Assembly: GCF_014697545.1 (NCBI RefSeq)
Contig: NZ_JACJSA010000003.1
Location: 372,001-436,000 of the forward strand
Length of the DNA: 64,000 nt
DNA from: Oscillatoria sp. FACHB-1407
GTDB taxonomy: Bacteria > Cyanobacteriota > Cyanobacteriia > Elainellales > Elainellaceae
Reading direction: 5' to 3'
Made by a program: the position numbers and the translations under genes. Of the stretch, positions 1 to 64,000 are shown in pieces. Numbering within the stretch: the first letter of the stretch is position 1; every line of letters starts with the position of its first letter. The notes under the pieces are model-generated. The model did no database searches. It had not been told where the DNA came from and saw nothing but the letters and a program-made list of their open reading frames with translations.

Positions 1-908
1 GGCGTTTCTAAGGGTTGGATAAAATAACGCAGATGGGTGCGGTTTGCCCACACTCCCATAGAGGGAAAGAGGATAAACACCACCACCAACAGCGACAATG
101 GGAACATTGGCAACCCCAACCATCGAGCCATGCGTTTGATATTCACAGTCCAGGGGTGCAGGTTTTCACTGCCCATGCAAACGACTGGCAGGATAGGAAT
201 CTGGTAGCGATCGCTCAACTGCACAAAACTCGGATCAAACGTCGCCAGTTGATACCGATTGCGCCATCCTTTTGCTAGACCTCGCCAACCTTCTGGGGCG
301 TATAACACAACTGCATTCTCAGCCTGTGATTGCAGAGCAGCTTCAAAACTCTCCGGCTCTGCTCTCACGCTGCCTAATGCCTCCGACCAGCCTACGGGTA
401 ACCACCAGCGCAGCCAGGGATGATCAAAAAAGATCTCGTGTGCAAGTGGCTGTGGAAACCAGCCTCGTGCTTCAGTTAACAGCACTCCCAGGCTCACCAA
501 ATCCCAGGGAAAGCACATACCAGCATGGTTCATCGCGATGATGAGCCGACCTGTTTCGGGTAAGTTTTCCAGGTGATGCAACTCGGCTCGAAAATGGCGA
601 TGCACAATGGGGGTAAGAATTTCTTGCTGAAAGGCAAATTGATAGTGGGGATCGATCGATTGTGGTGTCTCACGCGGAGCACGGCACCCAAGCCGCAACC
701 AGCGCAACAACAGAGCTAAATAAAATCCTCCTGGTAGCAAAAACAGCAGGTATTCCACCATGTTCCAACCATCAGGGTCTGCATGATAGTGTTGCCAGTG
801 ACGGTTAAACAAGATTAACCATCCCGGTGGATACCACAAACAAAACCAGTCAAACCACCCAAACTGATAGTGCATTTGGGGTTTGTTAATCAGGCGATCG
901 CTGAACAT
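1..908 (-). CDS. Lysophospholipid acyltransferase-like protein, 3' end cut by window edge
   Basis: The minus strand is open from an ATG at 908 to the left edge, about 302 residues, with no stop. The N-terminus is hydrophobic and tryptophan-rich, with a likely membrane segment around residues 48-65. A block reading AMNHAGMCFPWD matches the histidine/aspartate block I of the diacylglycerol/lysophospholipid acyltransferase superfamily. It is followed by LYAPEGWRG, the usual [FY]PEG block, and by IPILPVV. Such enzymes move an acyl chain onto a lysolipid or similar alcohol at the membrane. The exact substrate cannot be read from the sequence. The stop lies outside the window, so the total length is unknown. 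The frame was read by translating the minus strand by hand. Confidence 0.75.
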   Translation of the reverse strand, partial: MFSDRLINKPQMHYQFGWFDWFCLWYPPGWLILFNRHWQHYHADPDGWNMVEYLLFLLPGGFYLALLLRWLRLGCRAPRETPQSIDPHYQFAFQQEILTPIVHRHFRAELHHLENLPETGRLIIAMNHAGMCFPWDLVSLGVLLTEARGWFPQPLAHEIFFDHPWLRWWLPVGWSEALGSVRAEPESFEAALQSQAENAVVLYAPEGWRGLAKGWRNRYQLATFDPSFVQLSDRYQIPILPVVCMGSENLHPWTVNIKRMARWLGLPMFPLSLLVVVFILFPSMGVWANRTHLRYFIQPLET

Positions 909-1659
909 TGCCCCTCACAAAAACTCCTGCTTGTATCCTCCCTTGTCAGGTGTTACTGGCATTCACTCTAAATACATAATTTTTTTTCACATCACTATCT
1001 GCCATTCCAGTAACAAAAGTGAATTAAAGATTTAAAGATGTACGCGATACTCCCACAATTACCTCCAGATAGGTGAGAATAGAGTTTGCGCTGCTGAGCT
1101 ACAGCAATGTATTTTTGTTTATAGAAAATCACTCTATAAATACAGTAAGATCTGCTTTCGTATATCACGGCAGTCATTTGCCCTGAATACCGTAAACCAG
1201 GTTTTGTGTCCAATGTGGGTGGTTCTTTCCGCCCTGTACCGTTTCCGGCTACTTACCCTCAAATGAATTGCAGGCTAACAATTAAAATCTACTGCAACGG
1301 ATTTTAGTTAGTTTCAAGAGATTTGAGTCAACAGTCTGCAATTAATTCAGGGCGATCGCTGCAAGGGGTGTAAGACCTGGAGTACTCCCAATACTCCTCA
1401 CAAAAGATAATTGTCTGTTGCAGAAGATGAAGAACATTTGCAACTTTTACAAAAAATTAGGTGCAACTTCCGATATGATTGTGCCGTTACTGTACAGACA
1501 ATCAATAATATACATTTATGACAGGAGGCGCGAAATGCAAATTGGGTAATAGCAGATTATGACAGTCATCAATCGTAGACACTCCTTCACTAAAAGTGGA
1601 GACGGGTCGCGAAAATGACAGACTGGTCAACTTAACCAATTACACAATAGGCGATCGCA

Positions 1660-2036
1660 ACGCTAAACATGATTTCTATGTTTAAAGCGGGCTGACTGAC
1701 ACGATTCTCGATATTTCCCAAGCTGTTCGTAAGATGCATGGAGATTGCGTTGTAACGACAACCGCTCCTCGCAATCACTGCTCATTTCTTTCAACCCAGA
1801 ACTGAACACTTGACATTGGCTGTCAACACCTTATTGATCTTAACCAAAGGATATAATGAGGTTCATCTTGGGCAAATCCGCTGTGGATTGATTTCATTGA
1901 GACGGTTAGAAGCCAAACGCAAAATATAGTTGCTTTGCCTCCTAAGCCCAACGCTTCAGAACGACGTTCAGCCATTGCTCAAGATATCGGTATTGTCTAT
2001 TTTGTCCCTCATCATATTGGTAGTATCACAGCCTGA
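1660..2036 (+). pseudogene. Possible degraded coding sequence, family unknown
   Basis: Three consecutive segments read like protein, but in different frames. One segment near 1700-1770 contains ILDISQAVRKMHGD. A second, about 1768-1928, contains HLTLAVNTLLILTKGYNEVH and ends at a TAG. A third, about 1870-2033, contains ASERRSAIAQDIGIVYFVPH and ends at a TGA. Codon choice looks natural in each, but stops and frame changes break them up. I do not recognise the family; a decayed transposase or regulator is possible. This is an interpretation of composition, not of a conserved motif. Confidence 0.2.
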
Positions 2037-2138
2037 TCACAGCAAGGTTGGGGTTGGCTATTGTTCCTGCATTAGCAACAATCCTAAAAATATAGCTTTG
2101 GTCGGAAGCTTAGGACAAAGTGAGTAGTTCAACCCCTG

Positions 2139-2194
2139 ATGCTGGGGAAACGTTCTAACTCGCCTTTGCCCTATCGAATGTGGCTACGGCTATA
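2139..2194 (+). repeat. Dispersed repeat R1, copy A
   Basis: This is one of three copies of a repeat of about 56 bp. The shared core starts at ATGCTGGGRAA and ends at ATGTGGCTACGGC. The others are at 63382-63437 (same orientation) and 19981-20035 (inverted). All three lie outside genes. The copies differ by scattered substitutions, so they are old or divergent. Confidence 0.7.
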
Positions 2195-2259
2195 GCACTA
2201 CAAAAAGTTGCTGGCATACAATCTTCGAGCATTCCTATTTCCCCGTTTACGTATCATCC

Positions 2260-2688
2260 ATGATCAATGATTTCCCTGACTTAAGTGGTATACGCATACT
2301 CCTGGTAGATGACGATGCGGATACTCGTGAACTCATCACATTTGTGTTAGAGCAATGTCAAGCAGAGGTAATGGCAGTTATGTCTGCTCAGGCAGGGTTC
2401 GCAGCGATCGCCCAAAACTCGCCTGATCTCCTAATTAGCGATATTAGTATGCCCGATGAGGATGGCTACTCGCTGATGCGGCGCATTCGAGCTTACGAAG
2501 TGGAGCAAGGACGACAACAAATCCCGGCGATCGCCCTGACGGCTTTTGCGCGTGATGAAGATCAGCGAGCCGCATTTGCAGTCGGTTTTCAACAGTACTT
2601 TGCCAAACCCATTAATCCGTTTGATCTAGTAACAATGATTACAGTTCTAGTGAAAACGCCTGAGGCAGCCGAGCAATCTATTGAGTAA
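2260..2688 (+). CDS. Single-domain response regulator (CheY-like receiver)
   Basis: The 142-residue protein is one receiver domain with no output domain. The acidic pocket is D17/D18 in LLVDDDADT, and the predicted phospho-acceptor is D61 in LLISDISMPDEDGY. The conserved threonine is T94 in ALTAFA, and the lysine is K116 in FAKPIN. Such proteins receive phosphate from a histidine kinase and act by protein-protein contact, for example as phosphorelay shuttles. The MPDEDGY and ALTAFA wording is typical of cyanobacterial receivers attached to hybrid kinases. No kinase lies beside it, so its partner must be elsewhere. The ATG is preceded by coding-poor sequence with no strong Shine-Dalgarno. Confidence 0.92.
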   Translation: MINDFPDLSGIRILLVDDDADTRELITFVLEQCQAEVMAVMSAQAGFAAIAQNSPDLLISDISMPDEDGYSLMRRIRAYEVEQGRQQIPAIALTAFARDEDQRAAFAVGFQQYFAKPINPFDLVTMITVLVKTPEAAEQSIE

Positions 2689-3054
2689 AGAAAATGGAAT
2701 TCCATTGTACTGCTAAGAGTCAATAAATCCTATTAAAACAAAATTAAATCAGAGTCAGGATCTACCTCTTTAGAGGTATATTCCATGACAGAGTGATAAC
2801 TAGTATGTGATCATGAATTGTGAAAATTCACACGAATATTAACCATAACAATCGACTTAAAAATCAAAAATTAATCAATACACCCTCAATTTCCTAAGCG
2901 CACGTCCAATCCTTTTGTGAAGTGATTTACCTGTGCTTAGTGGCATTTTGTTTGAGCTAGAGTGAGCCTTCTCTCTCTGGAAAATTCTAGTATGACAACT
3001 CAACAAAACAACAGTTGAACAATTTCTTGCTGTCCCATATTTAACGTAGCCTTT
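2689..3054. other. AT-rich intergenic stretch, nothing recognised
   Basis: This 366-bp AT-rich spacer separates the receiver gene from the next small open frame. I see no clear hairpin terminator, repeat copy or RNA gene in it. Confidence 0.5.
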
Positions 3055-3294
3055 ATGACTCGTTCACGGAACTTGGCACTGGTAGAGGAATTCTTCTTTG
3101 TTATATCGCTGACTGAAGAGTCAGAACCAGTTAGTATCAATGCCGCTATCAATTTGGCAGAATTCAATTTCTCTGATGGAGAAATCCAAAAACTCGAAAG
3201 GTTATGCCGTCGGGCTGAGCTAGCGTTATTAGACGCATTTAGCCAGCAGTTCCCAGCGGCTTCTGTTGTCGTGGAGATTCGGTCGCTTCCATAA
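3055..3294 (+). CDS. Small hypothetical protein
   Basis: This 79-residue frame has an acidic middle part and a helix-forming segment (DGEIQKLERLCRRAELALLD) followed by a short hydrophobic end (ASVVVEIRSLP). I do not recognise a family. There is no signal peptide or clear membrane segment. The ATG at 3055 has no convincing Shine-Dalgarno sequence. In favour of a real gene are its balanced amino-acid composition and its placement on the same strand between two real genes. It could still be a chance frame. Confidence 0.4.
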   Translation: MTRSRNLALVEEFFFVISLTEESEPVSINAAINLAEFNFSDGEIQKLERLCRRAELALLDAFSQQFPAASVVVEIRSLP

Positions 3295-3442
3295 AGTGGT
3301 TAACAAGGTGCTGCATCTATCAAAAGTTTGCGTGTCTATTCCTCTGCTGTCCCTCTCTCTGCCAACAAATTTCATATTGCACAAGAGCCTTGTGAGGATT
3401 CAAAAATTGATTCGGTAAAAGAGTTTACTAATTGATTTTCGT

Positions 3443-3470
3443 TAGGGGCGTTTCGCAAAACGCCCCTACA
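3443..3470. repeat. Palindromic repeat P1, copy 1
   Basis: This is a near-perfect inverted repeat of GGGGCGTTT around a CGCAA centre. It belongs to the same family as the elements at 4925-4954, 12680-12708 and 13167-13194. It could fold as a hairpin in RNA of either strand, so it may act as a terminator, but its recurrence indicates a mobile or REP-like palindrome. Confidence 0.7.
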
Positions 3471-3604
3471 AGTATTTTGTTTAGCGAAAAGTACATTATT
3501 GTTCGTCATTTTTGCATCGAGTTGATCCCTAATTTCTCTATCAAGATGTAGATACAGTCTCTAGCTGAATCAACTAGATTACTCAAAGGAAGCAGATAAC
3601 AGTT

Positions 3605-3610
3605 AGGAGA
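3605..3610 (+). promoter_or_regulatory. Ribosome-binding site deciding the GTG start of the DUF2993 gene
   Basis: AGGAGA lies nine bases before the GTG at 3619. There is no ATG at an equivalent distance in frame, so the site supports initiation at GTG. Confidence 0.6.
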
Positions 3611-3618
3611 CCGTTTAC

Positions 3619-4362
3619 GTGGCTCAAAATGGTGGCGACCTGGGAGAACAAGCCCTCAGCAAAGTCGCCGAAATTGGCATTAAAAATCAACTTGATCAAG
3701 TAGAAGATATCAACGTTGAAATCAAAACAAATCCATTGCAAGTTGTTCAGGGAGAAGTAGAATCTGTATCCATTGAGGGAAAAGGTCTTGTCATGCAAAA
3801 AGACCTGCGCATGGAAGAGATGGTTCTGGAGGCAGATGCGATCGCCATCAACCCCATGAGTGCTCTGTTTGGAACGATCGAGTTAACCCGTCCAACTCAA
3901 GCTACAGCATCGGTTGTGCTGACTGAAAGTGATATTAACCGTGCTTTTAATTCTGATTACATTCTTCAAAAACTACGGGGATTGAACGTTACAGTAAACG
4001 ATCAACCGGCTCAACTGGATGCTCAATCTATTGAATTCAAACTTCCCGGTGAACAAAAAGTTGTCTTTAAGGCTGTAATTACTTTAAAGGGGACTGGAGA
4101 AACTCATAAAGTTGCATTTACAGCGGTTCCAAAGCTCAGCCGCGATCGCCAAACCGTGTTGTTGGAAGACGTTGAATACAGCGAAGGACAGGGCTTGTCT
4201 CCTGAGTTAACCGAGGCAATGTTAGCTCAAGCGCAGGATTTGCTCGATTTACGCAATTTTGAATTGAAAGGAACTCGGCTTTGTCTCAACCAGTTGTTGG
4301 TTGAGGTTGGTCGATTGACGCTCAGTGGAGATGCCCATATCGAAGAGTTTTCATCAACTTAA
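3619..4362 (+). CDS. DUF2993 (LmeA-like) lipid-binding-type protein
   Basis: The 247-residue protein starts at GTG 3619, backed by AGGAGA at 3605-3610. The block running through VVQGEVESVSIEGKGLVM, then MSALFGTIELTRP and VVLTESDINRAF, is the signature of the DUF2993 family. That family is known mainly from cyanobacteria and actinobacteria, where LmeA binds phospholipids. The cyanobacterial function is unknown. There is no signal peptide or membrane helix, so it is probably cytoplasmic or membrane-peripheral. A clear paralogue lies at 33111-33857. The next gene starts ten bases downstream, so the two are probably one operon. Confidence 0.85.
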   Translation: MAQNGGDLGEQALSKVAEIGIKNQLDQVEDINVEIKTNPLQVVQGEVESVSIEGKGLVMQKDLRMEEMVLEADAIAINPMSALFGTIELTRPTQATASVVLTESDINRAFNSDYILQKLRGLNVTVNDQPAQLDAQSIEFKLPGEQKVVFKAVITLKGTGETHKVAFTAVPKLSRDRQTVLLEDVEYSEGQGLSPELTEAMLAQAQDLLDLRNFELKGTRLCLNQLLVEVGRLTLSGDAHIEEFSST

Positions 4363-4372
4363 GGAGTAAACC

Positions 4373-4900
4373 ATGACACGTACACCCACACCTAATGTAG
4401 AGCCTTTGATTGAGAGTGATGAGCGGGAGTTTCGAGATAGTGGAGTTCCCAGCACTGTGGCGATCGCCAAGCACCCATTACATCCAGTCATTGTCACCTT
4501 CCCTATCGCGTTTTTAGTAGGTGTCGTGGCAACGGATGCAGCCTACTGGTTATTAGGCGATTCCTTCTGGGCGCGAGCTTCTTTTTGGTTGATCGTTGCT
4601 GGTTTAATTACGGGTGTTGTAGCCGCGCTCACGGGCATGATGGATTTTCTCCGCATTCCTCGTGTGCGAGAGCGTAAAGCAGGTTGGGCACACATGATTG
4701 GTAACGTGGCAGCATTGGGGTTTAGTGTAGTGAACCTCCTGATTCGCTTGAATAATGTACAAGGTGCGGTCGTCCCAGTAGGGCTCATCATCTCTGCGGT
4801 AGTGGCTATTTTGTTGGGTGTGACAGGCTGGTACGGAGGAGAACTTGTCTATCGCCATAAAATCGCTGTCATTGGAGATGGTAGTATCCATCGCCCTTAG
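4373..4900 (+). CDS. DUF2231 integral membrane protein
   Basis: This 175-residue protein has about 32 polar residues and then four predicted membrane helices, roughly residues 40-60, 70-92, 105-125 and 133-155. The block AIAKHPLHPVIVTFPIA before helix 1 is the hallmark of DUF2231 proteins, whose conserved histidines have been suggested to bind a ligand or haem; the function is not established. It starts ten bases after the DUF2993 stop, with AAGGAG just upstream, consistent with co-transcription. crtO follows after an 80-bp spacer containing a perfect palindrome. Confidence 0.85.
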   Translation: MTRTPTPNVEPLIESDEREFRDSGVPSTVAIAKHPLHPVIVTFPIAFLVGVVATDAAYWLLGDSFWARASFWLIVAGLITGVVAALTGMMDFLRIPRVRERKAGWAHMIGNVAALGFSVVNLLIRLNNVQGAVVPVGLIISAVVAILLGVTGWYGGELVYRHKIAVIGDGSIHRP

Positions 4901-4924
4901 GAGATTTCCAGGAAACCAAATACC

Positions 4925-4954
4925 TGTAAGGGCGTTTCGCGAAACGCCCTTACA
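4925..4954. repeat. Perfect 30-bp palindrome (P1, copy 2)
   Basis: The 15-base arm TGTAAGGGCGTTTCG is followed at once by its exact reverse complement. It lies between the DUF2231 stop and the crtO start on the same strand. As RNA it could form a terminator-like hairpin without a strong U-tract. Its sequence recurs at 3443, 12680 and 13167, so it is a dispersed palindrome family. Confidence 0.85.
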
Positions 4955-4980
4955 TCCTTTCTCATAACGCAGTCAGAATT

Positions 4981-6669
4981 ATGGATCAGTACGATGTCAT
5001 TGTCATTGGTGCAGGTCATAATGGACTGACCTGTGCTGCTTATCTGCTCAAAGCGGGTTACAGTGTTTTGCTGTTGGAGAAGCGATCGCTCCCCGGTGGT
5101 GCTGCAACGACCGAAGAACTGATGCCAGAGGATGCTCCTGGTTTCAAATTCAATCGATGTGCGATCGACCATGAATTCATTCATCTTGGTCCCGTTGTAG
5201 AAGAATTAGAGTTATCAAAATACGGATTAGAATATCTCTTTTGTGATCCCGTTGTATTTTGTCCTCATCCCGATGGCAAGTACTTTTTGGGGCATCGATC
5301 AGTTGAAAAAACATGCGCTGGAATTGCGACTTATAGTCCCAGAGATGCTCAGAAATATGCTGAGTTTATCGACTATTGGCAACGCTTGATCAACGCGATC
5401 GTTCCTATATTTAATGCTCCACCTAAGTCAGTTATAGATATTGCAGGCAATTACAATATCAAGAAACTGAAGGACTTGTTTTCCATTTTGGGATCGCCTG
5501 ATAAAGCCCTGGATCTGTTTCGCACGATGCTGACCAGTGCGGAGGATATGTTAAACGAGTGGTTTGATTCTGAAGTGGTGAAAGCTCCCTTAGCGCGTCT
5601 AGCCTCAGAGTTGGGTGCTCCTCCGTCGCAAAAGAACCTGGCGATCGGGGCAATGATGATGGCGATGCGTCATCATCCTGGTATGGCAAGACCCAAAGGT
5701 GGCACAGGTGCCCTCGTTGCCGCGCTGGTGAAGCTGGTCACAACCCACAGAGGTGTGATTTTAACAGACCAGTCTGTTGAGAAAGTATTAGTGGATGATG
5801 GGCGAGCCGTTGGGGTGAGAGTTGCTGGAGGTCAGGAATATCGATCCAAATTAGGCGTGATTTCTAACATTGATGCGCAACGGTTGTTCTTGCAGATGAT
5901 CGATGAACGGGATATTCATGCTGCTGATCCTGACTTGCGCGATCGCCTCGACCGTCGGTTAGTCAACAACAATGAAACCATCCTCAAAATTGACTGCGCT
6001 CTATCAGAGCCATTGCGCTTTGAGCACTACAACCATCAAGACGAGTATTTAATCGGCTCGGTGTTAATTGCTGACTCGGTTAAGCAGGTTGAGATCGCCC
6101 ACCACGAACCATCCATTGGCAGAATTCCCGACTCAGACCCATCGATGTATGTGGTCATGCCAACGATGCTTGATCCGTCGATGGCACCCGATGGCAAACA
6201 CACCCTGTGGATCGAGTTCTTTGCCCCATATCAAGTTGAAGGTGCTGAGGGCACGGGCTTTGCAGGGACAGGTTGGACAGATGAGTTGAAGCACAAAGTG
6301 GCAGATCGAGTCCTCGATAAACTAGCTGAATACGCTCCTAATCTGAAAACAGCCCTGATTGCCCGACAAGTCGAGAGTCCAGCCGAGTTGGGTGCTCGTC
6401 TTGGTTCGTTCAAGGGCAACTACTACCATCTCGACATGACTCTGGAGCAAATGGTGTTTTTCCGTCCATTGCCCGAAATCGCCAACTACAAAACCCCCAT
6501 TCAAGGGCTATACCTGACTGGAGCGGGCACTCATCCCGGTGGCTCCATTTCTGGAATGCCAGGACGCAATTGTGCCCGCGTATTTTTGAGTGCTCACCAA
6601 CCGATCGCCCAGGCATTGAATGAGGCTCGTAAGTCATTACAAGGCGTAACCAAAACCATGGGTCTTTAG
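4981..6669 (+). CDS. crtO: CrtO-type beta-carotene ketolase
   Basis: The 562-residue flavoprotein has an N-terminal dinucleotide-binding motif, VIVIGAGHNGLTCAAYL (about residues 7-25). Its phytoene-desaturase-like C-terminal block LTGAGTHPGGSISGMPGRN lies near residues 508-530. Blocks such as FNRCAIDHEFI, EWFDSEVVKAPLARL and ARPKGGTGAL match what I know of Synechocystis CrtO along its whole length. CrtO adds keto groups to beta-carotene, giving echinenone and then canthaxanthin, at the membrane. The protein is slightly longer than the roughly 540 residues usual for the family. No other carotenoid gene is adjacent, so it stands alone as crtO commonly does in cyanobacteria. The orange carotenoid protein needs such ketocarotenoids; no ocp gene is in the window. 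Confidence 0.95.
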   Translation: MDQYDVIVIGAGHNGLTCAAYLLKAGYSVLLLEKRSLPGGAATTEELMPEDAPGFKFNRCAIDHEFIHLGPVVEELELSKYGLEYLFCDPVVFCPHPDGKYFLGHRSVEKTCAGIATYSPRDAQKYAEFIDYWQRLINAIVPIFNAPPKSVIDIAGNYNIKKLKDLFSILGSPDKALDLFRTMLTSAEDMLNEWFDSEVVKAPLARLASELGAPPSQKNLAIGAMMMAMRHHPGMARPKGGTGALVAALVKLVTTHRGVILTDQSVEKVLVDDGRAVGVRVAGGQEYRSKLGVISNIDAQRLFLQMIDERDIHAADPDLRDRLDRRLVNNNETILKIDCALSEPLRFEHYNHQDEYLIGSVLIADSVKQVEIAHHEPSIGRIPDSDPSMYVVMPTMLDPSMAPDGKHTLWIEFFAPYQVEGAEGTGFAGTGWTDELKHKVADRVLDKLAEYAPNLKTALIARQVESPAELGARLGSFKGNYYHLDMTLEQMVFFRPLPEIANYKTPIQGLYLTGAGTHPGGSISGMPGRNCARVFLSAHQPIAQALNEARKSLQGVTKTMGL

Positions 6670-6855
6670 TCTGACTTCTCGCCCTGTGGCTTGCCCTTGG
6701 ACGACTTCAGGGCTCATGAGTAAAGCCTATGGGATGGGCTGATTTCTGGCTGTAATCTGTTGAAATGGAGCTAAGCCAGAGCAGCCTGTCCCTCATCTCA
6801 AAATCTAAGAGGGATTTGGTATGCAAAACTCGTACAAGCGTTTGCTGCGTTATTT

Positions 6856-6955
6856 GTAGGGGCGGGTTTAGCAGACCTATCTGTGCCCTGTTATAGATTT
6901 GACAGCAAAGCCCGCCCTTACTAAATACCGAACTTATTTAATTTCCATTCCTTAG
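6856..6955. repeat. Dispersed repeat R2, copy A
   Basis: This is a hairpin-type repeat of about 100 bp. It has GGGGCGGGTTTAGCAGA at one end, its near complement (GCAAAGCCCGCCC) in the middle, and the tail CGAACTTATTTAAT. A second copy is at 14902-14998. Both copies end within ten bases of the stop codon of a minus-strand gene, so they may also serve as transcription ends. Confidence 0.7.
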
Positions 6956-6962
6956 TAGAAGT

Positions 6963-8429
6963 TTAATTGGAAGCGGCCTTTTGACTGGATACTAATGACT
7001 GACTGGTGGGTGCAATAACGCGGCTCTTAGTGCGGGGTGTGATCAACCAGTTGTTGTTACCGTGCAGGTGATCGTAAAGCCCTACCAGCGAAATCATATT
7101 CTTGAAGGTGATAAATCCAAACAACAAGAAGATGTGGTTAATGTAGTAGTAAAACGGATAGCGTCGAGAAGCAACTTTGATCGTTACGAGAGTTTGATAG
7201 CCACAACACACAAATCCCAGGACGGTCGCAAACCAGAGATAGGCATTCTCATTCGGGGGGATGAATCCTTGATAGAGAAACAGGCTGAGCACAATGGGAA
7301 TGATCTGCACTGCAATAATCGAGTAAAAATCGCAGTAGTAGAGTAGATACGTCCAATAAATCTTTTGCCACAACGTGAATTTGTCCGATCGCCACACCCG
7401 CCGCTGATACTTCAGGCTGACTTCCAACCAACCCTGCGCCCAGCGTTTACGCTGAAACCAAAATGCCTTGATGTCAATGGGTGCCAGTTCAGTGGTGACA
7501 ATGCTGCGATCGTGCAGAATGCGATAACCACTCAACAGTGTTCGCATGGAGGCGTCAATATCTTCAGTCAACATTGCTGGGTTAAAGCAGATCTGCTTCA
7601 ACACCGAAGTGCGCCAGTAGCCATTCGAGCCGCCGAAAATACTAGAGTCAGTGAGAAAAGACTTGGCTGGATGGCTGACTCCATAAAGGGTTTCAAACTC
7701 GATCGCCACTGTTTGGGTTAACAGGTTTTGACCATGGTTGCGAATGATATTGCGCCCTTGCACTACGTCATAGCCGTATTCGAGCCAGTGCCATGCCCGG
7801 ATAAAACAATCGGGTGCCGGATGGTGATCCGCATCTAACACACAGGCAATTTCGCCAGTGACAATCTTGAGCGCAGCATTCAGGTTTTCTGCTTTAGAGT
7901 GACTGCCATCCACTCGCAAAAGGCGCAACTCCGGATATTGCTGAGCTAACTGGCGCAACTCATGCTCAACGGGTAAATCGATTGGAGTGTTATAGGCTAG
8001 AATCACCTCTAAGCCGCCTGCTGGGCGATAGACCCGCGTCAAAATGTGATGCAAGGATTCCAGGATGATGTCTTGTTCATTGGGCAGATACGCCGCTACT
8101 AGAAAAGAGCAGCGGGGAACTGGATTGGGCGATCGCGGATGACGGGCACCCCCAACTCCCAACAAAATTTTGAGGCGATACCACAATCGCTCAAACCAAT
8201 TGGAGAGATATTTGTCAGAGTCCGTTGCGAATCTGCGAAACAGGGAATTGGTAGATTCCCAAATCACCATCAGAGAACTAATGACGTAGAAAGTGGTGAT
8301 TGCAATGTGGAGACTGATTAAACTCCATCCTCCTAAGCGCAGGCAATAGAGAAAAATTGTAGGAACACCAATTAAAACAAGATGCGTAAAGAGCAACTTT
8401 TTGAGTTCAATAGCCCACTTTTTTGTCAT
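6963..8429 (-). CDS. GT2-family membrane glycosyltransferase (cellulose-synthase-like)
   Basis: In this 488-residue protein two membrane helices (about 11-60) precede a GT-A catalytic domain (about 105-335), and further helices follow to about 465. Processive GT2 features are present: DAD near 199-201, TED near 288-290 and the QRKRW motif at 326-330. Such enzymes build a polysaccharide from a nucleotide sugar and export it, or glycosylate a lipid carrier. The substrate cannot be read from the sequence. It lies 66 bp downstream of an acyltransferase-3 gene on the same strand, suggesting joint synthesis and acylation of an envelope or extracellular glycan. The start is the ATG at 8429. Confidence 0.9.
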   Translation of the reverse strand: MTKKWAIELKKLLFTHLVLIGVPTIFLYCLRLGGWSLISLHIAITTFYVISSLMVIWESTNSLFRRFATDSDKYLSNWFERLWYRLKILLGVGGARHPRSPNPVPRCSFLVAAYLPNEQDIILESLHHILTRVYRPAGGLEVILAYNTPIDLPVEHELRQLAQQYPELRLLRVDGSHSKAENLNAALKIVTGEIACVLDADHHPAPDCFIRAWHWLEYGYDVVQGRNIIRNHGQNLLTQTVAIEFETLYGVSHPAKSFLTDSSIFGGSNGYWRTSVLKQICFNPAMLTEDIDASMRTLLSGYRILHDRSIVTTELAPIDIKAFWFQRKRWAQGWLEVSLKYQRRVWRSDKFTLWQKIYWTYLLYYCDFYSIIAVQIIPIVLSLFLYQGFIPPNENAYLWFATVLGFVCCGYQTLVTIKVASRRYPFYYYINHIFLLFGFITFKNMISLVGLYDHLHGNNNWLITPRTKSRVIAPTSQSLVSSQKAASN

Positions 8430-8495
8430 GTAAAATAGTTCTCCGACAGTGATAAGAAGTTGAGTTTATAGCTCCAGTAAAATGACTCAAAAAGT

Positions 8496-9935
8496 TTAGG
8501 AGATAATTGATCCTGTTTTGGAATGTCCGTTTTTGTGAATTGAGTTGGGTGGAGTGGCGATCGCAGGTTCCAATTCATCTTCGCTAATCCACATTGTCTT
8601 TTGACCATCTGAAATTTGGCAGAGATAGAACTCGTGCTCATCTAACATGGTTTGAATTTGCACGACCTTCCAGGTATTTTTGCCTTTGTAGGTCACCCGA
8701 TCGCCCATGGCGGGTCTCCATACCCGTTGTTTGGTTGGGGGTGAAGGGGTCAGGAGGTAATCCACATCACGCATCAAGCTCATGACGAGTCGCTTGAGTG
8801 AGGGAGTTGTATAGTCTGCGATCGCTGCCAATACGAGAGTTCCAATGATCATGACAGGCAAGAATAGGTAGTAGAGCGAGAGATTTTTTTCCACTACCAG
8901 CGTAATGGTGCGATCGACAACAAAATTGTGAATTAAGAAATAACTATAGCTGTGTAACCCCAACCAGATTAGAACGGACTGTAACGGTTGCAGGTGGGCG
9001 ATCGCCTTGAATAGCACCATGCAACATAACCCCAACCCTGCTGATGTCATTAAGTCGCAGACAACCCAACCCCACACATAGAACTGGGTCACAAACCCAA
9101 GCGCATACAACAGCGTTCCCCATATAAGAGCACGCCGATAGTGCCAAAAAACAGGACCCTTACCATAGCGATAGGCATGGGCAATCACCATTCCCAGCAC
9201 AAAGATACTGAGTTTTGACAGGAACGAGAGAAATGGGGACTCCTCGCTGGGTGTATCAAGAACGACGTAGGTGGGGTGCCCCTTAAACTGATAGATCGCC
9301 AAAGCCCGGTAAGCCAGCGTTATCAACAGACTGACGACCAACAGGTTGCGACCTCCCCACCGTTGCAACAAATGCCACAACAAGGGAAAGATCAAAATGA
9401 AGCTGAGGATGAGTGACACGAACCACCATGGACCACTGGTAGGAACCAAAAGCTCTCCACCATAATCAAACAAGATGGGGAAGGTCAATCCTGCAAAGAT
9501 GTTCCAGGCACTGGGGACATAGCTACTGGTAGCGATCCCAATCGCGATCAGAATGGGATACGACAACCAGGCAACCGTCCAAAAGGGAATCAGCACTCTG
9601 GCAAATCGGCGTTTGTAAAACTGGATTAACTCTAAGGCTCTACCTCTTAGTGAAAGGACTAGGCTAAAACCACTGATGAGGATAAAAACGTCAACATACT
9701 GGAAACCAAACCAGATCGGCAAACTTGTAAGCGATGTGATGAAACCCTGTCCTAAGCGATCGCTGGCTTGAGCGAGGCGTTGCAGGTTGTCGAGCAGACC
9801 TGTGGGTTGTGGAGTGAAGGCGTAGTCAGTAATGAGCAATTGGGCATGATACAGCAAGATCATGACTGCTGCGAAAATCCGAATTCCTTCAATCCACGCC
9901 AATCGCTGTGATGCAGAACCGTTGGATTCAGCCAT
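8496..9935 (-). CDS. Acyltransferase-3 (OafA/YrhL-type) membrane protein with C-terminal SH3/tudor-like tail
   Basis: The 479-residue protein has about ten membrane helices. It opens with RLAWIEGIRIFAAVMILLYH, the acyltransferase-3 helix 1 with its catalytic histidine. FKRRFARVLIPFW-type wording follows (here FYKRRFARVLIPFW), as in the family. These enzymes transfer acetyl or other acyl groups to sugars outside the membrane. After the last helix, residues about 405-455 (from MGDRVTYKGKNTWKV to MWISEDELEP) form a soluble segment resembling a small beta-barrel of SH3 or tudor type. That is not standard for the family. The GT2 gene follows 66 bp downstream, probably in one transcript. Start at ATG 9935. 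Confidence 0.87.
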   Translation of the reverse strand: MAESNGSASQRLAWIEGIRIFAAVMILLYHAQLLITDYAFTPQPTGLLDNLQRLAQASDRLGQGFITSLTSLPIWFGFQYVDVFILISGFSLVLSLRGRALELIQFYKRRFARVLIPFWTVAWLSYPILIAIGIATSSYVPSAWNIFAGLTFPILFDYGGELLVPTSGPWWFVSLILSFILIFPLLWHLLQRWGGRNLLVVSLLITLAYRALAIYQFKGHPTYVVLDTPSEESPFLSFLSKLSIFVLGMVIAHAYRYGKGPVFWHYRRALIWGTLLYALGFVTQFYVWGWVVCDLMTSAGLGLCCMVLFKAIAHLQPLQSVLIWLGLHSYSYFLIHNFVVDRTITLVVEKNLSLYYLFLPVMIIGTLVLAAIADYTTPSLKRLVMSLMRDVDYLLTPSPPTKQRVWRPAMGDRVTYKGKNTWKVVQIQTMLDEHEFYLCQISDGQKTMWISEDELEPAIATPPNSIHKNGHSKTGSIIS

Positions 9936-11086
9936 AGCAATCCTAAATATTGTGAGAGATTAGCAAAATAAAACTAAGAGCCGAGTTGATGTAGTTTTTT
10001 ATACGACTATAGGATGGCTACATTGGCGAGAGCCAAACTCAGGCAGCAACTATACACATTAGGATGTAAATCTTGAGAACGTTGCATCATAACGAATGTT
10101 GATAAAATCTAATTTGATCTAAAGGGGATAGCGATCGCATTGTCAAAGCCATAAAGGCTCAAATTGGAGCAATTTTGAGTAAAAGTCCTCCTCTACAAAC
10201 AATCACGAGTAAGTTTAGTACAAAATGCTTCACAAAACGCAAGCTGATTGTAACATTTAGTAATATTTTCCCTTCTGCACAAATAACTGAAAATGATTTC
10301 TCAGGTCATCGCCCTTAGGAAATAAATCCTGCTTTTTAGAGTCAGGCGCGAATTGGCTCCACTTTAACGATCCCTATTTTTCCTCCTGCGATATATAAGC
10401 AGGAGCAATCTAGTCAAGGCGATGGAGGTTCAGTTACCGTACTCTGGGCATCAACTTTAGGTCAATCGTCGAGGCTTTGCTGTGTAAGAGATTCTAATCT
10501 TGAACCCTGCTGAGTAACCGCAGGATTGTACGAATGGGTTCACACAAAAGACGAGTAGAGCCAAGATTGAATAACACACTTACCCTGTAGGAATTACGGT
10601 TCATCAAACGAATCCCGTTTAACCTGCGTCTGACACGCTACAAACCCAATCCCCTGACTTTCCCTTCTCAGTTACTCCAGAAGAATGGGGTAGGTGCGTC
10701 CTTACGATGGACAGCACTTCATTTCTGAAATTGGGCATGACGCAATCTGACTCATGACGTACGAGCAACACAATAATTCTCAAACCTTAGTAGTAGGTGA
10801 ATGCAAATTATACGAGAAAAGTGGTATTAAATAACACCCAATTACTGGGTAGTACTGAGGTGAGATCAGCGCGTCACAACTCCTCCATAGAACCTTCAAA
10901 TTGAAAGAGGTTAGTCCTTCCTAACTGCGCCTAATGATTGGCGAAAAACCATCGTTTCTGCATATAACATCACCTATTTTAGAGCAAAGAACGCTGTTCT
11001 CTCCTCAGAAAGAGGAGGAAGTGGATTGTCCGTTCTTAAGATCAAGTGAGAAAATTTAGCATTTTTGACATAAGGAATCAATTTTT
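9936..11086. other. 1.15-kb gap between divergent genes, no gene recognised
   Basis: This long spacer between divergently transcribed genes should hold promoters for both. It is AT-rich and its open frames are short. I see two hairpins: a 7-bp stem at 10383-10405 (CTCCTGC/GCAGGAG) and a 6-bp stem at 11001-11017 (CTCCTC/GAGGAG), the latter about 70 bp before the next start codon. No tRNA, known riboswitch or repeat-family copy was identified. Confidence 0.5.
10383..10405. repeat. Inverted repeat, 7-bp stem with AT loop
   Basis: CTCCTGC and GCAGGAG enclose a nine-base AT-rich loop. It is isolated inside a long gap and its role is unknown. A stem this short could occur by chance. Confidence 0.35.
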
Positions 11087-11449
11087 ATGAGTACAGAATT
11101 TGAAGCAAGAAAAGAGCAATCTGATATTGAACAACCCATGTTCCCTGAAGAGGTGGATCAAGAACAAAAATTGCAGCAGAAACGTGAAATGGAGAAAGGT
11201 GGAAAGTCATTAACGGCTAACCCAGGCGATCGCATCGATGATTCTAAGACCTTAGAAGAGAAAGCCCAGCAAGTTGCAGTGGATGCCCCTGATATTACAG
11301 GTGATCACATTGTTGTACCGACTTATTTCATTGTTGACGAGCCTGATGGAACTAAAAAAGCCCTCCATCACGTTAAGGATGCTGACGAGATTTCAGATGT
11401 GATTCGGCAAGCACGAGTTGACGAAAACGGCAATCGAGTTTGGTGGTAA
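11087..11449 (+). CDS. Small acidic hydrophilic hypothetical protein
   Basis: This 120-residue soluble protein is rich in Glu, Asp, Lys and Gln and probably partly disordered in its first 70 residues. A more ordered end contains HIVVPTYFIVDEPDGTKKAL and closes with ENGNRVWW. I do not recognise the family. It opens the run of stress-associated genes, standing 350 bp before an SDR gene of the stress-induced type, so a protective or stress role is a guess from context. The ATG at 11087 follows an AT-rich leader with a weak GGAA about 14 bases upstream. Confidence 0.65.
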   Translation: MSTEFEARKEQSDIEQPMFPEEVDQEQKLQQKREMEKGGKSLTANPGDRIDDSKTLEEKAQQVAVDAPDITGDHIVVPTYFIVDEPDGTKKALHHVKDADEISDVIRQARVDENGNRVWW

Positions 11450-11799
11450 CACTCCTGTTAGCACGGTTTCTCAAGCTCAACTCCCTGAGCAAAGAGTCAC
11501 TAAACAAAGAGATCACATCCGCCCAATTCACAAAGCGATCGCTACACAAGACCCAACCCCCGTGACACTGTTCGGACTTCGTCGTGAACTCGGTCAACCA
11601 CTGATATTCGCGACGAGATCTCCCCTGCCCAGGGAAGATCGTGATTCGTTCAGGTGCTCACCCCTTCACATAGAGCGATACCCGCTTGGGTCAAGTACGG
11701 GATGTGGGGGTGGCACCTCTACGCAGGGAGGCACTGCCCTCTGTAACCCCTGCACTAAATCAACTGCATACTGCTGTAACTAACCCACAAGAGGTACCT
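11450..11799. other. Intergenic stretch before the SDR gene
   Basis: This is a 350-bp spacer. Open frames cross it, and one is continuous with the SDR frame, but their composition is poor and a good ribosome site (AAGAGG, 11788-11793) precedes the ATG at 11800. I read the spacer as leader and promoter DNA. Confidence 0.5.
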
Positions 11800-12666
11800 A
11801 TGACCCAAACACAATCCCAACAACTTCAACCACCACAGCATCAGGATCAACGCCCTGGTCTGCAATCGGAGATGACTCCACAGCCACGGGCGCAGTCATC
11901 TGAATATCACGGTAGTGGCAAACTCAGTGGGAAGGTCGCGCTGATCACGGGTGGCGATAGTGGCATTGGGCGATCGGTAGCTGTGACTTTTGCCAAAGAA
12001 GGGGCAGATGTGGCGATCGCTTACCTGAGCGAGCACAACGATGCGATCGAAACAAAGGAAATGGTTGAGGCTGAAGGTCGAAAATGCCTGGTGTTGTCTG
12101 GAGATGTGGGTGATGAGCAGGTATGCCGCCAGATGGTTGAGCAAACCGTGAAAGAATTGGGACATCTGGACATTTTGATCAACAATGCAGCCGAGCAGCA
12201 TCCTCAGGAAAGTATTGAGAATATTACGTCAGAACAGCTAGAGCGGACGTTTCGCACCAACATCTTTAGCATGTTCTACCTGACCAAAGCGGCTTTACCT
12301 CACTTAAAAGAGGGTAGCTCTATCATTAACACGACCTCTGTTACGGCTTACAAAGGTAGCCCTCAACTACTGGACTATTCATCCACTAAAGGGGCGATCG
12401 TGGCATTTACTTGCTCCCTCTCTCAGGGACTCGTTCAGAAAGGTATCCGTGTCAATGGAGTGGCTCCTGGACCCATTTGGACTCCGTTGATCCCCTCAAC
12501 ATTCCCCGAAGAAGAGGTAGAAAGCTTTGGTGCGCAAGTGCCGATGCAACGGGCAGGACAACCTGAAGAAGTGGCTCCCAGTTACGTTTTTCTGGCTTCC
12601 CAGGATGCTTCCTACATGACAGGGCAGATCCTACATCCTAACGGCGGCAATGTGATCAACGGCTAG
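11800..12666 (+). CDS. Short-chain dehydrogenase/reductase, general-stress type
   Basis: The 288-residue SDR starts at ATG 11800. The in-frame extension upstream to 11686 is rejected because of the ribosome site AAGAGG and the usual family length. About 40 Gln/Pro-rich residues precede the Rossmann fold. The cofactor motif TGGDSGIG is at about 50-57, NNAAE at about 128-132, and the catalytic triad is S180, Y193, K197 (YSSTK). The C-terminus GQILHPNGGNVING is typical of the YhxC/YdaD group of stress-induced SDRs. The substrate of that group is unknown. The enzyme is presumably cytoplasmic and NAD(P)-dependent. A tudor-like gene follows 69 bp downstream. Confidence 0.93.
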   Translation: MTQTQSQQLQPPQHQDQRPGLQSEMTPQPRAQSSEYHGSGKLSGKVALITGGDSGIGRSVAVTFAKEGADVAIAYLSEHNDAIETKEMVEAEGRKCLVLSGDVGDEQVCRQMVEQTVKELGHLDILINNAAEQHPQESIENITSEQLERTFRTNIFSMFYLTKAALPHLKEGSSIINTTSVTAYKGSPQLLDYSSTKGAIVAFTCSLSQGLVQKGIRVNGVAPGPIWTPLIPSTFPEEEVESFGAQVPMQRAGQPEEVAPSYVFLASQDASYMTGQILHPNGGNVING

Positions 12667-12679
12667 CGTCATGGTTTGA

Positions 12680-12708
12680 TAGGGGCGTTTTGTAAAACAC
12701 CTTCTAAT
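12680..12708. repeat. Palindromic repeat P1, copy 3 (degenerate)
   Basis: One arm, AGGGGCGTTTTG, is intact, and the other (AAAACACCTTCT) has substitutions relative to the copies at 3443 and 4925. It sits between the SDR stop and the next gene. Confidence 0.55.
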
Positions 12709-12735
12709 GTTATTTGATGTAAAAGGAGAAAGTGG

Positions 12736-12957
12736 ATGTCAGAAGAGTTTAAGAAGGGCGATCGCGTTGAGTGGAATTCATCCGGGGGCAAAACAGTCGG
12801 CAAAGTTAAGAAAAAGCTGACTGAACCCACTGAAATTAAGAGTCACACCGTTGCAGCATCAGAAGACAATCCAGAGTACCTGGTAGAGAGTGAAAAAACT
12901 GGAAAGGAAGCGGCTCACAAGCCAGATGCGTTGAAAAAAGTGAAGCAAAAGGACTAA
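12736..12957 (+). CDS. Tudor-like (hypervirulence-associated, DUF2945) small protein
   Basis: This 73-residue protein is lysine-rich. The opening FKKGDRVEWNSSGGKTVGKV, the YLVESEKTGKEAAHKPDAL block and the short length are characteristic of the DUF2945/HVA1 tudor-like family. These small beta-barrel proteins recur beside stress genes in bacteria and fungi; their ligand is unknown. AAAGGAG lies just before the ATG. The gene probably belongs with the SDR gene upstream, from which it is separated only by a palindromic repeat. Confidence 0.85.
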   Translation: MSEEFKKGDRVEWNSSGGKTVGKVKKKLTEPTEIKSHTVAASEDNPEYLVESEKTGKEAAHKPDALKKVKQKD

Positions 12958-13166
12958 GACTGCACCACCGTGAACTTGATAGGGGAAGTGTAGAGGAGTA
13001 AGAGAGTAGAGGGATAGCTGCGGGATAACTCAGTAGCTCCCCTACTTCTCTATCTTTTTACCGATTTGCCTGTTATAAATCCTATGGTCAACTACTATAG
13101 CCATCCTATTTGATTCACGAAGAAGTCTGATACCGATTTAATGTTTGATTGTCGCAGATCACTGGG

Positions 13167-13194
13167 TAGGGGCCTTTCGCGAAACGCCCTTACG
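13167..13194. repeat. Palindromic repeat P1, copy 4
   Basis: GGGGCCTTTCG is followed by CGAAACGCCCTTAC, nearly identical to the perfect palindrome at 4925-4954 apart from a substitution in one arm. It is nested within the MITE-like element. Confidence 0.65.
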
Positions 13195-13231
13195 GAACCA
13201 TGTGCAGCGAAGCAATTCAAATTGGTATGAA

Positions 13232-13293
13232 ATATGGTCAATGGTCAATCGTTGCTGGTCATACACGAATGACGAATAACGAATGACGAATGA
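13232..13293. repeat. Heptamer-periodic sequence inside the MITE
   Basis: Two short runs have a seven-base period: ATGGTCA units near 13232-13247, then ACGAATG/ACGAATA units near 13264-13293. Confidence 0.6.
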
Positions 13294-13364
13294 AAGAGTA
13301 GGTTTCACGATTGATTTAGGACTGCTATAGTTACGTCGGATTGCCAACTGTGTATAACCGCTTG

Positions 13365-13480
13365 CTGGTCGGAAACCGCAGCTATAGGAGCAAACCCGAT
13401 CTGCGTCAGTTCATCAAAACCCCCGCATCTTCTAGAGTCCATGTCGGCAGAGTTGGCTCTGATAGCCACGGATTCATTCA
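13365..13480. repeat. Dispersed repeat R3, copy 1
   Basis: The element contains GAAACCGCAGCTATAGGAGC and GATCTGCGTCAGTTC and ends near ATTCATTCATCAGACTC. Related copies at 25548, 30015, 59165, 62838 and 63189 share the core (aaccgc-agctatagRagcaaaaccgacctgcgtcggtt, in parts). Confidence 0.55.
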
Positions 13481-13521
13481 TCAGACTCTTAAGCCGACCT
13501 GACGTTCGTTAAAAATCCGCT

Positions 13522-13556
13522 AAAAATCCCCGATTTCTTCAAGAAACCGGGGATTT
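13522..13556 (-). terminator. Hairpin terminator of the topoisomerase gene
   Basis: AAAATCCCCG and CGGGGATTTT form a strong stem with a TTTCTT/AAGAAA inner stem. It lies 13 bases past the topoisomerase stop on the minus strand, where the exit arm is followed by U residues. Confidence 0.75.
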
Positions 13557-13568
13557 TATCTGTCAACG

Positions 13569-14720
13569 TCATAATTGTTGCTCTAAGAGTGCCAAAACAG
13601 CCTGTTCTTCGCGTCGTAGGCCAAAGGGCGTTTCTTCTACACGGGCATCTTCCCACTGCTCCAGCAAGGGAATGAGGGTTCCCTCCGAGTAAGCCTCAAG
13701 GACTGCCGGATGCACATAATATTTACGGCAGGTTGCAGGGCGATTGCCGAGCTTTTCAGCAACGTTTTTGATCGCTTGTGTGATGTTTTTCTTTGCCTCA
13801 GTTTGAGAACTGGCTGTTCCCAAATCCTTCAGCTCTAAGGCAGCTTGTACTGTTCCTGACCAGGTTCTAAAGTCTTTGGCTGTAAAATCCTCTCCTGTGA
13901 TGCTTCGCAGGTAGGAGTTAACATCTCCAGAGTGAATCGTTTGTCGCTGACCATCCTCATCGATGTATTGAAACAACTCGTGTCCGGGAATGTCCTGACA
14001 ACGCTTGACGATCTTAGCTAAACGGCGATCGCTTAATTCAATGTCATGCTCGACCCCACTTTTACCCCGGAATTGAAACTTGACCTGGCTCCCTGAAAAC
14101 GAAACGTGATCATCTCGCATGGTGGTCAACCCGAAGGAGCTATTTTTCACGGCATATTCGTCATTGCCGACTCGAATGTGGGTTTTCTCTAACAGTTGAA
14201 CAACTGTGGCTAAGACCTTTTCGCGCGGTAAATTGGATAACTGCAAATGGCGATCAGTTTGCTCCCGAACTTTAGGTAACACTAAACCAAACGCAACCAT
14301 CCGATTAAATTTGTTTTGATTGCGATGTCCACGCCAATCAGGGTGATAGCGATACTGCTTGCGTCCCTTCGCGTCGTATCCGGTTGCCTGTAAGTGTCCA
14401 TGAGAGAGGGTACAGATCCAAACGTTTTTCCAGGCAGGTGGAATGACCAATGATTTGATACGGGCTAAAGTATCGCGATCGCACACGCGACTGCCATCTG
14501 CGTCGTAGTAACAAAATCCTCGACCTGATGCTTTGCGCTGGATTCCCGGAACTGTATCGGTAACGTAGTGCAATCCAGCTTTTTCAGCAGATTGAATTGG
14601 GTCAGTAACAACTGCAAGTTCGAGTCGTGCGTGAAGCGAATTTTTCTTTTTAGCAGCGGTCTTATGAGAAGTAGCTTTATTAGAAGTCTTCTTAGAAGCA
14701 GTCTTAGCAGTACTTGCCAT
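13569..14720 (-). CDS. DNA topoisomerase IB (poxvirus/bacterial type)
   Basis: I take the ATG at 14720, giving 383 residues. The longer frame to 14813 is set aside because it runs through an inverted repeat and the protein then opens with the Lys/Ala/Ser/Thr-rich tail usual in this family. Domain order is the basic N-terminus (1-30), the N-terminal fold with FCYYDADGSRV and IPPAWKNVWIC, and the catalytic domain with RVGNDEYAVKNSSFGLTTMR, DFRTWSGT and CRKYYVHP. The predicted nucleophile is Y335. The enzyme nicks one strand through a 3'-phosphotyrosine and relaxes supercoils. Its presence among stress genes fits the accessory nature of bacterial topoisomerase IB. Confidence 0.93.
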   Translation of the reverse strand: MASTAKTASKKTSNKATSHKTAAKKKNSLHARLELAVVTDPIQSAEKAGLHYVTDTVPGIQRKASGRGFCYYDADGSRVCDRDTLARIKSLVIPPAWKNVWICTLSHGHLQATGYDAKGRKQYRYHPDWRGHRNQNKFNRMVAFGLVLPKVREQTDRHLQLSNLPREKVLATVVQLLEKTHIRVGNDEYAVKNSSFGLTTMRDDHVSFSGSQVKFQFRGKSGVEHDIELSDRRLAKIVKRCQDIPGHELFQYIDEDGQRQTIHSGDVNSYLRSITGEDFTAKDFRTWSGTVQAALELKDLGTASSQTEAKKNITQAIKNVAEKLGNRPATCRKYYVHPAVLEAYSEGTLIPLLEQWEDARVEETPFGLRREEQAVLALLEQQL

Positions 14721-14751
14721 TGATGTAAATTTCAAGACTAAAAGCCTAAAG

Positions 14752-14784
14752 TCCCCCTTAAATAAAGAGGGATTTAAGGGGGTC
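14752..14784. repeat. CCCCCTTAAA-type inverted repeat
   Basis: CCCCCTTAAAT and ATTTAAGGGGG flank a short AAGAGGG centre. It lies just upstream of the chosen topoisomerase start and forms the 5' part of the rejected longer frame. This style of element is frequent in cyanobacterial intergenic DNA. Confidence 0.6.
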
Positions 14785-14901
14785 ACAACATTATCAAACC
14801 TGGTCAGAATCAAACTTGATGAGATGAATAGATCTACAACACATTCACCCCAGGCTCAATTCATGCAACTACGAATCGTGGATTTAATAAATTCGCACAC
14901 T

Positions 14902-14998
14902 GTACGGGTGGTTTTAGCAAATCAATTTGCACGCTGCAATGGATTTGGCAGCAAAACCTGCCCCGGCTAACTATCGAACTTATTTAATTCCCGTTCCT
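14902..14998. repeat. Dispersed repeat R2, copy B
   Basis: This copy matches the element at 6856-6955 in order and ends: GGGTGGTTTTAGCA, then TTTGGCAGCAAAACCTGCC, then CGAACTTATTTAATTCC. It overlaps or abuts the stop codon of the BON gene, the same placement as the first copy. Confidence 0.65.
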
Positions 14999-15356
14999 AT
15001 GCAACTTCAACTTGGGCTGTATCAACCGCTGTAGCACCATTGACACCACGAGCGATTGACACCATTTTGTTCAACAGTTCCCGGTTAGGAACTTTGCCTT
15101 TAAGAACAACGGTGCTGCCCGTTTGAGCGACATACAGAGTGTCGATGTCATCTACCGTTGAGTCTTCGTCAAAGGCTAACGCAACGCGCTTTGCTAAACC
15201 ACTTTCGTCATACTCACCATTCAGACCCATTCTTTCGGGAGGAACAGATTGACCTGCATTGCTAGGTGCAGCAGTTGCCGTTCCTCGGCTTGCCGTAGCA
15301 GGTTGCTGACCGCCTTGAGGTTTTTTAACTCCAAATAGTCGTTGTAACCAAGACAT
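14997..15356 (-). CDS. BON-domain protein 1
   Basis: This 119-residue protein has a basic, Gln/Ala/Ser-rich lead of about 40 residues with no signal peptide. A BON domain follows (about 50-119): GLAKRVALAFDEDSTVDDID, VVLKGKVPN, and ending AVDTAQVEVA. BON domains bind phospholipids or link proteins to membranes and are common in osmotic-shock proteins such as OsmY. A paralogue at 17506-17892 shares MSWL.R at the N-terminus, the PPE.MGL.GEYD linker and the whole domain. AAGGAG precedes the ATG (minus strand, about 15362-15367). Confidence 0.87.
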   Translation of the reverse strand: MSWLQRLFGVKKPQGGQQPATASRGTATAAPSNAGQSVPPERMGLNGEYDESGLAKRVALAFDEDSTVDDIDTLYVAQTGSTVVLKGKVPNRELLNKMVSIARGVNGATAVDTAQVEVA

Positions 15357-15567
15357 AGATTACTCCTTGTCAAACTTCATTTTTCTAGTGTTTTACAGAA
15401 TCAAAACTTCAAACAAAATTTCAAAGCTTTGTTGCTGTCAGCGAACTTGATGCTGAGTTCAAGCTCTAACACTTATCATTGTGTGTTTACAAACACTAAA
15501 AATGCTCTGTCTAACTACGTAACTTATTAAACTAATTAGTCTGGCTGAAGAAGCAAATGGACTTGAT

Positions 15568-16407
15568 TTATTGTTTAACGAAAGTCCATTCCACAATCTG
15601 TATGGGTGCTTCTTGAAGTGCTTTTGTCAGAGCCTCATTACTTTCAAATTTTAACTCTGATAGGCGACAAGCTTCTACATTTACCGTAAATTGTTCCTCC
15701 TCAAAAGGCCATGGTTCAACAGTTACTCGCTCATCTGCAAGTTGCCGTACGTCATAGCGTTGACCATCAATACCAGAAGTAATTTCTAATGCACGCTGAG
15801 CAGCAGGCAATTGATTTTGTGCCAGGATCAGTGAGAGGCGATCGCACCACCGCATAAATTGATAAGCTCGATCAGCATCGTCTTTTTTGATGCCTAACCC
15901 TTTGCGCCATTCCTCTTGATGTTTAATCTGTTCATCTAAAAACTGATCCCATTCCGGTGACTTGCCAGGCTTATCTTGATTTAGAAAACAAACATGCATA
16001 GAAACGAGCATCGCGACCCATCGCCCCCGATAGCGAGCACCTGCAACTAAATCAGATAACACTGGAATGCTGGAGTTGATATCAGGCGATCGCTTATCCA
16101 CCGTGAAATCAAGGGGTGCGCCTGCCTCAGTTAAATGATTGCCCTCCCATTCACGTTCCAGATCATCGTGATGAGAAATCGCTGCCAGGGTTTCATATAA
16201 ACGCAACGGAGCGTTAGAACGTTTCCACTGACCTGCCAATTGGGCGGCAAGCAACGCATGAGCACGATGATAAATAATCTGCCAACCGGAATCAGTCAAA
16301 TGGACAATCACAGCTAATGTTCCCCATATGTCAAAAGTCTCTGCTCGCAAGGTAATGGTTACTTTTGGCGATCGTCCTCGTTCTTCAGGCAGAAGATAAC
16401 CAGCCAT
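15568..16407 (-). CDS. DUF3891 family protein
   Basis: The frame has 279 residues. The conserved block GWQIIYHRAHALLAAQLAGQ followed by ETLAAISHHDDLE and MRWCDRLSLIL identifies DUF3891, a family with histidine/aspartate clusters suggestive of a metal site. Its function is unknown. The family normally begins about ten residues before GW, so initiation at the GTG at 16311 (VIVHLTDSGWQ) is a good alternative to the ATG at 16407. The 32 extra residues have no recognisable content and neither start has a strong ribosome site. It lies between a BON gene and the broken htpX. Confidence 0.8.
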   Translation of the reverse strand: MAGYLLPEERGRSPKVTITLRAETFDIWGTLAVIVHLTDSGWQIIYHRAHALLAAQLAGQWKRSNAPLRLYETLAAISHHDDLEREWEGNHLTEAGAPLDFTVDKRSPDINSSIPVLSDLVAGARYRGRWVAMLVSMHVCFLNQDKPGKSPEWDQFLDEQIKHQEEWRKGLGIKKDDADRAYQFMRWCDRLSLILAQNQLPAAQRALEITSGIDGQRYDVRQLADERVTVEPWPFEEEQFTVNVEACRLSELKFESNEALTKALQEAPIQIVEWTFVKQ

Positions 16408-16508
16408 ACCAGCGACAGAATAAAGATTCGCTCATTCGATAGAGTCGAGAGAACAAGAGAATTTGAGAGCCTGTGAGCGATGTCGTGATATAAAAACTGT
16501 GAAAACAT

Positions 16509-17037
16509 ATGTTGGGTAGCAATCAACTGAGAACAGCCGGACTATTAGGCTTATTGAGTGGAGTTTTAGTTTTAGCTGGTTATTATTGGCTGGGTAATGA
16601 GCAGGGACTTTATTTAGGTCTGGCATTCGCAGGATTAAGCAGCTTCGGCTCCTGGTATAGCGATCCTAAATCGTTTGTGAAAGTGCCCGCCCTTTGGGCG
16701 GGCACTTTCACAAACAGCTTTTTTCACAAATCAAATAGGATTGCTATATTACTCCGATAAAGCTGCACTAGCCGCTTATCAGACACAACCCCTGCAACGA
16801 GAACAAGCCCCGGAATTGTTTGATATGGTGGCACGCCTGAGCGATCGCGCTGGAATTCCAATGCCCAAGCTGTTTGTAGTACCCACCAAATCTCCCAACG
16901 CCTTCGCGACAGGACGTGACCTAAATCATGCCGCAGAAGGGTTACAGTCCCTCTTTCGGACTCATCCCTCCACTCAGGAGCGTATTCAACGATTGCTGCA
17001 ATTGGCAGGGCAACAACGCACTCCTGCAACGGTTTAA
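16509..17037 (+). pseudogene. htpX: htpX-like M48 protease gene, interrupted and internally deleted
   Basis: The first 49 codons (NQLRTAGLLGLLSGVLVLAG onward) match the N-terminal membrane hairpin of HtpX. After residue W49 the frame enters an 89-bp MITE (16658-16746) and stops at 16760. Beyond it the HtpX sequence resumes: YSDKAALAAYQTQPLQREQ, then IPMPKLFVVP and NAFATGRDLNHAA. Removing the MITE and one TA duplication rejoins the parts in frame as SWYYSDKAAL. A second lesion joins NHAA directly to the family's C-terminal LFRTHPSTQERIQRLL, deleting about 150 residues including the HEXXH zinc site. The gene cannot make an active protease. Confidence 0.88.
16658..16746. mobile_element. MITE-like element M1, 89-bp copy inside htpX
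   Basis: The ends are TAGCGATCCTAAATCGTTTG and, reverse-complemented, TAGCAATCCTATTTGATTTG, matching over about 24 bp with a few mismatches and both reaching GTGAA. TA flanks each side (16656-16657 and 16747-16748). The centre is a perfect palindrome of TTTGTGAAAGTGCCCGCCC. It has no coding capacity. It must have been moved by a transposase elsewhere, of IS630/Tc1-mariner type judging by the TA target. Confidence 0.8.
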
Positions 17038-17187
17038 TCGAAAGGGGGTCAACGCACCTGATGCCAATTCAATGGCTCAAAGCTACAGACTGACCCCTTT
17101 CAACCCTTTATCCCGTTTCTATAAATTTGGCTACACATTCATCTTCTGACCTGGCTTGTGCTGGGGTTGATCCTCCCTAACCCTACG

Positions 17188-17472
17188 TTAACTGGTAAGT
17201 CCTGTGAGGATAAAAATGGGTTGTGGAACGGGACTTGGAATGGGCTGTGGAATAGGACTCGGTACAGGTTGTGGAATGGGACTTGGCACAGGCTCAGGTG
17301 CCGGATCAGGAATGGGTTCTGGAACAGGACTGGGAATCGGCTCAGGGGCAGGACCCGGAATGGGTGCTGGTGCATCGGGGGGAGTCGGTTCTGGGTCAAA
17401 TCCAGATCGTCTGGAAAAATTGCCGGGAGAATGCATAGAAAAGGCTTGCATAGTCATGAGTTGAGATTGCAT
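17188..17472 (-). CDS. Proline-rich repeat small protein (uncertain)
   Basis: The 94-residue minus-strand frame is mostly a Pro-X repeat of the type PEPIPSPVPEPIPDPAPEPV, after a short N-terminus with methionines. The composition is close to the proline-rich linkers of the PEP-CTERM proteins at 61369 and 63556, but no PEP-CTERM anchor follows. It starts 34 bp after the BON gene on the same strand, so it could be co-transcribed. There is no clear signal peptide or ribosome site. It may be a decayed linker or plain tandem repeat. The plus strand reads as Gly repeats, a mirror artefact. Confidence 0.35.
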   Translation of the reverse strand: MQSQLMTMQAFSMHSPGNFSRRSGFDPEPTPPDAPAPIPGPAPEPIPSPVPEPIPDPAPEPVPSPIPQPVPSPIPQPIPSPVPQPIFILTGLTS

Positions 17473-17505
17473 TAGAACTACTGGGGCGATCGCGATGACT
17501 CTGAC

Positions 17506-17892
17506 TCAAGCAACCGTGACCCGATTCACATCGACTGTATCGGTGCCATCAACTGCACTGACAACTTCAACGATACGTGACAAAACTGATGCGTCAGCAA
17601 CCTGCCCTTTTAGAGCGATCGCCCGTCCGATTTGAATAATTTCCAGAGTTTTGAGATCGTCAATGATGGGGTCGTGATCGAGAGCCAGGGCGACTCGTTT
17701 GGCCAATCCACATGGGTCATATTCACCTTCTAGCCCCATGCATTCGGGTGGAGGAGGTGGAGTGTGTATTCCTGCTTTTTCCCGCAATTCCCAGTCATAC
17801 TGTCCTGTTAAACCAGGCTCCATAGATTTTGCTAACGTTTGCTCACCCTGGTCAGAGGATTCTTGAACTGAGATCCGTTCCAGCCAACTCAT
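17506..17892 (-). CDS. BON-domain protein 2
   Basis: The 128-residue protein starts at ATG 17892, chosen over 17919 because AAGGAAGG lies at 17899-17906 and MSWLER then aligns with the paralogue at 14997-15356. A variable acidic region (about 10-50) contains a run of prolines. The BON domain then covers about residues 60-128: GLAKRVALALDHDPIIDDLK, IALKGQVAD, ending TVDVNRVTVA. A role in membrane or envelope protection is inferred from the family. The Pro-rich frame downstream and the YflT-like gene upstream are on the same strand. Confidence 0.85.
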   Translation of the reverse strand: MSWLERISVQESSDQGEQTLAKSMEPGLTGQYDWELREKAGIHTPPPPPECMGLEGEYDPCGLAKRVALALDHDPIIDDLKTLEIIQIGRAIALKGQVADASVLSRIVEVVSAVDGTDTVDVNRVTVA

Positions 17893-17898
17893 AAATGA

Positions 17899-17906
17899 CC
17901 TTCCTT
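17899..17906 (-). promoter_or_regulatory. Ribosome-binding site deciding the BON 2 start
   Basis: AAGGAAGG on the minus strand ends seven bases before the ATG at 17892. This supports the shorter start over the upstream codon at 17919. Confidence 0.65.
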
Positions 17907-17957
17907 GTGTTTGATACACGGTAGTGCTCTAACGTAATGGGTGTGGGCAGCCAAATG

Positions 17958-18458
17958 CTAAACCTGAATGTCAGGTTGACCTAAAGCCTCCTTCGCTCGG
18001 TAAGCTTCCTCCGCCGTACCATTCAACATGACGATGTAAATTCGTGTGAGTGACTCTCGATTACCCCCAGAAACGGTATGGGGAACGTTATTACCTGCCA
18101 GAGCAGCCATTAAACCGACTGCAACCAGACCCACGACGACACAAATGCCTGTAACCCAAGAAAATGAGGATGCTGGAGTAGCCCCATCAGTAGTGGATAA
18201 ATAGCGTGATGTGAGGCTAAAAAATGTACCAACTAATGCCCCCAAGACAGAACCTGCGATCGCTCCTCCGATAGCACTTCTGCCAACTTGAGACTGTTGC
18301 ATGGATGGGTTTGGATCGGAGTCCTGTGTGACAACAGAAATTTGATCCTGTGAAAACCCCTGAGTTTCCAACGTGTGGCGTGCAGCTTGAATTTCTGCTT
18401 GAGTGTGAAATACTCCAACAGGACGCTGAAGCGTTGTAGCAGTATTTTGATCAACCAT
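17958..18458 (-). CDS. General stress protein-like (YflT/GSP17M-type) membrane protein
   Basis: The 166-residue protein opens with a domain of about 55 residues (VGVFHTQAEIQAARHTLETQ, then FSQDQISVVTQD) that resembles the GSP17M/YflT stress-protein domain. Two glycine-rich membrane helices follow (about 60-85 and 100-122). The last 35 residues return to a similar pattern (RIYIVMLNGTAEEAYRAKEA). Such proteins are induced by heat, salt and desiccation; the mechanism is unknown. The gene lies 66 bp upstream of the second BON gene on the same strand, likely one transcript. Confidence 0.7.
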   Translation of the reverse strand: MVDQNTATTLQRPVGVFHTQAEIQAARHTLETQGFSQDQISVVTQDSDPNPSMQQSQVGRSAIGGAIAGSVLGALVGTFFSLTSRYLSTTDGATPASSFSWVTGICVVVGLVAVGLMAALAGNNVPHTVSGGNRESLTRIYIVMLNGTAEEAYRAKEALGQPDIQV

Positions 18459-19139
18459 TGCTCTGTTCTCAATGATTCATTTAGCTGATTTTTAAGAGAA
18501 GGTCTGGAAAAGCCTTCAGATCCTTTCCTTCCCGTCGTTTTTAAGCAAAGGGAGAACTCGCTTAAAAGTTCCCCGCTTAAGAGGGATTGAGCTTTGTCTG
18601 AAAGCACGATATTGACTTGTCAAGGGTTCTCTAAGACTTTGAACTTACTAAAAATTTAGTCAAATCATTCATATATCGAACTTCTAAAGCTAGATAAGAG
18701 CATTGAACTCATATCAAAACTCTATTCGTTGTAGATAGAGTACGAAACTTTTGTTTACACATTCATTACTTCAATAAACTGAAGTTGTGTTCTAGGTAAC
18801 TCCATTTGATTGACTGACTTTGAGTGTATGGAGCATCGGCTTAATCCTCATCCGGCAAAGGTCATAGTTAGCACAAAAGAGATAGTTTAATAGCTTCTGA
18901 GATACATAGCTCGTTACAGAAAAGAATTTGATCCGGTTGACATTAAAAGTAAACCTTCCCTATTAACGCACTGAGAACCAGATCCAGAGTGGAGACATAA
19001 AAGTTAAGAGATTATCACATTTAGGTACGACTAAAGACAGATATTTCTTGGGGATCAAGTTCGTTAAGCTGCATTGTGCAAGGTGATTGAGTACTAAATA
19101 CACCAGTTTTTATTAAAGAGTTAAGCATTGAGGTTTCCT
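18459..19139. other. 680-bp gap between divergent genes
   Basis: AT-rich sequence between the YflT-like gene (minus) and the zinc-ribbon gene (plus). It should carry promoters for both. I found no repeat-family member, tRNA or riboswitch. Confidence 0.45.
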
Positions 19140-19316
19140 ATGAATGAGTGCCCATGTTGTTCAAATCAACTATTACGGCATGTTCGACTTCAAGAAATTT
19201 ATTGGTTTTGTCCTTCCTGTCGCCAAGAGATGCCAAATTTAAGCTTTTCTTTAGGATTAGCTGAGATTTCAAATACTAACTTTACGACCCTAAAAGTTCA
19301 AAATGCGCTGCGATAG
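19140..19316 (+). CDS. Small zinc-ribbon protein
   Basis: This 58-residue protein starts at ATG 19140 with GAGG eight bases upstream; the TTG four codons earlier is rejected. Two CxxC pairs (CPCC near residue 4-7 and CPSC near 28-31) frame LLRHVRLQEIYWF, giving one zinc ribbon. The tail is hydrophobic. Proteins with nearly this wording (CPCC...LLRH...YWFCP.C.QEMP) are widespread in filamentous cyanobacteria and uncharacterised. The function could be nucleic-acid or protein binding. Confidence 0.8.
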   Translation: MNECPCCSNQLLRHVRLQEIYWFCPSCRQEMPNLSFSLGLAEISNTNFTTLKVQNALR

Positions 19317-19492
19317 AAAAATTACATAACAACCCTCTTGAGCACACCTGATTCACTTAACATAGCTGAACTAGTTGACATTAAGGAAATTTGAATTTTC
19401 AGTTTCTATTAACAGCCTCTATCAATAGAAAGAGGTGTTGATGAATACATCTTCATAACATAAATTTCATGCTCACCAATAAAAACCTTTTT

Positions 19493-19498
19493 AGGAGG
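19493..19498 (+). promoter_or_regulatory. Strong ribosome-binding site deciding the ChaB-like start
   Basis: AGGAGG lies seven bases before the ATG at 19505. This supports that ATG over the in-frame ATG at 19469. Confidence 0.75.
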
Positions 19499-19504
19499 AC
19501 ATTT

Positions 19505-19759
19505 ATGCCATATCAATCTATTGAGAGCTTGCCCCAGGAAATTAAGCAGAATTTGCCTCAAGGTGCTCAACAGGTATTTTTAGCTGCTTTTAACAGTGCT
19601 GAGTCAGACGGATTAAGCCAGGAAGGTGCTACACAGGTTGCTTGGAACAGTGTTAGAGCGGAATATAGCCAGGAGCAAAATGGTCAATGGGCGCATAAAA
19701 ACGATGACAGAGATGATGCAGTGGATACAAGCCCACTAGGCAGTATGCACGCTAGTTAA
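19505..19759 (+). CDS. ChaB-family protein
   Basis: This 84-residue protein starts at ATG 19505 because of AGGAGG at 19493-19498. The ChaB fold is visible as MPYQSIESLPQEIKQNLPQ, then AQQVFLAAFNSA and AWNSVRAEYSQ. ChaB was named as a cation-transport regulator in E. coli; in many bacteria ChaB-domain proteins accompany stress operons and the real function is unclear. After the domain comes an acidic tail (NDDRDDAVDTS). A hairpin terminator follows at 19900-19946. Confidence 0.88.
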   Translation: MPYQSIESLPQEIKQNLPQGAQQVFLAAFNSAESDGLSQEGATQVAWNSVRAEYSQEQNGQWAHKNDDRDDAVDTSPLGSMHAS

Positions 19760-19899
19760 TGTGGCGATCGCGTCCACTTTGCACACTTAATATACCTCTA
19801 CAACTACAACTTCGTGTCTTGTAAGTTGGTACGAACATTGCCACAGGCAATTCGCTGTTTCAGAAACATCTGTTATGAGAGGTCTACTTTAACACAGCG

Positions 19900-19946
19900 A
19901 TGGTTTATGAGAGCCTTATGTTCAGGCTTTCATAAACCATTATTTT
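19900..19946 (+). terminator. Hairpin terminator downstream of the ChaB-like gene
   Basis: ATGGTTTATGAGAGCCT pairs with AGGCTTTCATAAACCAT (one mismatch) around a 7-base loop, and TATTTT follows on the plus strand. This is a long intrinsic-terminator-like hairpin, about 140 bp past the stop. Confidence 0.65.
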
Positions 19947-19980
19947 ACAAGTATGATTTTGTCAGTCTTATTTGACTATG

Positions 19981-20035
19981 GCCATAGCCACATTCGATGG
20001 GACGTAGGTGAGTTAGGAAGCTCTCCCAGCATTGG
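19981..20035 (-). repeat. Dispersed repeat R1, copy B (inverted)
   Basis: The reverse complement reads AATGCTGGGAGAGCTTCCTA ... ATCGAATGTGGCTATGGC, aligning with copies at 2139 and 63382. It lies just downstream of the DUF4112 stop. Confidence 0.65.
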
Positions 20036-20056
20036 GTTTGAACCGTTGCCCTTGCC

Positions 20057-20443
20057 TTAAGCTTTTTGACCAAAGCTAGACAACCTCCAGTCAGCATCCG
20101 ATTTCTCAAGATGGGCTTCTAACAGGGCTAAATTTCGAATGTTTGACTTATAAGCTGCGTCAAATAAATCGCCTAACAAAGGAACTGTCCCAACAACAGC
20201 TTCCAGGGCAATGTTAAAAATCATCTTCTGCCAAAGCTCAGATGGAAGTTTAAACCGTGCAGCCAGAAATAAAATATAGGCTGAAAACGCGGTGGAAGCA
20301 ATATCTCCCGCACCTGGAATCAAGCCAATAATTGGATCGAGTCCAACCCGAAACCCTAATCCAGGAATCCGAATGGAGTTATCCATCAATCGGCTTAAGG
20401 TGCGGATGCGCTTCAGAGTTGCTAATTTTTCCAGTTTATTCAT
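20057..20443 (-). CDS. DUF4112 membrane protein
   Basis: This 128-residue protein contains LATLKRIRTLSRLMDNSIRI, the GLDPIIGLIPGAGDIASTAF block with a hydrophobic helix, and a second block AVVGTVPLLGDLFDAAYKSN. These two blocks (GLDPI.GLIPG.GD and G..P..GDLFD) define DUF4112. It has two membrane segments (about 38-62 and 78-98). The function is unknown. Its ATG lies three bases after the stop of the upstream gene, so the two are translationally close and surely one operon. Confidence 0.9.
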   Translation of the reverse strand: MNKLEKLATLKRIRTLSRLMDNSIRIPGLGFRVGLDPIIGLIPGAGDIASTAFSAYILFLAARFKLPSELWQKMIFNIALEAVVGTVPLLGDLFDAAYKSNIRNLALLEAHLEKSDADWRLSSFGQKA

Positions 20444-20446
20444 AGT

Positions 20447-20884
20447 CTACTGAGATAGGTTTTCAGTCGTTTGTTTAACTCGTTGTCTGGCTTGTGCCTC
20501 ATAGTCAGGAATAGAGTTGTCGAGTTGCCCTGAGTTATCACTTGCTCCCTGACCTTTTGTTTTTGGATAAACGGGGGCTGTAATTTTTTCACGCAGTTCT
20601 CGGACACTTTTAATTTCACCCAATTCATCAACCTCTTGAGTGGGTTCTTCAGCCTGACCCTGAACTCGTTCAAAAGCGTAGCGACTCACTGGTTTCGTAT
20701 CTTCTTGTTGCATCGTTGTTCCTGCATTAGCTTGCCAACCCATAGGCTGATAAAACGCAGGAGCCATCGCAGTGGCGATCGCTAAACAGACAACCGTCAC
20801 AACCTTTAAACCAGTACTGATCAAATTCTCAAATCTTTGTTTCACTGTAGTTTTATCCCCGGTTTCGATCACTCTTTGAGTCAA
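20447..20884 (-). CDS. Hypothetical protein with single N-terminal membrane helix
   Basis: This 145-residue protein has a basic N-terminus (about 1-22) and one hydrophobic helix (about 24-44, LKVVTVVCLAIATAMAPAFY). A long polar tail rich in Gln, Glu and Thr follows, ending QARQRVKQTTENLSQ. I do not recognise a family. The helix could be an anchor or a signal peptide (cleavage after a motif like ANA near 54 is conceivable). It is the first gene of a two-gene unit with DUF4112, spaced by three bases, and both may sit at the same membrane. Confidence 0.7.
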   Translation of the reverse strand: MTQRVIETGDKTTVKQRFENLISTGLKVVTVVCLAIATAMAPAFYQPMGWQANAGTTMQQEDTKPVSRYAFERVQGQAEEPTQEVDELGEIKSVRELREKITAPVYPKTKGQGASDNSGQLDNSIPDYEAQARQRVKQTTENLSQ

Positions 20885-20975
20885 CGATATTTAACAGTAA
20901 GGGGTTATTGCTTCTCTCCGGGGCTAGAAGCCTAAATTGAGCTGTTAAATTGCATCCTGTTAAAAGATCGGTGAA

Positions 20976-22256
20976 TTACTCGATGTTTTCTTCGATGTGG
21001 TCAATCTTTCCGGTTTGTCTTTCACTGATATGACGTTCATACCATTTCATTAATGGGGTTGCAGTCACTCCATGGAGCATAACGGAAATGATGATAGTTA
21101 AATAAGTAATCCAACCCAGTTGGGCTGCTAAATCCTCTGGTAGTCCATGACCAAAGGCATAGGATAAATAGTAGAGCGAGCCTACACCCCGGATGCCAAA
21201 CCAGCCAAAAAGTAAGCGGGTGGCAGGATGTAAGTAGTTATTATTTTTAATTGAGATTGTACTGAGCCAAGCCCCAATTGGGCGAATGATAAAAATCAGT
21301 GTTCCTGCGATTAAAAGGGCACTACCAAAGTGTTGAGTAATAGGCTCTACTCGCAATAATGCTCCGATCAGTAAGATCGTTCCTACTTCCAGTAGCTTTT
21401 CAATGCGTTCAATAAACTCTAATTGTGAAATTTGTTGCTCCAGATCGGGAGATTTTCGCCGTATTGTCAGACCTGTCACAAAAACAGCTAAGAACCCGTA
21501 ACCATTGACTATTTCTGTTAAGGAATAGCTTAAAAGGATGGTAGCTAACGCGAGGAAATCTTCCATTCCTTCTTCAATAGTCGGAACTTTTTTAGGTATT
21601 CGATGACTTAACCAGGTAATTCCTTTTGCAACGGCATATCCAACACCAATACCAGCCGCGATCCCCCAAATTAAGTCAATTGCTACCCAATTTCTAAACC
21701 AATTGTCTAGATTTTGATCCTCCAACCAATAAAGCCCAAAATATACAAAGGGAAAAGCTAAGGCATCATTTAAGCCTCCCTCTGATGTTAAGCCAAATCG
21801 TAATTCATCGCGGTCGTCGGCATGAACAAGTTGTACTTCTGACGCAAGGACAGGATCAGTTGGGGCTAAAATAGCCCCCAATAGAATTGCGGCTCCCCAG
21901 TTTAATCCCAGAAGCCAGTGCCCCACAAAAGCAGTGGCAAGGATTGAGAATGGCATTAAAAAACCGATCAGTCGAACCGTCGAATCCCATATCCAAATTC
22001 GTAAGGGGCGGTTCATTTTTAAGCCACAACTATAGAGTGAAATCAGAACAACAAATTCCGTTAATCGCTCAACAAATCCAGTATCAGGCTTAACTTGAAT
22101 TAAGTTAACTCCGTATGGACCTAAAATAACCCCAACAATTAAATAAATTAAGGCATAGGACAAAGGGAGACGGGCAATCCAACCGGAACCAAGCGTTATT
22201 ACAAGTAGTAATAAACCAATGACGAGTAGATCAAGAATGTATATGCTGACGGGCAT
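20976..22256 (-). CDS. CPA1-type cation:proton antiporter
   Basis: This 426-residue protein has about 12 membrane helices. Family hallmarks are present: GAILAPTDPVLASEVQ (helix 4/5 region), EGGLNDALAFPFVYF with the ND pair that carries protons, and GWFGIRGVGSLYYL near the C-terminus. Such exchangers trade Na+ or K+ for H+ across the cytoplasmic or thylakoid membrane and help in salt and pH stress. It ends shortly after the last helix with a short acidic tail, so the large regulatory C-domain of some homologues is absent. Start at ATG 22256. Confidence 0.92.
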   Translation of the reverse strand: MPVSIYILDLLVIGLLLLVITLGSGWIARLPLSYALIYLIVGVILGPYGVNLIQVKPDTGFVERLTEFVVLISLYSCGLKMNRPLRIWIWDSTVRLIGFLMPFSILATAFVGHWLLGLNWGAAILLGAILAPTDPVLASEVQLVHADDRDELRFGLTSEGGLNDALAFPFVYFGLYWLEDQNLDNWFRNWVAIDLIWGIAAGIGVGYAVAKGITWLSHRIPKKVPTIEEGMEDFLALATILLSYSLTEIVNGYGFLAVFVTGLTIRRKSPDLEQQISQLEFIERIEKLLEVGTILLIGALLRVEPITQHFGSALLIAGTLIFIIRPIGAWLSTISIKNNNYLHPATRLLFGWFGIRGVGSLYYLSYAFGHGLPEDLAAQLGWITYLTIIISVMLHGVTATPLMKWYERHISERQTGKIDHIEENIE

Positions 22257-22379
22257 GAGAAGGAATCTCGATTGAGTGGAAGTTTGACATAGAATCCGAT
22301 TGAATCTTTACTGCAAAGACCGAACATCTACGTTCCCTGAACTGAGGTGCGATCGCTATCAAGTGCTACAGGTTCGAGT

Positions 22380-23288
22380 CTATTCAGCTAATGGTTGGAC
22401 TTGAGAACCATATCGACGGGCATAGACCTGGGTAAATTCAGCTCCAAAGAAAAGAATCTGAATGGAGTAATAGATCCAAGCTAAAAGAATGACCAAAGAC
22501 CCTGCGGCTCCGTAAGTCGAACCAAAACTGCTATTTCCTAAATAAAGCCCAATGAGATGCCGACCAATTGAAAAAAGAATCGAGGTGATGATCGCTCCAA
22601 TCCAAACATCATGCCACGTTACACTAACATCAGGCAGATATTTATAAATTAGAGCAAAGAGTATAGTAGTTACTAAAAATGAGAGGAAGATGTTAATCAC
22701 TTGCCATAAAAGATCAAATCCTGGCAGTAAACCTGAAGCAAAGGTATTAACAGCAGATAATGCAGCACTAATGACTAAGGAGACTAACAATAAAAACCCA
22801 ATACTGAGAACGACAGCAAATGACATTGCTCGCTTTCGGACAACGTTACTTATTCCCTGTTGAGTCTGTGGATCAACATCCCAAATTGTGTTTAATGACT
22901 CCTGAAGTTGTACAAATACTCCAGATGCACCAAAGATTAAGACAGCAATACTAATTAAAGACGCGATAATACTAGTATTAGAGCCTGGGCGATGAGAGTT
23001 TTCTAAAGCGGTTTGGATGACAGTTGCTCCATCAGTGCCCACTAACCCTTTGATCTGCCCAACAATTTCACCTCGGGCAGCTTCTTCACCAAAAAAGAAA
23101 CCTGCAACTGCAATGACAATAATAAGTAGAGGGGCGAGTGAAAAGACTGTGTAATAGGCAAGTGCAGCCGCCATTTGAGATGCTTTATCGTCATTCCATT
23201 CGGCAAATGTTTCCCTTAAAAGCCTCCACGCTTTTTTCACACTGTGCTCCTTTTCTATAGCGGTATTTGTTACTTTAGACTCTGTCAT
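22380..23288 (-). CDS. YihY/BrkB-family membrane protein
   Basis: This 302-residue protein has six predicted membrane helices. The family signature is clear: FAEWNDDKASQMAAALAYYT followed by VFSLAPLLIIVI, then IFGASGVFVQLQESLNTIWD and the C-terminal AAGSLVILLAWIYYSIQIL. YihY proteins (formerly mislabelled ribonuclease BN) are envelope proteins of unknown transport function. The N-terminal 20 residues are polar. It is followed by the antiporter gene after 120 bp on the same strand. Start ATG 23288, with a weak ribosome site. Confidence 0.92.
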   Translation of the reverse strand: MTESKVTNTAIEKEHSVKKAWRLLRETFAEWNDDKASQMAAALAYYTVFSLAPLLIIVIAVAGFFFGEEAARGEIVGQIKGLVGTDGATVIQTALENSHRPGSNTSIIASLISIAVLIFGASGVFVQLQESLNTIWDVDPQTQQGISNVVRKRAMSFAVVLSIGFLLLVSLVISAALSAVNTFASGLLPGFDLLWQVINIFLSFLVTTILFALIYKYLPDVSVTWHDVWIGAIITSILFSIGRHLIGLYLGNSSFGSTYGAAGSLVILLAWIYYSIQILFFGAEFTQVYARRYGSQVQPLAE

Positions 23289-23377
23289 AGTGTTGTCACA
23301 TCTATGAGGCAGGAAAGCATTACGCTCTCCTACCTCACTGTTAACTCACTACTGCAATTTCAGTGGAAAATCACAAA

Positions 23378-24409
23378 CTAAGCCATTCTAGTTTGCAATT
23401 GCTTCTTAGCTTCCTTAAACTGAGTTGCCAGTTGTTCCTGTTGTGCAGTAGAGCAATTGTTGCGGATAGCCGCGAACATGGTGCTCTCTTCCTGACGAAC
23501 GTGATCCATCACGATGTCTTTGAGCTGATTCACTTTTGCTTTGAACTCAGGTGCCGCAGGGCTGGTTGCTTTAATTTCTTCCAGCAATACTTTCATCTGA
23601 GCTTGCTCGTCGTACAGTTCCTGAGTGTCACCTTCGCCATAGAACGAACGAATAGCAGGATAAACGACTTGCTCTTCAGCTTGAGCGTGAACACTCAAAT
23701 CCTTGTAGATCTGCCCGAAGTATTCCTGAATCTTCTGGGGATTGTCACTTTGAGCAATTTCTGTAAACAGAACGTTCACCTTCTGGTGATCCATGCGGAT
23801 CACATCTTGAACGTTCATGTCGCTCTTGTCAGATGCTTGAGTAACGGCACTGCCAAATACGCCTGTCAGAGCAGCAACGGCATCCTGTACTCGTCCCCAT
23901 ACACCTTGATCAGGCTCTTGACCTGTCAACTCACGAGTGCCAAGAACTTCTAAAACACCTTTGAGTTGCTCTTGATGAGCACGGTTTTCAAAGTTAACTG
24001 TGTTGAGCGGAGTGATAGCTGCTTCGATATCAGCACCTACAACCTGAGCAGATTTGTGAACGATCAAACCCGACATAACCTGTCCATGCTTGAGCAGTTC
24101 GTGCTGAACCATCTTTTCATAGAAAGACAATTGAGAACCGTGCATCAAGTTTTTGACTTGATCAATCATTTGCTGGATGGTTTCTTTGGGTTGTGCTTGA
24201 ATACCATATTGAGTAATAACAGTATCAATTACACCCAAGTTTTTCCGATCATCTTCCAGCATATCTTCGAGGCGATCGCGAATATCTCCATCGCTGCATT
24301 CTTGAATAAATTGCTGTTCATTCTCAATCAACAGATTTTGAACAGCTTTTATGCTTGCTAATTTTTCAGCAATTGCAGCACGCTTCGCGTCGTTTAATGT
24401 TGCAACCAT
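23378..24409 (-). CDS. Hemerythrin HHE-domain protein
   Basis: The 343-residue protein has two helical halves. The N-terminal half (1-170) is a ferritin-like or HHE-like helical bundle with several His/Glu pairs (VQHELLKHGQVMSGL). The C-terminal half (about 200-343) is a classic hemerythrin-like domain: IRMDHQKVNVLF, HAQAEEQVVYPAI and MDHVRQEESTMFAAI supply the di-iron ligands. Such proteins bind O2 or NO, sense redox state or store iron. An open frame on the opposite strand across this gene is a shadow. The promoter is shared with the divergent rhodanese gene. Confidence 0.9.
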   Translation of the reverse strand: MVATLNDAKRAAIAEKLASIKAVQNLLIENEQQFIQECSDGDIRDRLEDMLEDDRKNLGVIDTVITQYGIQAQPKETIQQMIDQVKNLMHGSQLSFYEKMVQHELLKHGQVMSGLIVHKSAQVVGADIEAAITPLNTVNFENRAHQEQLKGVLEVLGTRELTGQEPDQGVWGRVQDAVAALTGVFGSAVTQASDKSDMNVQDVIRMDHQKVNVLFTEIAQSDNPQKIQEYFGQIYKDLSVHAQAEEQVVYPAIRSFYGEGDTQELYDEQAQMKVLLEEIKATSPAAPEFKAKVNQLKDIVMDHVRQEESTMFAAIRNNCSTAQQEQLATQFKEAKKQLQTRMA

Positions 24410-24729
24410 GTCGTGTTCTCCCTAAGACTTTGCTGTGTGTACGACTTTAACGGTTACACAACCCATTATGAAGTTAATCGTTCCTGAGATGGAAATCTAA
24501 CTATTGGTCACTCTACCAAGAGAAGGGGTAAGTTTTTGTTATGTTATATAGGGTTGCTGACAGCAATAGTAGTCATAATTATGGGCGAATAAATAATTGA
24601 TTAAAATACTTTCAGAAGAATTTTAGAAGTATTTTTCAGTATTTAAATTGTGGATTCTAACTCGGGAAAGAGTAATTTCGAGTGTAAATTACTATATTCT
24701 GCAATGGATTGAATGGAGTTTAATCTTAT
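24410..24729. other. Divergent promoter region (hemerythrin / rhodanese-like)
   Basis: This 320-bp AT-rich spacer lies between oppositely transcribed stress genes. I see no recognisable operator. Poorly conserved -10-like TATATT/TATATA strings occur near 24547 and 24692, but no start site can be named from sequence alone. Confidence 0.45.
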
Positions 24730-25254
24730 ATGGAAAATATTGAAAATTTGGACAAAAAAGTAGATGACACGGTGGAAGGTGCCGTTGTATCTGCGAAAGA
24801 AACGGTAACAAGTCCTCTTCCTAAACCTCCTTCGCTAGAAACTAAATCTCCTGCTGGAGATCTCAAAAATCGTCTTGAATGGGGCGAACCAGCATTGACC
24901 ATTATTGATGTGCGCGATCGCGTTGCATTCAATCAGGGTCACATCATGGGTGCTGTTTCTATGCCAATTGATAAGGTTGCTGAATTAGCACAAGCTAGCA
25001 TTCAAACCAAGCGCGACATCTATGTTTATGGAGACACAGATGCTGTAACGGCTCAAGCTGCATCAGAGTTGCGCAATGCAGGCTTTATCAATGTGGCTGA
25101 ATTGGAAGGTGGACTGGTTGCCTGGAAGGAAATCGGTGGACCAACGGAAGGAACTGAAGAAATTACTCATCCGGGTTCAGATGCTTACAATGTGGTATCT
25201 CGTTTAGCTCATCATCGAGAACTACAACACCAAATGGAAGAGCAAAAACAATAG
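24730..25254 (+). CDS. Rhodanese-like protein lacking the catalytic cysteine
   Basis: The 174-residue protein begins with 45 polar residues similar to small stress proteins. A rhodanese fold follows: LTIIDVRDRVAFNQGHIMGA (about 56-75), then IYVYGDTDAVTAQAASEL and GFINVAELEGGLVAWKEIGG. The active-site loop should carry Cys after IYVY. Here it is G101 (YGDTD), so sulfur transfer is not expected and a binding or regulatory role is more likely. The C-terminal tail is His/Gln-rich (AHHRELQHQMEEQKQ). It is divergent from the hemerythrin gene. Confidence 0.87.
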   Translation: MENIENLDKKVDDTVEGAVVSAKETVTSPLPKPPSLETKSPAGDLKNRLEWGEPALTIIDVRDRVAFNQGHIMGAVSMPIDKVAELAQASIQTKRDIYVYGDTDAVTAQAASELRNAGFINVAELEGGLVAWKEIGGPTEGTEEITHPGSDAYNVVSRLAHHRELQHQMEEQKQ

Positions 25255-25364
25255 CATTCAAAGCTGTTTTTGTACTGACCACTTGCTACGTATCTACGTT
25301 GATTTCTCATTCACCTGATGATGCTGAGTACTGCTTTCATAGATAGGGTTTGAAAATAAAACTA

Positions 25365-25447
25365 GGGAGTGTGGGGCTGCGCCTCCAGTCAGGGGTTCAT
25401 CCCTACACCCCAAATTTCCATCTCTACTGACGATAAGTTGTACTTAG
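25365..25447. repeat. Dispersed repeat R4, copy A
   Basis: It begins with a GGGTGTAG-type hairpin and ends AAGTTGTACTTAG. A copy in inverted orientation lies at 30098-30175 (GCTAAGTACAACTCGTCGTA at its left end). The shared part includes CACCCC followed by AATTTCCA-like sequence. Confidence 0.55.
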
Positions 25448-25547
25448 TCCTGTTTCCTAACATGTCTTTTTTAGAAGTGTTAGAAAACTTCAATACCTAG
25501 TTCAGATTCCCCCCAAATCCCTGACTGCCTGACAAATCTTTGATGCT

Positions 25548-25670
25548 TGGCGATTGAAATCGCAGCTATAAGAGCAAAACCCGCCGATGCGGGTTACAGA
25601 AAACCTGGATGCATTCAGTCCGCGTCGGCGGACTTCGATCGGATAGGCGCGAATTCCATTCGCCAGCTAC
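25548..25670. repeat. Dispersed repeat R3, copy 2
   Basis: It contains GGCGATTGAAATCGCAGCTA, TAAGAGCAAAACCCGCCGAT, GTCCGCGTCGGCGGACTTCG and GAATTCCATTCGCC. All are themselves small palindromes, and each recurs in the copies at 59165 and 63189. Confidence 0.6.
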
Positions 25671-26230
25671 AGCCGGGAATATCAAGGGTTTCAGAACTTT
25701 TGTCAGTCAATCAGCCCAAATCCTCGCTAAGGACATTTGGCGAAGTTCAGTCGAGTTAGGGACTTTAAATGGTTTGGCTCCCTCCTTTTTAGGTTACTGT
25801 GTACACAAATCTCTGATTGCTTCCAAATTAGGTGCATGGTTGTTTCAAGCGTTTGAAAACCAGGCATTGGGGAATTCTTCCCCCAAACCCCCTAGCAGAA
25901 GGTGTTTCGGTCTACCCGAAAGCGCGCTTCGCATCGGTTCCAAGTACGGATGTTTCTGGTTAGGGCAAGATCCTTGACAAAGGCTTAAAGGTCTCTAAGA
26001 CTAAGGAGTTTAGGGGTCTGAGAGGACTTATGTGTATACGGTAGAGGTATGGGGGGAATCGTGTTGGAGGTTCTCCAAAGCTGAGGAATTAAGGGAATCG
26101 CTAGACTGTGCAAGTGTAGTCTGTTGGTCTGAGAATGGCTGTAAATCACTCGATCACAAGCAAAAGATAGACCAACTGGATGCGTAGTGACTTGACACGA
26201 TCTTGAGTATTTAATTAGAAGAATTACAGA

Positions 26231-26710
26231 ATGTCTATTAAACCGTGGATGGTTATCTTTGGTATCACCATCCTAATTGCAATGGGTAGCATTTTTATTC
26301 GCCCAAAAGACATCCCCTGGGAGAAGCGTCTCGATCGCCCCAGATGGTTATTTTTTGAGCCGCTCATCCCTGTAATTTGGATGGTTGTTTTTCTGAGTGG
26401 GGCACTATCTGCAACCCTCGTATGGGAACAAGAACCCGGTAGTCTCAAAACCTGGAGCTTGATGGGGTTATACATTCTCACAGAGATTGTGACAACTGCC
26501 TATATTCCTGCTACGTTGCGATCGCGGAACTTAAAAGTTGGGTTGACTTTGGGGGCAATTGGCGTGGCTTTAGGGGTTGTGCTAACAGCGATGGTTTGGC
26601 AGATATCCGGTTCAGCTGCGGCTCTCATGTTGCCCTATCTAATCTGGAGTCCGGTTGGAACCTATGCTACGCAACAAATGATGGATCTCAATCCCGAAGC
26701 AACAACATAA
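26231..26710 (+). CDS. TspO/MBR-family membrane protein
   Basis: This 159-residue protein has five predicted membrane helices. The TspO signature is seen as DRPRWLFFEPLIPVIWMVVF early and MLPYLIWSPVGTYATQQMM-style wording near the C-terminus (here LPYLIWSPVGTYATQQMMDL). TspO binds porphyrins and is linked to tetrapyrrole and oxidative-stress control in photosynthetic bacteria. The length suits the family. It stands about 100 bp upstream of a PPC-domain gene on the same strand. Start is the ATG at 26231; no strong ribosome site. Confidence 0.88.
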   Translation: MSIKPWMVIFGITILIAMGSIFIRPKDIPWEKRLDRPRWLFFEPLIPVIWMVVFLSGALSATLVWEQEPGSLKTWSLMGLYILTEIVTTAYIPATLRSRNLKVGLTLGAIGVALGVVLTAMVWQISGSAAALMLPYLIWSPVGTYATQQMMDLNPEATT

Positions 26711-26805
26711 GTTGTTGAATGGGAATGATGGAGTGAGTTTCTGATTGACGGGAATCTGTTGCTGTGTGAGAGTGAAAACTGAATGCGTATCGTAATCATT
26801 CAGTT

Positions 26806-27204
26806 ATGAATGCTGTAGCATTGCGGCTGAAACCTCAGCAAGACTTAAAAATTGAACTGGATCGATTCATTCAGGAGCAGTGTGTTGATGCTGCCTGTAT
26901 TCTCACCTGCGTTGGAAGTCTGACGCAGGTGAAACTGCGTTTTGCGAATCAAGCTAACGCGGCAGTCTATCAAGGGCACTTTGAAATTGTTTCTTTGGTG
27001 GGGGTTATGTCACAGCACGGCTCTCATTACCACATGGCGATCGCAGACAAGATGGGCTGTGTGCGTGGTGGGCATGTGCTCCCAGGTTGTCTGGTGTACA
27101 CAACGGCTGAGATTATTGTGGGGATTTTGCCTCACCTGAAATTTCAGCGGGAATATGACCAGATGACAGGGTATAACGAGTTAGCAATTTACCCATCTAA
27201 CTAG
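26806..27204 (+). CDS. PPC/DUF296-domain protein
   Basis: The 132-residue single-domain protein reads MNAVALRLKPQQDLKIELDR, then DAACILTCVGSLTQVKLRFA, and HGSHYHMAIADKMGCVRGGH, followed by PHLKFQREYDQMTGYNEL. This is the PPC (DUF296) fold of bacteria, the same fold that accompanies AT-hooks in plants. The histidine cluster is compatible with a metal or ligand site. Function in cyanobacteria is unknown. Its stop overlaps by four bases the stop of the convergent gene 27201-27668. Confidence 0.87.
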   Translation: MNAVALRLKPQQDLKIELDRFIQEQCVDAACILTCVGSLTQVKLRFANQANAAVYQGHFEIVSLVGVMSQHGSHYHMAIADKMGCVRGGHVLPGCLVYTTAEIIVGILPHLKFQREYDQMTGYNELAIYPSN

Positions 27205-27668
27205 CGAGCGACTAGCACTGAAAATCGGAGTTCAAATGGTGGAAAAGCCCCATTTCTGACAGGCTGTCCTCTTAATATCAACTCATAACTCCCTGCACGG
27301 GGAAAGTTAATAGTCGCACCGGGAATACCCTCGTAACCTTCCTGGGAGACTGCCCTTAATGTGGGACGTTGAATAGGAGATTGCCCGGCTCTACGGGGCT
27401 GCGTATAAACGGCTAATTCACAACGACAGGCAGACAATGGAACATTTTGTCCATTCCTCGTGCGTAGGGCAAACCAGGTGAGAGCAGGTGTACCTGCACG
27501 GGGGTTATCATTTGGCTCAATATGCATCGTTCCACCGATGTTGCCAGAGATCTCGGTTTCGTGAGCTAATACTGTTAAGCCCGGTGTAGGTAACAGGCTA
27601 CTAAGTCCTACGAGTGGAATTGCAATGCAAGTAGCTGTGAATAAGGAAAATATTAAAGGAACGTTCAT
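27201..27668 (-). CDS. Secreted hypothetical protein of cyanobacterial type
   Basis: This 155-residue protein has a signal peptide (about 1-35, hydrophobic with ALAHE-like cleavage near AHETEISG). The mature part contains GGTMHIEPNDNPRAGTPALT, a cysteine pair (CRCELAVY) and a beta-rich end GSYELILRGQP. I recognise the pattern as a conserved cyanobacterial hypothetical with a cupredoxin/FixH-like look, but no function is known. It should act in the periplasm or lumen. It is convergent with the PPC gene, overlapping by four bases. Confidence 0.75.
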   Translation of the reverse strand: MNVPLIFSLFTATCIAIPLVGLSSLLPTPGLTVLAHETEISGNIGGTMHIEPNDNPRAGTPALTWFALRTRNGQNVPLSACRCELAVYTQPRRAGQSPIQRPTLRAVSQEGYEGIPGATINFPRAGSYELILRGQPVRNGAFPPFELRFSVLVAR

Positions 27669-28037
27669 AAAAAGCGATCGCGCATTATTGTTCTTGTTTA
27701 AGAATTATAAAGCACATTGGACATGGTCTTGGAATCATTTGTTAATGTGCTCTCTTAAAAACCTGACAACATAAACTTGAAAAGATTTAGTAAATAAGTA
27801 GAAAAGGAGTAGGTATTCTTGTTGCTCTAATGTTCTTAAAGGTTAAATAATGGCTTATTTACAGACATAAAAATATGTGAAAATAAAGCAGTCATAAACA
27901 TAGAAAATTAATATTATTTGATCCCGGTTTTTCTACTTCCAAGGGGAGATGTGAGATTCCTATCTCTAATTCTAAAGTGAGGCAAACACACTGAAGAAGT
28001 GCTTTAACAACCTTGGAAATTGGAGATTTAGGAAGTT
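27669..28037. other. AT-rich divergent promoter region
   Basis: This 369-bp spacer between divergent genes is AT-rich and contains one HIP1-like site near 27675. No repeat or structured RNA was recognised. Confidence 0.45.
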
Positions 28038-28679
28038 ATGTCCTACACAGATAGACCAGCAGGAAGAGTCGTAGAGACTGCTCCTGCTGTTGCAGTTGCT
28101 GATTATCATGATCGAGTTCGTTGGGGTCCAATCTTAGCTGGATTAGTTATTGCTTTAAGTAGCCAGTTAGTATTAACAGGATTAGGTGCAGCGATTGGTT
28201 TAACAACGCTTGCAGGTTCTGGTGCGCCTCGTTCAAATGCAGGAGATGTAGGGCTGGGCGTTGGTATTTGGTCAATCATCAGTTTGCTAATTTCCTTGTT
28301 TCTCGGTGGCTGGGTTACGGCTCGCGCTTGTGGACCGATGAACCGTAGCACTGCCTTATTAAATGGTGCAATTTTATGGGCTACAACATTAGCCATTAGT
28401 GCTTGGTTGTTGGCAAGTGGTGTATCTGGTGCCTTTGGTGTTTTGGCTTCTAATGCTGGAGACATTATTAACCAGGCTCAGCAAAGCGGTGCTACTGTTC
28501 CTCCCGGTGTAACGGATCCAAACGTAACAGCCGATCAAGCTCGTGATGCGGCTGGAAATGCAGCGAAAGTCGGTTGGTCGTTTGCGTTGGGTTCTTTGTT
28601 GGGATTAGTAGCGTCTCTGGTAGGGGCTTCTGTTGGCACTCGTCATCCTCGTACGACGACTACTGTTGTGAATTCGTAA
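28038..28679 (+). CDS. Glycine-rich multi-pass membrane protein
   Basis: This 213-residue protein has four helices: about 31-58, 75-93, 104-125 and 180-202. The block RVRWGPILAGLVIALSSQLV is shared by small uncharacterised membrane proteins found in stress gene groups (some annotated PhnA-like). The loop between helices 3 and 4 (AQQSGATVPPGVTD) is soluble. Function unknown. It faces the PRC-barrel gene across a terminator hairpin. ATG 28038 is preceded by AGGAAG (28030-28035). Confidence 0.75.
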   Translation: MSYTDRPAGRVVETAPAVAVADYHDRVRWGPILAGLVIALSSQLVLTGLGAAIGLTTLAGSGAPRSNAGDVGLGVGIWSIISLLISLFLGGWVTARACGPMNRSTALLNGAILWATTLAISAWLLASGVSGAFGVLASNAGDIINQAQQSGATVPPGVTDPNVTADQARDAAGNAAKVGWSFALGSLLGLVASLVGASVGTRHPRTTTTVVNS

Positions 28680-28724
28680 TCAGGCGATCGCGCTAACAAA
28701 ATGTAGCTGTCGCTAGCAACAACA

Positions 28725-28756
28725 AATAGGCGGTGGGACATAGCCCATCGCCTATT
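28725..28756. terminator. Bidirectional hairpin between convergent genes
   Basis: AATAGGCGGTGGG pairs with CCCATCGCCTATT around a short loop (one G-T type mismatch in the stem). It lies between the stops at 28679 (+) and 28814 (-) and could serve both. Confidence 0.7.
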
Positions 28757-28813
28757 AATTCATGGTTGAAGATCGGGTTGAGGTTGCTGTTCAAATCGCT
28801 GATTCAAAACTCC

Positions 28814-29854
28814 TTAAGCATCGCTCATGAGATGAATTTGTACCCGCTTTGGAGAGTTAGGTTGAGTGGCGATCGCTCTCAAAAACTCAATGGCTGCTTC
28901 AGCTGACGAAAACTCGCTGCTCATAACCTTAGAGCCGGAGGTTGATAGCCCACCATCCGCCATTGCTGGCATTGTTTGCCCGGTTGAATGCAGCGTTTTG
29001 ACCAACTCAATGTCATCCATCGCTCCATGGGACAGGTCAATTGAGGCAAGTTCTTTGTGTTCTGGGCTCACTTGTTCAACAATGAGCCTTTCACGCCGAA
29101 TTGGGATTTCAACAATTTGCGTTTCAATAGTTTTGCGGACAATGACTTCTCCAACTTTCCGCTTTTGACGGTCAACAAACAACCGTTCTTCTAATAACCG
29201 GATAGTCTGCTCATCCAACACATCCGAGGTTGTCCGTAGAGATGATTGGTCAGATGCAGCCTGTTTAGGAACGCTCATTTGTTCCAGGCTAGGAACTGCC
29301 GCAGCCATAGAAGGTTCATCAGAAGTTTGAGCGACTGGAGCACCAACTGTTCTTGTCTGACTAGTAACCGTAGTAGTAGCAGGGCGCACCAGCTTGACCA
29401 CTTGTGCCTCAAGGGGGGTCACAGATTCTAAAGCCATTGATGTTTCTAATGGAGCGGAGTCCTCAAGCACCAAAACTGTAGATCCGGTCACAGGAAGATC
29501 ACTATGGGTTTGAGTGAATCGCTGTGTACTGGTTGAGTCCACAATGTGTTGATTTCTAACATCATAGGTGGGCAATTCTGCAACTTGAGTTGCATCTAAA
29601 CCACTTAAATAAATGCATTCTCCTTGTAAATCAACCTGTGTTTGTCGGAGTGGAATGAGTACATGTTGAGATGCTTTTGGTGAGTGGATATCAGCAATTA
29701 AGTAGTGAAACTGTCCTGCATTATCGACCAAAGCATCGCTGACGTTGCCAATAGGTTGATTGTGATTTGAATAGATCTGAAATTGACGAATATCTTTCCC
29801 CCGAACAGTTCTACGATGTTGAGGATCTAATTCATTGAGTCTGAGAAGGGTCAT
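28814..29854 (-). CDS. PRC-barrel and DUF2382 (YsnF/AvaK-type) protein 1
   Basis: The 346-residue protein has an N-terminal PRC-barrel (about 15-95: IRQFQIYSNHNQPIGNVSDA, HYLIADIHS, LIPLRQTQVDL). A long Thr/Ser/Ala-rich linker (95-215) follows. Then comes one DUF2382 unit: IRLLEERLFVDRQKRKVGEV followed by VEIPIRRERLIVEQV. A unique C-terminus with GGLSTSGSKVMSSEFSSAEA and VQIHLMSDA completes it. Compared with the paralogue at 30411-31358 the final charged DUF2382 tail is missing. Such proteins are stress- and akinete-associated; the function is unknown. Confidence 0.85.
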   Translation of the reverse strand: MTLLRLNELDPQHRRTVRGKDIRQFQIYSNHNQPIGNVSDALVDNAGQFHYLIADIHSPKASQHVLIPLRQTQVDLQGECIYLSGLDATQVAELPTYDVRNQHIVDSTSTQRFTQTHSDLPVTGSTVLVLEDSAPLETSMALESVTPLEAQVVKLVRPATTTVTSQTRTVGAPVAQTSDEPSMAAAVPSLEQMSVPKQAASDQSSLRTTSDVLDEQTIRLLEERLFVDRQKRKVGEVIVRKTIETQIVEIPIRRERLIVEQVSPEHKELASIDLSHGAMDDIELVKTLHSTGQTMPAMADGGLSTSGSKVMSSEFSSAEAAIEFLRAIATQPNSPKRVQIHLMSDA

Positions 29855-30014
29855 ACATTCCTCCAGAAATGCAGATTGGTTTGAGAAAACTGTAGTTTGG
29901 TGAAAGTGTGAAACTGTTGTAACGCTGGTTGATCGACAAAAGTTTTGAAACTCCTGATCTTCAGTTGTGGTTGGTGAATTGAGTTCGTGCTTATCCGATT
30001 GAAGTCTGACTACA

Positions 30015-30078
30015 CGGATTGAGGTTTTGAACCTGCTTAGGCAGGTTTTGTTCTGGTAGCTGCGGTTTTAACTGCCAC
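30015..30078. repeat. Dispersed repeat R3, copy 3 (fragment)
   Basis: The fragment runs from a CCTGCTTAGGCAGG palindrome to GTTCTGGTAGCTGCGG and TTTTAACTGCC, matching the end of the R3 copy at 59165-59312 in the same orientation. Confidence 0.5.
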
Positions 30079-30097
30079 TCCCCTAAGCGTCAGATGC

Positions 30098-30175
30098 ACC
30101 CATTGCTAAGTACAACTCGTCGTAAATAGGGGTGGGAATTCGGGGTGCAGGGGTTCCACCCCTGCACCCCGTCCT
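30098..30175. repeat. Dispersed repeat R4, copy B (inverted), with GC hairpin
   Basis: CTAAGTACAACTCGTCGTA matches the reverse complement of the end of copy A at 25447. Its right half is a 14-bp stem, CGGGGTGCAGGGGT against ACCCCTGCACCCCG (30141-30171). Confidence 0.6.
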
Positions 30176-30217
30176 AACCAACCCTTCGGTTGCTATAGCG
30201 ACTTTAAATTGCAAGAT

Positions 30218-30264
30218 AACCCTCACTCCATGACAAAAGCTGAACAATGGAGTGAGGGTTTTGA
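30218..30264. terminator. 14-bp stem hairpin downstream of DUF2382 gene 2
   Basis: AACCCTCACTCCAT and ATGGAGTGAGGGTT form a perfect 14-bp stem with a 15-base loop, followed by TTTT on the plus strand. It may end transcription of the gene at 30411-31358 on the minus strand, though the U-tract favours the plus direction. Confidence 0.5.
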
Positions 30265-30410
30265 GTTAGGCAATTGCTCTTACAGAACAACCTGATGATG
30301 GGCGTAGCCACTACAGGCTAGGATGGGGTGCAGGGATTGATCTCCGGTGAAAAGTATATCCTCTATACCCTCTTCATCCTAAATGAGGTGGCGATCGCCA
30401 CAAGAAATCG

Positions 30411-31358
30411 TTAGATGCGATCTTCAGGTCGCTTGTTTACAACGGGACGACCTTCAGTGTGGACATCCAATTCCTCACGACGGATCTCATCTTCAGCAAC
30501 AGCGCGATCGTGATCCACTTCTTTTCTAACGGTGACTTCCTCACGGACAAACGCTTCTTTACGGATGTCGGGCACTTCTTCATACACTTCCATGCGAGCA
30601 ACTTCACCTTCTGCAAAGGTTGCTTCACCGGGTGCCACGGGTCTACCCATATCCGTCACGCTGCCACGCTCGATGACAACACGCTCTTTGTCAACGGGGA
30701 CTTCAACATTAGCGCGTTGAGTCTCAACATGCTTACCAACGGTAACTTCGCCAGTTTTTTGACGAGTTTTGTTAGCGATCAACCGCTCCTCAAACAGTCT
30801 GAGATTCTGGTGGTCGCGGTCGTTCATGTTGTACAAGGCGGCGTCGCGATTATAGTCGTAGGTATCGCGGTCGTAAATACCAGGAGTTGCCATGCTTGCA
30901 GAGGTATCTACAGTTCCAGCGGATGCTGCCATGGTGCTGGAAGTATCTACAGCACCAGTAGATTCTACATTGGTGCTGTAGTTTGCATCTTCAGTGGTGG
31001 CAGTTGAAGGACGACGATAAACACCACGAACGTTCTCTTCGTAGTCATAGTCAATCAACATGTCGTTGTTGAACTCAGGCAGTTGTTCAACTTGCTCACG
31101 AGTCAAGCTATCAACGTAGACACGGCGATCGCTGTAGGAGATGCGAGATTGGCCGATGGGTAGCAGGACTTTCTTACCAAACACCCAAACACCGGTGTTG
31201 ATCACGAAATAACGAAAACGTCCTTCATCATCTACCAAAAGTTCATCAATGGAACCAATTTTGTCACTGCCATTGTACAAATCAAAGGACAAAATATCCT
31301 GGTTGTCAAAGTAGTTTCTGTAGTCGGGATTGAAATCTCTGAGTTTATAAAGTGCCAT
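30411..31358 (-). CDS. PRC-barrel and DUF2382 (YsnF/AvaK) protein 2
   Basis: The 315-residue protein has a PRC-barrel (about 18-95, LSFDLYNGSDKIGSIDELLV, RYFVINTG). A low-complexity Ser/Thr/Ala linker follows (115-165). A full DUF2382 region closes the protein, with RLFEERLIANKTRQKTGEV, then VEVPVDKERVVIERG, EVARMEVYEEVPDIRKEAF and REEVTVRKEVDHDRA. Its charged repeats resemble AvaK of Anabaena and YsnF of Bacillus. The predicted site is cytoplasmic, membrane-peripheral. The ATG at 31358 has AGGAG a few bases upstream on the minus strand. Divergent from the ADC-like gene. Confidence 0.9.
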   Translation of the reverse strand: MALYKLRDFNPDYRNYFDNQDILSFDLYNGSDKIGSIDELLVDDEGRFRYFVINTGVWVFGKKVLLPIGQSRISYSDRRVYVDSLTREQVEQLPEFNNDMLIDYDYEENVRGVYRRPSTATTEDANYSTNVESTGAVDTSSTMAASAGTVDTSASMATPGIYDRDTYDYNRDAALYNMNDRDHQNLRLFEERLIANKTRQKTGEVTVGKHVETQRANVEVPVDKERVVIERGSVTDMGRPVAPGEATFAEGEVARMEVYEEVPDIRKEAFVREEVTVRKEVDHDRAVAEDEIRREELDVHTEGRPVVNKRPEDRI

Positions 31359-31633
31359 GAAGATTCTCCTCTTCTAATCACTGTAATACAAGCGTTATAT
31401 TTACAGTAGACAATTGTTTGTTAAGCCTCATCTTCCTTATGAGTGACAACTTCCATCGTCACAGGAAAGACAAAATTAAGATAATTTGTTGACAAAATAA
31501 AGTTAATCAAGAAGTATTGTATATATTTATTTGAAAGCTTTTTAATTAGATCGATTTATTACCTAATGAAAATAATTTTGTGATAATTGAGATTGGTAAG
31601 AACTCTAAATCAAATTTAAGTGAGAATTGCAAC

Positions 31634-32293
31634 ATGTCCTACCCATCTGCTCCCTGGTCACTGAGAGGCTATGCCTATCAAACTGTTCAACTGATACGCA
31701 ATGATCAAGCTCGACTTCTGATACCCGATCAATTTGAAATTGTCTCAGTAATACCTAATCACACACTGGGTGGTATTTATCTGTCTTCCTATATCAATGG
31801 TTCTAGTCTGGAATATAGCGAACTGATTGTAGTTTCAGGATTGGTTAGTTACGCCGGTAAGACTGGAATCTGGGTTTCGCATATTTATGTGGATAATCCA
31901 GATTCTGTTGCAGGTGGACGCGAAATTTGGGGGCTTCCCAAAGAACTGGCTCAATTCACCTGGGAACAGGGTCAACGTCGCTATTGCAAAGTGCAACAGG
32001 GCGATCGCTTACTCTATACCTTTCGCTCCGATTGGCAGCTTCCATTGTGGCGGCAACCGATCGCAGGACAGGCGTTAAGTACCCTGGTGGATCAGGTGTT
32101 ATTGTTTGATGCCAAAGCCTCTGCTAACTTTGCTGTGGTAGGAGCGGAGTTACACGTACCATCTACGAGTCCATTTGCCAGTTTGGGGTTAACGTCTCCC
32201 TGGCTCGTTGTTGCTGCGGAGTCTCTGGATTTGACGGTTCGTGCTCCTCAGGCGATCGGGGTAGAGGGTGCCCACCAAACGATCTTGCGGTAA
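31634..32293 (+). CDS. Acetoacetate-decarboxylase-like (ADC superfamily) protein
   Basis: This 219-residue protein starts at ATG 31634; the longer GTG start at 31580 is set aside because MSYPSAPWSLRG is the usual opening. Family blocks are GIYLSSYINGSSLEYSELIV, then YVDNPDSVAGGREIWGLPKE and LAQFTWEQG. The lysine in GLPKELA is in the position that in true acetoacetate decarboxylase neighbours the Schiff-base residue; a decarboxylase activity is not demonstrated for this cyanobacterial group. The gene is monocistronic between a divergent promoter and a lipoprotein gene. Confidence 0.8.
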   Translation: MSYPSAPWSLRGYAYQTVQLIRNDQARLLIPDQFEIVSVIPNHTLGGIYLSSYINGSSLEYSELIVVSGLVSYAGKTGIWVSHIYVDNPDSVAGGREIWGLPKELAQFTWEQGQRRYCKVQQGDRLLYTFRSDWQLPLWRQPIAGQALSTLVDQVLLFDAKASANFAVVGAELHVPSTSPFASLGLTSPWLVVAAESLDLTVRAPQAIGVEGAHQTILR

Positions 32294-32380
32294 CGTCAAT
32301 ATCGCTTGTTAGTGCAGGATGTAGCGAGTGAAGGAGAGTTAGTGCTAAATCAATAAGAGGTAGTTCATAACAGTTCTTCT

Positions 32381-33088
32381 ATGCAGCAGTTATGTCTGGC
32401 ATGGATCTCGGCTTTATTCGCGATCGCCCCCTTATTGTTGAGTGGCTGTGCAGGCTCTCCCGCAGTAGATCCCGAAGTTCCATCTCCCTCCAGTCCGGTC
32501 GTTTCTCCTCCGACACCATCGGTCAGTGCTTCACCGCTAGAGGCAGAAACCTCTCCTGCAACTTTGTCTGAAGCAGAACTGTCTGAGGCAGAAATTTGGT
32601 CACAATTACGGCAGGGTAGAGGCTACGTCATTCTGTTCCGTCATGCTCTTGCACCGGGGACAGGTGATCCCTCCAATTTCCGGTTGGAGGATTGTTCAAC
32701 GCAGCGAAACCTATCAGCAGAAGGTCGGCAGCAAGCGATGCGTCTGGGTGAAATGTTGCGGCAACGGAATATTCCTGTTTCAAGGGTGCTCTCCAGCCAG
32801 TGGTGTCGCTGTTTAGAAACGGCACGCCTCATGAATCTGGGAGCCGTCGAGCCGTTTCCCGTTCTCAACTCCTTCTTTCAGGATCGCAGCATCGAACGCT
32901 CCCAAACCGAGCAACTTCGTCAATTTATCTTAAGCAATCGAGATACGGTAGGTGTGACGATCATGGTGACTCATCAGGTGAACATTACTGCCATCAGCAA
33001 CATCATTCCTCAATCTGGAGCAGCAGTTGTGATGCGAGCATCCGCGCCTGACCAGATTGACTTGGTTGGGCAGCTTGCTTCTCGCTAG
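32381..33088 (+). CDS. Lipoprotein histidine phosphatase
   Basis: The 235-residue protein has a lipobox LLLSGC with the lipidated cysteine at C23. A Pro/Ser-rich spacer (25-60) follows, then a histidine-phosphatase domain (about 78-230). The catalytic core is VILFRHALAPG with H88 after R87, and the second histidine is in IMVTHQVNITAI (about residue 199). The phosphoglycerate-mutase superfamily motif here is RHA, not the commoner RHG. It should hydrolyse a phosphate ester in the periplasm; the substrate is unknown. Start at ATG 32381. Confidence 0.88.
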   Translation: MQQLCLAWISALFAIAPLLLSGCAGSPAVDPEVPSPSSPVVSPPTPSVSASPLEAETSPATLSEAELSEAEIWSQLRQGRGYVILFRHALAPGTGDPSNFRLEDCSTQRNLSAEGRQQAMRLGEMLRQRNIPVSRVLSSQWCRCLETARLMNLGAVEPFPVLNSFFQDRSIERSQTEQLRQFILSNRDTVGVTIMVTHQVNITAISNIIPQSGAAVVMRASAPDQIDLVGQLASR

Positions 33089-33110
33089 AGAATTCATATC
33101 AGGCTGATGC

Positions 33111-33857
33111 TCAATCTGATCCATCGGGCATATGCCGAACCTGGGCTTCTGCCGTCATTTCTAGCTGTCCTGAGCGGATCTGCAAATCTGTAACCTGACA
33201 ATCGACTCCCGATAGCTGAATATAGGGAACTTTGATCTGTTCATTAATCCATTGCAGCAACGCGATCGCTAAATCTAATGAAATAGCTTGTCCTGAGGTG
33301 CAGCAAAACTCGTCTAACAACAGTTGCTCATGCAAACGAGGAGCCATTGTGACTTTAAAGCAGAGCACTGCTTCACACTCGTTTTGATGGAGCAAAACAT
33401 GACCCTCCACTTGTAGCCGATCATCAGTAGGCAAACGGAGAGTTACGGGGGATTGCAACGTTAAACGAACGGGCTTGCCCTGTACCTCCAGCATGAGATC
33501 CGGCAAATTTTGCATGAACAAGTCTGAATTTGCGGCGTGATTCAAATCAGCTTCAGTCAGAACAACACGAACTGTAGAATCCATCGGTTGTTTGAGTTTG
33601 ATCTGCCCAAATAACAAACTAATGGGATGAACCCCAACGCGATCGGTGTGAACTTCAATTTCTTTGAGGCGAATGCCCTCCTGTACCACTAATCCTTTGC
33701 CTTTAATGGATGTGGACTCAACTTCTCCTTGAACAGCTTGCAATAAATCGGTGTGAACCTCAACTGCAATCTCGTCTACAGCTTTAATTTGATTAGACAG
33801 TTGGGTTTCAACCATTTGAGCGATCGCCTGTTCTTCTAATTTTGGCTCATCTGACAT
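33111..33857 (-). CDS. DUF2993 (LmeA-like) protein 2
   Basis: This 248-residue paralogue of the protein at 3619-4362 shares LLQAVQGEVESTSIKGKGLV, ISLLFGQIKLKQP and VVLTEADLNHAANSD. It also shares the C-terminal pattern LDLAIALLQWINEQIKVPYI. The family binds lipids in actinobacteria (LmeA); in cyanobacteria it is uncharacterised. It is convergent with the phosphatase gene, with 22 bases between stops, and its upstream region is shared with the divergent GH31 gene. Confidence 0.87.
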   Translation of the reverse strand: MSDEPKLEEQAIAQMVETQLSNQIKAVDEIAVEVHTDLLQAVQGEVESTSIKGKGLVVQEGIRLKEIEVHTDRVGVHPISLLFGQIKLKQPMDSTVRVVLTEADLNHAANSDLFMQNLPDLMLEVQGKPVRLTLQSPVTLRLPTDDRLQVEGHVLLHQNECEAVLCFKVTMAPRLHEQLLLDEFCCTSGQAISLDLAIALLQWINEQIKVPYIQLSGVDCQVTDLQIRSGQLEMTAEAQVRHMPDGSD

Positions 33858-34243
33858 GAGTAACGCTCCTATGTGTCGTATTGATCACTTTAGAAACTTG
33901 CTAATGTCTCGGTATCTGTACATTGATAGAAGCTTTTGTCAAACCAACTACAAAATAAAACGGCTATTCTTTCTGGAAATTTTCTCATCCTCTAAAAGGT
34001 ACTTCTCAGTGGGGATTTAGTGTACTCATTTTCTCCATAACGACTTAAATCCAACCCTGGATTGATGATTTTTAGGCGATAAAAACGTGAAAAAAGAAAT
34101 GTTTGATTTCGCTTTTGACTCAAGCTTCTGCTTCAGCATTGATTTAGCAGAACGGCACTCAGTTAAACGAACAGCGGTACTGCTTTAGGAACGGTCTTAC
34201 ATACTCAACAAACTCCCTGTTAACCAATATCTGGCTTACTACT
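33858..34243. other. Divergent promoter region (DUF2993 / GH31)
   Basis: 386 bp of mixed composition between divergent genes. No repeat copy, hairpin of note or known operator was seen. Confidence 0.4.
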
Positions 34244-36736
34244 ATGAGTCTCTTAAAACGGTTGTCGCTGCGGTGGAAGTTTTTTACAGGTAGCCTCTTC
34301 TACTTAACCTATGCTCCCTATGGTTGGGTCTATTCTCGGCGACGCGATCGCGTTGAACGGGAGACTAAAAAAACTCCGTTTCCGATTGAAACGCTGGATA
34401 AACCTGGAAAACTGTTAAGTGCCGAAGCAACTGAGCGAGGTGCCCAGTTCTATTTTGAAAATGCTGAGTTGGAAGCCACGTTTCTAACGCCTGATTTGGT
34501 GCGGATTGATTGGCGACCAGGGTTGTTGCCGATTCCCTATGCGATCGCCCGGTCTGAGTGGGATGCAGTCGCGACAACTCTGGAGCAAACGGAGCAGGGG
34601 TGGAGCGTTTCTAGCATCCACGAAGGCGTCAGTGGACTCACAATCTCAGTGAACGACGAGGGTTACCTCACCTTCAGTGATGCCGATGGAAAAGTTCTGC
34701 GGGAAGAACTGCCGCCTCAGAAACCTGGAAATGGTTGGACACATCAAGCTAAATTGCGCCCTGAAGAACACATCTACGGCTTGGGTGAGCGCATCATGCC
34801 GCTGAACTTACGGTTGGCAAGAGAGTTAACCGAGAAGGGCGAAATGACGGATCAGCCCAAGACCTTCCGTATGTGGAACTATGACGCAGCAGGGATGTTT
34901 GGTCCTGGTGCAGACCCCCTGTATCTCAGTGTTCCGGTTTATTTGGGCTTTCACCAGCAAGGCAAGTATCTCGTTTTCTACGAAAACTCGTTTGACTCCC
35001 GATTCACGTTCGACGCAGAGGTTTCAACTGCTGCATTTGAGGGGGGTGCGCTACGGTATTACTTCACGACAGGCACAGTCCCACATTTAGTCGAGCGATA
35101 CACTGAGTTAACGGGGCGATCGCCTCTTCCTCCGCGTTGGGCATTGGGCTATCACCAATCGAAGTGGGGTTACAACAACGAGCAATCCCTTCGGAAAACG
35201 TACCAGGACTTTGAAGCGAATGATCTGCCGTTGAGTGCGATTCACCTGGATATCGATGTGCAGGTGGGATTTCGAGCCTTCACCATTGATCCCAAACGCT
35301 TTCCAAAGTTGCAAAGCTTCATTCAAGAACTGGCAGTTCATGGGGTACAGTTCATCACGATTCTCAACCCTGGAATCAAATACAGTCGCAAAAGCAACCT
35401 GTTTCTAGAAGGTCAGGTGTTGGATGCATTTTGCAAACTGCCTAACGGTGAGTTGCTCTCTGGTCCCGTATGGCCTGGTTGGTGTGTCTTTCCCGATTTC
35501 ACCAATCCCGTTGTGCGGCATTGGTGGAGTCGGCAATACCAATATTTGCTGGATGTCGGCGTAGCGGGCTTTTGGCACGATATGAATGAACCTGCGGCGT
35601 TTATTTTGTGGGGCGATCGCTCTCTGCCGAAGGTAACGCGACACTTTATGGAGGGACGCGGTGGCGACCACCTAGAGGCACACAACGTCTACGGTATGTT
35701 GCAAGCCAAAGCCGCCTATGAGAGTTTGTGTGAATATCGACCCCATCGTCGCCCCTTCATCATTTCGCGGGCGGGTTGGGCAGGGCTACAACGCTACGCC
35801 TGGACATGGACGGGCGATATCGAATGCACCTGGGCAGCGTTGCGTCAAACCATGTCTACGGTAATGGGGTTGGGCTTGTCCGGCATTCCCTATAGTGGTC
35901 CTGATATTGGTGGGTTTCAGGGTAACCCCAGTGCCGAACTGTATTTGCGCTGGTTCCAGATGTCGAGTTTCCTAACGTTTTGCCGTACTCACTCCTCTAA
36001 CAACGTTGAGCACCGTACGCCGTTAACCTATGGGGAACCGACCCTCAGCATCATTCGCCAATTCTTGAAGCTGCGCTATCGCCTGTTGCCCTACTTCTAC
36101 ACGCTGTCGTGGGAGGCAACTCAAACAGGTCATCCTCCAGTGCGTCCAGTCTTTTGGGCTGATCCCGATGATGAAACCCTGTGGGCGTTAGACGATGCCT
36201 TTTTGCTGGGGGATGCCCTGATGGTGTGTCCGGTGACGGTTGAAGGGGGGCGATCTCCCCAAGGGGAGAACTGCTTCGCATCGCGCTCTGTCACCTTCCC
36301 CAAAGGGCAGTGGTATAACTTCTGGGATGATACCCTGATCGACGGCGGCACCACTCAAGACATCGCCTCCCCGTTAGAGCAAATGCCTTTGTTTGTCAAA
36401 GCGGGTAGTTTGTTACCGATGGAGGATAGCAACCACCTGACGTTGCATATTTATCCTCCAACTCATGGAACCAGTGAGGCTGTCATGTATACCGATGCAG
36501 GTGATGGTTACGGCGATCATCGGGTCGATCGCTTTCAGATTCAACGGCATGAGCACGGTATCGAGCTATTTTGGCAGCATGAGGGAGAATTTACCTTCCC
36601 GTATCACCGAGTCACTGTGCAGTTGCATGGCGCAACCGTCCAGCAAGCCTGGGTTGAAGGCAATGAGACAAACCCTGAAGGGACGAATTCCATCACAGTT
36701 GAACATCCCTTCAAGCAAGCGTTTCTGCAACATTAG
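34244..36736 (+). CDS. GH31 alpha-glucosidase
   Basis: The 830-residue protein has an N-terminal beta-sandwich region (about 60-290) containing HIYGLGERIMPLN and a catalytic TIM barrel (about 295-640) opening with PPRWALGYHQSKWGY. The nucleophile motif WHDMNEP lies near 444-450, and the likely acid/base aspartate is in WTGDIECTW, near 525. C-terminal beta domains follow. Such enzymes cleave alpha-glucosidic bonds of maltose-like sugars or other alpha-glycans. The first 30 residues are basic-hydrophobic but not a clear signal peptide. It is a single gene, ended by a hairpin at 36747-36809. Confidence 0.95.
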   Translation: MSLLKRLSLRWKFFTGSLFYLTYAPYGWVYSRRRDRVERETKKTPFPIETLDKPGKLLSAEATERGAQFYFENAELEATFLTPDLVRIDWRPGLLPIPYAIARSEWDAVATTLEQTEQGWSVSSIHEGVSGLTISVNDEGYLTFSDADGKVLREELPPQKPGNGWTHQAKLRPEEHIYGLGERIMPLNLRLARELTEKGEMTDQPKTFRMWNYDAAGMFGPGADPLYLSVPVYLGFHQQGKYLVFYENSFDSRFTFDAEVSTAAFEGGALRYYFTTGTVPHLVERYTELTGRSPLPPRWALGYHQSKWGYNNEQSLRKTYQDFEANDLPLSAIHLDIDVQVGFRAFTIDPKRFPKLQSFIQELAVHGVQFITILNPGIKYSRKSNLFLEGQVLDAFCKLPNGELLSGPVWPGWCVFPDFTNPVVRHWWSRQYQYLLDVGVAGFWHDMNEPAAFILWGDRSLPKVTRHFMEGRGGDHLEAHNVYGMLQAKAAYESLCEYRPHRRPFIISRAGWAGLQRYAWTWTGDIECTWAALRQTMSTVMGLGLSGIPYSGPDIGGFQGNPSAELYLRWFQMSSFLTFCRTHSSNNVEHRTPLTYGEPTLSIIRQFLKLRYRLLPYFYTLSWEATQTGHPPVRPVFWADPDDETLWALDDAFLLGDALMVCPVTVEGGRSPQGENCFASRSVTFPKGQWYNFWDDTLIDGGTTQDIASPLEQMPLFVKAGSLLPMEDSNHLTLHIYPPTHGTSEAVMYTDAGDGYGDHRVDRFQIQRHEHGIELFWQHEGEFTFPYHRVTVQLHGATVQQAWVEGNETNPEGTNSITVEHPFKQAFLQH

Positions 36737-36746
36737 CGAGGGTCAT

Positions 36747-36809
36747 ATCCCCGGTTTCTAGCCATACAACTCAAGCCACCTCAAAGACGCTCAACAGGAA
36801 ACCGGGGAT
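36747..36809 (+). terminator. Hairpin downstream of GH31
   Basis: ATCCCCGGTTTC pairs with GAAACCGGGGAT across a 39-base loop, immediately after the GH31 stop. The stem sequence repeats that of the topoisomerase terminator at 13522-13556, so it may belong to a dispersed hairpin family. Confidence 0.6.
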
Positions 36810-36842
36810 CTAAACTGCTGCTTTTTCTTATCTTTTATCTTT

Positions 36843-37002
36843 GATCCTTCATCCTTCATCCCTCATCCCTCATCCTTCATCCCTTATCCTTTATCCTTTA
36901 TCCTTTATCCTTTATCCTTCATCCTTTATCCCTCATCCTTCATCCTTTATCCTTCATCCCTCATCCCTCATCCTTCATCCCTCATCCCTCATCCTTCATC
37001 CC
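36843..37002. repeat. Heptamer array (ATCCTTC/ATCCCTC/ATCCTTT), about 23 units
   Basis: This is an uninterrupted array with a seven-base period over about 160 bp. Units vary at two or three positions. It ends two bases before the stop codon of the DUF3082 gene. The open frame seen through it on the plus strand is a repeat translation, not a gene. Such short tandem heptamers are known from filamentous cyanobacteria as STRR sequences. Confidence 0.9.
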
Positions 37003-37003
37003 C

Positions 37004-37315
37004 TCACTCTGCCTGACTTGGCTTAAACAGCAGTTGAATCCCCAGCGCAACCAACCCCAACGTGGCGATCGCAAAAATTGCCGTACCCAGCGTACTCATC
37101 CCTACAACCAGGGTACGCACAGCAACGGCAATGTTGAGAGCCGTGGCGTTACCTGATGGCAAGGGTTTGTTGGCAAAAGTTGTAGCAATAGAAATCGTCA
37201 GGAAATAAAGAGCCGTGGCGATCGCCCCTGAAATCGACGCACCAACAAAGCAGCGCAGCGGAGTCGGGGGAACGTAGGTGCTGTCTTGAGAGGGTTGGGG
37301 GGTGGGGTTCGTCAT
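37004..37315 (-). CDS. DUF3082 membrane protein
   Basis: This 103-residue protein has a polar N-terminus (PTPQPSQDSTYVPPTPLRCF) and two membrane helices (about 25-48 and 72-96). DUF3082 is a cyanobacteria-specific family with this opening (PPTPLRCF.GA.ISG). The function is unknown. The stop is at 37004, directly beside the heptamer array, so any array change by a unit would alter the 3' flank but not the protein. Start ATG 37315. Confidence 0.85.
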   Translation of the reverse strand: MTNPTPQPSQDSTYVPPTPLRCFVGASISGAIATALYFLTISIATTFANKPLPSGNATALNIAVAVRTLVVGMSTLGTAIFAIATLGLVALGIQLLFKPSQAE

Positions 37316-37365
37316 GACACAACTCAGATTTCAAGGGAACAAAAATTCAACAACGGGTACAAGGG

Positions 37366-37509
37366 TCAGTAGTCAGTAGTCAGTAGTCAGTAGCAAGTAA
37401 CCATTAACCATTGACGATTAACCATTGACGATTAACCATTAACCATTAACCATTAACCATTAACCAATGACCATTGACCATTGACGATTAACCATTGACC
37501 ACTAACATT
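37366..37509. repeat. Heptamer array (CAGTAGT then ACCATTA/ACCATTG/ACGATTA)
   Basis: The array begins with CAGTAGT units and switches to ACCATT(A/G) and ACGATT(A) units without losing the seven-base period. It lies in the 347-bp gap between DUF3082 and the OmpA-fusion gene; the rest of that gap (37510-37662) is ordinary AT-rich sequence. Confidence 0.85.
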
Positions 37510-37662
37510 ACCAAATCAACTCGTTCAGTTGTTGTTCCTTCATTTAATCGTAGATCAGCTCGGAAACTTTAGAGTTTGGGAATACTGATTCATACCAAAT
37601 AGTCCGAAAACAGAATAAACTCTCCTGTAGTTTCTCAAAAAGATTTTGGTTGGCATACCTCC

Positions 37663-39234
37663 ATGAGCAAGCGTAACGCCCCTGCCTTAATTCTGTCGTT
37701 GGGTATCACCGTTGGTCTGATTGCTGGTAGTGTTTGGTTGTTAAGCAAAACCTCACCGGGGTTAATGCCTATCCTCACTGGGCAACCGCAGCAATCGAAT
37801 GGTGGACTGTTTGGGGAACGCTCAACCGAGTTAACGCTGTTGGGAGACACCTTCAGCGGCTACAGCACCTTTCGCAACAGCGAGTTTCAGCAAGCGTTAA
37901 ATGAGGCAGGTGTCACCCTCCGCTATGAGGATGAGTTTGACCAGAGAATCCGGGCAGAGCGACTGAGCCAGGGACGAGCAGATCTAGTGTTGACCACGCT
38001 CGACCAGTTTTTGCAGCAACGCCCCCAAGGTAAAATCGTTGGCTTGATTGACCGAACAGCAGGTGCAGATGCGGTTGTGCTGAACACCAAACGCTATCCC
38101 AACCTGAAGTCACTGCTGGATTTGAGCCAACTGGTGCAACAAGAAAAAGCCCAGGGGCGACGGGTTGGGATTGCCTTTGCCGGAGATACCCCCAGTGAAT
38201 ACCTGGCATTGGTCTTAGATACTAAATTTGATGCCTTCAACCTGGCTGACTTTGATATTATCCGTGTTGCTGATGCATCAGAAGCCTGGGCATTGATGCA
38301 GAACCCGGATCAGAACATTGCGATCGCTGTGATTTGGGAACCCTATGTCACTCAGGCACAGCAACAGGGCTACACGGTGGTGCTGTCGAGCAAAGATGCT
38401 CCTGGGGCGATCGTGGATGTACTCGTTGCCTCCGACCAACTCATGCAGTCTCGTCCAGAACTCATCTCTGACCTGCTGGAGGCATACTATCGCCGCATCG
38501 ACACTAATGTGCGTGACTCGTCTCAGCTACAGGCGCAGATCGCCCAGGACGGCAACCTATCCCCAAACGATGCTGCTGCGGTGATTCAGGGAATTGAGTT
38601 CTTCACCGCCACTGAAGCACAGACCTGGCTCAAAGACGGCACCCTGGAGCGACGGATTGGTTCGACTGCTGCCGTGTTGGTGTTAGCCGGACGCTTGCAA
38701 GACGTACCACAATCCAATGAGCTATACACCGATCAGTTTATTGCTCAGGCTGCAAGCAATACCCAGGCTTTGATCGATCTGGTGCGGGCGGATAATCCCG
38801 AACTTGCCGATCGCCTCGCGGGACGAGAACGTGCTGTAAGTGTGCCTCCCACCCTCCAAGCTAGCCAAATTCAAGCTGCACCCAACATCGGCAACTTACA
38901 GGTGCGAGGACAGGTTGGCTTTGGCACAGGTTCCTCTCAACTGACGGCAGAAGGTCGGCAAACGCTGGATCAGCTTGCCAATGAAATTAAAGAGTTCAAC
39001 GCTCAAACCGTTGCCGTACGGGTGATTGGGCATACGTCGCGCACAGGGTCAGCGACCTTTAACCAAACCTTGAGTCGCCAACGGGCACAGGTGGTTGCCA
39101 ATTACTTTCGCGGTCGTGGGGTGCAACACAACATCCTGCCGGAGGGCAAAGGATTTAACGAGCCACTACCTGGGGTGAATCCAACCGATAGCCGTAATCA
39201 GCGCACTGAGATTCGTTTAGTCAGAATTAATTAG
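37663..39234 (+). CDS. Substrate-binding protein fused to an OmpA domain
   Basis: The 523-residue protein starts with a membrane anchor or signal helix (about 7-28, PALILSLGITVGLIAGSVWL). Residues about 60-360 form a NMT1/SsuA-type periplasmic binding fold (GRADLVLTTLDQFL, AGDTPSEYLALVLDTKF, VIWEPYVTQAQQQGYTVV, RRIDTNVRDSSQLQ). The C-terminus (about 415-523) is an OmpA-like peptidoglycan-binding domain with VIGHTSRTGSATFNQTLSRQ and NQRTEIRLVR. So a ligand binder is tethered to the cell wall. No permease or ATPase is adjacent. Start ATG 37663. Confidence 0.88.
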   Translation: MSKRNAPALILSLGITVGLIAGSVWLLSKTSPGLMPILTGQPQQSNGGLFGERSTELTLLGDTFSGYSTFRNSEFQQALNEAGVTLRYEDEFDQRIRAERLSQGRADLVLTTLDQFLQQRPQGKIVGLIDRTAGADAVVLNTKRYPNLKSLLDLSQLVQQEKAQGRRVGIAFAGDTPSEYLALVLDTKFDAFNLADFDIIRVADASEAWALMQNPDQNIAIAVIWEPYVTQAQQQGYTVVLSSKDAPGAIVDVLVASDQLMQSRPELISDLLEAYYRRIDTNVRDSSQLQAQIAQDGNLSPNDAAAVIQGIEFFTATEAQTWLKDGTLERRIGSTAAVLVLAGRLQDVPQSNELYTDQFIAQAASNTQALIDLVRADNPELADRLAGRERAVSVPPTLQASQIQAAPNIGNLQVRGQVGFGTGSSQLTAEGRQTLDQLANEIKEFNAQTVAVRVIGHTSRTGSATFNQTLSRQRAQVVANYFRGRGVQHNILPEGKGFNEPLPGVNPTDSRNQRTEIRLVRIN

Positions 39235-39248
39235 TTATAAGCAGGGGT

Positions 39249-39298
39249 AATAGTCAATAGTCAATAGTTAGTAGTCAATAGTCAATAGTTATCAGTTA
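39249..39298. repeat. Short heptamer array (CAATAGT/TAGTAGT)
   Basis: CAATAGT-type units with period seven begin 15 bases after the OmpA-fusion stop and fade into AT-rich sequence. Confidence 0.7.
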
Positions 39299-39354
39299 AT
39301 TGTGAGTGATTGAATGCTCCAGTCCTTTCTACTGCCTCACTCAGTACACAATAT

Positions 39355-39788
39355 TCAGCACTACCGCACAATCAACCATTGACCATTGACCATTAACATC
39401 TACCTCAACTCAGCACTACCAACCATTGACCATTGACCATTGACCATTGACCATTGACCATTGACCATTGACATCTACCTCAACTCAGCACTACCAACCA
39501 TTGACCATTGACCATTAACCATTGACATCTGACTCACACAGCACACAGCACTACCGCACAATCAACCATTGACCATCAACCATTAACCATTGCCCATTGC
39601 CCATTGACCATTAACATCTACCTCAACTCAGCACTATCAACCATTAACCATTGACCATTGACCATTGACATCTGACTCACACAGCACACAGCACTATCGC
39701 ACTATCAACCATTAACCATTGACCATTGACCATTGACATCTACCTCAACTCCCTACTCCCCATTCTCCACTCCCCACTCCCTCCCCCT
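39355..39788. repeat. Nested heptamer array with higher-order units
   Basis: The basic unit ACCATTG is repeated many times. It is interspersed with two composite spacers: one containing CATCTACCTCAACTCAGCAC (near 39397, 39470, 39612 and partly 39735), the other CATCTGACTCACACAGCACA (near 39525 and 39668). The last 40 bases switch to CTCCCCA-type heptamers and run up to the start codon at 39789. Confidence 0.85.
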
Positions 39789-41546
39789 ATGCCTGCACCC
39801 ACCTCCGACGAACAACGCCAACGTCTGCTAGCCGAAGCATTACAGCTTTCTCGCTATTTGTTGAATCGTCCAGAAGCGGTTGATCCCGATTGGGTCGAGC
39901 GTCGTCAAGACCGATTGCGCCAGTTGCAAAAAGCTCTCAAGGCGTTTGCCCATCCGATTCAACGGAAATCACTCGCTCCAGTCGAGATGCCACTGGAGGT
40001 GCGGCAGGCGTTCGTCAAAGCCGTGTTGCTCGTCACTCGCTATCAACAGGTCGGGGGATGTACCTGGCAGGGAACCCTTGCTTCTCCTACGTTGAGTCAG
40101 TATTGCCCCGATCCGGTTCCCACAAAGTGGGTTACTTCTGATGCAATTACCTCTCTGTGTCGTTACTTCGACCTTCAATCGGACATTCAAACAGAATTGA
40201 CAGATCTGCTAACTCAGGTCGATATCCAGATCGATCGCCAACGACAGATCATCGCAGCGGTGTTGGCTGAGGCCGGGTTTAGCTCGGCTGGAGTTACTGC
40301 TGCTCCGGATCAAGTCGTTACTTTATTTCAGAAATTATTTGGAGCGATTCCCATTCCACCAGAGGTGATCGACTGTGTTTACACCGATATGCAGATTTAC
40401 TTCTGCCTTAACTATCAGGATGGCAAGTTGTATCAACAAGACCCAAATGGGCATCATGACTGCATTGGCTGGTATAGCTTTACAGAGAGCGATCGCACTC
40501 AGTTACAGGGGTTTTTGCAATCGTTGGGCGAGTTCAGCTTTGAAAAATTCCGTCGATTTCCCATCTTTGGAGCCTGTGATCCAACGATCATCAATCAGGA
40601 GTGGTGCGATCGCCTTGCTCAACAAATCGGAGTTCCCACTTCACTTGTGATTCAAGCTCTGGTGCGATCGGTCAGCATTATCCCCACTCAAAAAGCAGAA
40701 GCTTTTTTGATGCACGACATTTGGGGACATCACTGGCAATTTATGCTGACGCAGTTCGAGCGGGATTACACCATCCTGGCGGATTGCCACAAACCCCTAC
40801 GAGCTGCTGAAACTGCCTATACACCTGAGGGGCCGTTGACTTGTCGAGAGTTATTTATAATTGAGGGAGAGCAAATTAGTGTAGATGAGGAGCGATCGTA
40901 TCTGTTCTTTCATGGAGAAGTGCAACAACGATTAGGACTTCTCTTTACTCACTTGATTGGTGAAATGTTAGCGGATATCGCAGAGTTTAAATTCATCTGG
41001 AAACACACAGAATTATCTGATCAATTACCAAGTTCATCTCTATTTAAAACAGAACCGACTAAGTTGGATTTGAGTCTCAATGATATTGATATTCTGTTTC
41101 TACAAGTGTTGAAGCCGTTGTTGGAAATGGAGTTCTCTGTTCTGAAGGATTCACTCTTAGAAACAGAACTTTTGGCAGAATGGACAGAAGATAACTATCC
41201 AACGCATTCACTTGAATTTCGGACAAGCTTAAAACAGGCGATCGTGCGGTTATATCAAATCTTTTTGGAGGAGTACAACAACACCTATTTGCCCACAATG
41301 ACAGGTGAGATTGGCATCTTTACTCAGGCAGTGAGTAATTTGCTTTACCTCCAGAATGCCGTGAGTGAACTGTATACCGATCCCATCGTCAACGCTAATC
41401 CCGATCTGCCATTTCAAGATCTGCTGCTCGTATTTGTTAGCAGTTATTGTTCCAGTGACAGTTATGCTGACTTTTGGGATGTGGACGATGTGTTGGCGAA
41501 TTACTTCTTACCCTGCTGGCAACGACTACAACAGTTTGTAGTTTAG
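39789..41546 (+). CDS. Large conserved hypothetical protein
   Basis: I choose ATG 39789 (MPAPTSDEQRQRL), 585 residues. The longer frame from 39726 is made of heptamer repeat. The protein is soluble and alpha-helical, with notable segments VGGCTWQGTLASPTL, FLMHDIWGHHWQFMLTQFE (a His-rich stretch) and VSSYCSSDSYADFWDVDDVL. I do not recognise a named domain. The DIWGHHW motif could bind a metal. No signal peptide is seen. It probably belongs to a cyanobacterial family without known function. No gene follows closely on the same strand. Confidence 0.7.
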   Translation: MPAPTSDEQRQRLLAEALQLSRYLLNRPEAVDPDWVERRQDRLRQLQKALKAFAHPIQRKSLAPVEMPLEVRQAFVKAVLLVTRYQQVGGCTWQGTLASPTLSQYCPDPVPTKWVTSDAITSLCRYFDLQSDIQTELTDLLTQVDIQIDRQRQIIAAVLAEAGFSSAGVTAAPDQVVTLFQKLFGAIPIPPEVIDCVYTDMQIYFCLNYQDGKLYQQDPNGHHDCIGWYSFTESDRTQLQGFLQSLGEFSFEKFRRFPIFGACDPTIINQEWCDRLAQQIGVPTSLVIQALVRSVSIIPTQKAEAFLMHDIWGHHWQFMLTQFERDYTILADCHKPLRAAETAYTPEGPLTCRELFIIEGEQISVDEERSYLFFHGEVQQRLGLLFTHLIGEMLADIAEFKFIWKHTELSDQLPSSSLFKTEPTKLDLSLNDIDILFLQVLKPLLEMEFSVLKDSLLETELLAEWTEDNYPTHSLEFRTSLKQAIVRLYQIFLEEYNNTYLPTMTGEIGIFTQAVSNLLYLQNAVSELYTDPIVNANPDLPFQDLLLVFVSSYCSSDSYADFWDVDDVLANYFLPCWQRLQQFVV

Positions 41547-41649
41547 TGCCTATTTCAAGTTAGTTAAATCTCCTAATGACCTACAAAGCTAACTATGTTA
41601 AGTTCTAAGAACCATTTTCCTGTTTTGAGCACCTTATTGGAATCGTTTT

Positions 41650-41898
41650 ATGGTGAAGTGGCGTAAGCTGGGCTTTGAGAAAACGCAACAGGTTGATCCT
41701 AAGCTAAAAGCGATCGCCTATAGCCTTGATGCGCTTATTCCCGGATTTTACATTTGGCTTGGTTCTTTAAGGGTTTGTTTAGGCGGTAGCCTAGCAGAGG
41801 ATAGCTATCCAGGAACAATTCATAGTTTTGCTGGAGTTGCTTTAGTTTTACCAGGCTATCGCATCTTTAGTACTTATCAAGATAGTTATGACCCTTGA
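41650..41898 (+). CDS. Small hypothetical protein, possibly a remnant
   Basis: This 82-residue frame has a basic opening (MVKWRKLGFEKTQQVDPKLK) and a hydrophobic middle (FYIWLGSLRVCLGG). Its end overlaps the next frame by 11 bases, a layout like a co-translated small gene pair. I do not recognise a family. With a nonsense-bearing neighbour and a truncated Uma2 fragment nearby, this stretch looks like a decaying gene patch. Nothing points to a function. The ATG has no strong ribosome site. Confidence 0.35.
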   Translation: MVKWRKLGFEKTQQVDPKLKAIAYSLDALIPGFYIWLGSLRVCLGGSLAEDSYPGTIHSFAGVALVLPGYRIFSTYQDSYDP

Positions 41899-42121
41899 TA
41901 AGCACAAGTTAGATGGCATTCCCCAAATTACAGTGAAAACGTTACCAAAATTAGAGTTTGAAGCACTTTTAATTGAAGCGGGCTACACCTAAATCGGTAC
42001 AGCACCTGCAAAAGGCAATCGGATTAAAACTTGGTGGACTCATAAAGCTTTTAGACGCATTGAAGCCATTTACAGTGCTGATGGGATGATTGCAATTACT
42101 GCTTATCACGTTACTGAGTGA
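41888..42121 (+). pseudogene. Small ORF with an in-frame TAA (cyanobacterial hypothetical)
   Basis: Reading from ATG 41888 gives MTLDKHKLDGIPQITVKTLP and then EALLIEAGYT, a TAA near 41990, and, still in frame, IGTAPAKGNRIKTWWTHKAF and RRIEAIYSADGMIAITAYHV to a TGA at 42121. The second half has the wording of a small conserved cyanobacterial protein (GTAPAKGNRIKTWWTH...). A single nonsense codon therefore splits a gene of 77 codons. Restart or read-through cannot be excluded. Confidence 0.65.
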
Positions 42122-42240
42122 TAAATAGCTGAGTACCTGACAAAACTTTTGAAACCCTGATATTGCATAAATTAACGTGAATTCAGGAAAAGGATTTCGG
42201 CGGTTAAAACCGTTCGCTCAAATTTAGTGTCAGGATTGCT

Positions 42241-42312
42241 CTAACAAAGTTTCTCAAAGGCTTCATCTGTTAACTCAAATGGTGGATTTAGATTCACAAC
42301 AACAGATGTCAT
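42241..42312 (-). pseudogene. Truncated Uma2-family N-terminus
   Basis: The 23-codon minus-strand frame (MTSVVVNLNPPFELTDEAFE, then KLC and a stop) matches the opening of Uma2/DUF820 proteins, which usually continue another 160 residues. The break coincides with repeat DNA containing GGCGGTTAAAACCG at about 42200, so the gene was probably truncated by repeat insertion or recombination. Confidence 0.6.
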
Positions 42313-42335
42313 AGCAGTTTAATGAGATGTGGATT

Positions 42336-43280
42336 TTAATGAGCGAGTTGAATGCCGTTAGCAATCAGTTTGGTTGCCCAGATCTCTAAGTCTGGATCGG
42401 GTAATGCGGCTCTCAGTTGGCTAGAAATGGCTTCCGCCTGGGCTTGTGACTCTGCCAGGGCAAACACCGTAGGACCCGACCCCGACATCATCACACCCAA
42501 ACTATTGAACAGTTGTAGGGTTTCACGCAGCTGTGTGACTTTGGGATATTCTGGAAGAACAACTTTCTCTAAATCGTTGTGCAACAGTTTGCCGATCGCC
42601 CCTCCATCATGCTGTGCGATCGCTCCCACAATTGCACCAGAATGGACTCGCTGTCGGCGTTCTTCTAAACCAGCGTCATCTGAAATGTAGGAACTGCTGA
42701 ATTGGTTGCGATAGGTCTTGTATGCCCAAACAGTGGATACGGAAAGGCTACGATATTTTGCCAGAACGACATGCAACGAATCCAGGCTGGGTAAGGGAGA
42801 GAGCTTTTCCCCTCGTCCTGTAGCGATCGCCGTTCCTCCTGCCACACAAAACGGTACATCTGACCCTAGTTTGGCTCCCAACTCTTGAATCTCAACTTGC
42901 GTTAACCCCAATCCCCACATCAGGTTGACCCCAACGAGTACCGCCGCTGCGTTTGTCGAACCGCCTGCCAGTCCTGCTCCTACGGGGATCGATTTGTCGA
43001 TCGTGACCTCAACACCGCCGAATTGGCTGAAGGCATCGGGGAACTGGTTTGCCATCAGGGCAACGGCTTTGTAGGCCAAGTTGGTTTGATCCGCAGGTAC
43101 CTCTGAGTGGTTGCAATGAACCTGAATTCTCTCTGTGCCATTGGCTCGTACGGTGATGTGATCTGCCAGGGCAACGCTTTGCAGCACCATTGCTAACTCG
43201 TGATAACCATCGGGGCGATCGCCAATGATCTCTAAATACAAATTAATTTTGGCGGGAGCAATGAGGGAATACGCTTGCAT
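42336..43280 (-). CDS. ispE: 4-diphosphocytidyl-2-C-methyl-D-erythritol kinase
   Basis: This 314-residue protein starts at ATG 43280 (MQAYSLIAPAKINLYLEI), preferred over the GTG at 43292 by family length. GHMP-kinase motifs are PAKINLYLEIIGDRPDGYHE near the start, the glycine-rich ATP loop PVGAGLAGGSTNAAA, and the C-terminal MMSGSGPTVFALAE. It phosphorylates CDP-methylerythritol in the MEP pathway, which supplies isoprenoids for carotenoids and chlorophyll tails. It lies 36 bp downstream of rsmA on the same strand, a common cyanobacterial pair. The short truncated Uma2 fragment follows. Confidence 0.95.
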   Translation of the reverse strand: MQAYSLIAPAKINLYLEIIGDRPDGYHELAMVLQSVALADHITVRANGTERIQVHCNHSEVPADQTNLAYKAVALMANQFPDAFSQFGGVEVTIDKSIPVGAGLAGGSTNAAAVLVGVNLMWGLGLTQVEIQELGAKLGSDVPFCVAGGTAIATGRGEKLSPLPSLDSLHVVLAKYRSLSVSTVWAYKTYRNQFSSSYISDDAGLEERRQRVHSGAIVGAIAQHDGGAIGKLLHNDLEKVVLPEYPKVTQLRETLQLFNSLGVMMSGSGPTVFALAESQAQAEAISSQLRAALPDPDLEIWATKLIANGIQLAH

Positions 43281-43316
43281 GATGAGGTTCACTGCACAAC
43301 AAATCAGACCCTAAGC

Positions 43317-44165
43317 TTACTCCACTGTGGGGGCAACTGCTACAGCTTCAACATCCTCAAGGAGTAGATTGCTGAGGGCAACCCACTGCTCAACCCCAAT
43401 GTCTTCAGCACGAACCTGAGGATCGAGATGCAGTTGCTCCAATAAAGCCGTGAGGCGATCGCGATCGACCACCGACTTCAAGTTATTTCGCAGCATCTTG
43501 CGCTTTGTGGCAAACCCCAGCTTCACCAGCGTATCGAGCTTGCGGGGATTCGTGGCTGGAGTGGCGATCGGGCGAGGTCTGAGCCGCACCACTGCCGAAT
43601 CAACCTTGGGTGGTGGATAAAAGGCTTTTGCCGGAACGTGGCAAATCCATTCACAACTTGCCAGATATTGCACTCGCACTGACAATGCCCCGAAGGTTTT
43701 GGAACCGGGCTTAGCACACAGACGATCCGCGACTTCCTTCTGGATCAGCAACACAATGCTGTCAAAGGGATTGGGGTTGGGAGCCGCGATCGCCCCCAGC
43801 AGCAGTTCCAGAATCGGTCCCGTAATGTTGTAGGGGATATTGGCAACCACCTTGTTGGGATTTTGAAAGGCAGGAAATGGCTCAAGGTGCTGCGACAAAT
43901 CCAGGCTCAGAATGTCCCCCTGCAACAACAAAAAATTGGGGCGATCGCCCAACGACTTAACCAACTGCTTGCACAAATCGCGATCGATTTCTACTGCCAC
44001 CACTGCCGCTGCCAACGGTAACAACTGTCGTGTCAAGATGCCCGTCCCAGGGCCAATTTCCAGGAGGCGATCGCTCGGTTGTAACTCTGCTGCCGCGACA
44101 ATTTGCCGCAATGCCGTGTCACTGCGGAGCCAATGTTGACCAAATTGTTTACGCGGTTGAGGCAT
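43317..44165 (-). CDS. rsmA: 16S rRNA dimethyladenosine transferase
   Basis: The 282-residue protein has an N-terminal FGQHWLRSDTAL block and an SAM-binding motif LLEIGPGTGIL (G38-G42). The catalytic NIPYN motif is at 109-113, followed by CWICHVPAKAFYPPPKVDSA-type wording (here EWICHVPAKAFYPPPKVDSA). RsmA/KsgA dimethylates the two adjacent adenines near the 3' end of 16S rRNA during 30S assembly. ATG 44165 is directly preceded on the minus strand by a heptamer-periodic purine/pyrimidine run (44166-44216), so its ribosome site must lie in that array. Confidence 0.96.
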   Translation of the reverse strand: MPQPRKQFGQHWLRSDTALRQIVAAAELQPSDRLLEIGPGTGILTRQLLPLAAAVVAVEIDRDLCKQLVKSLGDRPNFLLLQGDILSLDLSQHLEPFPAFQNPNKVVANIPYNITGPILELLLGAIAAPNPNPFDSIVLLIQKEVADRLCAKPGSKTFGALSVRVQYLASCEWICHVPAKAFYPPPKVDSAVVRLRPRPIATPATNPRKLDTLVKLGFATKRKMLRNNLKSVVDRDRLTALLEQLHLDPQVRAEDIGVEQWVALSNLLLEDVEAVAVAPTVE

Positions 44166-44216
44166 AGGGGAAGAGGGAAGAGAGAAGAGGGAAAAAAGAA
44201 GAGAGAAGAGGGAAGG
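44166..44216. repeat. Heptamer-periodic GAAGAGA run upstream of rsmA
   Basis: GGGAAGA/GAGAAGA units with period seven run up to the base before the rsmA ATG. On the minus strand this is a CT-rich leader. The rest of the gap to 44532 is covered by ordinary sequence and another heptamer run at 44374-44431. Confidence 0.7.
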
Positions 44217-44532
44217 CCAAAGGATGAAGGCTAAGAGGAAACCACAAAGTCCCCAGTTGCTGAAGTATCTTCTCAGAATAAGTGTGTTATTTCACCAGGA
44301 GCGGGGATTTGGAGGGACAACGAGAGTGATTGAGGCGATCGCACTGGAGAATCCAATTCCACCAATCCTACTTCCATCATCCTACTCCCTCACCCCCTTA
44401 CTCCCCACTCTCTACTCCCATCACTTTTACGTTTTGCTAAAAGATCCATACATTCCTTTAGAAATGCCAGATTCCGGTAAAACACCTGCCAGATTTGTAG
44501 AGTATTTATAATTCTGGTCTTGAGGTAGATGT
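44217..44532. other. Gap between divergent rsmA and AIM24 genes
   Basis: 316 bp holding a second heptamer run (about 44374-44431, TACTCCC/CATCCTA units). A 95-codon plus-strand frame through it has no ribosome site and is repeat-derived, so it is not called. Confidence 0.5.
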
Positions 44533-45192
44533 GTGAAATATGAAATTCGGTATAAACCCGCGTTTGCCACAGTCTTTTTGACGCTAAATCCGGGCGATCG
44601 CATCACTACTGAAGCGGGAGCGATGGCAAGCATGTCGGCTCAACTGTCGCTGAAAACCGAGTTTTCGGGTGGGCTAATTCCGGGGTTGCTCAAGGCATTC
44701 CTGGGTGGAGAGTCGTTATTCGTCAACACTTTCTCGAACAACACGCAGCAACCGCTACAACTGGTTCTGACCCAATCCACTGTCGGGGATGTGGGCATGA
44801 TCGAGTTAAAAGGTAACGCCATTTGCTTGCAACCGGGGGCTTACATCGCGCATACCCCTGGGATCCAAATGGGAGTTGAGTGGGCAGGATTTTCCAGTTG
44901 GTTTTCTGGAGAAGGCTTATTTAAGTTGAAACTCAGTGGCAATGGCTTGGTCTTTTTAGGAGGCTACGGGGGATTGACCCAACGCCAGGTCAATGACGAA
45001 TATGTGGTCGATACGGGACATCTTGTGGCTTACGAACCGGGCTTAAAGATGAATATCCGCATGGCAGGTGGACTGGTTGGCTCTGTCACGTCGGGTGAGG
45101 GTTTGGTGAACCGTTTGACTGGAAAAGGTACGATTTACCTCCAATCTCGCAGTGTCGATGGATTGGTTCGATTTTTACGCTCCAAGGTGTAG
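44533..45192 (+). CDS. AIM24/TIGR00266-family protein 1
   Basis: This 219-residue protein starts at GTG 44533 with GAGGTAG upstream (44522-44528). The family frame is seen as KYEIRYKPAFATVFLTLNPG, TTEAGAMASMSAQLSLKTEF, GLLKAFLGGESLFVNTF and GEGLFKLKLSGNGLVFLGG. It ends with VVDTGHLVAYEPGL and GLVNRLTGKGTIYLQSR. TIGR00266/AIM24 proteins form beta-sandwich tryptophan-RNA-binding-attenuator-like folds; bacterial functions are unknown. The next paralogue begins 15 bases after its stop. Confidence 0.92.
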   Translation: MKYEIRYKPAFATVFLTLNPGDRITTEAGAMASMSAQLSLKTEFSGGLIPGLLKAFLGGESLFVNTFSNNTQQPLQLVLTQSTVGDVGMIELKGNAICLQPGAYIAHTPGIQMGVEWAGFSSWFSGEGLFKLKLSGNGLVFLGGYGGLTQRQVNDEYVVDTGHLVAYEPGLKMNIRMAGGLVGSVTSGEGLVNRLTGKGTIYLQSRSVDGLVRFLRSKV

Positions 45193-45207
45193 ATGGGAGT
45201 CATTTGA

Positions 45208-45885
45208 ATGAAACTTGATATTTTGCATCAACCGGACAGTGCGATCGCCAAGATTGACATGGCTCCGATGGAAGAACTCATTGCCCAGGCAGGCGCAATG
45301 GTAGCTATGAGTAGCCATATGGAGGTCAACACGACGCTACGTCAGGGCAAAGGTGGCGGAGTCCTGGGTGGACTCAAACGGATGTTAGCGGGTGAATCCC
45401 TTTTCCTCAGTTCGTTTCGCTCTGGGTCATCCCCCGCAGAAATTTACCTCGCACCGAAGCTAATGGGGGACATCCTGCCCTATCAACTCTCTGGTACGGA
45501 TTTGGTGATTCAGGCGACAGGCTATCTGGCCTGCACACCCGGAGTCGATATCGATCTGGGCTTCCAGGGCATCAAATCCATCTTCTCTGGAGAATCCATC
45601 TTCTGGCTCACCGCCAGTGGTTCGGGCTTGGTTCTGCTCAGTGCCTTTGGCAGCATTTACGAAGTGCAGGTCGATGGTGAATATATCGTCGATACGGGTC
45701 ACATCGTCGCATTTGAAAAGCAACTCAGCTTCACTATCACCAAACCCGGGACAAGCTGGCTTGGTGCATTCCTGGGTGGAGAGGGCTTTGTCTGCAAATT
45801 CCAGGGCAAAGGTCGTCTTTTCTGCCAGACCCACAACCCAGGCGCGTTTGGTCGCTTAGTGGGCAGCAAGTTGCCGCCTCGATAG
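45208..45885 (+). CDS. AIM24/TIGR00266-family protein 2
   Basis: This 225-residue paralogue has the same block order: LIAQAGAMVAMSSHMEVNT, GLKRMLAGESLFLSSF, FSGESIFWLTASGSGLVLLS and GEYIVDTGHIVAFEKQLS, ending with GEGFVCKFQGKGRLFCQT. The glycine-rich GGESLF and VDTGHIVAF motifs are shared among all three copies. It is spaced 15 bp from copy 1 and translationally close. A heptamer array and then copy 3 follow. No membrane helix is seen. Confidence 0.92.
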   Translation: MKLDILHQPDSAIAKIDMAPMEELIAQAGAMVAMSSHMEVNTTLRQGKGGGVLGGLKRMLAGESLFLSSFRSGSSPAEIYLAPKLMGDILPYQLSGTDLVIQATGYLACTPGVDIDLGFQGIKSIFSGESIFWLTASGSGLVLLSAFGSIYEVQVDGEYIVDTGHIVAFEKQLSFTITKPGTSWLGAFLGGEGFVCKFQGKGRLFCQTHNPGAFGRLVGSKLPPR

Positions 45886-45887
45886 GG

Positions 45888-46100
45888 GCAATCGTCAACT
45901 GTCAATTGTTAATCGTCAATCGTTATCGTCAATCGTCAACTGTCAATCGTCAATTGTTAATCGTCAATCGTTAACTGTCACCCCGGCCACCGCTATTCAC
46001 CATTGACCACTGACCATTGACTATTGACCATTGACCACTGACCATTGACCACTGACCATTGACTATTGACCACTGACCATTGACCACTGACCACTAACCA
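45888..46100. repeat. Heptamer array (TCGTCAA then ACCATTG/ACCACTG)
   Basis: The array starts as TCGTCAA/TTGTTAA-like units and becomes ACCATTG/ACCACTG/ACTATTG units. It begins a few bases after the stop of AIM24 copy 2 and ends about 45 bp before copy 3, so it splits the AIM24 group while leaving orientation intact. Confidence 0.88.
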
Positions 46101-46147
46101 CAAATCTCCTGATTAGCACTTCTCTCACACGTTATTTCGTTAAAACT

Positions 46148-46840
46148 ATGTCAGAAATTGCATATACGATCGAACATTCACCCGCTTATGCATCGCTGCA
46201 ACTCCAACTTAAAGCAAACCAAACGGTCTTAGTTGAGTCAGGTGCGATGGCAGCAATGGATGCCTGGATTAAGATGAAATCCAAGGTTCGCGGCGGTTTG
46301 ATGAAGGGGTTGGGGCGCATGTTAGGCGGCGAATCCCTATTTATGAGCGAATTCACCGCTGAAGGCAAACCCGGAGAGTTGTACGTCTCCCCAGGGGTTC
46401 CTGGCGATATCCAACACTATTACCTGAATGGCAACAGCCTGATGGTGCAGTCCTCTGGGTTTGTGGCAGCCAGTCCTTCCGTCGAGATGGATACCAAGTT
46501 TCAAGGCTTTAAGGGCTTCTTCAGCGGTGAATCGCTGTTTTTGCTCAAAGCTACGGGCAAAGGGGATATCTGGTTTAGCTCTTTTGGGGCGATTCTGGAA
46601 ATTCCCGTATCCGGCGAATATGTGGTAGATACGGGCTACATCGTCGCTTTTGAGGACACGCTAAACTACAAGGTTGAGGTGTTAGGAGGGTTGTCCTTCA
46701 GAAACCTGAGAACCAGTATCTTTGGAGGTGAAGGTTTGGTGTGTCGGTTTAGCGGTACCGGGAAACTGTGGATTCAATCGCGACAGTTGGGTTCCTTTAT
46801 CAACTTCATCAATCCCTTCCGCCCTGTTAAGAGTAACTAG
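46148..46840 (+). CDS. AIM24/TIGR00266-family protein 3
   Basis: The 230-residue third copy has TVLVESGAMAAMDAWIKMKS, GLMKGLGRMLGGESLFMSEF, FFSGESLFLLKATGKGDIWF, GEYVVDTGYIVAFEDTLNYK and GEGLVCRFSGTGKLWIQSRQ. It is closest in style to copy 2. A gene for an M48 metalloprotease starts 12 bases downstream, within one transcript. The proximity of peptidase and AIM24 genes suggests joint regulation; the nature of the link is unknown. Start ATG 46148 follows a heptamer array. Confidence 0.92.
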   Translation: MSEIAYTIEHSPAYASLQLQLKANQTVLVESGAMAAMDAWIKMKSKVRGGLMKGLGRMLGGESLFMSEFTAEGKPGELYVSPGVPGDIQHYYLNGNSLMVQSSGFVAASPSVEMDTKFQGFKGFFSGESLFLLKATGKGDIWFSSFGAILEIPVSGEYVVDTGYIVAFEDTLNYKVEVLGGLSFRNLRTSIFGGEGLVCRFSGTGKLWIQSRQLGSFINFINPFRPVKSN

Positions 46841-46852
46841 TCGAAGTAGACT

Positions 46853-47683
46853 ATGCCAATCGAACTGCCCCCCGGAACAGCGAGTTACAGCGATCGCGAT
46901 CGCCCACCCCAAAAACGCCAATACCTTGTGTTATTAGGCATTCTCGTTGCCATTATCGTCGCTGTCTTCTGGCTGTTTAATGCGCTGGTCAATGGCTTGG
47001 TTTGGATCATTCCTCCTGGTGTCGAGCGACAGTTGGGTGTGTTGACCGTGCCGAGTTTTGAGCGATTGGCGCAACCGTCTCCAGCGCAAGACACGCTGAA
47101 CCAATTACTCGATCGCCTGGAAACCCATCTGCCTGCTGAGCAGCGACAAAACCGCGACTATCAGGTGTTTTATGTTCCAGACTCGACGGTGAATGCACTG
47201 GCAATTCCGGGCGATCGCATCATCATCTACAAGGGTCTACTCGACAAGATGGAGTCTGAGAATGAGTTGATGATGGTGTTGGGGCATGAGTTGGGGCACT
47301 TCACCAACCGCGACCACCTGCGGGCATTGGGACGGGGGCTGGTGCTGCAACTGGCACTGGCAACCTTCTTTGGTGATATTGGCTCCCTCCAATCGATCGC
47401 CCTCTCCGGGGTGACGGCTCTCAGTGATGCCCGCTTTTCTCAAAACCAGGAATATCGCGCCGATAGCGTTGGTTTAGATTTGCTCCATGCCACCTATGGA
47501 CATGCTGCCGGAGCCACCGACTTCTTTGCAGAGTTGAGCCAACAGCCCGACCTCAATATCGAGTTTCTCTCAACTCACCCTGCCTCTCGTAATCGCGTCA
47601 AACGGTTAGAAGAAGCGATCGCCCAACGTGGCTATGGATTGGGAGAAAAACGTCCGCTGCCCGCTGCACTCGCTGGGGAGTAG
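46853..47683 (+). CDS. M48-family membrane metallopeptidase
   Basis: This 276-residue protein has a basic, proline-rich N-terminus and one membrane helix (about 24-52). The peptidase domain follows, with DSTVNALAIPGDRIIIYKGL, the zinc motif HELGH (145-149) in VLGHELGHFTNRDH and the third ligand E200 in NQEYRADSVG. C-terminal FLSTHPASRNRVKRLEE is typical of M48 (HtpX/Oma1-like). It should cut misfolded or regulatory membrane proteins. It follows AIM24 copy 3 after 12 bp. This intact M48 gene contrasts with the dead htpX at 16.5 kb. Confidence 0.93.
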   Translation: MPIELPPGTASYSDRDRPPQKRQYLVLLGILVAIIVAVFWLFNALVNGLVWIIPPGVERQLGVLTVPSFERLAQPSPAQDTLNQLLDRLETHLPAEQRQNRDYQVFYVPDSTVNALAIPGDRIIIYKGLLDKMESENELMMVLGHELGHFTNRDHLRALGRGLVLQLALATFFGDIGSLQSIALSGVTALSDARFSQNQEYRADSVGLDLLHATYGHAAGATDFFAELSQQPDLNIEFLSTHPASRNRVKRLEEAIAQRGYGLGEKRPLPAALAGE

Positions 47684-47749
47684 GAGGTAGGGAGCAGGAA
47701 ATCGGGTGAAGAAGATAGAAGAGTGAAGACGTGAAAGGTCGGAGGTAAA

Positions 47750-47822
47750 CGATTGACCATTGACCATTAACTATTGACGGTTGACCATTGACGACTCACT
47801 CAAAACTCAAAATTCAAAACTT
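47750..47822. repeat. Short heptamer array (ACCATTG, then CTCAAAA)
   Basis: ACCATTG/ACTATTG/ACGGTTG units are followed by CTCAAAA/TTCAAAA-like units in the gap after the peptidase gene. The period stays at seven through the unit change. Confidence 0.7.
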
Positions 47823-47877
47823 CTCCAACACAGTTGCGGTAGATTTAAAAGAACGAATGTATTCCTGACAAATCATC

Positions 47878-48606
47878 ATGTTAACCACCTCTCCCACCTA
47901 CACTGTTGCTTGGGAAAAGTTACCCGATGATTTTGTGTTGCCTGATGATCCCGTGGATAACATCAACCAACCTGCTCTTGCTGCCGCTTTAACCGAAAGC
48001 TTGCAACTTGCCGAAAAATTACCTGAAACTGCCCTGACTCCGACCAACTATGGCATCTGCGCTACTGTAAATGGCAAGATCGTCGTCAAAGCTCCAGATT
48101 GGGCATTCATCCCCAACATCACGGTTTCCAGAGCAGAGGTATTTCGCAGCTACACCCCTCGACTTCAAGGGGAGATTCCAGCGATCGCCCTGGAATTCCT
48201 TTCCGACACTGACGGTACAGAATACTCGGTCAAAGAAACCTACCCACCGGGCAAGTTCTTCTTCTACGAACAGATCCTGCAAATTCCTAACTATGGCATC
48301 TTTGAGCCAGAAACCGGAGCTTTGGAACTGTATCGGTTAAGTGAAACCAAACGCTATAAGTTAGAGCCTGTCAACGAACAAAGCCGCTTCTGGATACCAG
48401 AGATGCAGCTTTTCTTGGGCGTTTGGAAGGGAACTCGCGAAAACCGCCAGGGCTATTGGTTGCGCTGGTGGGATGAGCAGGGTAACTTGCTGTTGTGGGG
48501 TACGGAGAGGGTAGACCAGGAACGACAACGCGCAGAAGAAGAGCGTCAACGCGCAGAACGACTAGCTGCTCAACTGCGAGCCGCTGGGATTGAACCCAAT
48601 TTATAG
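47878..48606 (+). CDS. Uma2-family (DUF820) endonuclease-like protein with coiled-coil tail
   Basis: This 242-residue protein has an N-terminal lead and the restriction-endonuclease-like core (about 55-200). ICATVNGKIVVKAPDWAFIP, EIPAIALEFLSDTDGTEYSV and YPPGKFFFYEQILQIPNYGI carry the family's acidic and lysine residues. The C-terminal tail QERQRAEEERQRAERLAAQL and AAGIEPNL is a coiled coil common in these proteins. Uma2 genes are numerous in filamentous cyanobacteria; biological targets are unknown. It is single and follows a heptamer array. Start ATG 47878. Confidence 0.92.
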   Translation: MLTTSPTYTVAWEKLPDDFVLPDDPVDNINQPALAAALTESLQLAEKLPETALTPTNYGICATVNGKIVVKAPDWAFIPNITVSRAEVFRSYTPRLQGEIPAIALEFLSDTDGTEYSVKETYPPGKFFFYEQILQIPNYGIFEPETGALELYRLSETKRYKLEPVNEQSRFWIPEMQLFLGVWKGTRENRQGYWLRWWDEQGNLLLWGTERVDQERQRAEEERQRAERLAAQLRAAGIEPNL

Positions 48607-48735
48607 CTCCAAGTCTCGCAGATCACACTTCTATCCTTTGAGTAACAAATTAAATACCAGAGGCAGATGAGCGATCGCCTGCATTTATCTAGACTGACTA
48701 AATCAAGCTCGCAATACTTTCATCTGAGGTGTTGT

Positions 48736-48990
48736 ATGGATTTGCTCACTTGGTTGATTGTTGGATTGATTGCAGGTCTGTTGGCTAGTGTTGTTGCTGG
48801 GGGCGTTGGTTATGGTCTCCTTGGCGACATTGTTGTAGGAATTGTTGGTGCGTTTGTTGGCGGGTGGCTCTTTCAGCAGCTTGGGTTAGCGACTCCGTTT
48901 GCAGGGTTAGCTGGCACGATTTTTGTTGCATTTATTGGGGCTGTCGTGTTGTTGTTCGTGCTTCACCTGCTACAGCGATCGCGTGTCTAA
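48736..48990 (+). CDS. GlsB/YeaQ/YmgE-family stress membrane protein
   Basis: This 84-residue protein starts at ATG 48736 with GAGG at 48726-48729; the in-frame start at 48667 is rejected. It has three membrane helices: WLIVGLIAGLLASVVAGG, VVGIVGAFVGGWLFQQL and AFIGAVVLLFVLHLLQ. The family is called transglycosylase-associated but that link is weak; expression is often stress-induced. A HIP1 site is part of its last codons. The gap of 184 bp to guaD on the other strand holds nothing notable. Confidence 0.88.
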   Translation: MDLLTWLIVGLIAGLLASVVAGGVGYGLLGDIVVGIVGAFVGGWLFQQLGLATPFAGLAGTIFVAFIGAVVLLFVLHLLQRSRV

Positions 48991-49174
48991 CACTGATTTT
49001 AATCAGTCCCCTTTGTATCTTTCAGTGTTGTTAGAGCAGAGCGATCGCCTCTTGTGGTAGCGTAACTGCTATCGGACGAGAAATCGACTTGAATCCTGTA
49101 CTGCTGACTTCTTTCATCACGACCTATTGAACTGAACTAGCAACCTCTAGTGCTTTTGATTCTAATACGGCACG

Positions 49175-50527
49175 CTAGCGATCGCCCTCTTTTGTATATG
49201 CCAATTCGCCCATGATGTAAGTTGCGTGAACGGCGCGATCGTCCCCCATCACAATCAGGCTAAACACCTGATCGGCTAACTCCTCCAGGGAAGTTGCCAC
49301 TGAACGGGGGTTGCGGAATGCCATCAACGGGGTTGCCTGCGCATCCAGCACCACAAAATCTGCCTCTTTACCAGGCTCAAAATTGCCGAGAATGTCATCC
49401 AAATACAAAGCTCTTGCGCCGCCCAGCGTGGCGAGAAACATAGCTCTAAAAGGAGATAATCGCTGTCGCTGGAGTTGCACCACCTTGTAGGCGACGTGGG
49501 CTGTGACTAACAGAGAAAAGCTGGTTCCGGCTCCGATATCTGTGCCCAGACCAATGTGGACGGGATACTGGTCTGATTTGGCTTTGGTCAGCTTAAACAA
49601 GCCACTGCCCAAAAATAGGTTGGATGTGGGACAAAAGGCGATCGCTGCCCCAGTTTCTGAAAGCCGCTCAAACTCTGCATCGGTGAGTTGCACACCATGA
49701 GCAAAAACCGATCGCTTGCCTACTAGCCCTGCCTGGTCATACACATCCAGATAACCGTTGCTATCAGGAAATAGTTTGGCAACAAGCTCCACTTCATCGA
49801 CATTTTCCGACAAGTGAGTGTGCAGATAGACATCGGGAAACTCTTGCAACAACTTACCCGCCATCTGCAACTGAGCATCAGTCGAGGTGACGGCAAATCG
49901 AGGTGTGACGGCATACAGGAGTCGTCCTTTTTTGTGCCATTTCTCGATCAGAGCTTTGCTATCGTGATAGGACGAATCGGCGGTGTCCATCAGGAAATCG
50001 GGTGCATTCCGATCCATCATGACTTTACCCGCAATCATTCGCAGGTTGCGCCGATATGCCTCTTCAAAAAACGCATCCGCAGATTGGGGAAATACCGCTG
50101 CAAAAACCAGTGCAGTGGTTGTACCGTTCTTCAGCAGTTCATCTAGAAAAAAAGACGCAACTTTCTGGGCATAGTCCTTATCTTTGAACTTGCCCTCCGT
50201 GGGAAATGTGTACTGAGATAACCACTCCAGCAGTTGCTCACCGTAGGCAGCGATCATTTCCGTTTGCGGGAAATGAATATGAGTATCGATAAACCCAGGC
50301 ACAATTAAGCGTCCGGGATAGGACGTGATCTCTAAATCGGTATACTTTGGTTGCAGGGTGTTGTAATCCCCAAAGTCCTTGACTTTGCCATCTTCTAGAA
50401 CCAGCAACCCATCAGCAACGTAACGGACACTTTCTGACTCAGGAACGTAGAATGGGTCGTCCGTGAAATCCAGAAAAGAGCCACGAATGGCTCTCAACGT
50501 TTTGGAAGATGGAGTTGCATGGGTCAT
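49175..50527 (-). CDS. guaD: Guanine deaminase
   Basis: I choose ATG 50527 (MTHATPSSKTLRAIRGSFL), 450 residues. The amidohydrolase signature PGFIDTHIHFPQ binds the zinc with later ligands in VYLHTHLSENVDEV and SVFAHGVQLTD. The catalytic Asp is in GLGTDIGAGTSFS. FCPTSNLFLGSGLF and the length suit guanine deaminase, which turns guanine into xanthine in purine salvage. An EamA transporter gene lies upstream on the same strand, 31 bp from stop to the first frame. Start ribosome site is weak. Confidence 0.92.
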   Translation of the reverse strand: MTHATPSSKTLRAIRGSFLDFTDDPFYVPESESVRYVADGLLVLEDGKVKDFGDYNTLQPKYTDLEITSYPGRLIVPGFIDTHIHFPQTEMIAAYGEQLLEWLSQYTFPTEGKFKDKDYAQKVASFFLDELLKNGTTTALVFAAVFPQSADAFFEEAYRRNLRMIAGKVMMDRNAPDFLMDTADSSYHDSKALIEKWHKKGRLLYAVTPRFAVTSTDAQLQMAGKLLQEFPDVYLHTHLSENVDEVELVAKLFPDSNGYLDVYDQAGLVGKRSVFAHGVQLTDAEFERLSETGAAIAFCPTSNLFLGSGLFKLTKAKSDQYPVHIGLGTDIGAGTSFSLLVTAHVAYKVVQLQRQRLSPFRAMFLATLGGARALYLDDILGNFEPGKEADFVVLDAQATPLMAFRNPRSVATSLEELADQVFSLIVMGDDRAVHATYIMGELAYTKEGDR

Positions 50528-50557
50528 GACAATCAAGGTTAAAAGGGGTCAGTGAAT

Positions 50558-51628
50558 TTAAGCTTCCGGCTCTGATACGTTCATCTCACTTACCATACCT
50601 GAAGATTTGCCTGCAACCATCCTGGCAATTTGCTCTCGTTGATTCACCAAATAGACACTAATCAACGTAAACACGACTCCAATCCATTGCAGTTCAGTCA
50701 ACTGTTCACCCAACAAAAACCCACTAAAGAGCAACGCAAAAACGGGTGTGAGAAAAATCAGGGCACTAACACTTGTGATGTTACCAACAGCCGCCAGATA
50801 GAAGAATATGCCGTAGGTAATGGCTGTACCAAAGATAGTCGCGTAGCCTAACCCCAACCATGATCCAGAGTCTAAATGGGTGATCTGGTTGTTCTCCTGT
50901 AAAAACGACAGAACCATCAGTGGAACACCCCCCAAAATCATGTGCCATCCGGTAGCAACGATTGGGTCAGCGTGTTGTTTGACATAACGCACAATTATTG
51001 TGCCAAACGACATTGCTAAAGCGGCTAATAGCATCAAAAACTCACCACTGTTGAGCAGGTTTTGCCAATTGAAGCCCGATGCCACAATCGGTTGAGATTC
51101 AATCACCTGTTCTCCTGCTTGTAAAACGGTCTGTGTCGCAAACGGTAGGGAGATGCCAATGTTGTGTAGAAGACCGTAGATCCAATCGGCAGGTAAACCA
51201 CAGAGGCAGATCCCCGCCATGCCGATCGCCAACCCTAACCAACCCCACAATCCAATCAGTTCACTAAACAAAAACCGTGACAATAAGGCGACGACCAGCG
51301 GTTGAGCATCAATCAGCACGGCTCCCAACCCTGCCCCGGTGTTAACCAACCCTTCGGTTAAAAAGCCCTGGAACATCGCTCCATCAACCAGGGCAAAGAT
51401 GCTGATCCAGAGCCAAGCCTGCCAGGTTTTGGGCTGTGGCAGCTTTAATACGGCAGCGACGAGCAAAATCAAGACACCTGCCGGGAGCAACCGAAACGCT
51501 GCCAAAAACAGGGGTGTGGTGTTGGGGATGACGAACTTCATCACCACCATTGCTGTTCCCAGGAAGAAAAACGGAGCAATGAGAAAGATCGGAGATTGGG
51601 TGAAGTCCTTCTGCGACTGGAGTTGCAT
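50558..51628 (-). CDS. EamA/DMT-family transporter
   Basis: This 356-residue protein starts at ATG 51628 (MQLQSQKDFTQSPIF), favoured over 51691 because AAGGGA lies upstream and the earlier 21 codons are poor. It has ten predicted helices in two EamA repeats: the first begins IFLIAPFFFLGTAMVVMKF, the second FLMLLAALAMSFGTIIVRYV. The C-terminal tail is soluble (QIARMVAGKSSGM). Such exporters move small metabolites. Its position directly upstream of guaD on one strand hints at purine or related metabolite traffic, an inference. Confidence 0.9.
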   Translation of the reverse strand: MQLQSQKDFTQSPIFLIAPFFFLGTAMVVMKFVIPNTTPLFLAAFRLLPAGVLILLVAAVLKLPQPKTWQAWLWISIFALVDGAMFQGFLTEGLVNTGAGLGAVLIDAQPLVVALLSRFLFSELIGLWGWLGLAIGMAGICLCGLPADWIYGLLHNIGISLPFATQTVLQAGEQVIESQPIVASGFNWQNLLNSGEFLMLLAALAMSFGTIIVRYVKQHADPIVATGWHMILGGVPLMVLSFLQENNQITHLDSGSWLGLGYATIFGTAITYGIFFYLAAVGNITSVSALIFLTPVFALLFSGFLLGEQLTELQWIGVVFTLISVYLVNQREQIARMVAGKSSGMVSEMNVSEPEA

Positions 51629-51965
51629 ACCTATAGATCCCTTCTGTAATTGGAAGCGTAGCGATTGGAAGCAGAGTCCTGTGAGAACCAATCAGGACAA
51701 ATGATGGCTGAAGTGTGGGTAACGGTTAGGACGGCTGATGCAGAAATGTTCTGTATTTTGCATCCTCAAAGGTATAGTTTGGAAGGAATTACTTTTTGTA
51801 TAAAGAACTACAAGTAAAGCTCAGCAATTAAAAAGCAATCTATTCGCCAGACCGGATTACGCTGTTGCCTGTAACCCTCGTGACTGTGCAACAAAATTGA
51901 CTTGCTATACACTGCGAGTCTACTCACACTCATACAATTACGATTACTCGTAGCAACGATTAACA
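51629..51965. other. Divergent gap (EamA / SH3 protein)
   Basis: 337 bp of AT-rich sequence, promoter DNA for both directions. No repeat copy, tRNA or hairpin worth naming was seen. Confidence 0.4.
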
Positions 51966-52472
51966 ATGAACATTAAACACATTTTTCAGCGAGTTGCAGT
52001 TCTGGCGATCGCCTCACTTCTCATATTCATGTCTTCACCATCTGCCCTTGCATCAGACAGTTTCAGTAATCAAGCGATGCATCAATCGGCTCTCTTAATT
52101 GCGCCTGATCCAGATGCTCAAATTAATGTGTATCCTCGACCTGACACACGCAAACGTCGTGTGGGATATGGCATGAGTGGCGATCGCGTCACCGTGTTAG
52201 AGCAGGTTGGTAGTAACGAAGGGTTGACCTGGAATCGAGTTGAGTTTGAAGCTGCTCCCCATCTCAAAGGTTGGGTCAGAGAGGACTTTATTCGATTGCG
52301 ACAAAGCTCTGATCGTCCTGATTCACAACAATCTAACCAATCAAATCAACAGAACTATCGTTCCAATGAACGGTATGGCAATCAACAGAAGTTGAGTAAG
52401 TCTCAAAACTCGGTGTTGCTGATCTTGGGGATGAATGAGCCGCGAGCAAGATGCTCGCACTGGTTGAGATGA
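51966..52472 (+). CDS. Secreted SH3-like (SH3b) protein with altered C-terminus
   Basis: The 168-residue protein has a signal peptide (about 1-29, LAIASLLIFMSSPSALASD). A bacterial SH3 fold follows at about 45-118: INVYPRPDTRKRRVGYGMSG, DRVTVLEQVGSNEGLTWNRV, LKGWVREDFIRLR. The next 35 residues are Gln/Asn/Ser-rich. The final about 15 residues (GMNEPRARCSHWLR) are the translation of a hairpin repeat (52442-52458), so the original C-terminus may have been replaced. It should act outside the cytoplasm, binding wall or protein ligands. Confidence 0.8.
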   Translation: MNIKHIFQRVAVLAIASLLIFMSSPSALASDSFSNQAMHQSALLIAPDPDAQINVYPRPDTRKRRVGYGMSGDRVTVLEQVGSNEGLTWNRVEFEAAPHLKGWVREDFIRLRQSSDRPDSQQSNQSNQQNYRSNERYGNQQKLSKSQNSVLLILGMNEPRARCSHWLR

Positions 52473-52505
52473 TTTGCCTAAAAGGAGGGTGAGCGTCTCG
52501 CTCAC
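52442..52505. repeat. Two neighbouring GAGC-type hairpins
   Basis: GCGAGC/GCTCGC (52442-52458) overlaps the end of the SH3 gene. GTGAGCG/CGCTCAC (52489-52505) follows it. Both share the GAGCG/CGCTC theme of cyanobacterial intergenic repeats. Downstream to 52623 nothing else was recognised. Confidence 0.6.
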
Positions 52506-52623
52506 GCCTGTATCAGGAAAGCCATCCCGCTATTCAGCAACGCCCAAAACTCCTATCAAATCTCTCAGGACAATTGATATCTTCTATTTCGTCTTCTATT
52601 TAGAGTTAGGTTAGAGACTTCAG

Positions 52624-54132
52624 TTGTTTCAACATATCTTTGGTTTATTGATCAGTTTCATCGTTGTTGCAAACGTATATCCCTTTGCGTTTGGAAGCTT
52701 TTTCCCATCTGCTCGCATGATGGAATCTGCACCTCACGCCATATCGCAACCGATTTATGTGACTCACACGGGTAATGATGGAGTGGGTTCGTTACGATGG
52801 GCGATCGCTCAAGCCAATCAAACCCCTGGGGATGACCTGATTGATTTAAGTCAGGTGAGCGGCACAATTAGCCTCCACAGCAGCCTGCCCAGCATTACCA
52901 GCAACCTGTCAATTGTCGGCGATGGGGATGACAGCATTAGCGGCAACCAGGCTCATCGAGTGTTGTCCATTATAGAAGGCGATGTCGCAATTCACAAGCT
53001 CACCATTCAGGATGGCTTGGCTCAGGGAAGCGATGGACAACGGGGTGCGGGGGGAAATGCCGGAATGGGAGGGGCATTGCTGCTGGATGGCGGAAATGTG
53101 ATTTTGAGCGATGTCAGCTTTGTGAATAATCGGGCGATCGGCGGAAATGGAACATCTCGCAGTCAGATTATCGCTGAGACTTCTTCCACCGTTGCTTCTC
53201 CGGTTGCCTTGCCCTTCATCGCTAGCAGCAACAACTTTTTGAAGGTCAATCGAGGTGCCATTGTCAGTGTCAATGGAGCCAGCATACCCGATGGGACAAC
53301 GCTCAACTCCGATTTAGAGGGAATCACCATTGAGAGTGACCACAACAAGTTTCGGGCAAATCGGGGGGCGATCGCAGGCGTCAATGGCATCGGCATCGGT
53401 GGCATTGGCACGATCGCCTTTGGCGGTGGCGGTGGCTTTGGTGGATTTGGCAACGCGGGTAACGGCGGCAACGGCGGCAACGGTGGAGCGGAGGGAGGGA
53501 ACGGCGGCAACGGGGGCGATGGTGGCAACGGGGGCGTTGGCATTTTTGGCAGCTTTGGCGAGTGGGAGGATCAGGGGGGCATTGGAGCGATCGCCTTTGG
53601 CGGAGGTGGTGGCTTTGGTGGGTTCGGCAACGCGGGGAATGGGGGCAATGGGGGCAATGCGATCGCGACTGCCAATGGTGGCAATGGCGGTAACGGGGGC
53701 AATGGTGGGTTTGGCGGAGGCGGTGGTAGCGGTGGTTTTGGTGGCAATGGCGGTTTAGCAGGCACGTCAGGACAAGTCGGAACCTCCGGCAACGGGGGCT
53801 TTGGCGGTGGCGACGGAACCCTGGGAATGGGGGGTGGGGGTGCTGGCTTTGGTGGGGCGATCTTTGTGCGATCGGGTCGTCTTATCCTCAGCAACACCCG
53901 ATTTGAGAAGAATGTGGCGATCGGGGGAACGGGAGCCAATCCGGGGCAGGGTAAGGGTGGTGCGATCTTTATCATCCCGGACACGCTGATTCCAGAAGGC
54001 GATCGCTCAATTCCCAGTGTCATTGCCCTCAAACAACCACCCATTTTTGTAGAGAATGAGGCATCGGATGCAGGTCATACCGCAACCGACAATCCCGACA
54101 TTTACGGGCAGCTTATGCTCGGTAGATCGTGA
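52624..54132 (+). CDS. Secreted glycine-rich beta-helix-like protein
   Basis: This 502-residue protein starts at TTG 52624, which gives a good signal peptide (LLISFIVVANVYPFAFG, to about 24). The block IYVTHTGNDGVGSLRWAIAQ and the following LHSSLPSITSNLSIVGDG are the CSLREA-like repeat opening of right-handed beta-helix and adhesin proteins. From about 140 to 425 it is dominated by GGNGGNGG and GFGGFGNAGN tracts, including an internal duplication. Then RLILSNTRFEKNVAIGGTGA resumes a beta-helix rung. The C-terminus has no obvious anchor. Minus-strand Pro-rich frames here are shadows. Confidence 0.8.
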   Translation: MFQHIFGLLISFIVVANVYPFAFGSFFPSARMMESAPHAISQPIYVTHTGNDGVGSLRWAIAQANQTPGDDLIDLSQVSGTISLHSSLPSITSNLSIVGDGDDSISGNQAHRVLSIIEGDVAIHKLTIQDGLAQGSDGQRGAGGNAGMGGALLLDGGNVILSDVSFVNNRAIGGNGTSRSQIIAETSSTVASPVALPFIASSNNFLKVNRGAIVSVNGASIPDGTTLNSDLEGITIESDHNKFRANRGAIAGVNGIGIGGIGTIAFGGGGGFGGFGNAGNGGNGGNGGAEGGNGGNGGDGGNGGVGIFGSFGEWEDQGGIGAIAFGGGGGFGGFGNAGNGGNGGNAIATANGGNGGNGGNGGFGGGGGSGGFGGNGGLAGTSGQVGTSGNGGFGGGDGTLGMGGGGAGFGGAIFVRSGRLILSNTRFEKNVAIGGTGANPGQGKGGAIFIIPDTLIPEGDRSIPSVIALKQPPIFVENEASDAGHTATDNPDIYGQLMLGRS

Positions 54133-54192
54133 GGCGGATCGATGACCAATGCTATATGCTGCTAGATGAACCGATTCTCAGAATGAACCGCT

Positions 54193-54654
54193 ATGACGCT
54201 CGATCTCCTCTTTGACGGTGCCAATATTTTTGTCTTACCCTTTTGGGCACTGATGATTCTGTTACCGAATTGGGGCGTGACTCGCAAAGTGATGGAGTCT
54301 TATCTACCCTTTGTGGCATTAGCGGGATTGTATGCCTACCTGTTTGTCAACAGTGTTGATCCAGAAACCGCACAGTCTTTCTCAAATCCCACACTGTCCG
54401 ACTTAGCCCGCTTGTTTGCCGATGAACGAGTCACGGCAACGGGTTGGATTCACTTTCTGGTAGCGGATTTGTTTGTGGGCCGCTGGATCTATTGGGAAGG
54501 TCAAAAAACAGGTGTGTGGACAGCTCACTCATTGATTTTGTGTTTGTTTGCAGGGCCGTTGGGCTTGCTGTCTCACATCACAACACAAGCCGTGACAAAA
54601 CGCTTTTTTGCGAGAGAGACAAAAACCGTAGAACAAGCCACTGATGCGGCGTGA
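54193..54654 (+). CDS. ABA4-like (DUF4281) membrane protein
   Basis: This 153-residue protein has four helices. The block FDGANIFVLPFWALMILLPN and TGWIHFLVADLFVGRWIYWE followed by CLFAGPLGLLSHITTQ match the ABA4-like family. In plants ABA4 is needed for neoxanthin formation. In cyanobacteria the role is unknown, because neoxanthin is not made. A membrane carotenoid-related function is only a suggestion from the family. Its stop is followed at once by the TauE gene, so they form an operon. Start ATG 54193. Confidence 0.9.
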   Translation: MTLDLLFDGANIFVLPFWALMILLPNWGVTRKVMESYLPFVALAGLYAYLFVNSVDPETAQSFSNPTLSDLARLFADERVTATGWIHFLVADLFVGRWIYWEGQKTGVWTAHSLILCLFAGPLGLLSHITTQAVTKRFFARETKTVEQATDAA

Positions 54655-54660
54655 GTGATC

Positions 54661-55401
54661 ATGCTTGATATAGATGCAACCGTGATAGCCGTCGTTGCTA
54701 TTATTGGACTGGCAACCTTTGTACGAGCGGCGATCGGGTTTGGCGATGCCTTGATTGCTATGGGATTAGTCAGCGGTCTGATCGGATTGCAAACAGCCAC
54801 CCCACTCATAGCTCTCGTTGGTACGGCTATTTCCATTGGTGTTTTGGTGCTGCAATGGGGCAAATTCCAAATCAGAGCAATACTGCCACTCATTATTGCA
54901 ACGCTGCTTGGTATCCCGTTCGGTTTAGGGCTGTTGACACTGGTGCCTGAGCAAATAGCCATTATTGTATTGGGAATCGTGTTGGTGAGTTATGGTGCCT
55001 ATGGGTTGCTAGGCTTACAGTTGCCTGTCATTACGAGCGATCGCCCAGCCGGATTATTTGGGTTTGTCGCAGGTATCTTAGGAGGTGCATATAACACCAG
55101 TGGTTTAGTGATCGCGATCTATGGCACGTTGAAGCGGTGGCAACCCGAAGAGTTTCAATTGACATTGCAAGGCTATTTCTTTTGCACAAACTTCCTGATT
55201 CTGGCGGGACACGGTCTTTCAGGGCTATGGACGGCTGAAGTTTTGTGGCTATTTGGAGTGTCGCTGCCTGTTATCGGATTAGCCATTTGGCTAGGAAATA
55301 TCACTAATCGCCGGATTAAGCGAGAACTTTTTGCCAAGGTGGTATTCGGTTTCTTGGTCGTGATTGGCTTGATACTGTTAATTAACAATGCCCTACAGTG
55401 A
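54661..55401 (+). CDS. TauE/SafE-family sulfite exporter-like protein
   Basis: The 246-residue protein starts at ATG 54661 (or GTG 54655, directly after the previous stop). It has about eight helices. The TauE signature is VRAAIGFGDALIAMGLVSGL and the second repeat GFVAGILGGAYNTSGLVIAI. The family exports sulfite, sulfoacetate or related anions, but specificity is not readable. A glycine-rich loop GGAYNTSG is conserved. It shares an operon with the ABA4-like gene. The following 124 bp to fdhD on the other strand hold nothing notable. Confidence 0.9.
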   Translation: MLDIDATVIAVVAIIGLATFVRAAIGFGDALIAMGLVSGLIGLQTATPLIALVGTAISIGVLVLQWGKFQIRAILPLIIATLLGIPFGLGLLTLVPEQIAIIVLGIVLVSYGAYGLLGLQLPVITSDRPAGLFGFVAGILGGAYNTSGLVIAIYGTLKRWQPEEFQLTLQGYFFCTNFLILAGHGLSGLWTAEVLWLFGVSLPVIGLAIWLGNITNRRIKRELFAKVVFGFLVVIGLILLINNALQ

Positions 55402-55525
55402 AAGTCAACCAAGTGGATTGGCAATCATGTTCCTGGAACTAAAACGATTTGTATTCCACCGAAGTAACGGGTCTTGCTCCATAACGTCACTCGACCAGAG
55501 CTTGAGGTGATCCACATCTAGCACT

Positions 55526-56359
55526 TTACAGCAACACTCGAATGCGTTGTTTGCCACTGTAAATGTTGAAGCGATCGCCTCGTAAAAACCCAATTAATGT
55601 GATGTTAAATTCTTGAGCAAGCGCAACGGCTAAACTACTCGGAGCAGAAACCGCACAGAGAATGGGTGCTCCTGCCGCGAGACATTTTTGCACTAACTCA
55701 AAACTCGATCGCCCACTTACCATAACAATGCGATCGCGCCACGGTAACTCGTTACTCAAAAACGCAGAGCCAATGAGCTTGTCGAGGGCATTGTGTCGCC
55801 CCACGTCTTCCTTAAGAGCTAGCAAATTGCCTTGAAGATCAAATAATGCAGCAGCGTGTAAACCTCCAGTGCTGCTAAAAACAGCTTGATGCGATCGCAA
55901 TCGTTCTGGCAAGTTATAAATAACCGCTGCATCGATTTGTATGCCATCTGATAAAGCCGTGTATCCCCGCAGTTGCAATGCTTCGAGGCTGGCTTTGCCA
56001 CAAATCCCACACGCACTCGTGGTGTAAAAGTGCCGTTCTAATGGTTGTAAATCCGGCAGAAATCCATGCCGCAGAGCTACATTCACAATGTTGTAGCGTT
56101 GCTCGCCATCTACTTGGGGATCGACGCAGTAACTCAACCGTTGAATATCGTCGTGGTGTTGCACAATGCCCTCGCTGTAGAGGAACCCTGCTGCCAGTTC
56201 AAAATCGGCTCCCGGAGTTCGCATGGTAACAGCAACCGTACGCTGCGGCTCAACAAAGCGGATCTCAAGCGGTTCCTCGGTGGCAAGCTGATCAAGGCGC
56301 GACTTTCCCTGACCTTGCTCCACCACCCAAACCGTTGTTTTTGTTTTGCTGGATTTCAT
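55526..56359 (-). CDS. fdhD: Formate dehydrogenase accessory sulfurtransferase FdhD
   Basis: The 277-residue protein contains TPGADFELAAGFLYSEGIVQ, the catalytic SACGICGK with C117 and C120, and SSTGGLHAAALFDLQGNLLA. KEDVGRHNALDKLIG follows, and the C-terminal DRFNIYSG. FdhD transfers sulfur from a cysteine desulfurase to the molybdenum cofactor of formate dehydrogenases. No molybdoenzyme is present in the window. It follows an ABC ATPase gene by 40 bp on the same strand, an unexpected partner. ATG 56359. Confidence 0.95.
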   Translation of the reverse strand: MKSSKTKTTVWVVEQGQGKSRLDQLATEEPLEIRFVEPQRTVAVTMRTPGADFELAAGFLYSEGIVQHHDDIQRLSYCVDPQVDGEQRYNIVNVALRHGFLPDLQPLERHFYTTSACGICGKASLEALQLRGYTALSDGIQIDAAVIYNLPERLRSHQAVFSSTGGLHAAALFDLQGNLLALKEDVGRHNALDKLIGSAFLSNELPWRDRIVMVSGRSSFELVQKCLAAGAPILCAVSAPSSLAVALAQEFNITLIGFLRGDRFNIYSGKQRIRVLL

Positions 56360-56399
56360 GTCCTGGGCTTCAGGCAGGCTCGAAGCCGATTAACCACCT

Positions 56400-57167
56400 C
56401 TATACTTTGACAAAATTCATGCGACTGAGGAAGGTTTTGAGGCGATCGCTCTTGGGATAAGTGAGCAATTGTCGTGCTGAACCCTCTTCTTCAACCACGC
56501 CCTGATTGAGAAACAGCACACGGTTAGCGACTTCACGGGCAAACTGCATTTCGTGGGTCACAATCACCATCGTCATGCCCTCTTCGGCGAGTTGCTGCAT
56601 TACCTCCAGCACTTCGCCTACAAGTTCTGGATCAAGGGCACTGGTCGGCTCATCAAATAACATGATTTTAGGGCGCATACATAGCGCACGGGCGATCGCC
56701 ACCCGTTGTTTCTGCCCACCGGATAACTGTTCGGGATAAACCTCCGCTTTGTCGAGTAAGCCTACTTTTTCCAGGTAGGTACGGGCAAGCCGTCGGCTCT
56801 CTTTTTCCGATTGACCCAACACCTTACAGGGCGCGAGGGTGAGGTTATCAATCACGGTCATATGGGGAAACAGGTTGAACTGCTGAAACACCATGCCCAC
56901 GTCTGCGCGCAATTGGCGCAACTGCTTCATCGAGAGGTTGGGGTTTGACAAATCAATGCCATTAACAACTAGATGTCCCCCATTAATGGTTTCTAAGCGG
57001 TTAAAACACCGCAGCAGTGTACTCTTGCCGCATCCGGAGGGTCCAATAATCGCCACAACTTCCCCAGTATTGACATGACCACTGATGCCTTTTAAAACCT
57101 GAAGTGATCCAAAATTTTTCTCAATCTGTTCAAATGCGATCGCGGGTGTGGATATATCGGTATTCAT
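56400..57167 (-). CDS. Amino-acid ABC transporter ATP-binding protein (GlnQ/HisP type)
   Basis: This 255-residue ATPase has Walker [10 protein letters not shown] (42-50), a Q-loop in [14 protein letters not shown], the signature [15 protein letters not shown], and Walker [15 protein letters not shown]. The H-loop is in [12 protein letters not shown]. It belongs to the polar amino-acid uptake group. The cognate binding protein and permease (57481-59116) lie across a divergent promoter, so the transporter is split in two transcripts. fdhD follows on the same strand at 40 bp. Start ATG 57167. Confidence 0.95.
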
Positions 57168-57480
57168 AATCTACAGATTATTTAGAATCTTTCTTTAAAG
57201 CCTAGCTCAGCGAGTAAGTCATTCGTAGTAATTGCTAACATATTCACCAATGCTAGATAGAATCCGTTGCTACTGACTGAAGCTCTGTTAATTTATAGGA
57301 TGAATTGTTGCCAACAGTAAAGCCTATACAGTCTGCCTCAGAAGGGTACTAGCCATTGTTCGGTTAATTTGCTGACGGTTTAAATCTGGCATTTCAGTTA
57401 TTTGAATAGGAAGATTGTCATTGCATTTTCGATTCATTACTGAAAGATAAACAATAAAACGAACGGAGAAAAATGACCGT
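57168..57480. promoter_or_regulatory. Divergent promoter region of the amino-acid ABC system
   Basis: This 313-bp spacer between ATPase and binding-protein genes must hold both promoters. I looked for a perfect NtcA site (GTA-N8-TAC) and saw none. A CGGAG ribosome site precedes the ATG at 57481. A short minus-strand open frame here is not called. Confidence 0.5.
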
Positions 57481-58320
57481 ATGATCAGCTTCACTCGATC
57501 ACGTTTTTTACGCCAACTCTTTTTAGGATTTTTAGCTTTAATTTGCGTGGTGACATTTGCGGCGTGTGGGTCGTCTACACCCGAAAGTGGAACAACGGAG
57601 GGTGCTAGCCCTGCTGCTGACGCTGCTCCACTCAAAGTTGCCCTCGATCCAACCTTTCCTCCCTTTCAATCTCAGGTGGGCGAGGGTAATTTTGAAGGAT
57701 TTGATATTGATTTGATTAATGCTGTCGCCGAAGCAGCAGGCTTCACGATGGAGTTGCAAGGCTTGCCGTTTGATGGCATTATTCCTGCTTTGCAAGCAGG
57801 CACCGTAGATGCCACCATCAGCACCATGACGATTACCTCAGAACGGGCTGAAGCCGTTGACTTTTCACGCCCTTACTTCAAGGCAGGTTTGGCGATCGCT
57901 GTTCAAGAAAGCAATACCGATATCACCTCATTTGAAAACCTGTCTGGAAAGCGGGTTGCTGCTCAAATTGGAACAACGGGTGCTGAAAAAGCCGCAGAAG
58001 CTGGTCCCACTGAAGTTCGCACCTTCGATAACACGCCGTTAGCGTTGCAAGAGTTGGCGAATGGAAACGTAGATGCGGCAGTGAGCGATGCACCTGTGAT
58101 TCGCTATGCCATCAAATCAGGAAATGTCCAGGGCATCAAAGTTGTGGGTGATTTACTGACTGAAGAGTTTTATGGCATCGCTACTCCCAAAGGCTCGCCC
58201 AATTTGGAAAGAATCAATGCGGGCTTGACCACCATTTTAGGTAACGGTAAGTACCAGGAGATTTACCAGAAATGGTTTGATGGAGAACCCCCTGAATTGC
58301 CAGAGGCTGCACCTCTTTAA
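57481..58320 (+). CDS. Amino-acid ABC transporter substrate-binding lipoprotein
   Basis: The 279-residue protein has a signal peptide with lipobox VTFAAC and lipidated C29. The SBP_bac_3 fold (about 50-270) includes LKVALDPTFPPFQSQVGEG, FEGFDIDLINAVAEAAGF and FDGIIPALQAGTVDATISTM. TITSERAEAVDFSRPYF and QIGTTGAEKA follow. This family binds glutamine, arginine or other polar amino acids in the periplasm. A hairpin separates it from the permease gene 76 bases on, so they share one transcript with possible attenuation. Confidence 0.95.
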   Translation: MISFTRSRFLRQLFLGFLALICVVTFAACGSSTPESGTTEGASPAADAAPLKVALDPTFPPFQSQVGEGNFEGFDIDLINAVAEAAGFTMELQGLPFDGIIPALQAGTVDATISTMTITSERAEAVDFSRPYFKAGLAIAVQESNTDITSFENLSGKRVAAQIGTTGAEKAAEAGPTEVRTFDNTPLALQELANGNVDAAVSDAPVIRYAIKSGNVQGIKVVGDLLTEEFYGIATPKGSPNLERINAGLTTILGNGKYQEIYQKWFDGEPPELPEAAPL

Positions 58321-58326
58321 GTAAAC

Positions 58327-58359
58327 AGAAGTCGGAGTTTTTCGAGAACTCCGACTTCT
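58327..58359 (+). terminator. Intercistronic hairpin between binding protein and permease
   Basis: AGAAGTCGGAGTT and AACTCCGACTTCT form a perfect 13-bp stem with a seven-base loop. The following CTATCC lacks a U-tract, so it likely stabilises the upstream mRNA or gives partial termination, which would make more binding protein than permease. Confidence 0.7.
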
Positions 58360-58396
58360 CTATCCAAAATTCCTTTAATTGACATAGAGAAAAACC

Positions 58397-59116
58397 GTGT
58401 TGCGAGCCATTGAAATTATCTGGGAGGCACTGCCGAGTCTCTTGTTAGGTGCTCTTGTCACTTTACAACTTACGGCAGTCTCGATTTTTGTAGGTATGAT
58501 TTTGGGGTCGCTGGTTGGCATTATTCGCCTATCCCCCACAAAGCCTTTAAGACTACTGGCAAGAGCGTATATTGATTTCTTTCGGGGCACGCCCTTGCTT
58601 GTGCAAATTTTTATGATTTACTTTGGTATACCTCCGTTATTGAGAGCCATAGGATTAACCTTGCCACTCAATCAGTGGACAGCGGCGATCGTCGCCTTGA
58701 GTTTGAATAGTGGGGCTTACATTGCCGAGATTGTGCGGGCAGGCATCCAATCGATTGAAATGGGACAGCGGGAAGCGGCTCAATCGCTAGGGTTGGGTCC
58801 AGTGGAAACGATGCAGTATGTAATTTTTCCACAGGCATTTCGTCGCATGATTCCGCCGCTTGGCAACGAGTTCATCAGCATGTTGAAGGATACAAGTCTT
58901 GTAGCGGTGATTGGCTTTGAGGAACTTTTCCGAAAAGGGCAACTGTCTGTTGCGCAAAACTTTAGCCCGTTTCAGATCTACTCAGCCGTAGCGTTTGTTT
59001 ATCTGGCATTAACGCTGCTCTCGTCACAGTTTTTTGGTCTGTTAGAGCAATGGATGAATCCGGTGGAACGCTCAAAGCGACGAGCAGTTTCCCCAGTCAT
59101 TTCCCCAGAAACATAA
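58397..59116 (+). CDS. Amino-acid ABC transporter permease
   Basis: The 239-residue permease starts at GTG 58397 (followed by TTG, so initiation could be at either). It has five helices. The EAA loop is REAAQSLGLGPVETMQYVIF with PQAFRRMIPPLGNEF. FFRGTPLLVQIFMIYFG near 57-75 is the GTP motif of the HisMQ group, and FISMLKDTSLVAVIG lies at the C-terminal side. It forms the pore for the binding protein just upstream and the ATPase at 56400. A clean terminator follows its stop. Confidence 0.95.
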   Translation: MLRAIEIIWEALPSLLLGALVTLQLTAVSIFVGMILGSLVGIIRLSPTKPLRLLARAYIDFFRGTPLLVQIFMIYFGIPPLLRAIGLTLPLNQWTAAIVALSLNSGAYIAEIVRAGIQSIEMGQREAAQSLGLGPVETMQYVIFPQAFRRMIPPLGNEFISMLKDTSLVAVIGFEELFRKGQLSVAQNFSPFQIYSAVAFVYLALTLLSSQFFGLLEQWMNPVERSKRRAVSPVISPET

Positions 59117-59123
59117 AAAAATG

Positions 59124-59149
59124 CCCCTCCAAAAGGAGGGGTTTTCTTT
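59124..59149 (+). terminator. Rho-independent terminator of the permease gene
   Basis: CCCCTCC and GGAGGGG enclose an AAAA loop, followed by TTTTCTTT. It lies eight bases after the permease stop and is the clearest intrinsic terminator in the window. Confidence 0.9.
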
Positions 59150-59164
59150 CAATTCAACAATAGG

Positions 59165-59312
59165 TTTAAGAGCCTGGCGAATGAATTCGCGGCTGTCAGA
59201 ACGAAGTCTGCATCGGCGGACTCGGGAAGATGAAGAATTCGACGAACGACGCAGGTCGGTTTTGCTTCTATAGCTGCGGTTTTAACCGCCAAAATCCTTA
59301 TCCCAAATTCAC
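59165..59312. repeat. Dispersed repeat R3, copy 4
   Basis: It contains GCCTGGCGAATGAATTCGCG, AAGTCTGCATCGGCGGACTC, GACGCAGGTCGGTTTTGC and GCTGCGGTTTTAACCGCC. Each is a small palindrome shared with copies at 25548 and 63189. It ends a few bases before the atpC stop. Confidence 0.65.
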
Positions 59313-59318
59313 GTTAAC

Positions 59319-59726
59319 CTAAATTCCGCCGACGGCTTGCAAGCGAGCACGAGCACGCTTTAGAGCTTGAGTCGCTTGAATTTTTTCCTGACGATTGTCA
59401 CTGCTGTTAGCTCTGTTGAGACGAGCTTCCGCTTCGTTGTAAGCCGCACGAGCCGCATCCCGATCGATCGAGTCCGCTCGCTCTGCGCCGTTCACCAAAA
59501 TCGTGACTTCATCGTTTTCAACTTCAGCAAAACCACCCATCAGAGCGATCGCCACCCAATCGCGGCTCGCCCGAACGCGCATCACACCTGCATCCAAAGC
59601 AGTCAACAACGGAGCGTGACCCGACAAAATACCAAGTTGCCCAGTCGTGCTAGGCAAAATGACCTCCTCTGCGGAGGAGTCCCAGACGGTTTTATCTGGA
59701 GCAATAACACGGACAGTTAATGGCAT
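59319..59726 (-). CDS. atpC: ATP synthase F1 epsilon subunit
   Basis: This 135-residue subunit has an N-terminal beta-sandwich (1-86) opening with [20 protein letters not shown], then [20 protein letters not shown] and [22 protein letters not shown]-terminal helical hairpin follows ([20 protein letters not shown]). Epsilon ties the catalytic head to the rotor and, in cyanobacteria, inhibits ATP hydrolysis in the dark. Its start is 84 bp after the atpD stop, the typical atpD-atpC unit standing apart from the other atp genes in cyanobacteria. Start ATG 59726. Confidence 0.97.
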
Positions 59727-59810
59727 GGCTTATTTGCAAGAAAGATAGTAATTGATGTGAGGGTCAGACTGGAGATTGAGCACTTAACCTCCAGTCTCAA
59801 GCCTCCGTGC

Positions 59811-61283
<1,473 letters not shown>

Positions 61284-61368
61284 TTAAATAACCCAAACCC
61301 GTTAATTCTGAAAACAGCCTTAAGTTTTGGAATCGCCATATTTCAGATTATCACTGATTGACACTTCT

Positions 61369-62337
61369 TCACGTTTGCTTACGGAAAAAGCCAAAACCTA
61401 AGGTGAGTAAGGTCAATAACCCCACAATAGCACTTGGTTCAGGGACAGATACTGGGTCTGGATCGGGGGTTGGAGATGAGATGGGATCGGGGGTTGGAGA
61501 CGGGATAGGGCTGGAGGTTGGGGATGGAATAGGGCTGGAGGGGGATGGAGTCACGCTAGGACTCGGTGAAGGTTCAGAACTACTCGGAGCGGGCGTGCTA
61601 CTGGAGGTCGGTATTGGAGTCGGAGTCGGCGTGGGGGTGGGAGTGGGTAAGGAAGGGGGGGGTGGAGTCGGGGTGGGTGCTGGAGTGGGAGACACACGGG
61701 AGATAAAGCGTGCCCCTTTCAGGGTGATGGTATAGGGCAACAGGCGTGAGTCAACGTTACGGCGGATTTGCCAGTTAGTCAGGGGCGATCGCACCGCATC
61801 TTCCGGACCATATAATTCGCGTCGTCCGTTGGGGAAGATGTAGCCCTGTTCTGAAATCGGGTCAACATCGTACCCTGCGATGCCCAGATAATAGACTCCT
61901 GCTGTTAAAACACCACTGCCAATGCGCGGGTCAACACGAATCGTAGAGCGATTAGTGTTGGGATTATAGCGTCCCCAATCATCTGGGGAGGTGTCGTCAT
62001 TAGCAAATAGACCGTAGCCATTTTCGTCAAAGAGAAATAGCTGGGTGTCTGGATACAGCGTCAATTTTTGATTGGCAGTTGTCGCCAGAAATAGCTCATC
62101 CCAGGCGATATAAATCTTGTACAGATCTGCCCGCTGATTGATACTGCCAATAATGCTATCCAGCCGAATATTTCCTAACTCAGAAGTAACATCCATTGCT
62201 GTGAGGGGGATGGCACCTGCCTCCCCAACACTATTTTCATAGAAGACAGCCGCCTGAGCCGATGTTTCAAACGGTAGATGCCAGAAGACTGTACCCGCCA
62301 GGAGGAGTAAAGAGGCTTTTAATCGAAGAGTGTTCAT
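61369..62337 (-). CDS. PEP-CTERM-anchored secreted protein with proline-rich linker
   Basis: The 322-residue protein has a signal peptide (about 1-30, cleavage near SAQAA). A beta-rich ligand-type domain (30-210) contains [20 protein letters not shown] and [20 protein letters not shown] Pro/Thr/Ser linker (215-295, [14 protein letters not shown] style) follows, and the anchor [20 protein letters not shown] ends in FRKQT. The PEP-CTERM signal directs sorting by an exosortase. A paralogue lies at 63556-64000. Function is unknown but likely outside the cell membrane. Confidence 0.9.
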
Positions 62338-62566
62338 CGCTATACATTTTGAATCAGCTTGCAGAGCTCTGGGCGTAACACCATGTCACCAACCGCGATC
62401 GCATTGGTGGAGTTAAGGGGTCAACCCAGAAAAAATTCAATGAATGTAAATGCCGATTCGCGTTCTATCCAAACTGGATAAACGCCATCCCCGATGGTAG
62501 GGAAATACCGAGGATTTAGAACAACCGATTAGTGCCGATGCTCAACAAGGGAGGGAACTGAGCTTG

Positions 62567-62686
62567 ATGAAAGAAGTCAAGCGATTACAGTTAAGAGGAT
62601 GTTGCGTTTGGGAACTGGCTTTGTTCGACGAGCCTAACTCGACCGAGGTTAGTTTAGATGCGTTTAACGAGGATGCGTTTAACTAA
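62567..62686 (+). CDS. Possible 39-codon small ORF or gene remnant
   Basis: The frame reads MKEVKRLQLRGCCVWELALF and continues DEPNSTEVSLDAFN. The same frame stays open upstream without a start (ADAQQGRELSL). Composition is protein-like, but there is no ribosome site, homology I recognise or conserved neighbour. It could be the tail of a lost gene. Confidence 0.25.
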   Translation: MKEVKRLQLRGCCVWELALFDEPNSTEVSLDAFNEDAFN

Positions 62687-62837
62687 ATAGTTGATTGAGT
62701 GCCAGTTAGAAGCAAGCAAGCCACTACTGTATCGGCTAACTTCTAATATTTCAAGCTGGATCTACAAAACGGTGTGCCAGGAAAATCAAACTCGCTAGGC
62801 TAGACCCTTGAGTTAGCCTGCGTTCGGGATAAGGATT

Positions 62838-62995
62838 TTGAGGGCTTCAACCGCAGTTACAGGAGCGAAACCGACCTGCGTCGGTTCAGCAACCTTTTGC
62901 TTTACAGAAGTCTGCGAGGCAGACCTGGCTCCAGTAGGGTTCGACTGAGCTTACGCCGAAATCTGCAAATTGATTTGCCAGTGCTTAACCCGAAT
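62838..62995. repeat. Dispersed repeat R3, copy 5
   Basis: It contains CAACCGCAGTTACAGGAGC, GAAACCGACCTGCGTCGGTT and GAAGTCTGCGAGGCAGAC, in the same order and orientation as copy 6 about 350 bp further on. The pair suggests tandem-like local duplication of the family. Confidence 0.6.
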
Positions 62996-63188
62996 GACGT
63001 TTAGTTAAAGTCTAGAGAGTCAAGTCTTAATTACTTACCACCCATAGTAGGATTCCCATTCCCAAAGTTCATCAAGTTTTGATTTGGGTCTGTGAAGTTA
63101 CTGTGAAGTATTGCAGGGCGCAGATGGGTCTGCTCAACTCACCCATACAGTTTGCAAATTTATTCAAAAACATAAATTAAATAACGCG

Positions 63189-63372
63189 AATTCGGGGTAA
63201 GGATTTCGGCGGTTTTAACCGCCGCTATGGGAGCAAAACCGACCTGCGTCGGTTCGTCAAGTCCTGCATTTTCCGGAGTCTGCGTCGGCGGACTTCGCTC
63301 TGATAGCGTTCCACTGAGCTCACGCCGAAGTCTGCGATTTCAATCGCCAAGCATCCAAGATTTGTCAGGCAG
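63189..63372. repeat. Dispersed repeat R3, copy 6 (longest)
   Basis: It runs from GGCGGTTTTAACCGCC through AAAACCGACCTGCGTCGGTT, GAGTCTGCGTCGGCGGACTT and GCGATTTCAATCGCC, each a perfect small palindrome. It abuts repeat R1 copy C. The composite of several palindromes explains the partial copies elsewhere. Confidence 0.7.
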
Positions 63373-63381
63373 TCGGCCCTA

Positions 63382-63437
63382 ATGCTGGGAAAGCTTCCTG
63401 ACTCGCCTCCGCCCTATCAAATGTGGCTACGGCTGTA
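63382..63437 (+). repeat. Dispersed repeat R1, copy C
   Basis: AATGCTGGGAAAGCTTCCTG ... CAAATGTGGCTACGGCTGTA aligns with copies A (2139) and B (19981, inverted). It directly follows R3 copy 6. Confidence 0.7.
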
Positions 63438-63555
63438 ACATAGGCAAATTCCGTGCTGTACGGGTTTGGCATTGCCAAACCCCTCCACAAAAACTGCGTT
63501 TTATTTAATTCATAATCCTAAATCCACGATCCTGAGCAGAGCCGTGCTGGTCAGA

Positions 63556-64000
63556 CTAGCGATCGCCCCCAGTTGATTTCTGCTTGAATAGCCGACTACC
63601 CAACACGAGTGCTAGCAAACCAGCTACAGCCGAAGGTTCTGGTACTGATACGGGTTCCGAGGGTTCGGGAGTTGGACTGGGAGAAGGAGTCACTGATGGC
63701 TCGGGCGTTGGCTGTTCCGTAGTTATCGTTGGGCTGGGAGATGGAACTGGAGCGGGTGTTGGTGTTAGAGATGGAGCCGGGGTAACACTCGGAGCCGGGG
63801 TTGGGCTAGGGCTAGGGCTAGGACTGGGAAGGGGAGGTGTGAGAGCAGGTTGGTTGGGGATGGGCGATCGCGCTGGTACATAGCGAGCACCATTCAGAGC
63901 AATCGTGTAAGTCCGCATTGGCAGCAATCGACTGGTAGCCGGTCCCTGCCAACCTGTCAGGGGTGCCTTAGCAGCATCCTCGGCTGTAAACAAGCCCCGT
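63556..64000 (-). CDS. PEP-CTERM protein, 5' end cut by window edge
   Basis: The minus-strand frame is open to the right edge, with at least 147 residues. The visible part begins inside the ligand-type domain (GLFTAEDAAKAPLTGW aligns with [16 protein letters not shown] of the neighbour). RTYTIALNGARYVPA follows, then a Pro/Ser/Thr linker (PSPSPSPTPAPSVTPAP style) and the anchor VPEPSAVAGLLALVLGSRLF with KQKSTGGDR. It is a tandem paralogue of the gene at 61369. The start lies outside the window; initiation inside it (TTG 63993) would remove the domain. Confidence 0.88.
   Translation of the reverse strand, partial: RGLFTAEDAAKAPLTGWQGPATSRLLPMRTYTIALNGARYVPARSPIPNQPALTPPLPSPSPSPSPTPAPSVTPAPSLTPTPAPVPSPSPTITTEQPTPEPSVTPSPSPTPEPSEPVSVPEPSAVAGLLALVLGSRLFKQKSTGGDR

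Follow-up and report, generated by a model that had tools for sequence, protein, structure and literature searches.

The window, a stretch of 64,000 nucleotides from Oscillatoria sp. FACHB-1407 (contig NZ_JACJSA010000003.1, positions 372,001 to 436,000), holds the remains of an htpX gene at 16509-17037. Its start is normal, and an 89-bp element interrupts the frame after W49; the sequence WYYSDKAAL is restored once the 89 bp and one TA are skipped. Past the element, htpX resumes in a different frame as far as NHAA, where it runs directly into EGLQSLFRTHPST and a stop codon, the join lying at about 16935/16936. Two open frames result: one of 83 aa from the htpX start, which reads through the element to a stop just beyond it, and one of 98 aa with a TTG start (16741-17037), which represents the remainder of htpX. 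The earlier note had claimed that the HtpX frame is continuous only without the 89 bp and one TA, and its join is confirmed to the base. The features of the locus are as follows.

16509-16657, plus strand: 5′ fragment of htpX, codons 1-49 and two bases, start Met to SFGSW, from alignment with orthologues
16509-16760, plus strand: open 83-aa frame from the htpX start through the MITE to a stop, from ORF reading
16656-16657, no strand: TA, left target-site copy
16658-16746, plus strand: MITE, 89 bp, IS630/Tc1-mariner type, subfamily A, loop TTT
16673-16715, no strand: hairpin inside the MITE, perfect 20-bp stem, 3-nt loop at 16693-16695
16747-16748, no strand: TA, right target-site copy
16749-16935, plus strand: middle fragment of htpX, YSDKAAL to NHAA
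16935-16936, plus strand: junction of an in-frame 147-codon deletion, HEXXH and the following residues gone
16936-17037, plus strand: 3′ fragment of htpX, EGLQSLFRTHPST to the stop

Downstream, at 17188-17472, lies a minus-strand frame rich in proline repeats, with a weak Pfam match below the cut-off. A search of 16000-17500 for known RNAs with Rfam returned a single match up to E 0.1, which at 25.8 bits stays below the gathering score (47) and was rejected.

The element at 16658-16746 is a MITE of IS630 type. Its arms (16656-16682 and 16722-16748) are imperfect, being 81% complementary, and the inner hairpin (16673-16692 with 16696-16715) is 100% complementary; folded as single-stranded DNA, the element has a z score of -9.26, and none of 200 shuffled sequences was as stable. 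When the organism's own genome (8.13 Mb in 66 contigs) was searched with the element, 73 matches came back, many of which arise because the hairpin also aligns with itself on the opposite strand. At least 33 places cover at least 91 of the 93 positions, a lower bound obtained with 40 of 71 candidates scored. Seven of these copies, including that of the window, are 100% identical over 93 bases; of the others, one group is 97-98% and another 86-88% identical to the window copy, and we refer to the identity groups as subfamilies A and B. The copies lie in unrelated flanks, as the sequences around the 30 that were fetched all differ. A strict pattern fits 31 of the 33 copies, all of 89 bp, flanked by TA/TA in 30 cases and by TA/AA in one; the two outside it are L190, whose loop reads ATC, and L188, whose orientation is uncertain. 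The latter (G000:C17:25860-26110) consists of two adjoining MITE-like elements in opposite orientation, 77% and 86% like the window copy. Matches also occur across the family, in 9 of 36 genomes with the organism's own counted, and are numerous in two of them, G020 and G021. The name MITE, given earlier from the letters of the window, is thus borne out by the TA/TA flanks, the terminal repeats and the at least 33 near-full-length copies.

A candidate source of transposase was found among the three DDE_3 transposase places in the own genome, a search with this one domain that further IS630 copies may escape. One place, L120, carries an IS630-type element (933-2048) whose ends resemble those of the MITE: its arms (926-958 and 2023-2055) are 82% complementary to each other and similar to the MITE termini. 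Its transposase is divided between two frames, one with the helix-turn-helix and the other with the DDE portion, which score 66 and 97 bits against the NCBIfam IS630 model, each alone below the cut-off of 100. Their overlap falls on seven consecutive A, suggesting a programmed frameshift. From the similar ends, this element is the likely, putative mobiliser of the MITE. The other two DDE_3 places, L118 (with an internal stop) and L119, were set aside as parents since no MITE-like ends were found there, and five weaker, partial element matches (L112-L116) were rejected as full insertion sequences, no transposase being recognised by eye among their listed frames.

Within each subfamily, the copies of the MITE differ chiefly at the tip of the hairpin. 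The loop of subfamily A (13 copies) reads TTT in 8, AAA in 4 and AAT in 1, and that of subfamily B (18 copies) reads ATC in 7, GAT in 7, ATT in 3 and GTC in 1. Outside the loop, 3 of 1118 positions (A) and 6 of 1548 (B) are off the subfamily consensus, i.e. 0.3-0.4%; inside it, 14 of 39 and 23 of 54 are. In each subfamily the two commonest loops are the exact reverse complement of one another, and the asymmetric arms fix the orientation of each copy. Loop pairs of this kind were seen as TTT/AAA and ATC/GAT in the own genome (L001-L030 and L189) and as TCC/GGA in the two family genomes rich in copies (L198 of G021 and L221 of G020). Reverse-complement loops among near-identical copies are best explained if the segment between the two stem repeats has inverted. 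Point changes and indels also occur in the loops, which argues against a pure flip: 5 of the 31 loops (AAT, ATT and GTC) are without a partner in their own subfamily, and the loops of G020 and G021 also differ in length. When 20 of the 25 listed copies from G020 were compared with 16 of the 25 from G021, four insertions proved common to both genomes. Two of these are identical. A third is unflipped and differs by some single changes and, in the stem, by a gap of 4 bases. In the fourth, the loop is TCC in one of the genomes and GGA in its counterpart, alongside two changes in the stem and an indel of one base. We consider it probable that the tips of these hairpins flip in place, in the manner of plastid flip-flop, and do so frequently enough to show at an insertion common to two related genomes. 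Among the literature matches listed, which in one search were 8 of 148, no title on loop inversion in bacterial MITEs was found.

The second lesion was examined against orthologues gathered from the family genomes and a genome collection. After removal of L076, L077, L080 and L081 as duplicates, 36 distinct orthologues remained. Those with 260 aa or more, 34 in number, were aligned with the pieces in the window; L071 and L092 (206 aa each) were left out. The retained residues are up to 76.6% identical (111 of 145) to an orthologue, L078, and the downstream piece matches an HtpX model with an E value of 2.5e-27. At the place of the deletion, 33 of the 34 have 147 residues and one has 146, the HEXXH zinc site included; this whole stretch is absent from the window copy. 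A loss of 147 codons is 441 bp, and the deletion is therefore in frame. The loss of HEXXH described in the earlier note is hence confirmed, and its figure of about 150 codons becomes exactly 147. Likewise, its reading of htpX as a pseudogene with two separate lesions agrees with the relatives, 35 of the 36 distinct orthologues carrying the missing stretch of 146-147 residues, and the alignment with related HtpX that it had proposed as a check indicates that a short frame is not common to them, as 34 of the 36 frames are at least 260 aa long. Alanine codons stand at both borders of the deletion place in many orthologues, so that a few bases of microhomology could possibly have been present at the borders.

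Other irregular htpX frames turned up in the same collection. L092 carries the 147 residues, with its 5′ part shifted to a different frame, perhaps through a sequencing error. L058, counted among the long orthologues, has a frameshift of its own near the start, which may be real or a sequencing error, and L058/L077 is the only HtpX found in G019 (protein identical to that of Microcoleus sp. FACHB-1515). In a metagenome-assembled genome of Acaryochloris sp. CRU_2_0 (L071, 4863-5438), a 206-aa htpX frame lacks 100 codons, HEXXH among them, again in frame, and retains 47 of the 147 residues; this loss is independent of the one in the window. A genome with a protein identical to that of L071 (G225) also has a 305-aa HtpX-like frame, 73% like L071. 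The best other matches of L071 (in G230 and G241) sit in long frames, of 298 and 313 aa, and both mini forms of HtpX therefore look lineage-specific. Gene order gave no further landmark: among 38 loci from relatives (four repeat another locus, their protein being identical), none has a recognisable neighbour beside htpX, and one window protein matches weakly in three.

The search for a second htpX that the earlier note had proposed was successful. Among ten M48 places in the own genome is an HtpX paralogue on another contig (C4), 290 aa long from its ATG, with the motif HELSH present. Over residues 3-115 it shares 55% identity with the window copy, and it matches HtpX models with E values down to 5e-98, yet below their curated cut-offs. 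The intact M48 peptidase at 46853, which had been put forward as a possible compensating gene, is not supported in that role: it is LoiP/BepA-like, with its best scores from the LoiP (66 bits) and BepA (61 bits) models, both far under the cut-off, and a weak one from HtpX (29 bits). A tree of 57 sequences sets lineage 2, made up of the C4 copy and 20 further sequences, apart from 36 sequences that include the window copy (lineage 1), with a support of 100; the lineage labels preceded the tree and were given by whichever search had brought the sequence. Support near the window copy, inside the 36, is weak. Three sequences (L070, L154 and L155) were left out of the tree and L156 was not recovered.

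Of the 36 family genomes, 10 have both lineages, 8 have lineage 1 alone, 11 have lineage 2 alone (the window genome being counted here) and 7 have neither or are undecided. Some of the absences may be gaps, as 3 of the 10 other lineage-2-only genomes are less than 80% complete; the lineage-1 copy of G031 (L155) ends at a contig edge and was assigned by resemblance, and G017 (a fragment at a contig end) and G021 (a divergent relative only, 43%) were tallied as undecided. Neither lineage was found in G032 (100% complete), G033 (95%) and G034 (99%), where a second HtpX search gave one weak match in G034 (E 2e-7) and none in the other two. In view of these three genomes, HtpX may be dispensable and compensation unneeded. 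The window genome seems just to have joined a lineage-2-only state already shown by other members of the family, and the C4 copy is a plausible backup that is predicted, presumably, to cover the lost function. No title on HtpX paralogues in cyanobacteria appeared among the literature matches listed.

Together, these data support, with a probability of roughly 0.85, a reading in which a redundant second htpX was lost recently, by a MITE and a deletion, while the lineage-2 copy remains. In a family with two HtpX lineages, either of which is often missing, the lineage-1 copy would here have suffered two inactivating events. One would be the arrival at a TA, with a shift of the frame, of a non-autonomous 89-bp element, for which an IS630-family transposase is the most likely mover; the other would be a deletion of 441 bp that removed the zinc site and may have arisen between short repeats at alanine codons. 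The intact lineage-2 HtpX on the other contig presumably covers the function. Transposition in trans, recency and compensation are the parts that we infer.

The age of the loss is where this reading departs from the earlier note, which took the two lesions as a mark of prolonged loss of selection. Such a long-standing pseudogene would account for both lesions and for the four changes at sites invariant in the 34 orthologues: the window copy is altered at 4 of 48 such sites, each orthologue at 0-2, a mild sign against constraint, and at sites conserved in at least 90% it departs at 4 of 68, the others ranging from 0 to 7. The ratio of divergence at codon positions 1+2 to that at position 3, however, is much the same in the 34 pairs that involve the window copy (0.330) as in the 561 pairs of orthologues (0.325). 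Third positions are strongly diverged (0.62), so that this ratio detects long decay only, and it shows none. No third lesion, whether stop or frameshift, was found in the remaining 144 codons, and the MITE is identical to six others. Prolonged decay is therefore unlikely, and from the orthologue-like ratio and the lack of a third lesion we infer a recent loss, in a comparison that covers one genome of the genus.

A reading with the deletion first would fit some of the same observations. An in-frame deletion and apparently constrained codons are also what a zinc-less protein, useful until the MITE arrived, would leave behind: the 147-codon deletion would have come first, producing a catalytically dead, membrane-anchored mini-HtpX kept for another role that the MITE ended recently. 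The deletion does keep the frame, the retained codons lack long neutral drift, and the frame in Acaryochloris sp. CRU_2_0 has independently lost HEXXH in frame; yet one third of deletions keep the frame by chance, a search of open frames favours in-frame cases, mini forms are not common to the relatives seen (the matches of L071 in G230 and G241 being long), and the 4 of 48 altered invariant sites do not speak for a conserved role. We regard this reading as very unlikely. That the element or the deletion is an assembly artefact, foreign to the organism, is less credible still, and we would be surprised if it were so. The genome is a draft in 66 contigs with several identical copies of the element, which could invite such an error; however, the TA/TA flanks are those of 30 of 31 copies, the contig is 527 kb long, ordinary sequencing reads are longer than the 93-bp repeat, and a collapsed repeat should not produce a 441-bp loss at an unrelated place.

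As biology, the case is ordinary, in that a MITE and a deletion put an end to a redundant gene. In this family, one or the other HtpX lineage appears to have been lost repeatedly, and here one such step is caught with the agents of the loss still legible. The retained pieces resemble HtpX of peptidase family M48 (NCBIfam PRK03001.1 and related models) in aligning with long orthologues, and they differ from a working HtpX in the missing HEXXH and the broken frame. The element, for its part, has counterparts in Nezha, which is reportedly a MITE related to IS630/Tc1-mariner insertion sequences in cyanobacteria. Like such MITEs it is short and geneless, with terminal inverted repeats, a TA duplication, many copies and a related insertion sequence; unlike them, it is 89 bp long with a perfect internal hairpin, Nezha being compared here by description only. 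Cyanobacterial genes broken by MITEs are described for the mcy cluster of Anabaena (PMC10969869). The present family, which has dozens of nearly identical copies and a likely IS630 partner within one genome, is a natural set for counting hairpin loop inversion. The nearest parallel to that process lies in plastid hairpins, for which small 'flip-flop' inversions are described (PMC6342102): a short loop, flanked by inverted repeats of some 18-20 bp, occurs there in either orientation. The short loops of the MITE likewise occur in both orientations among related sequences; unlike the plastid loops, they belong to copies of a mobile element in cyanobacterial genomes.
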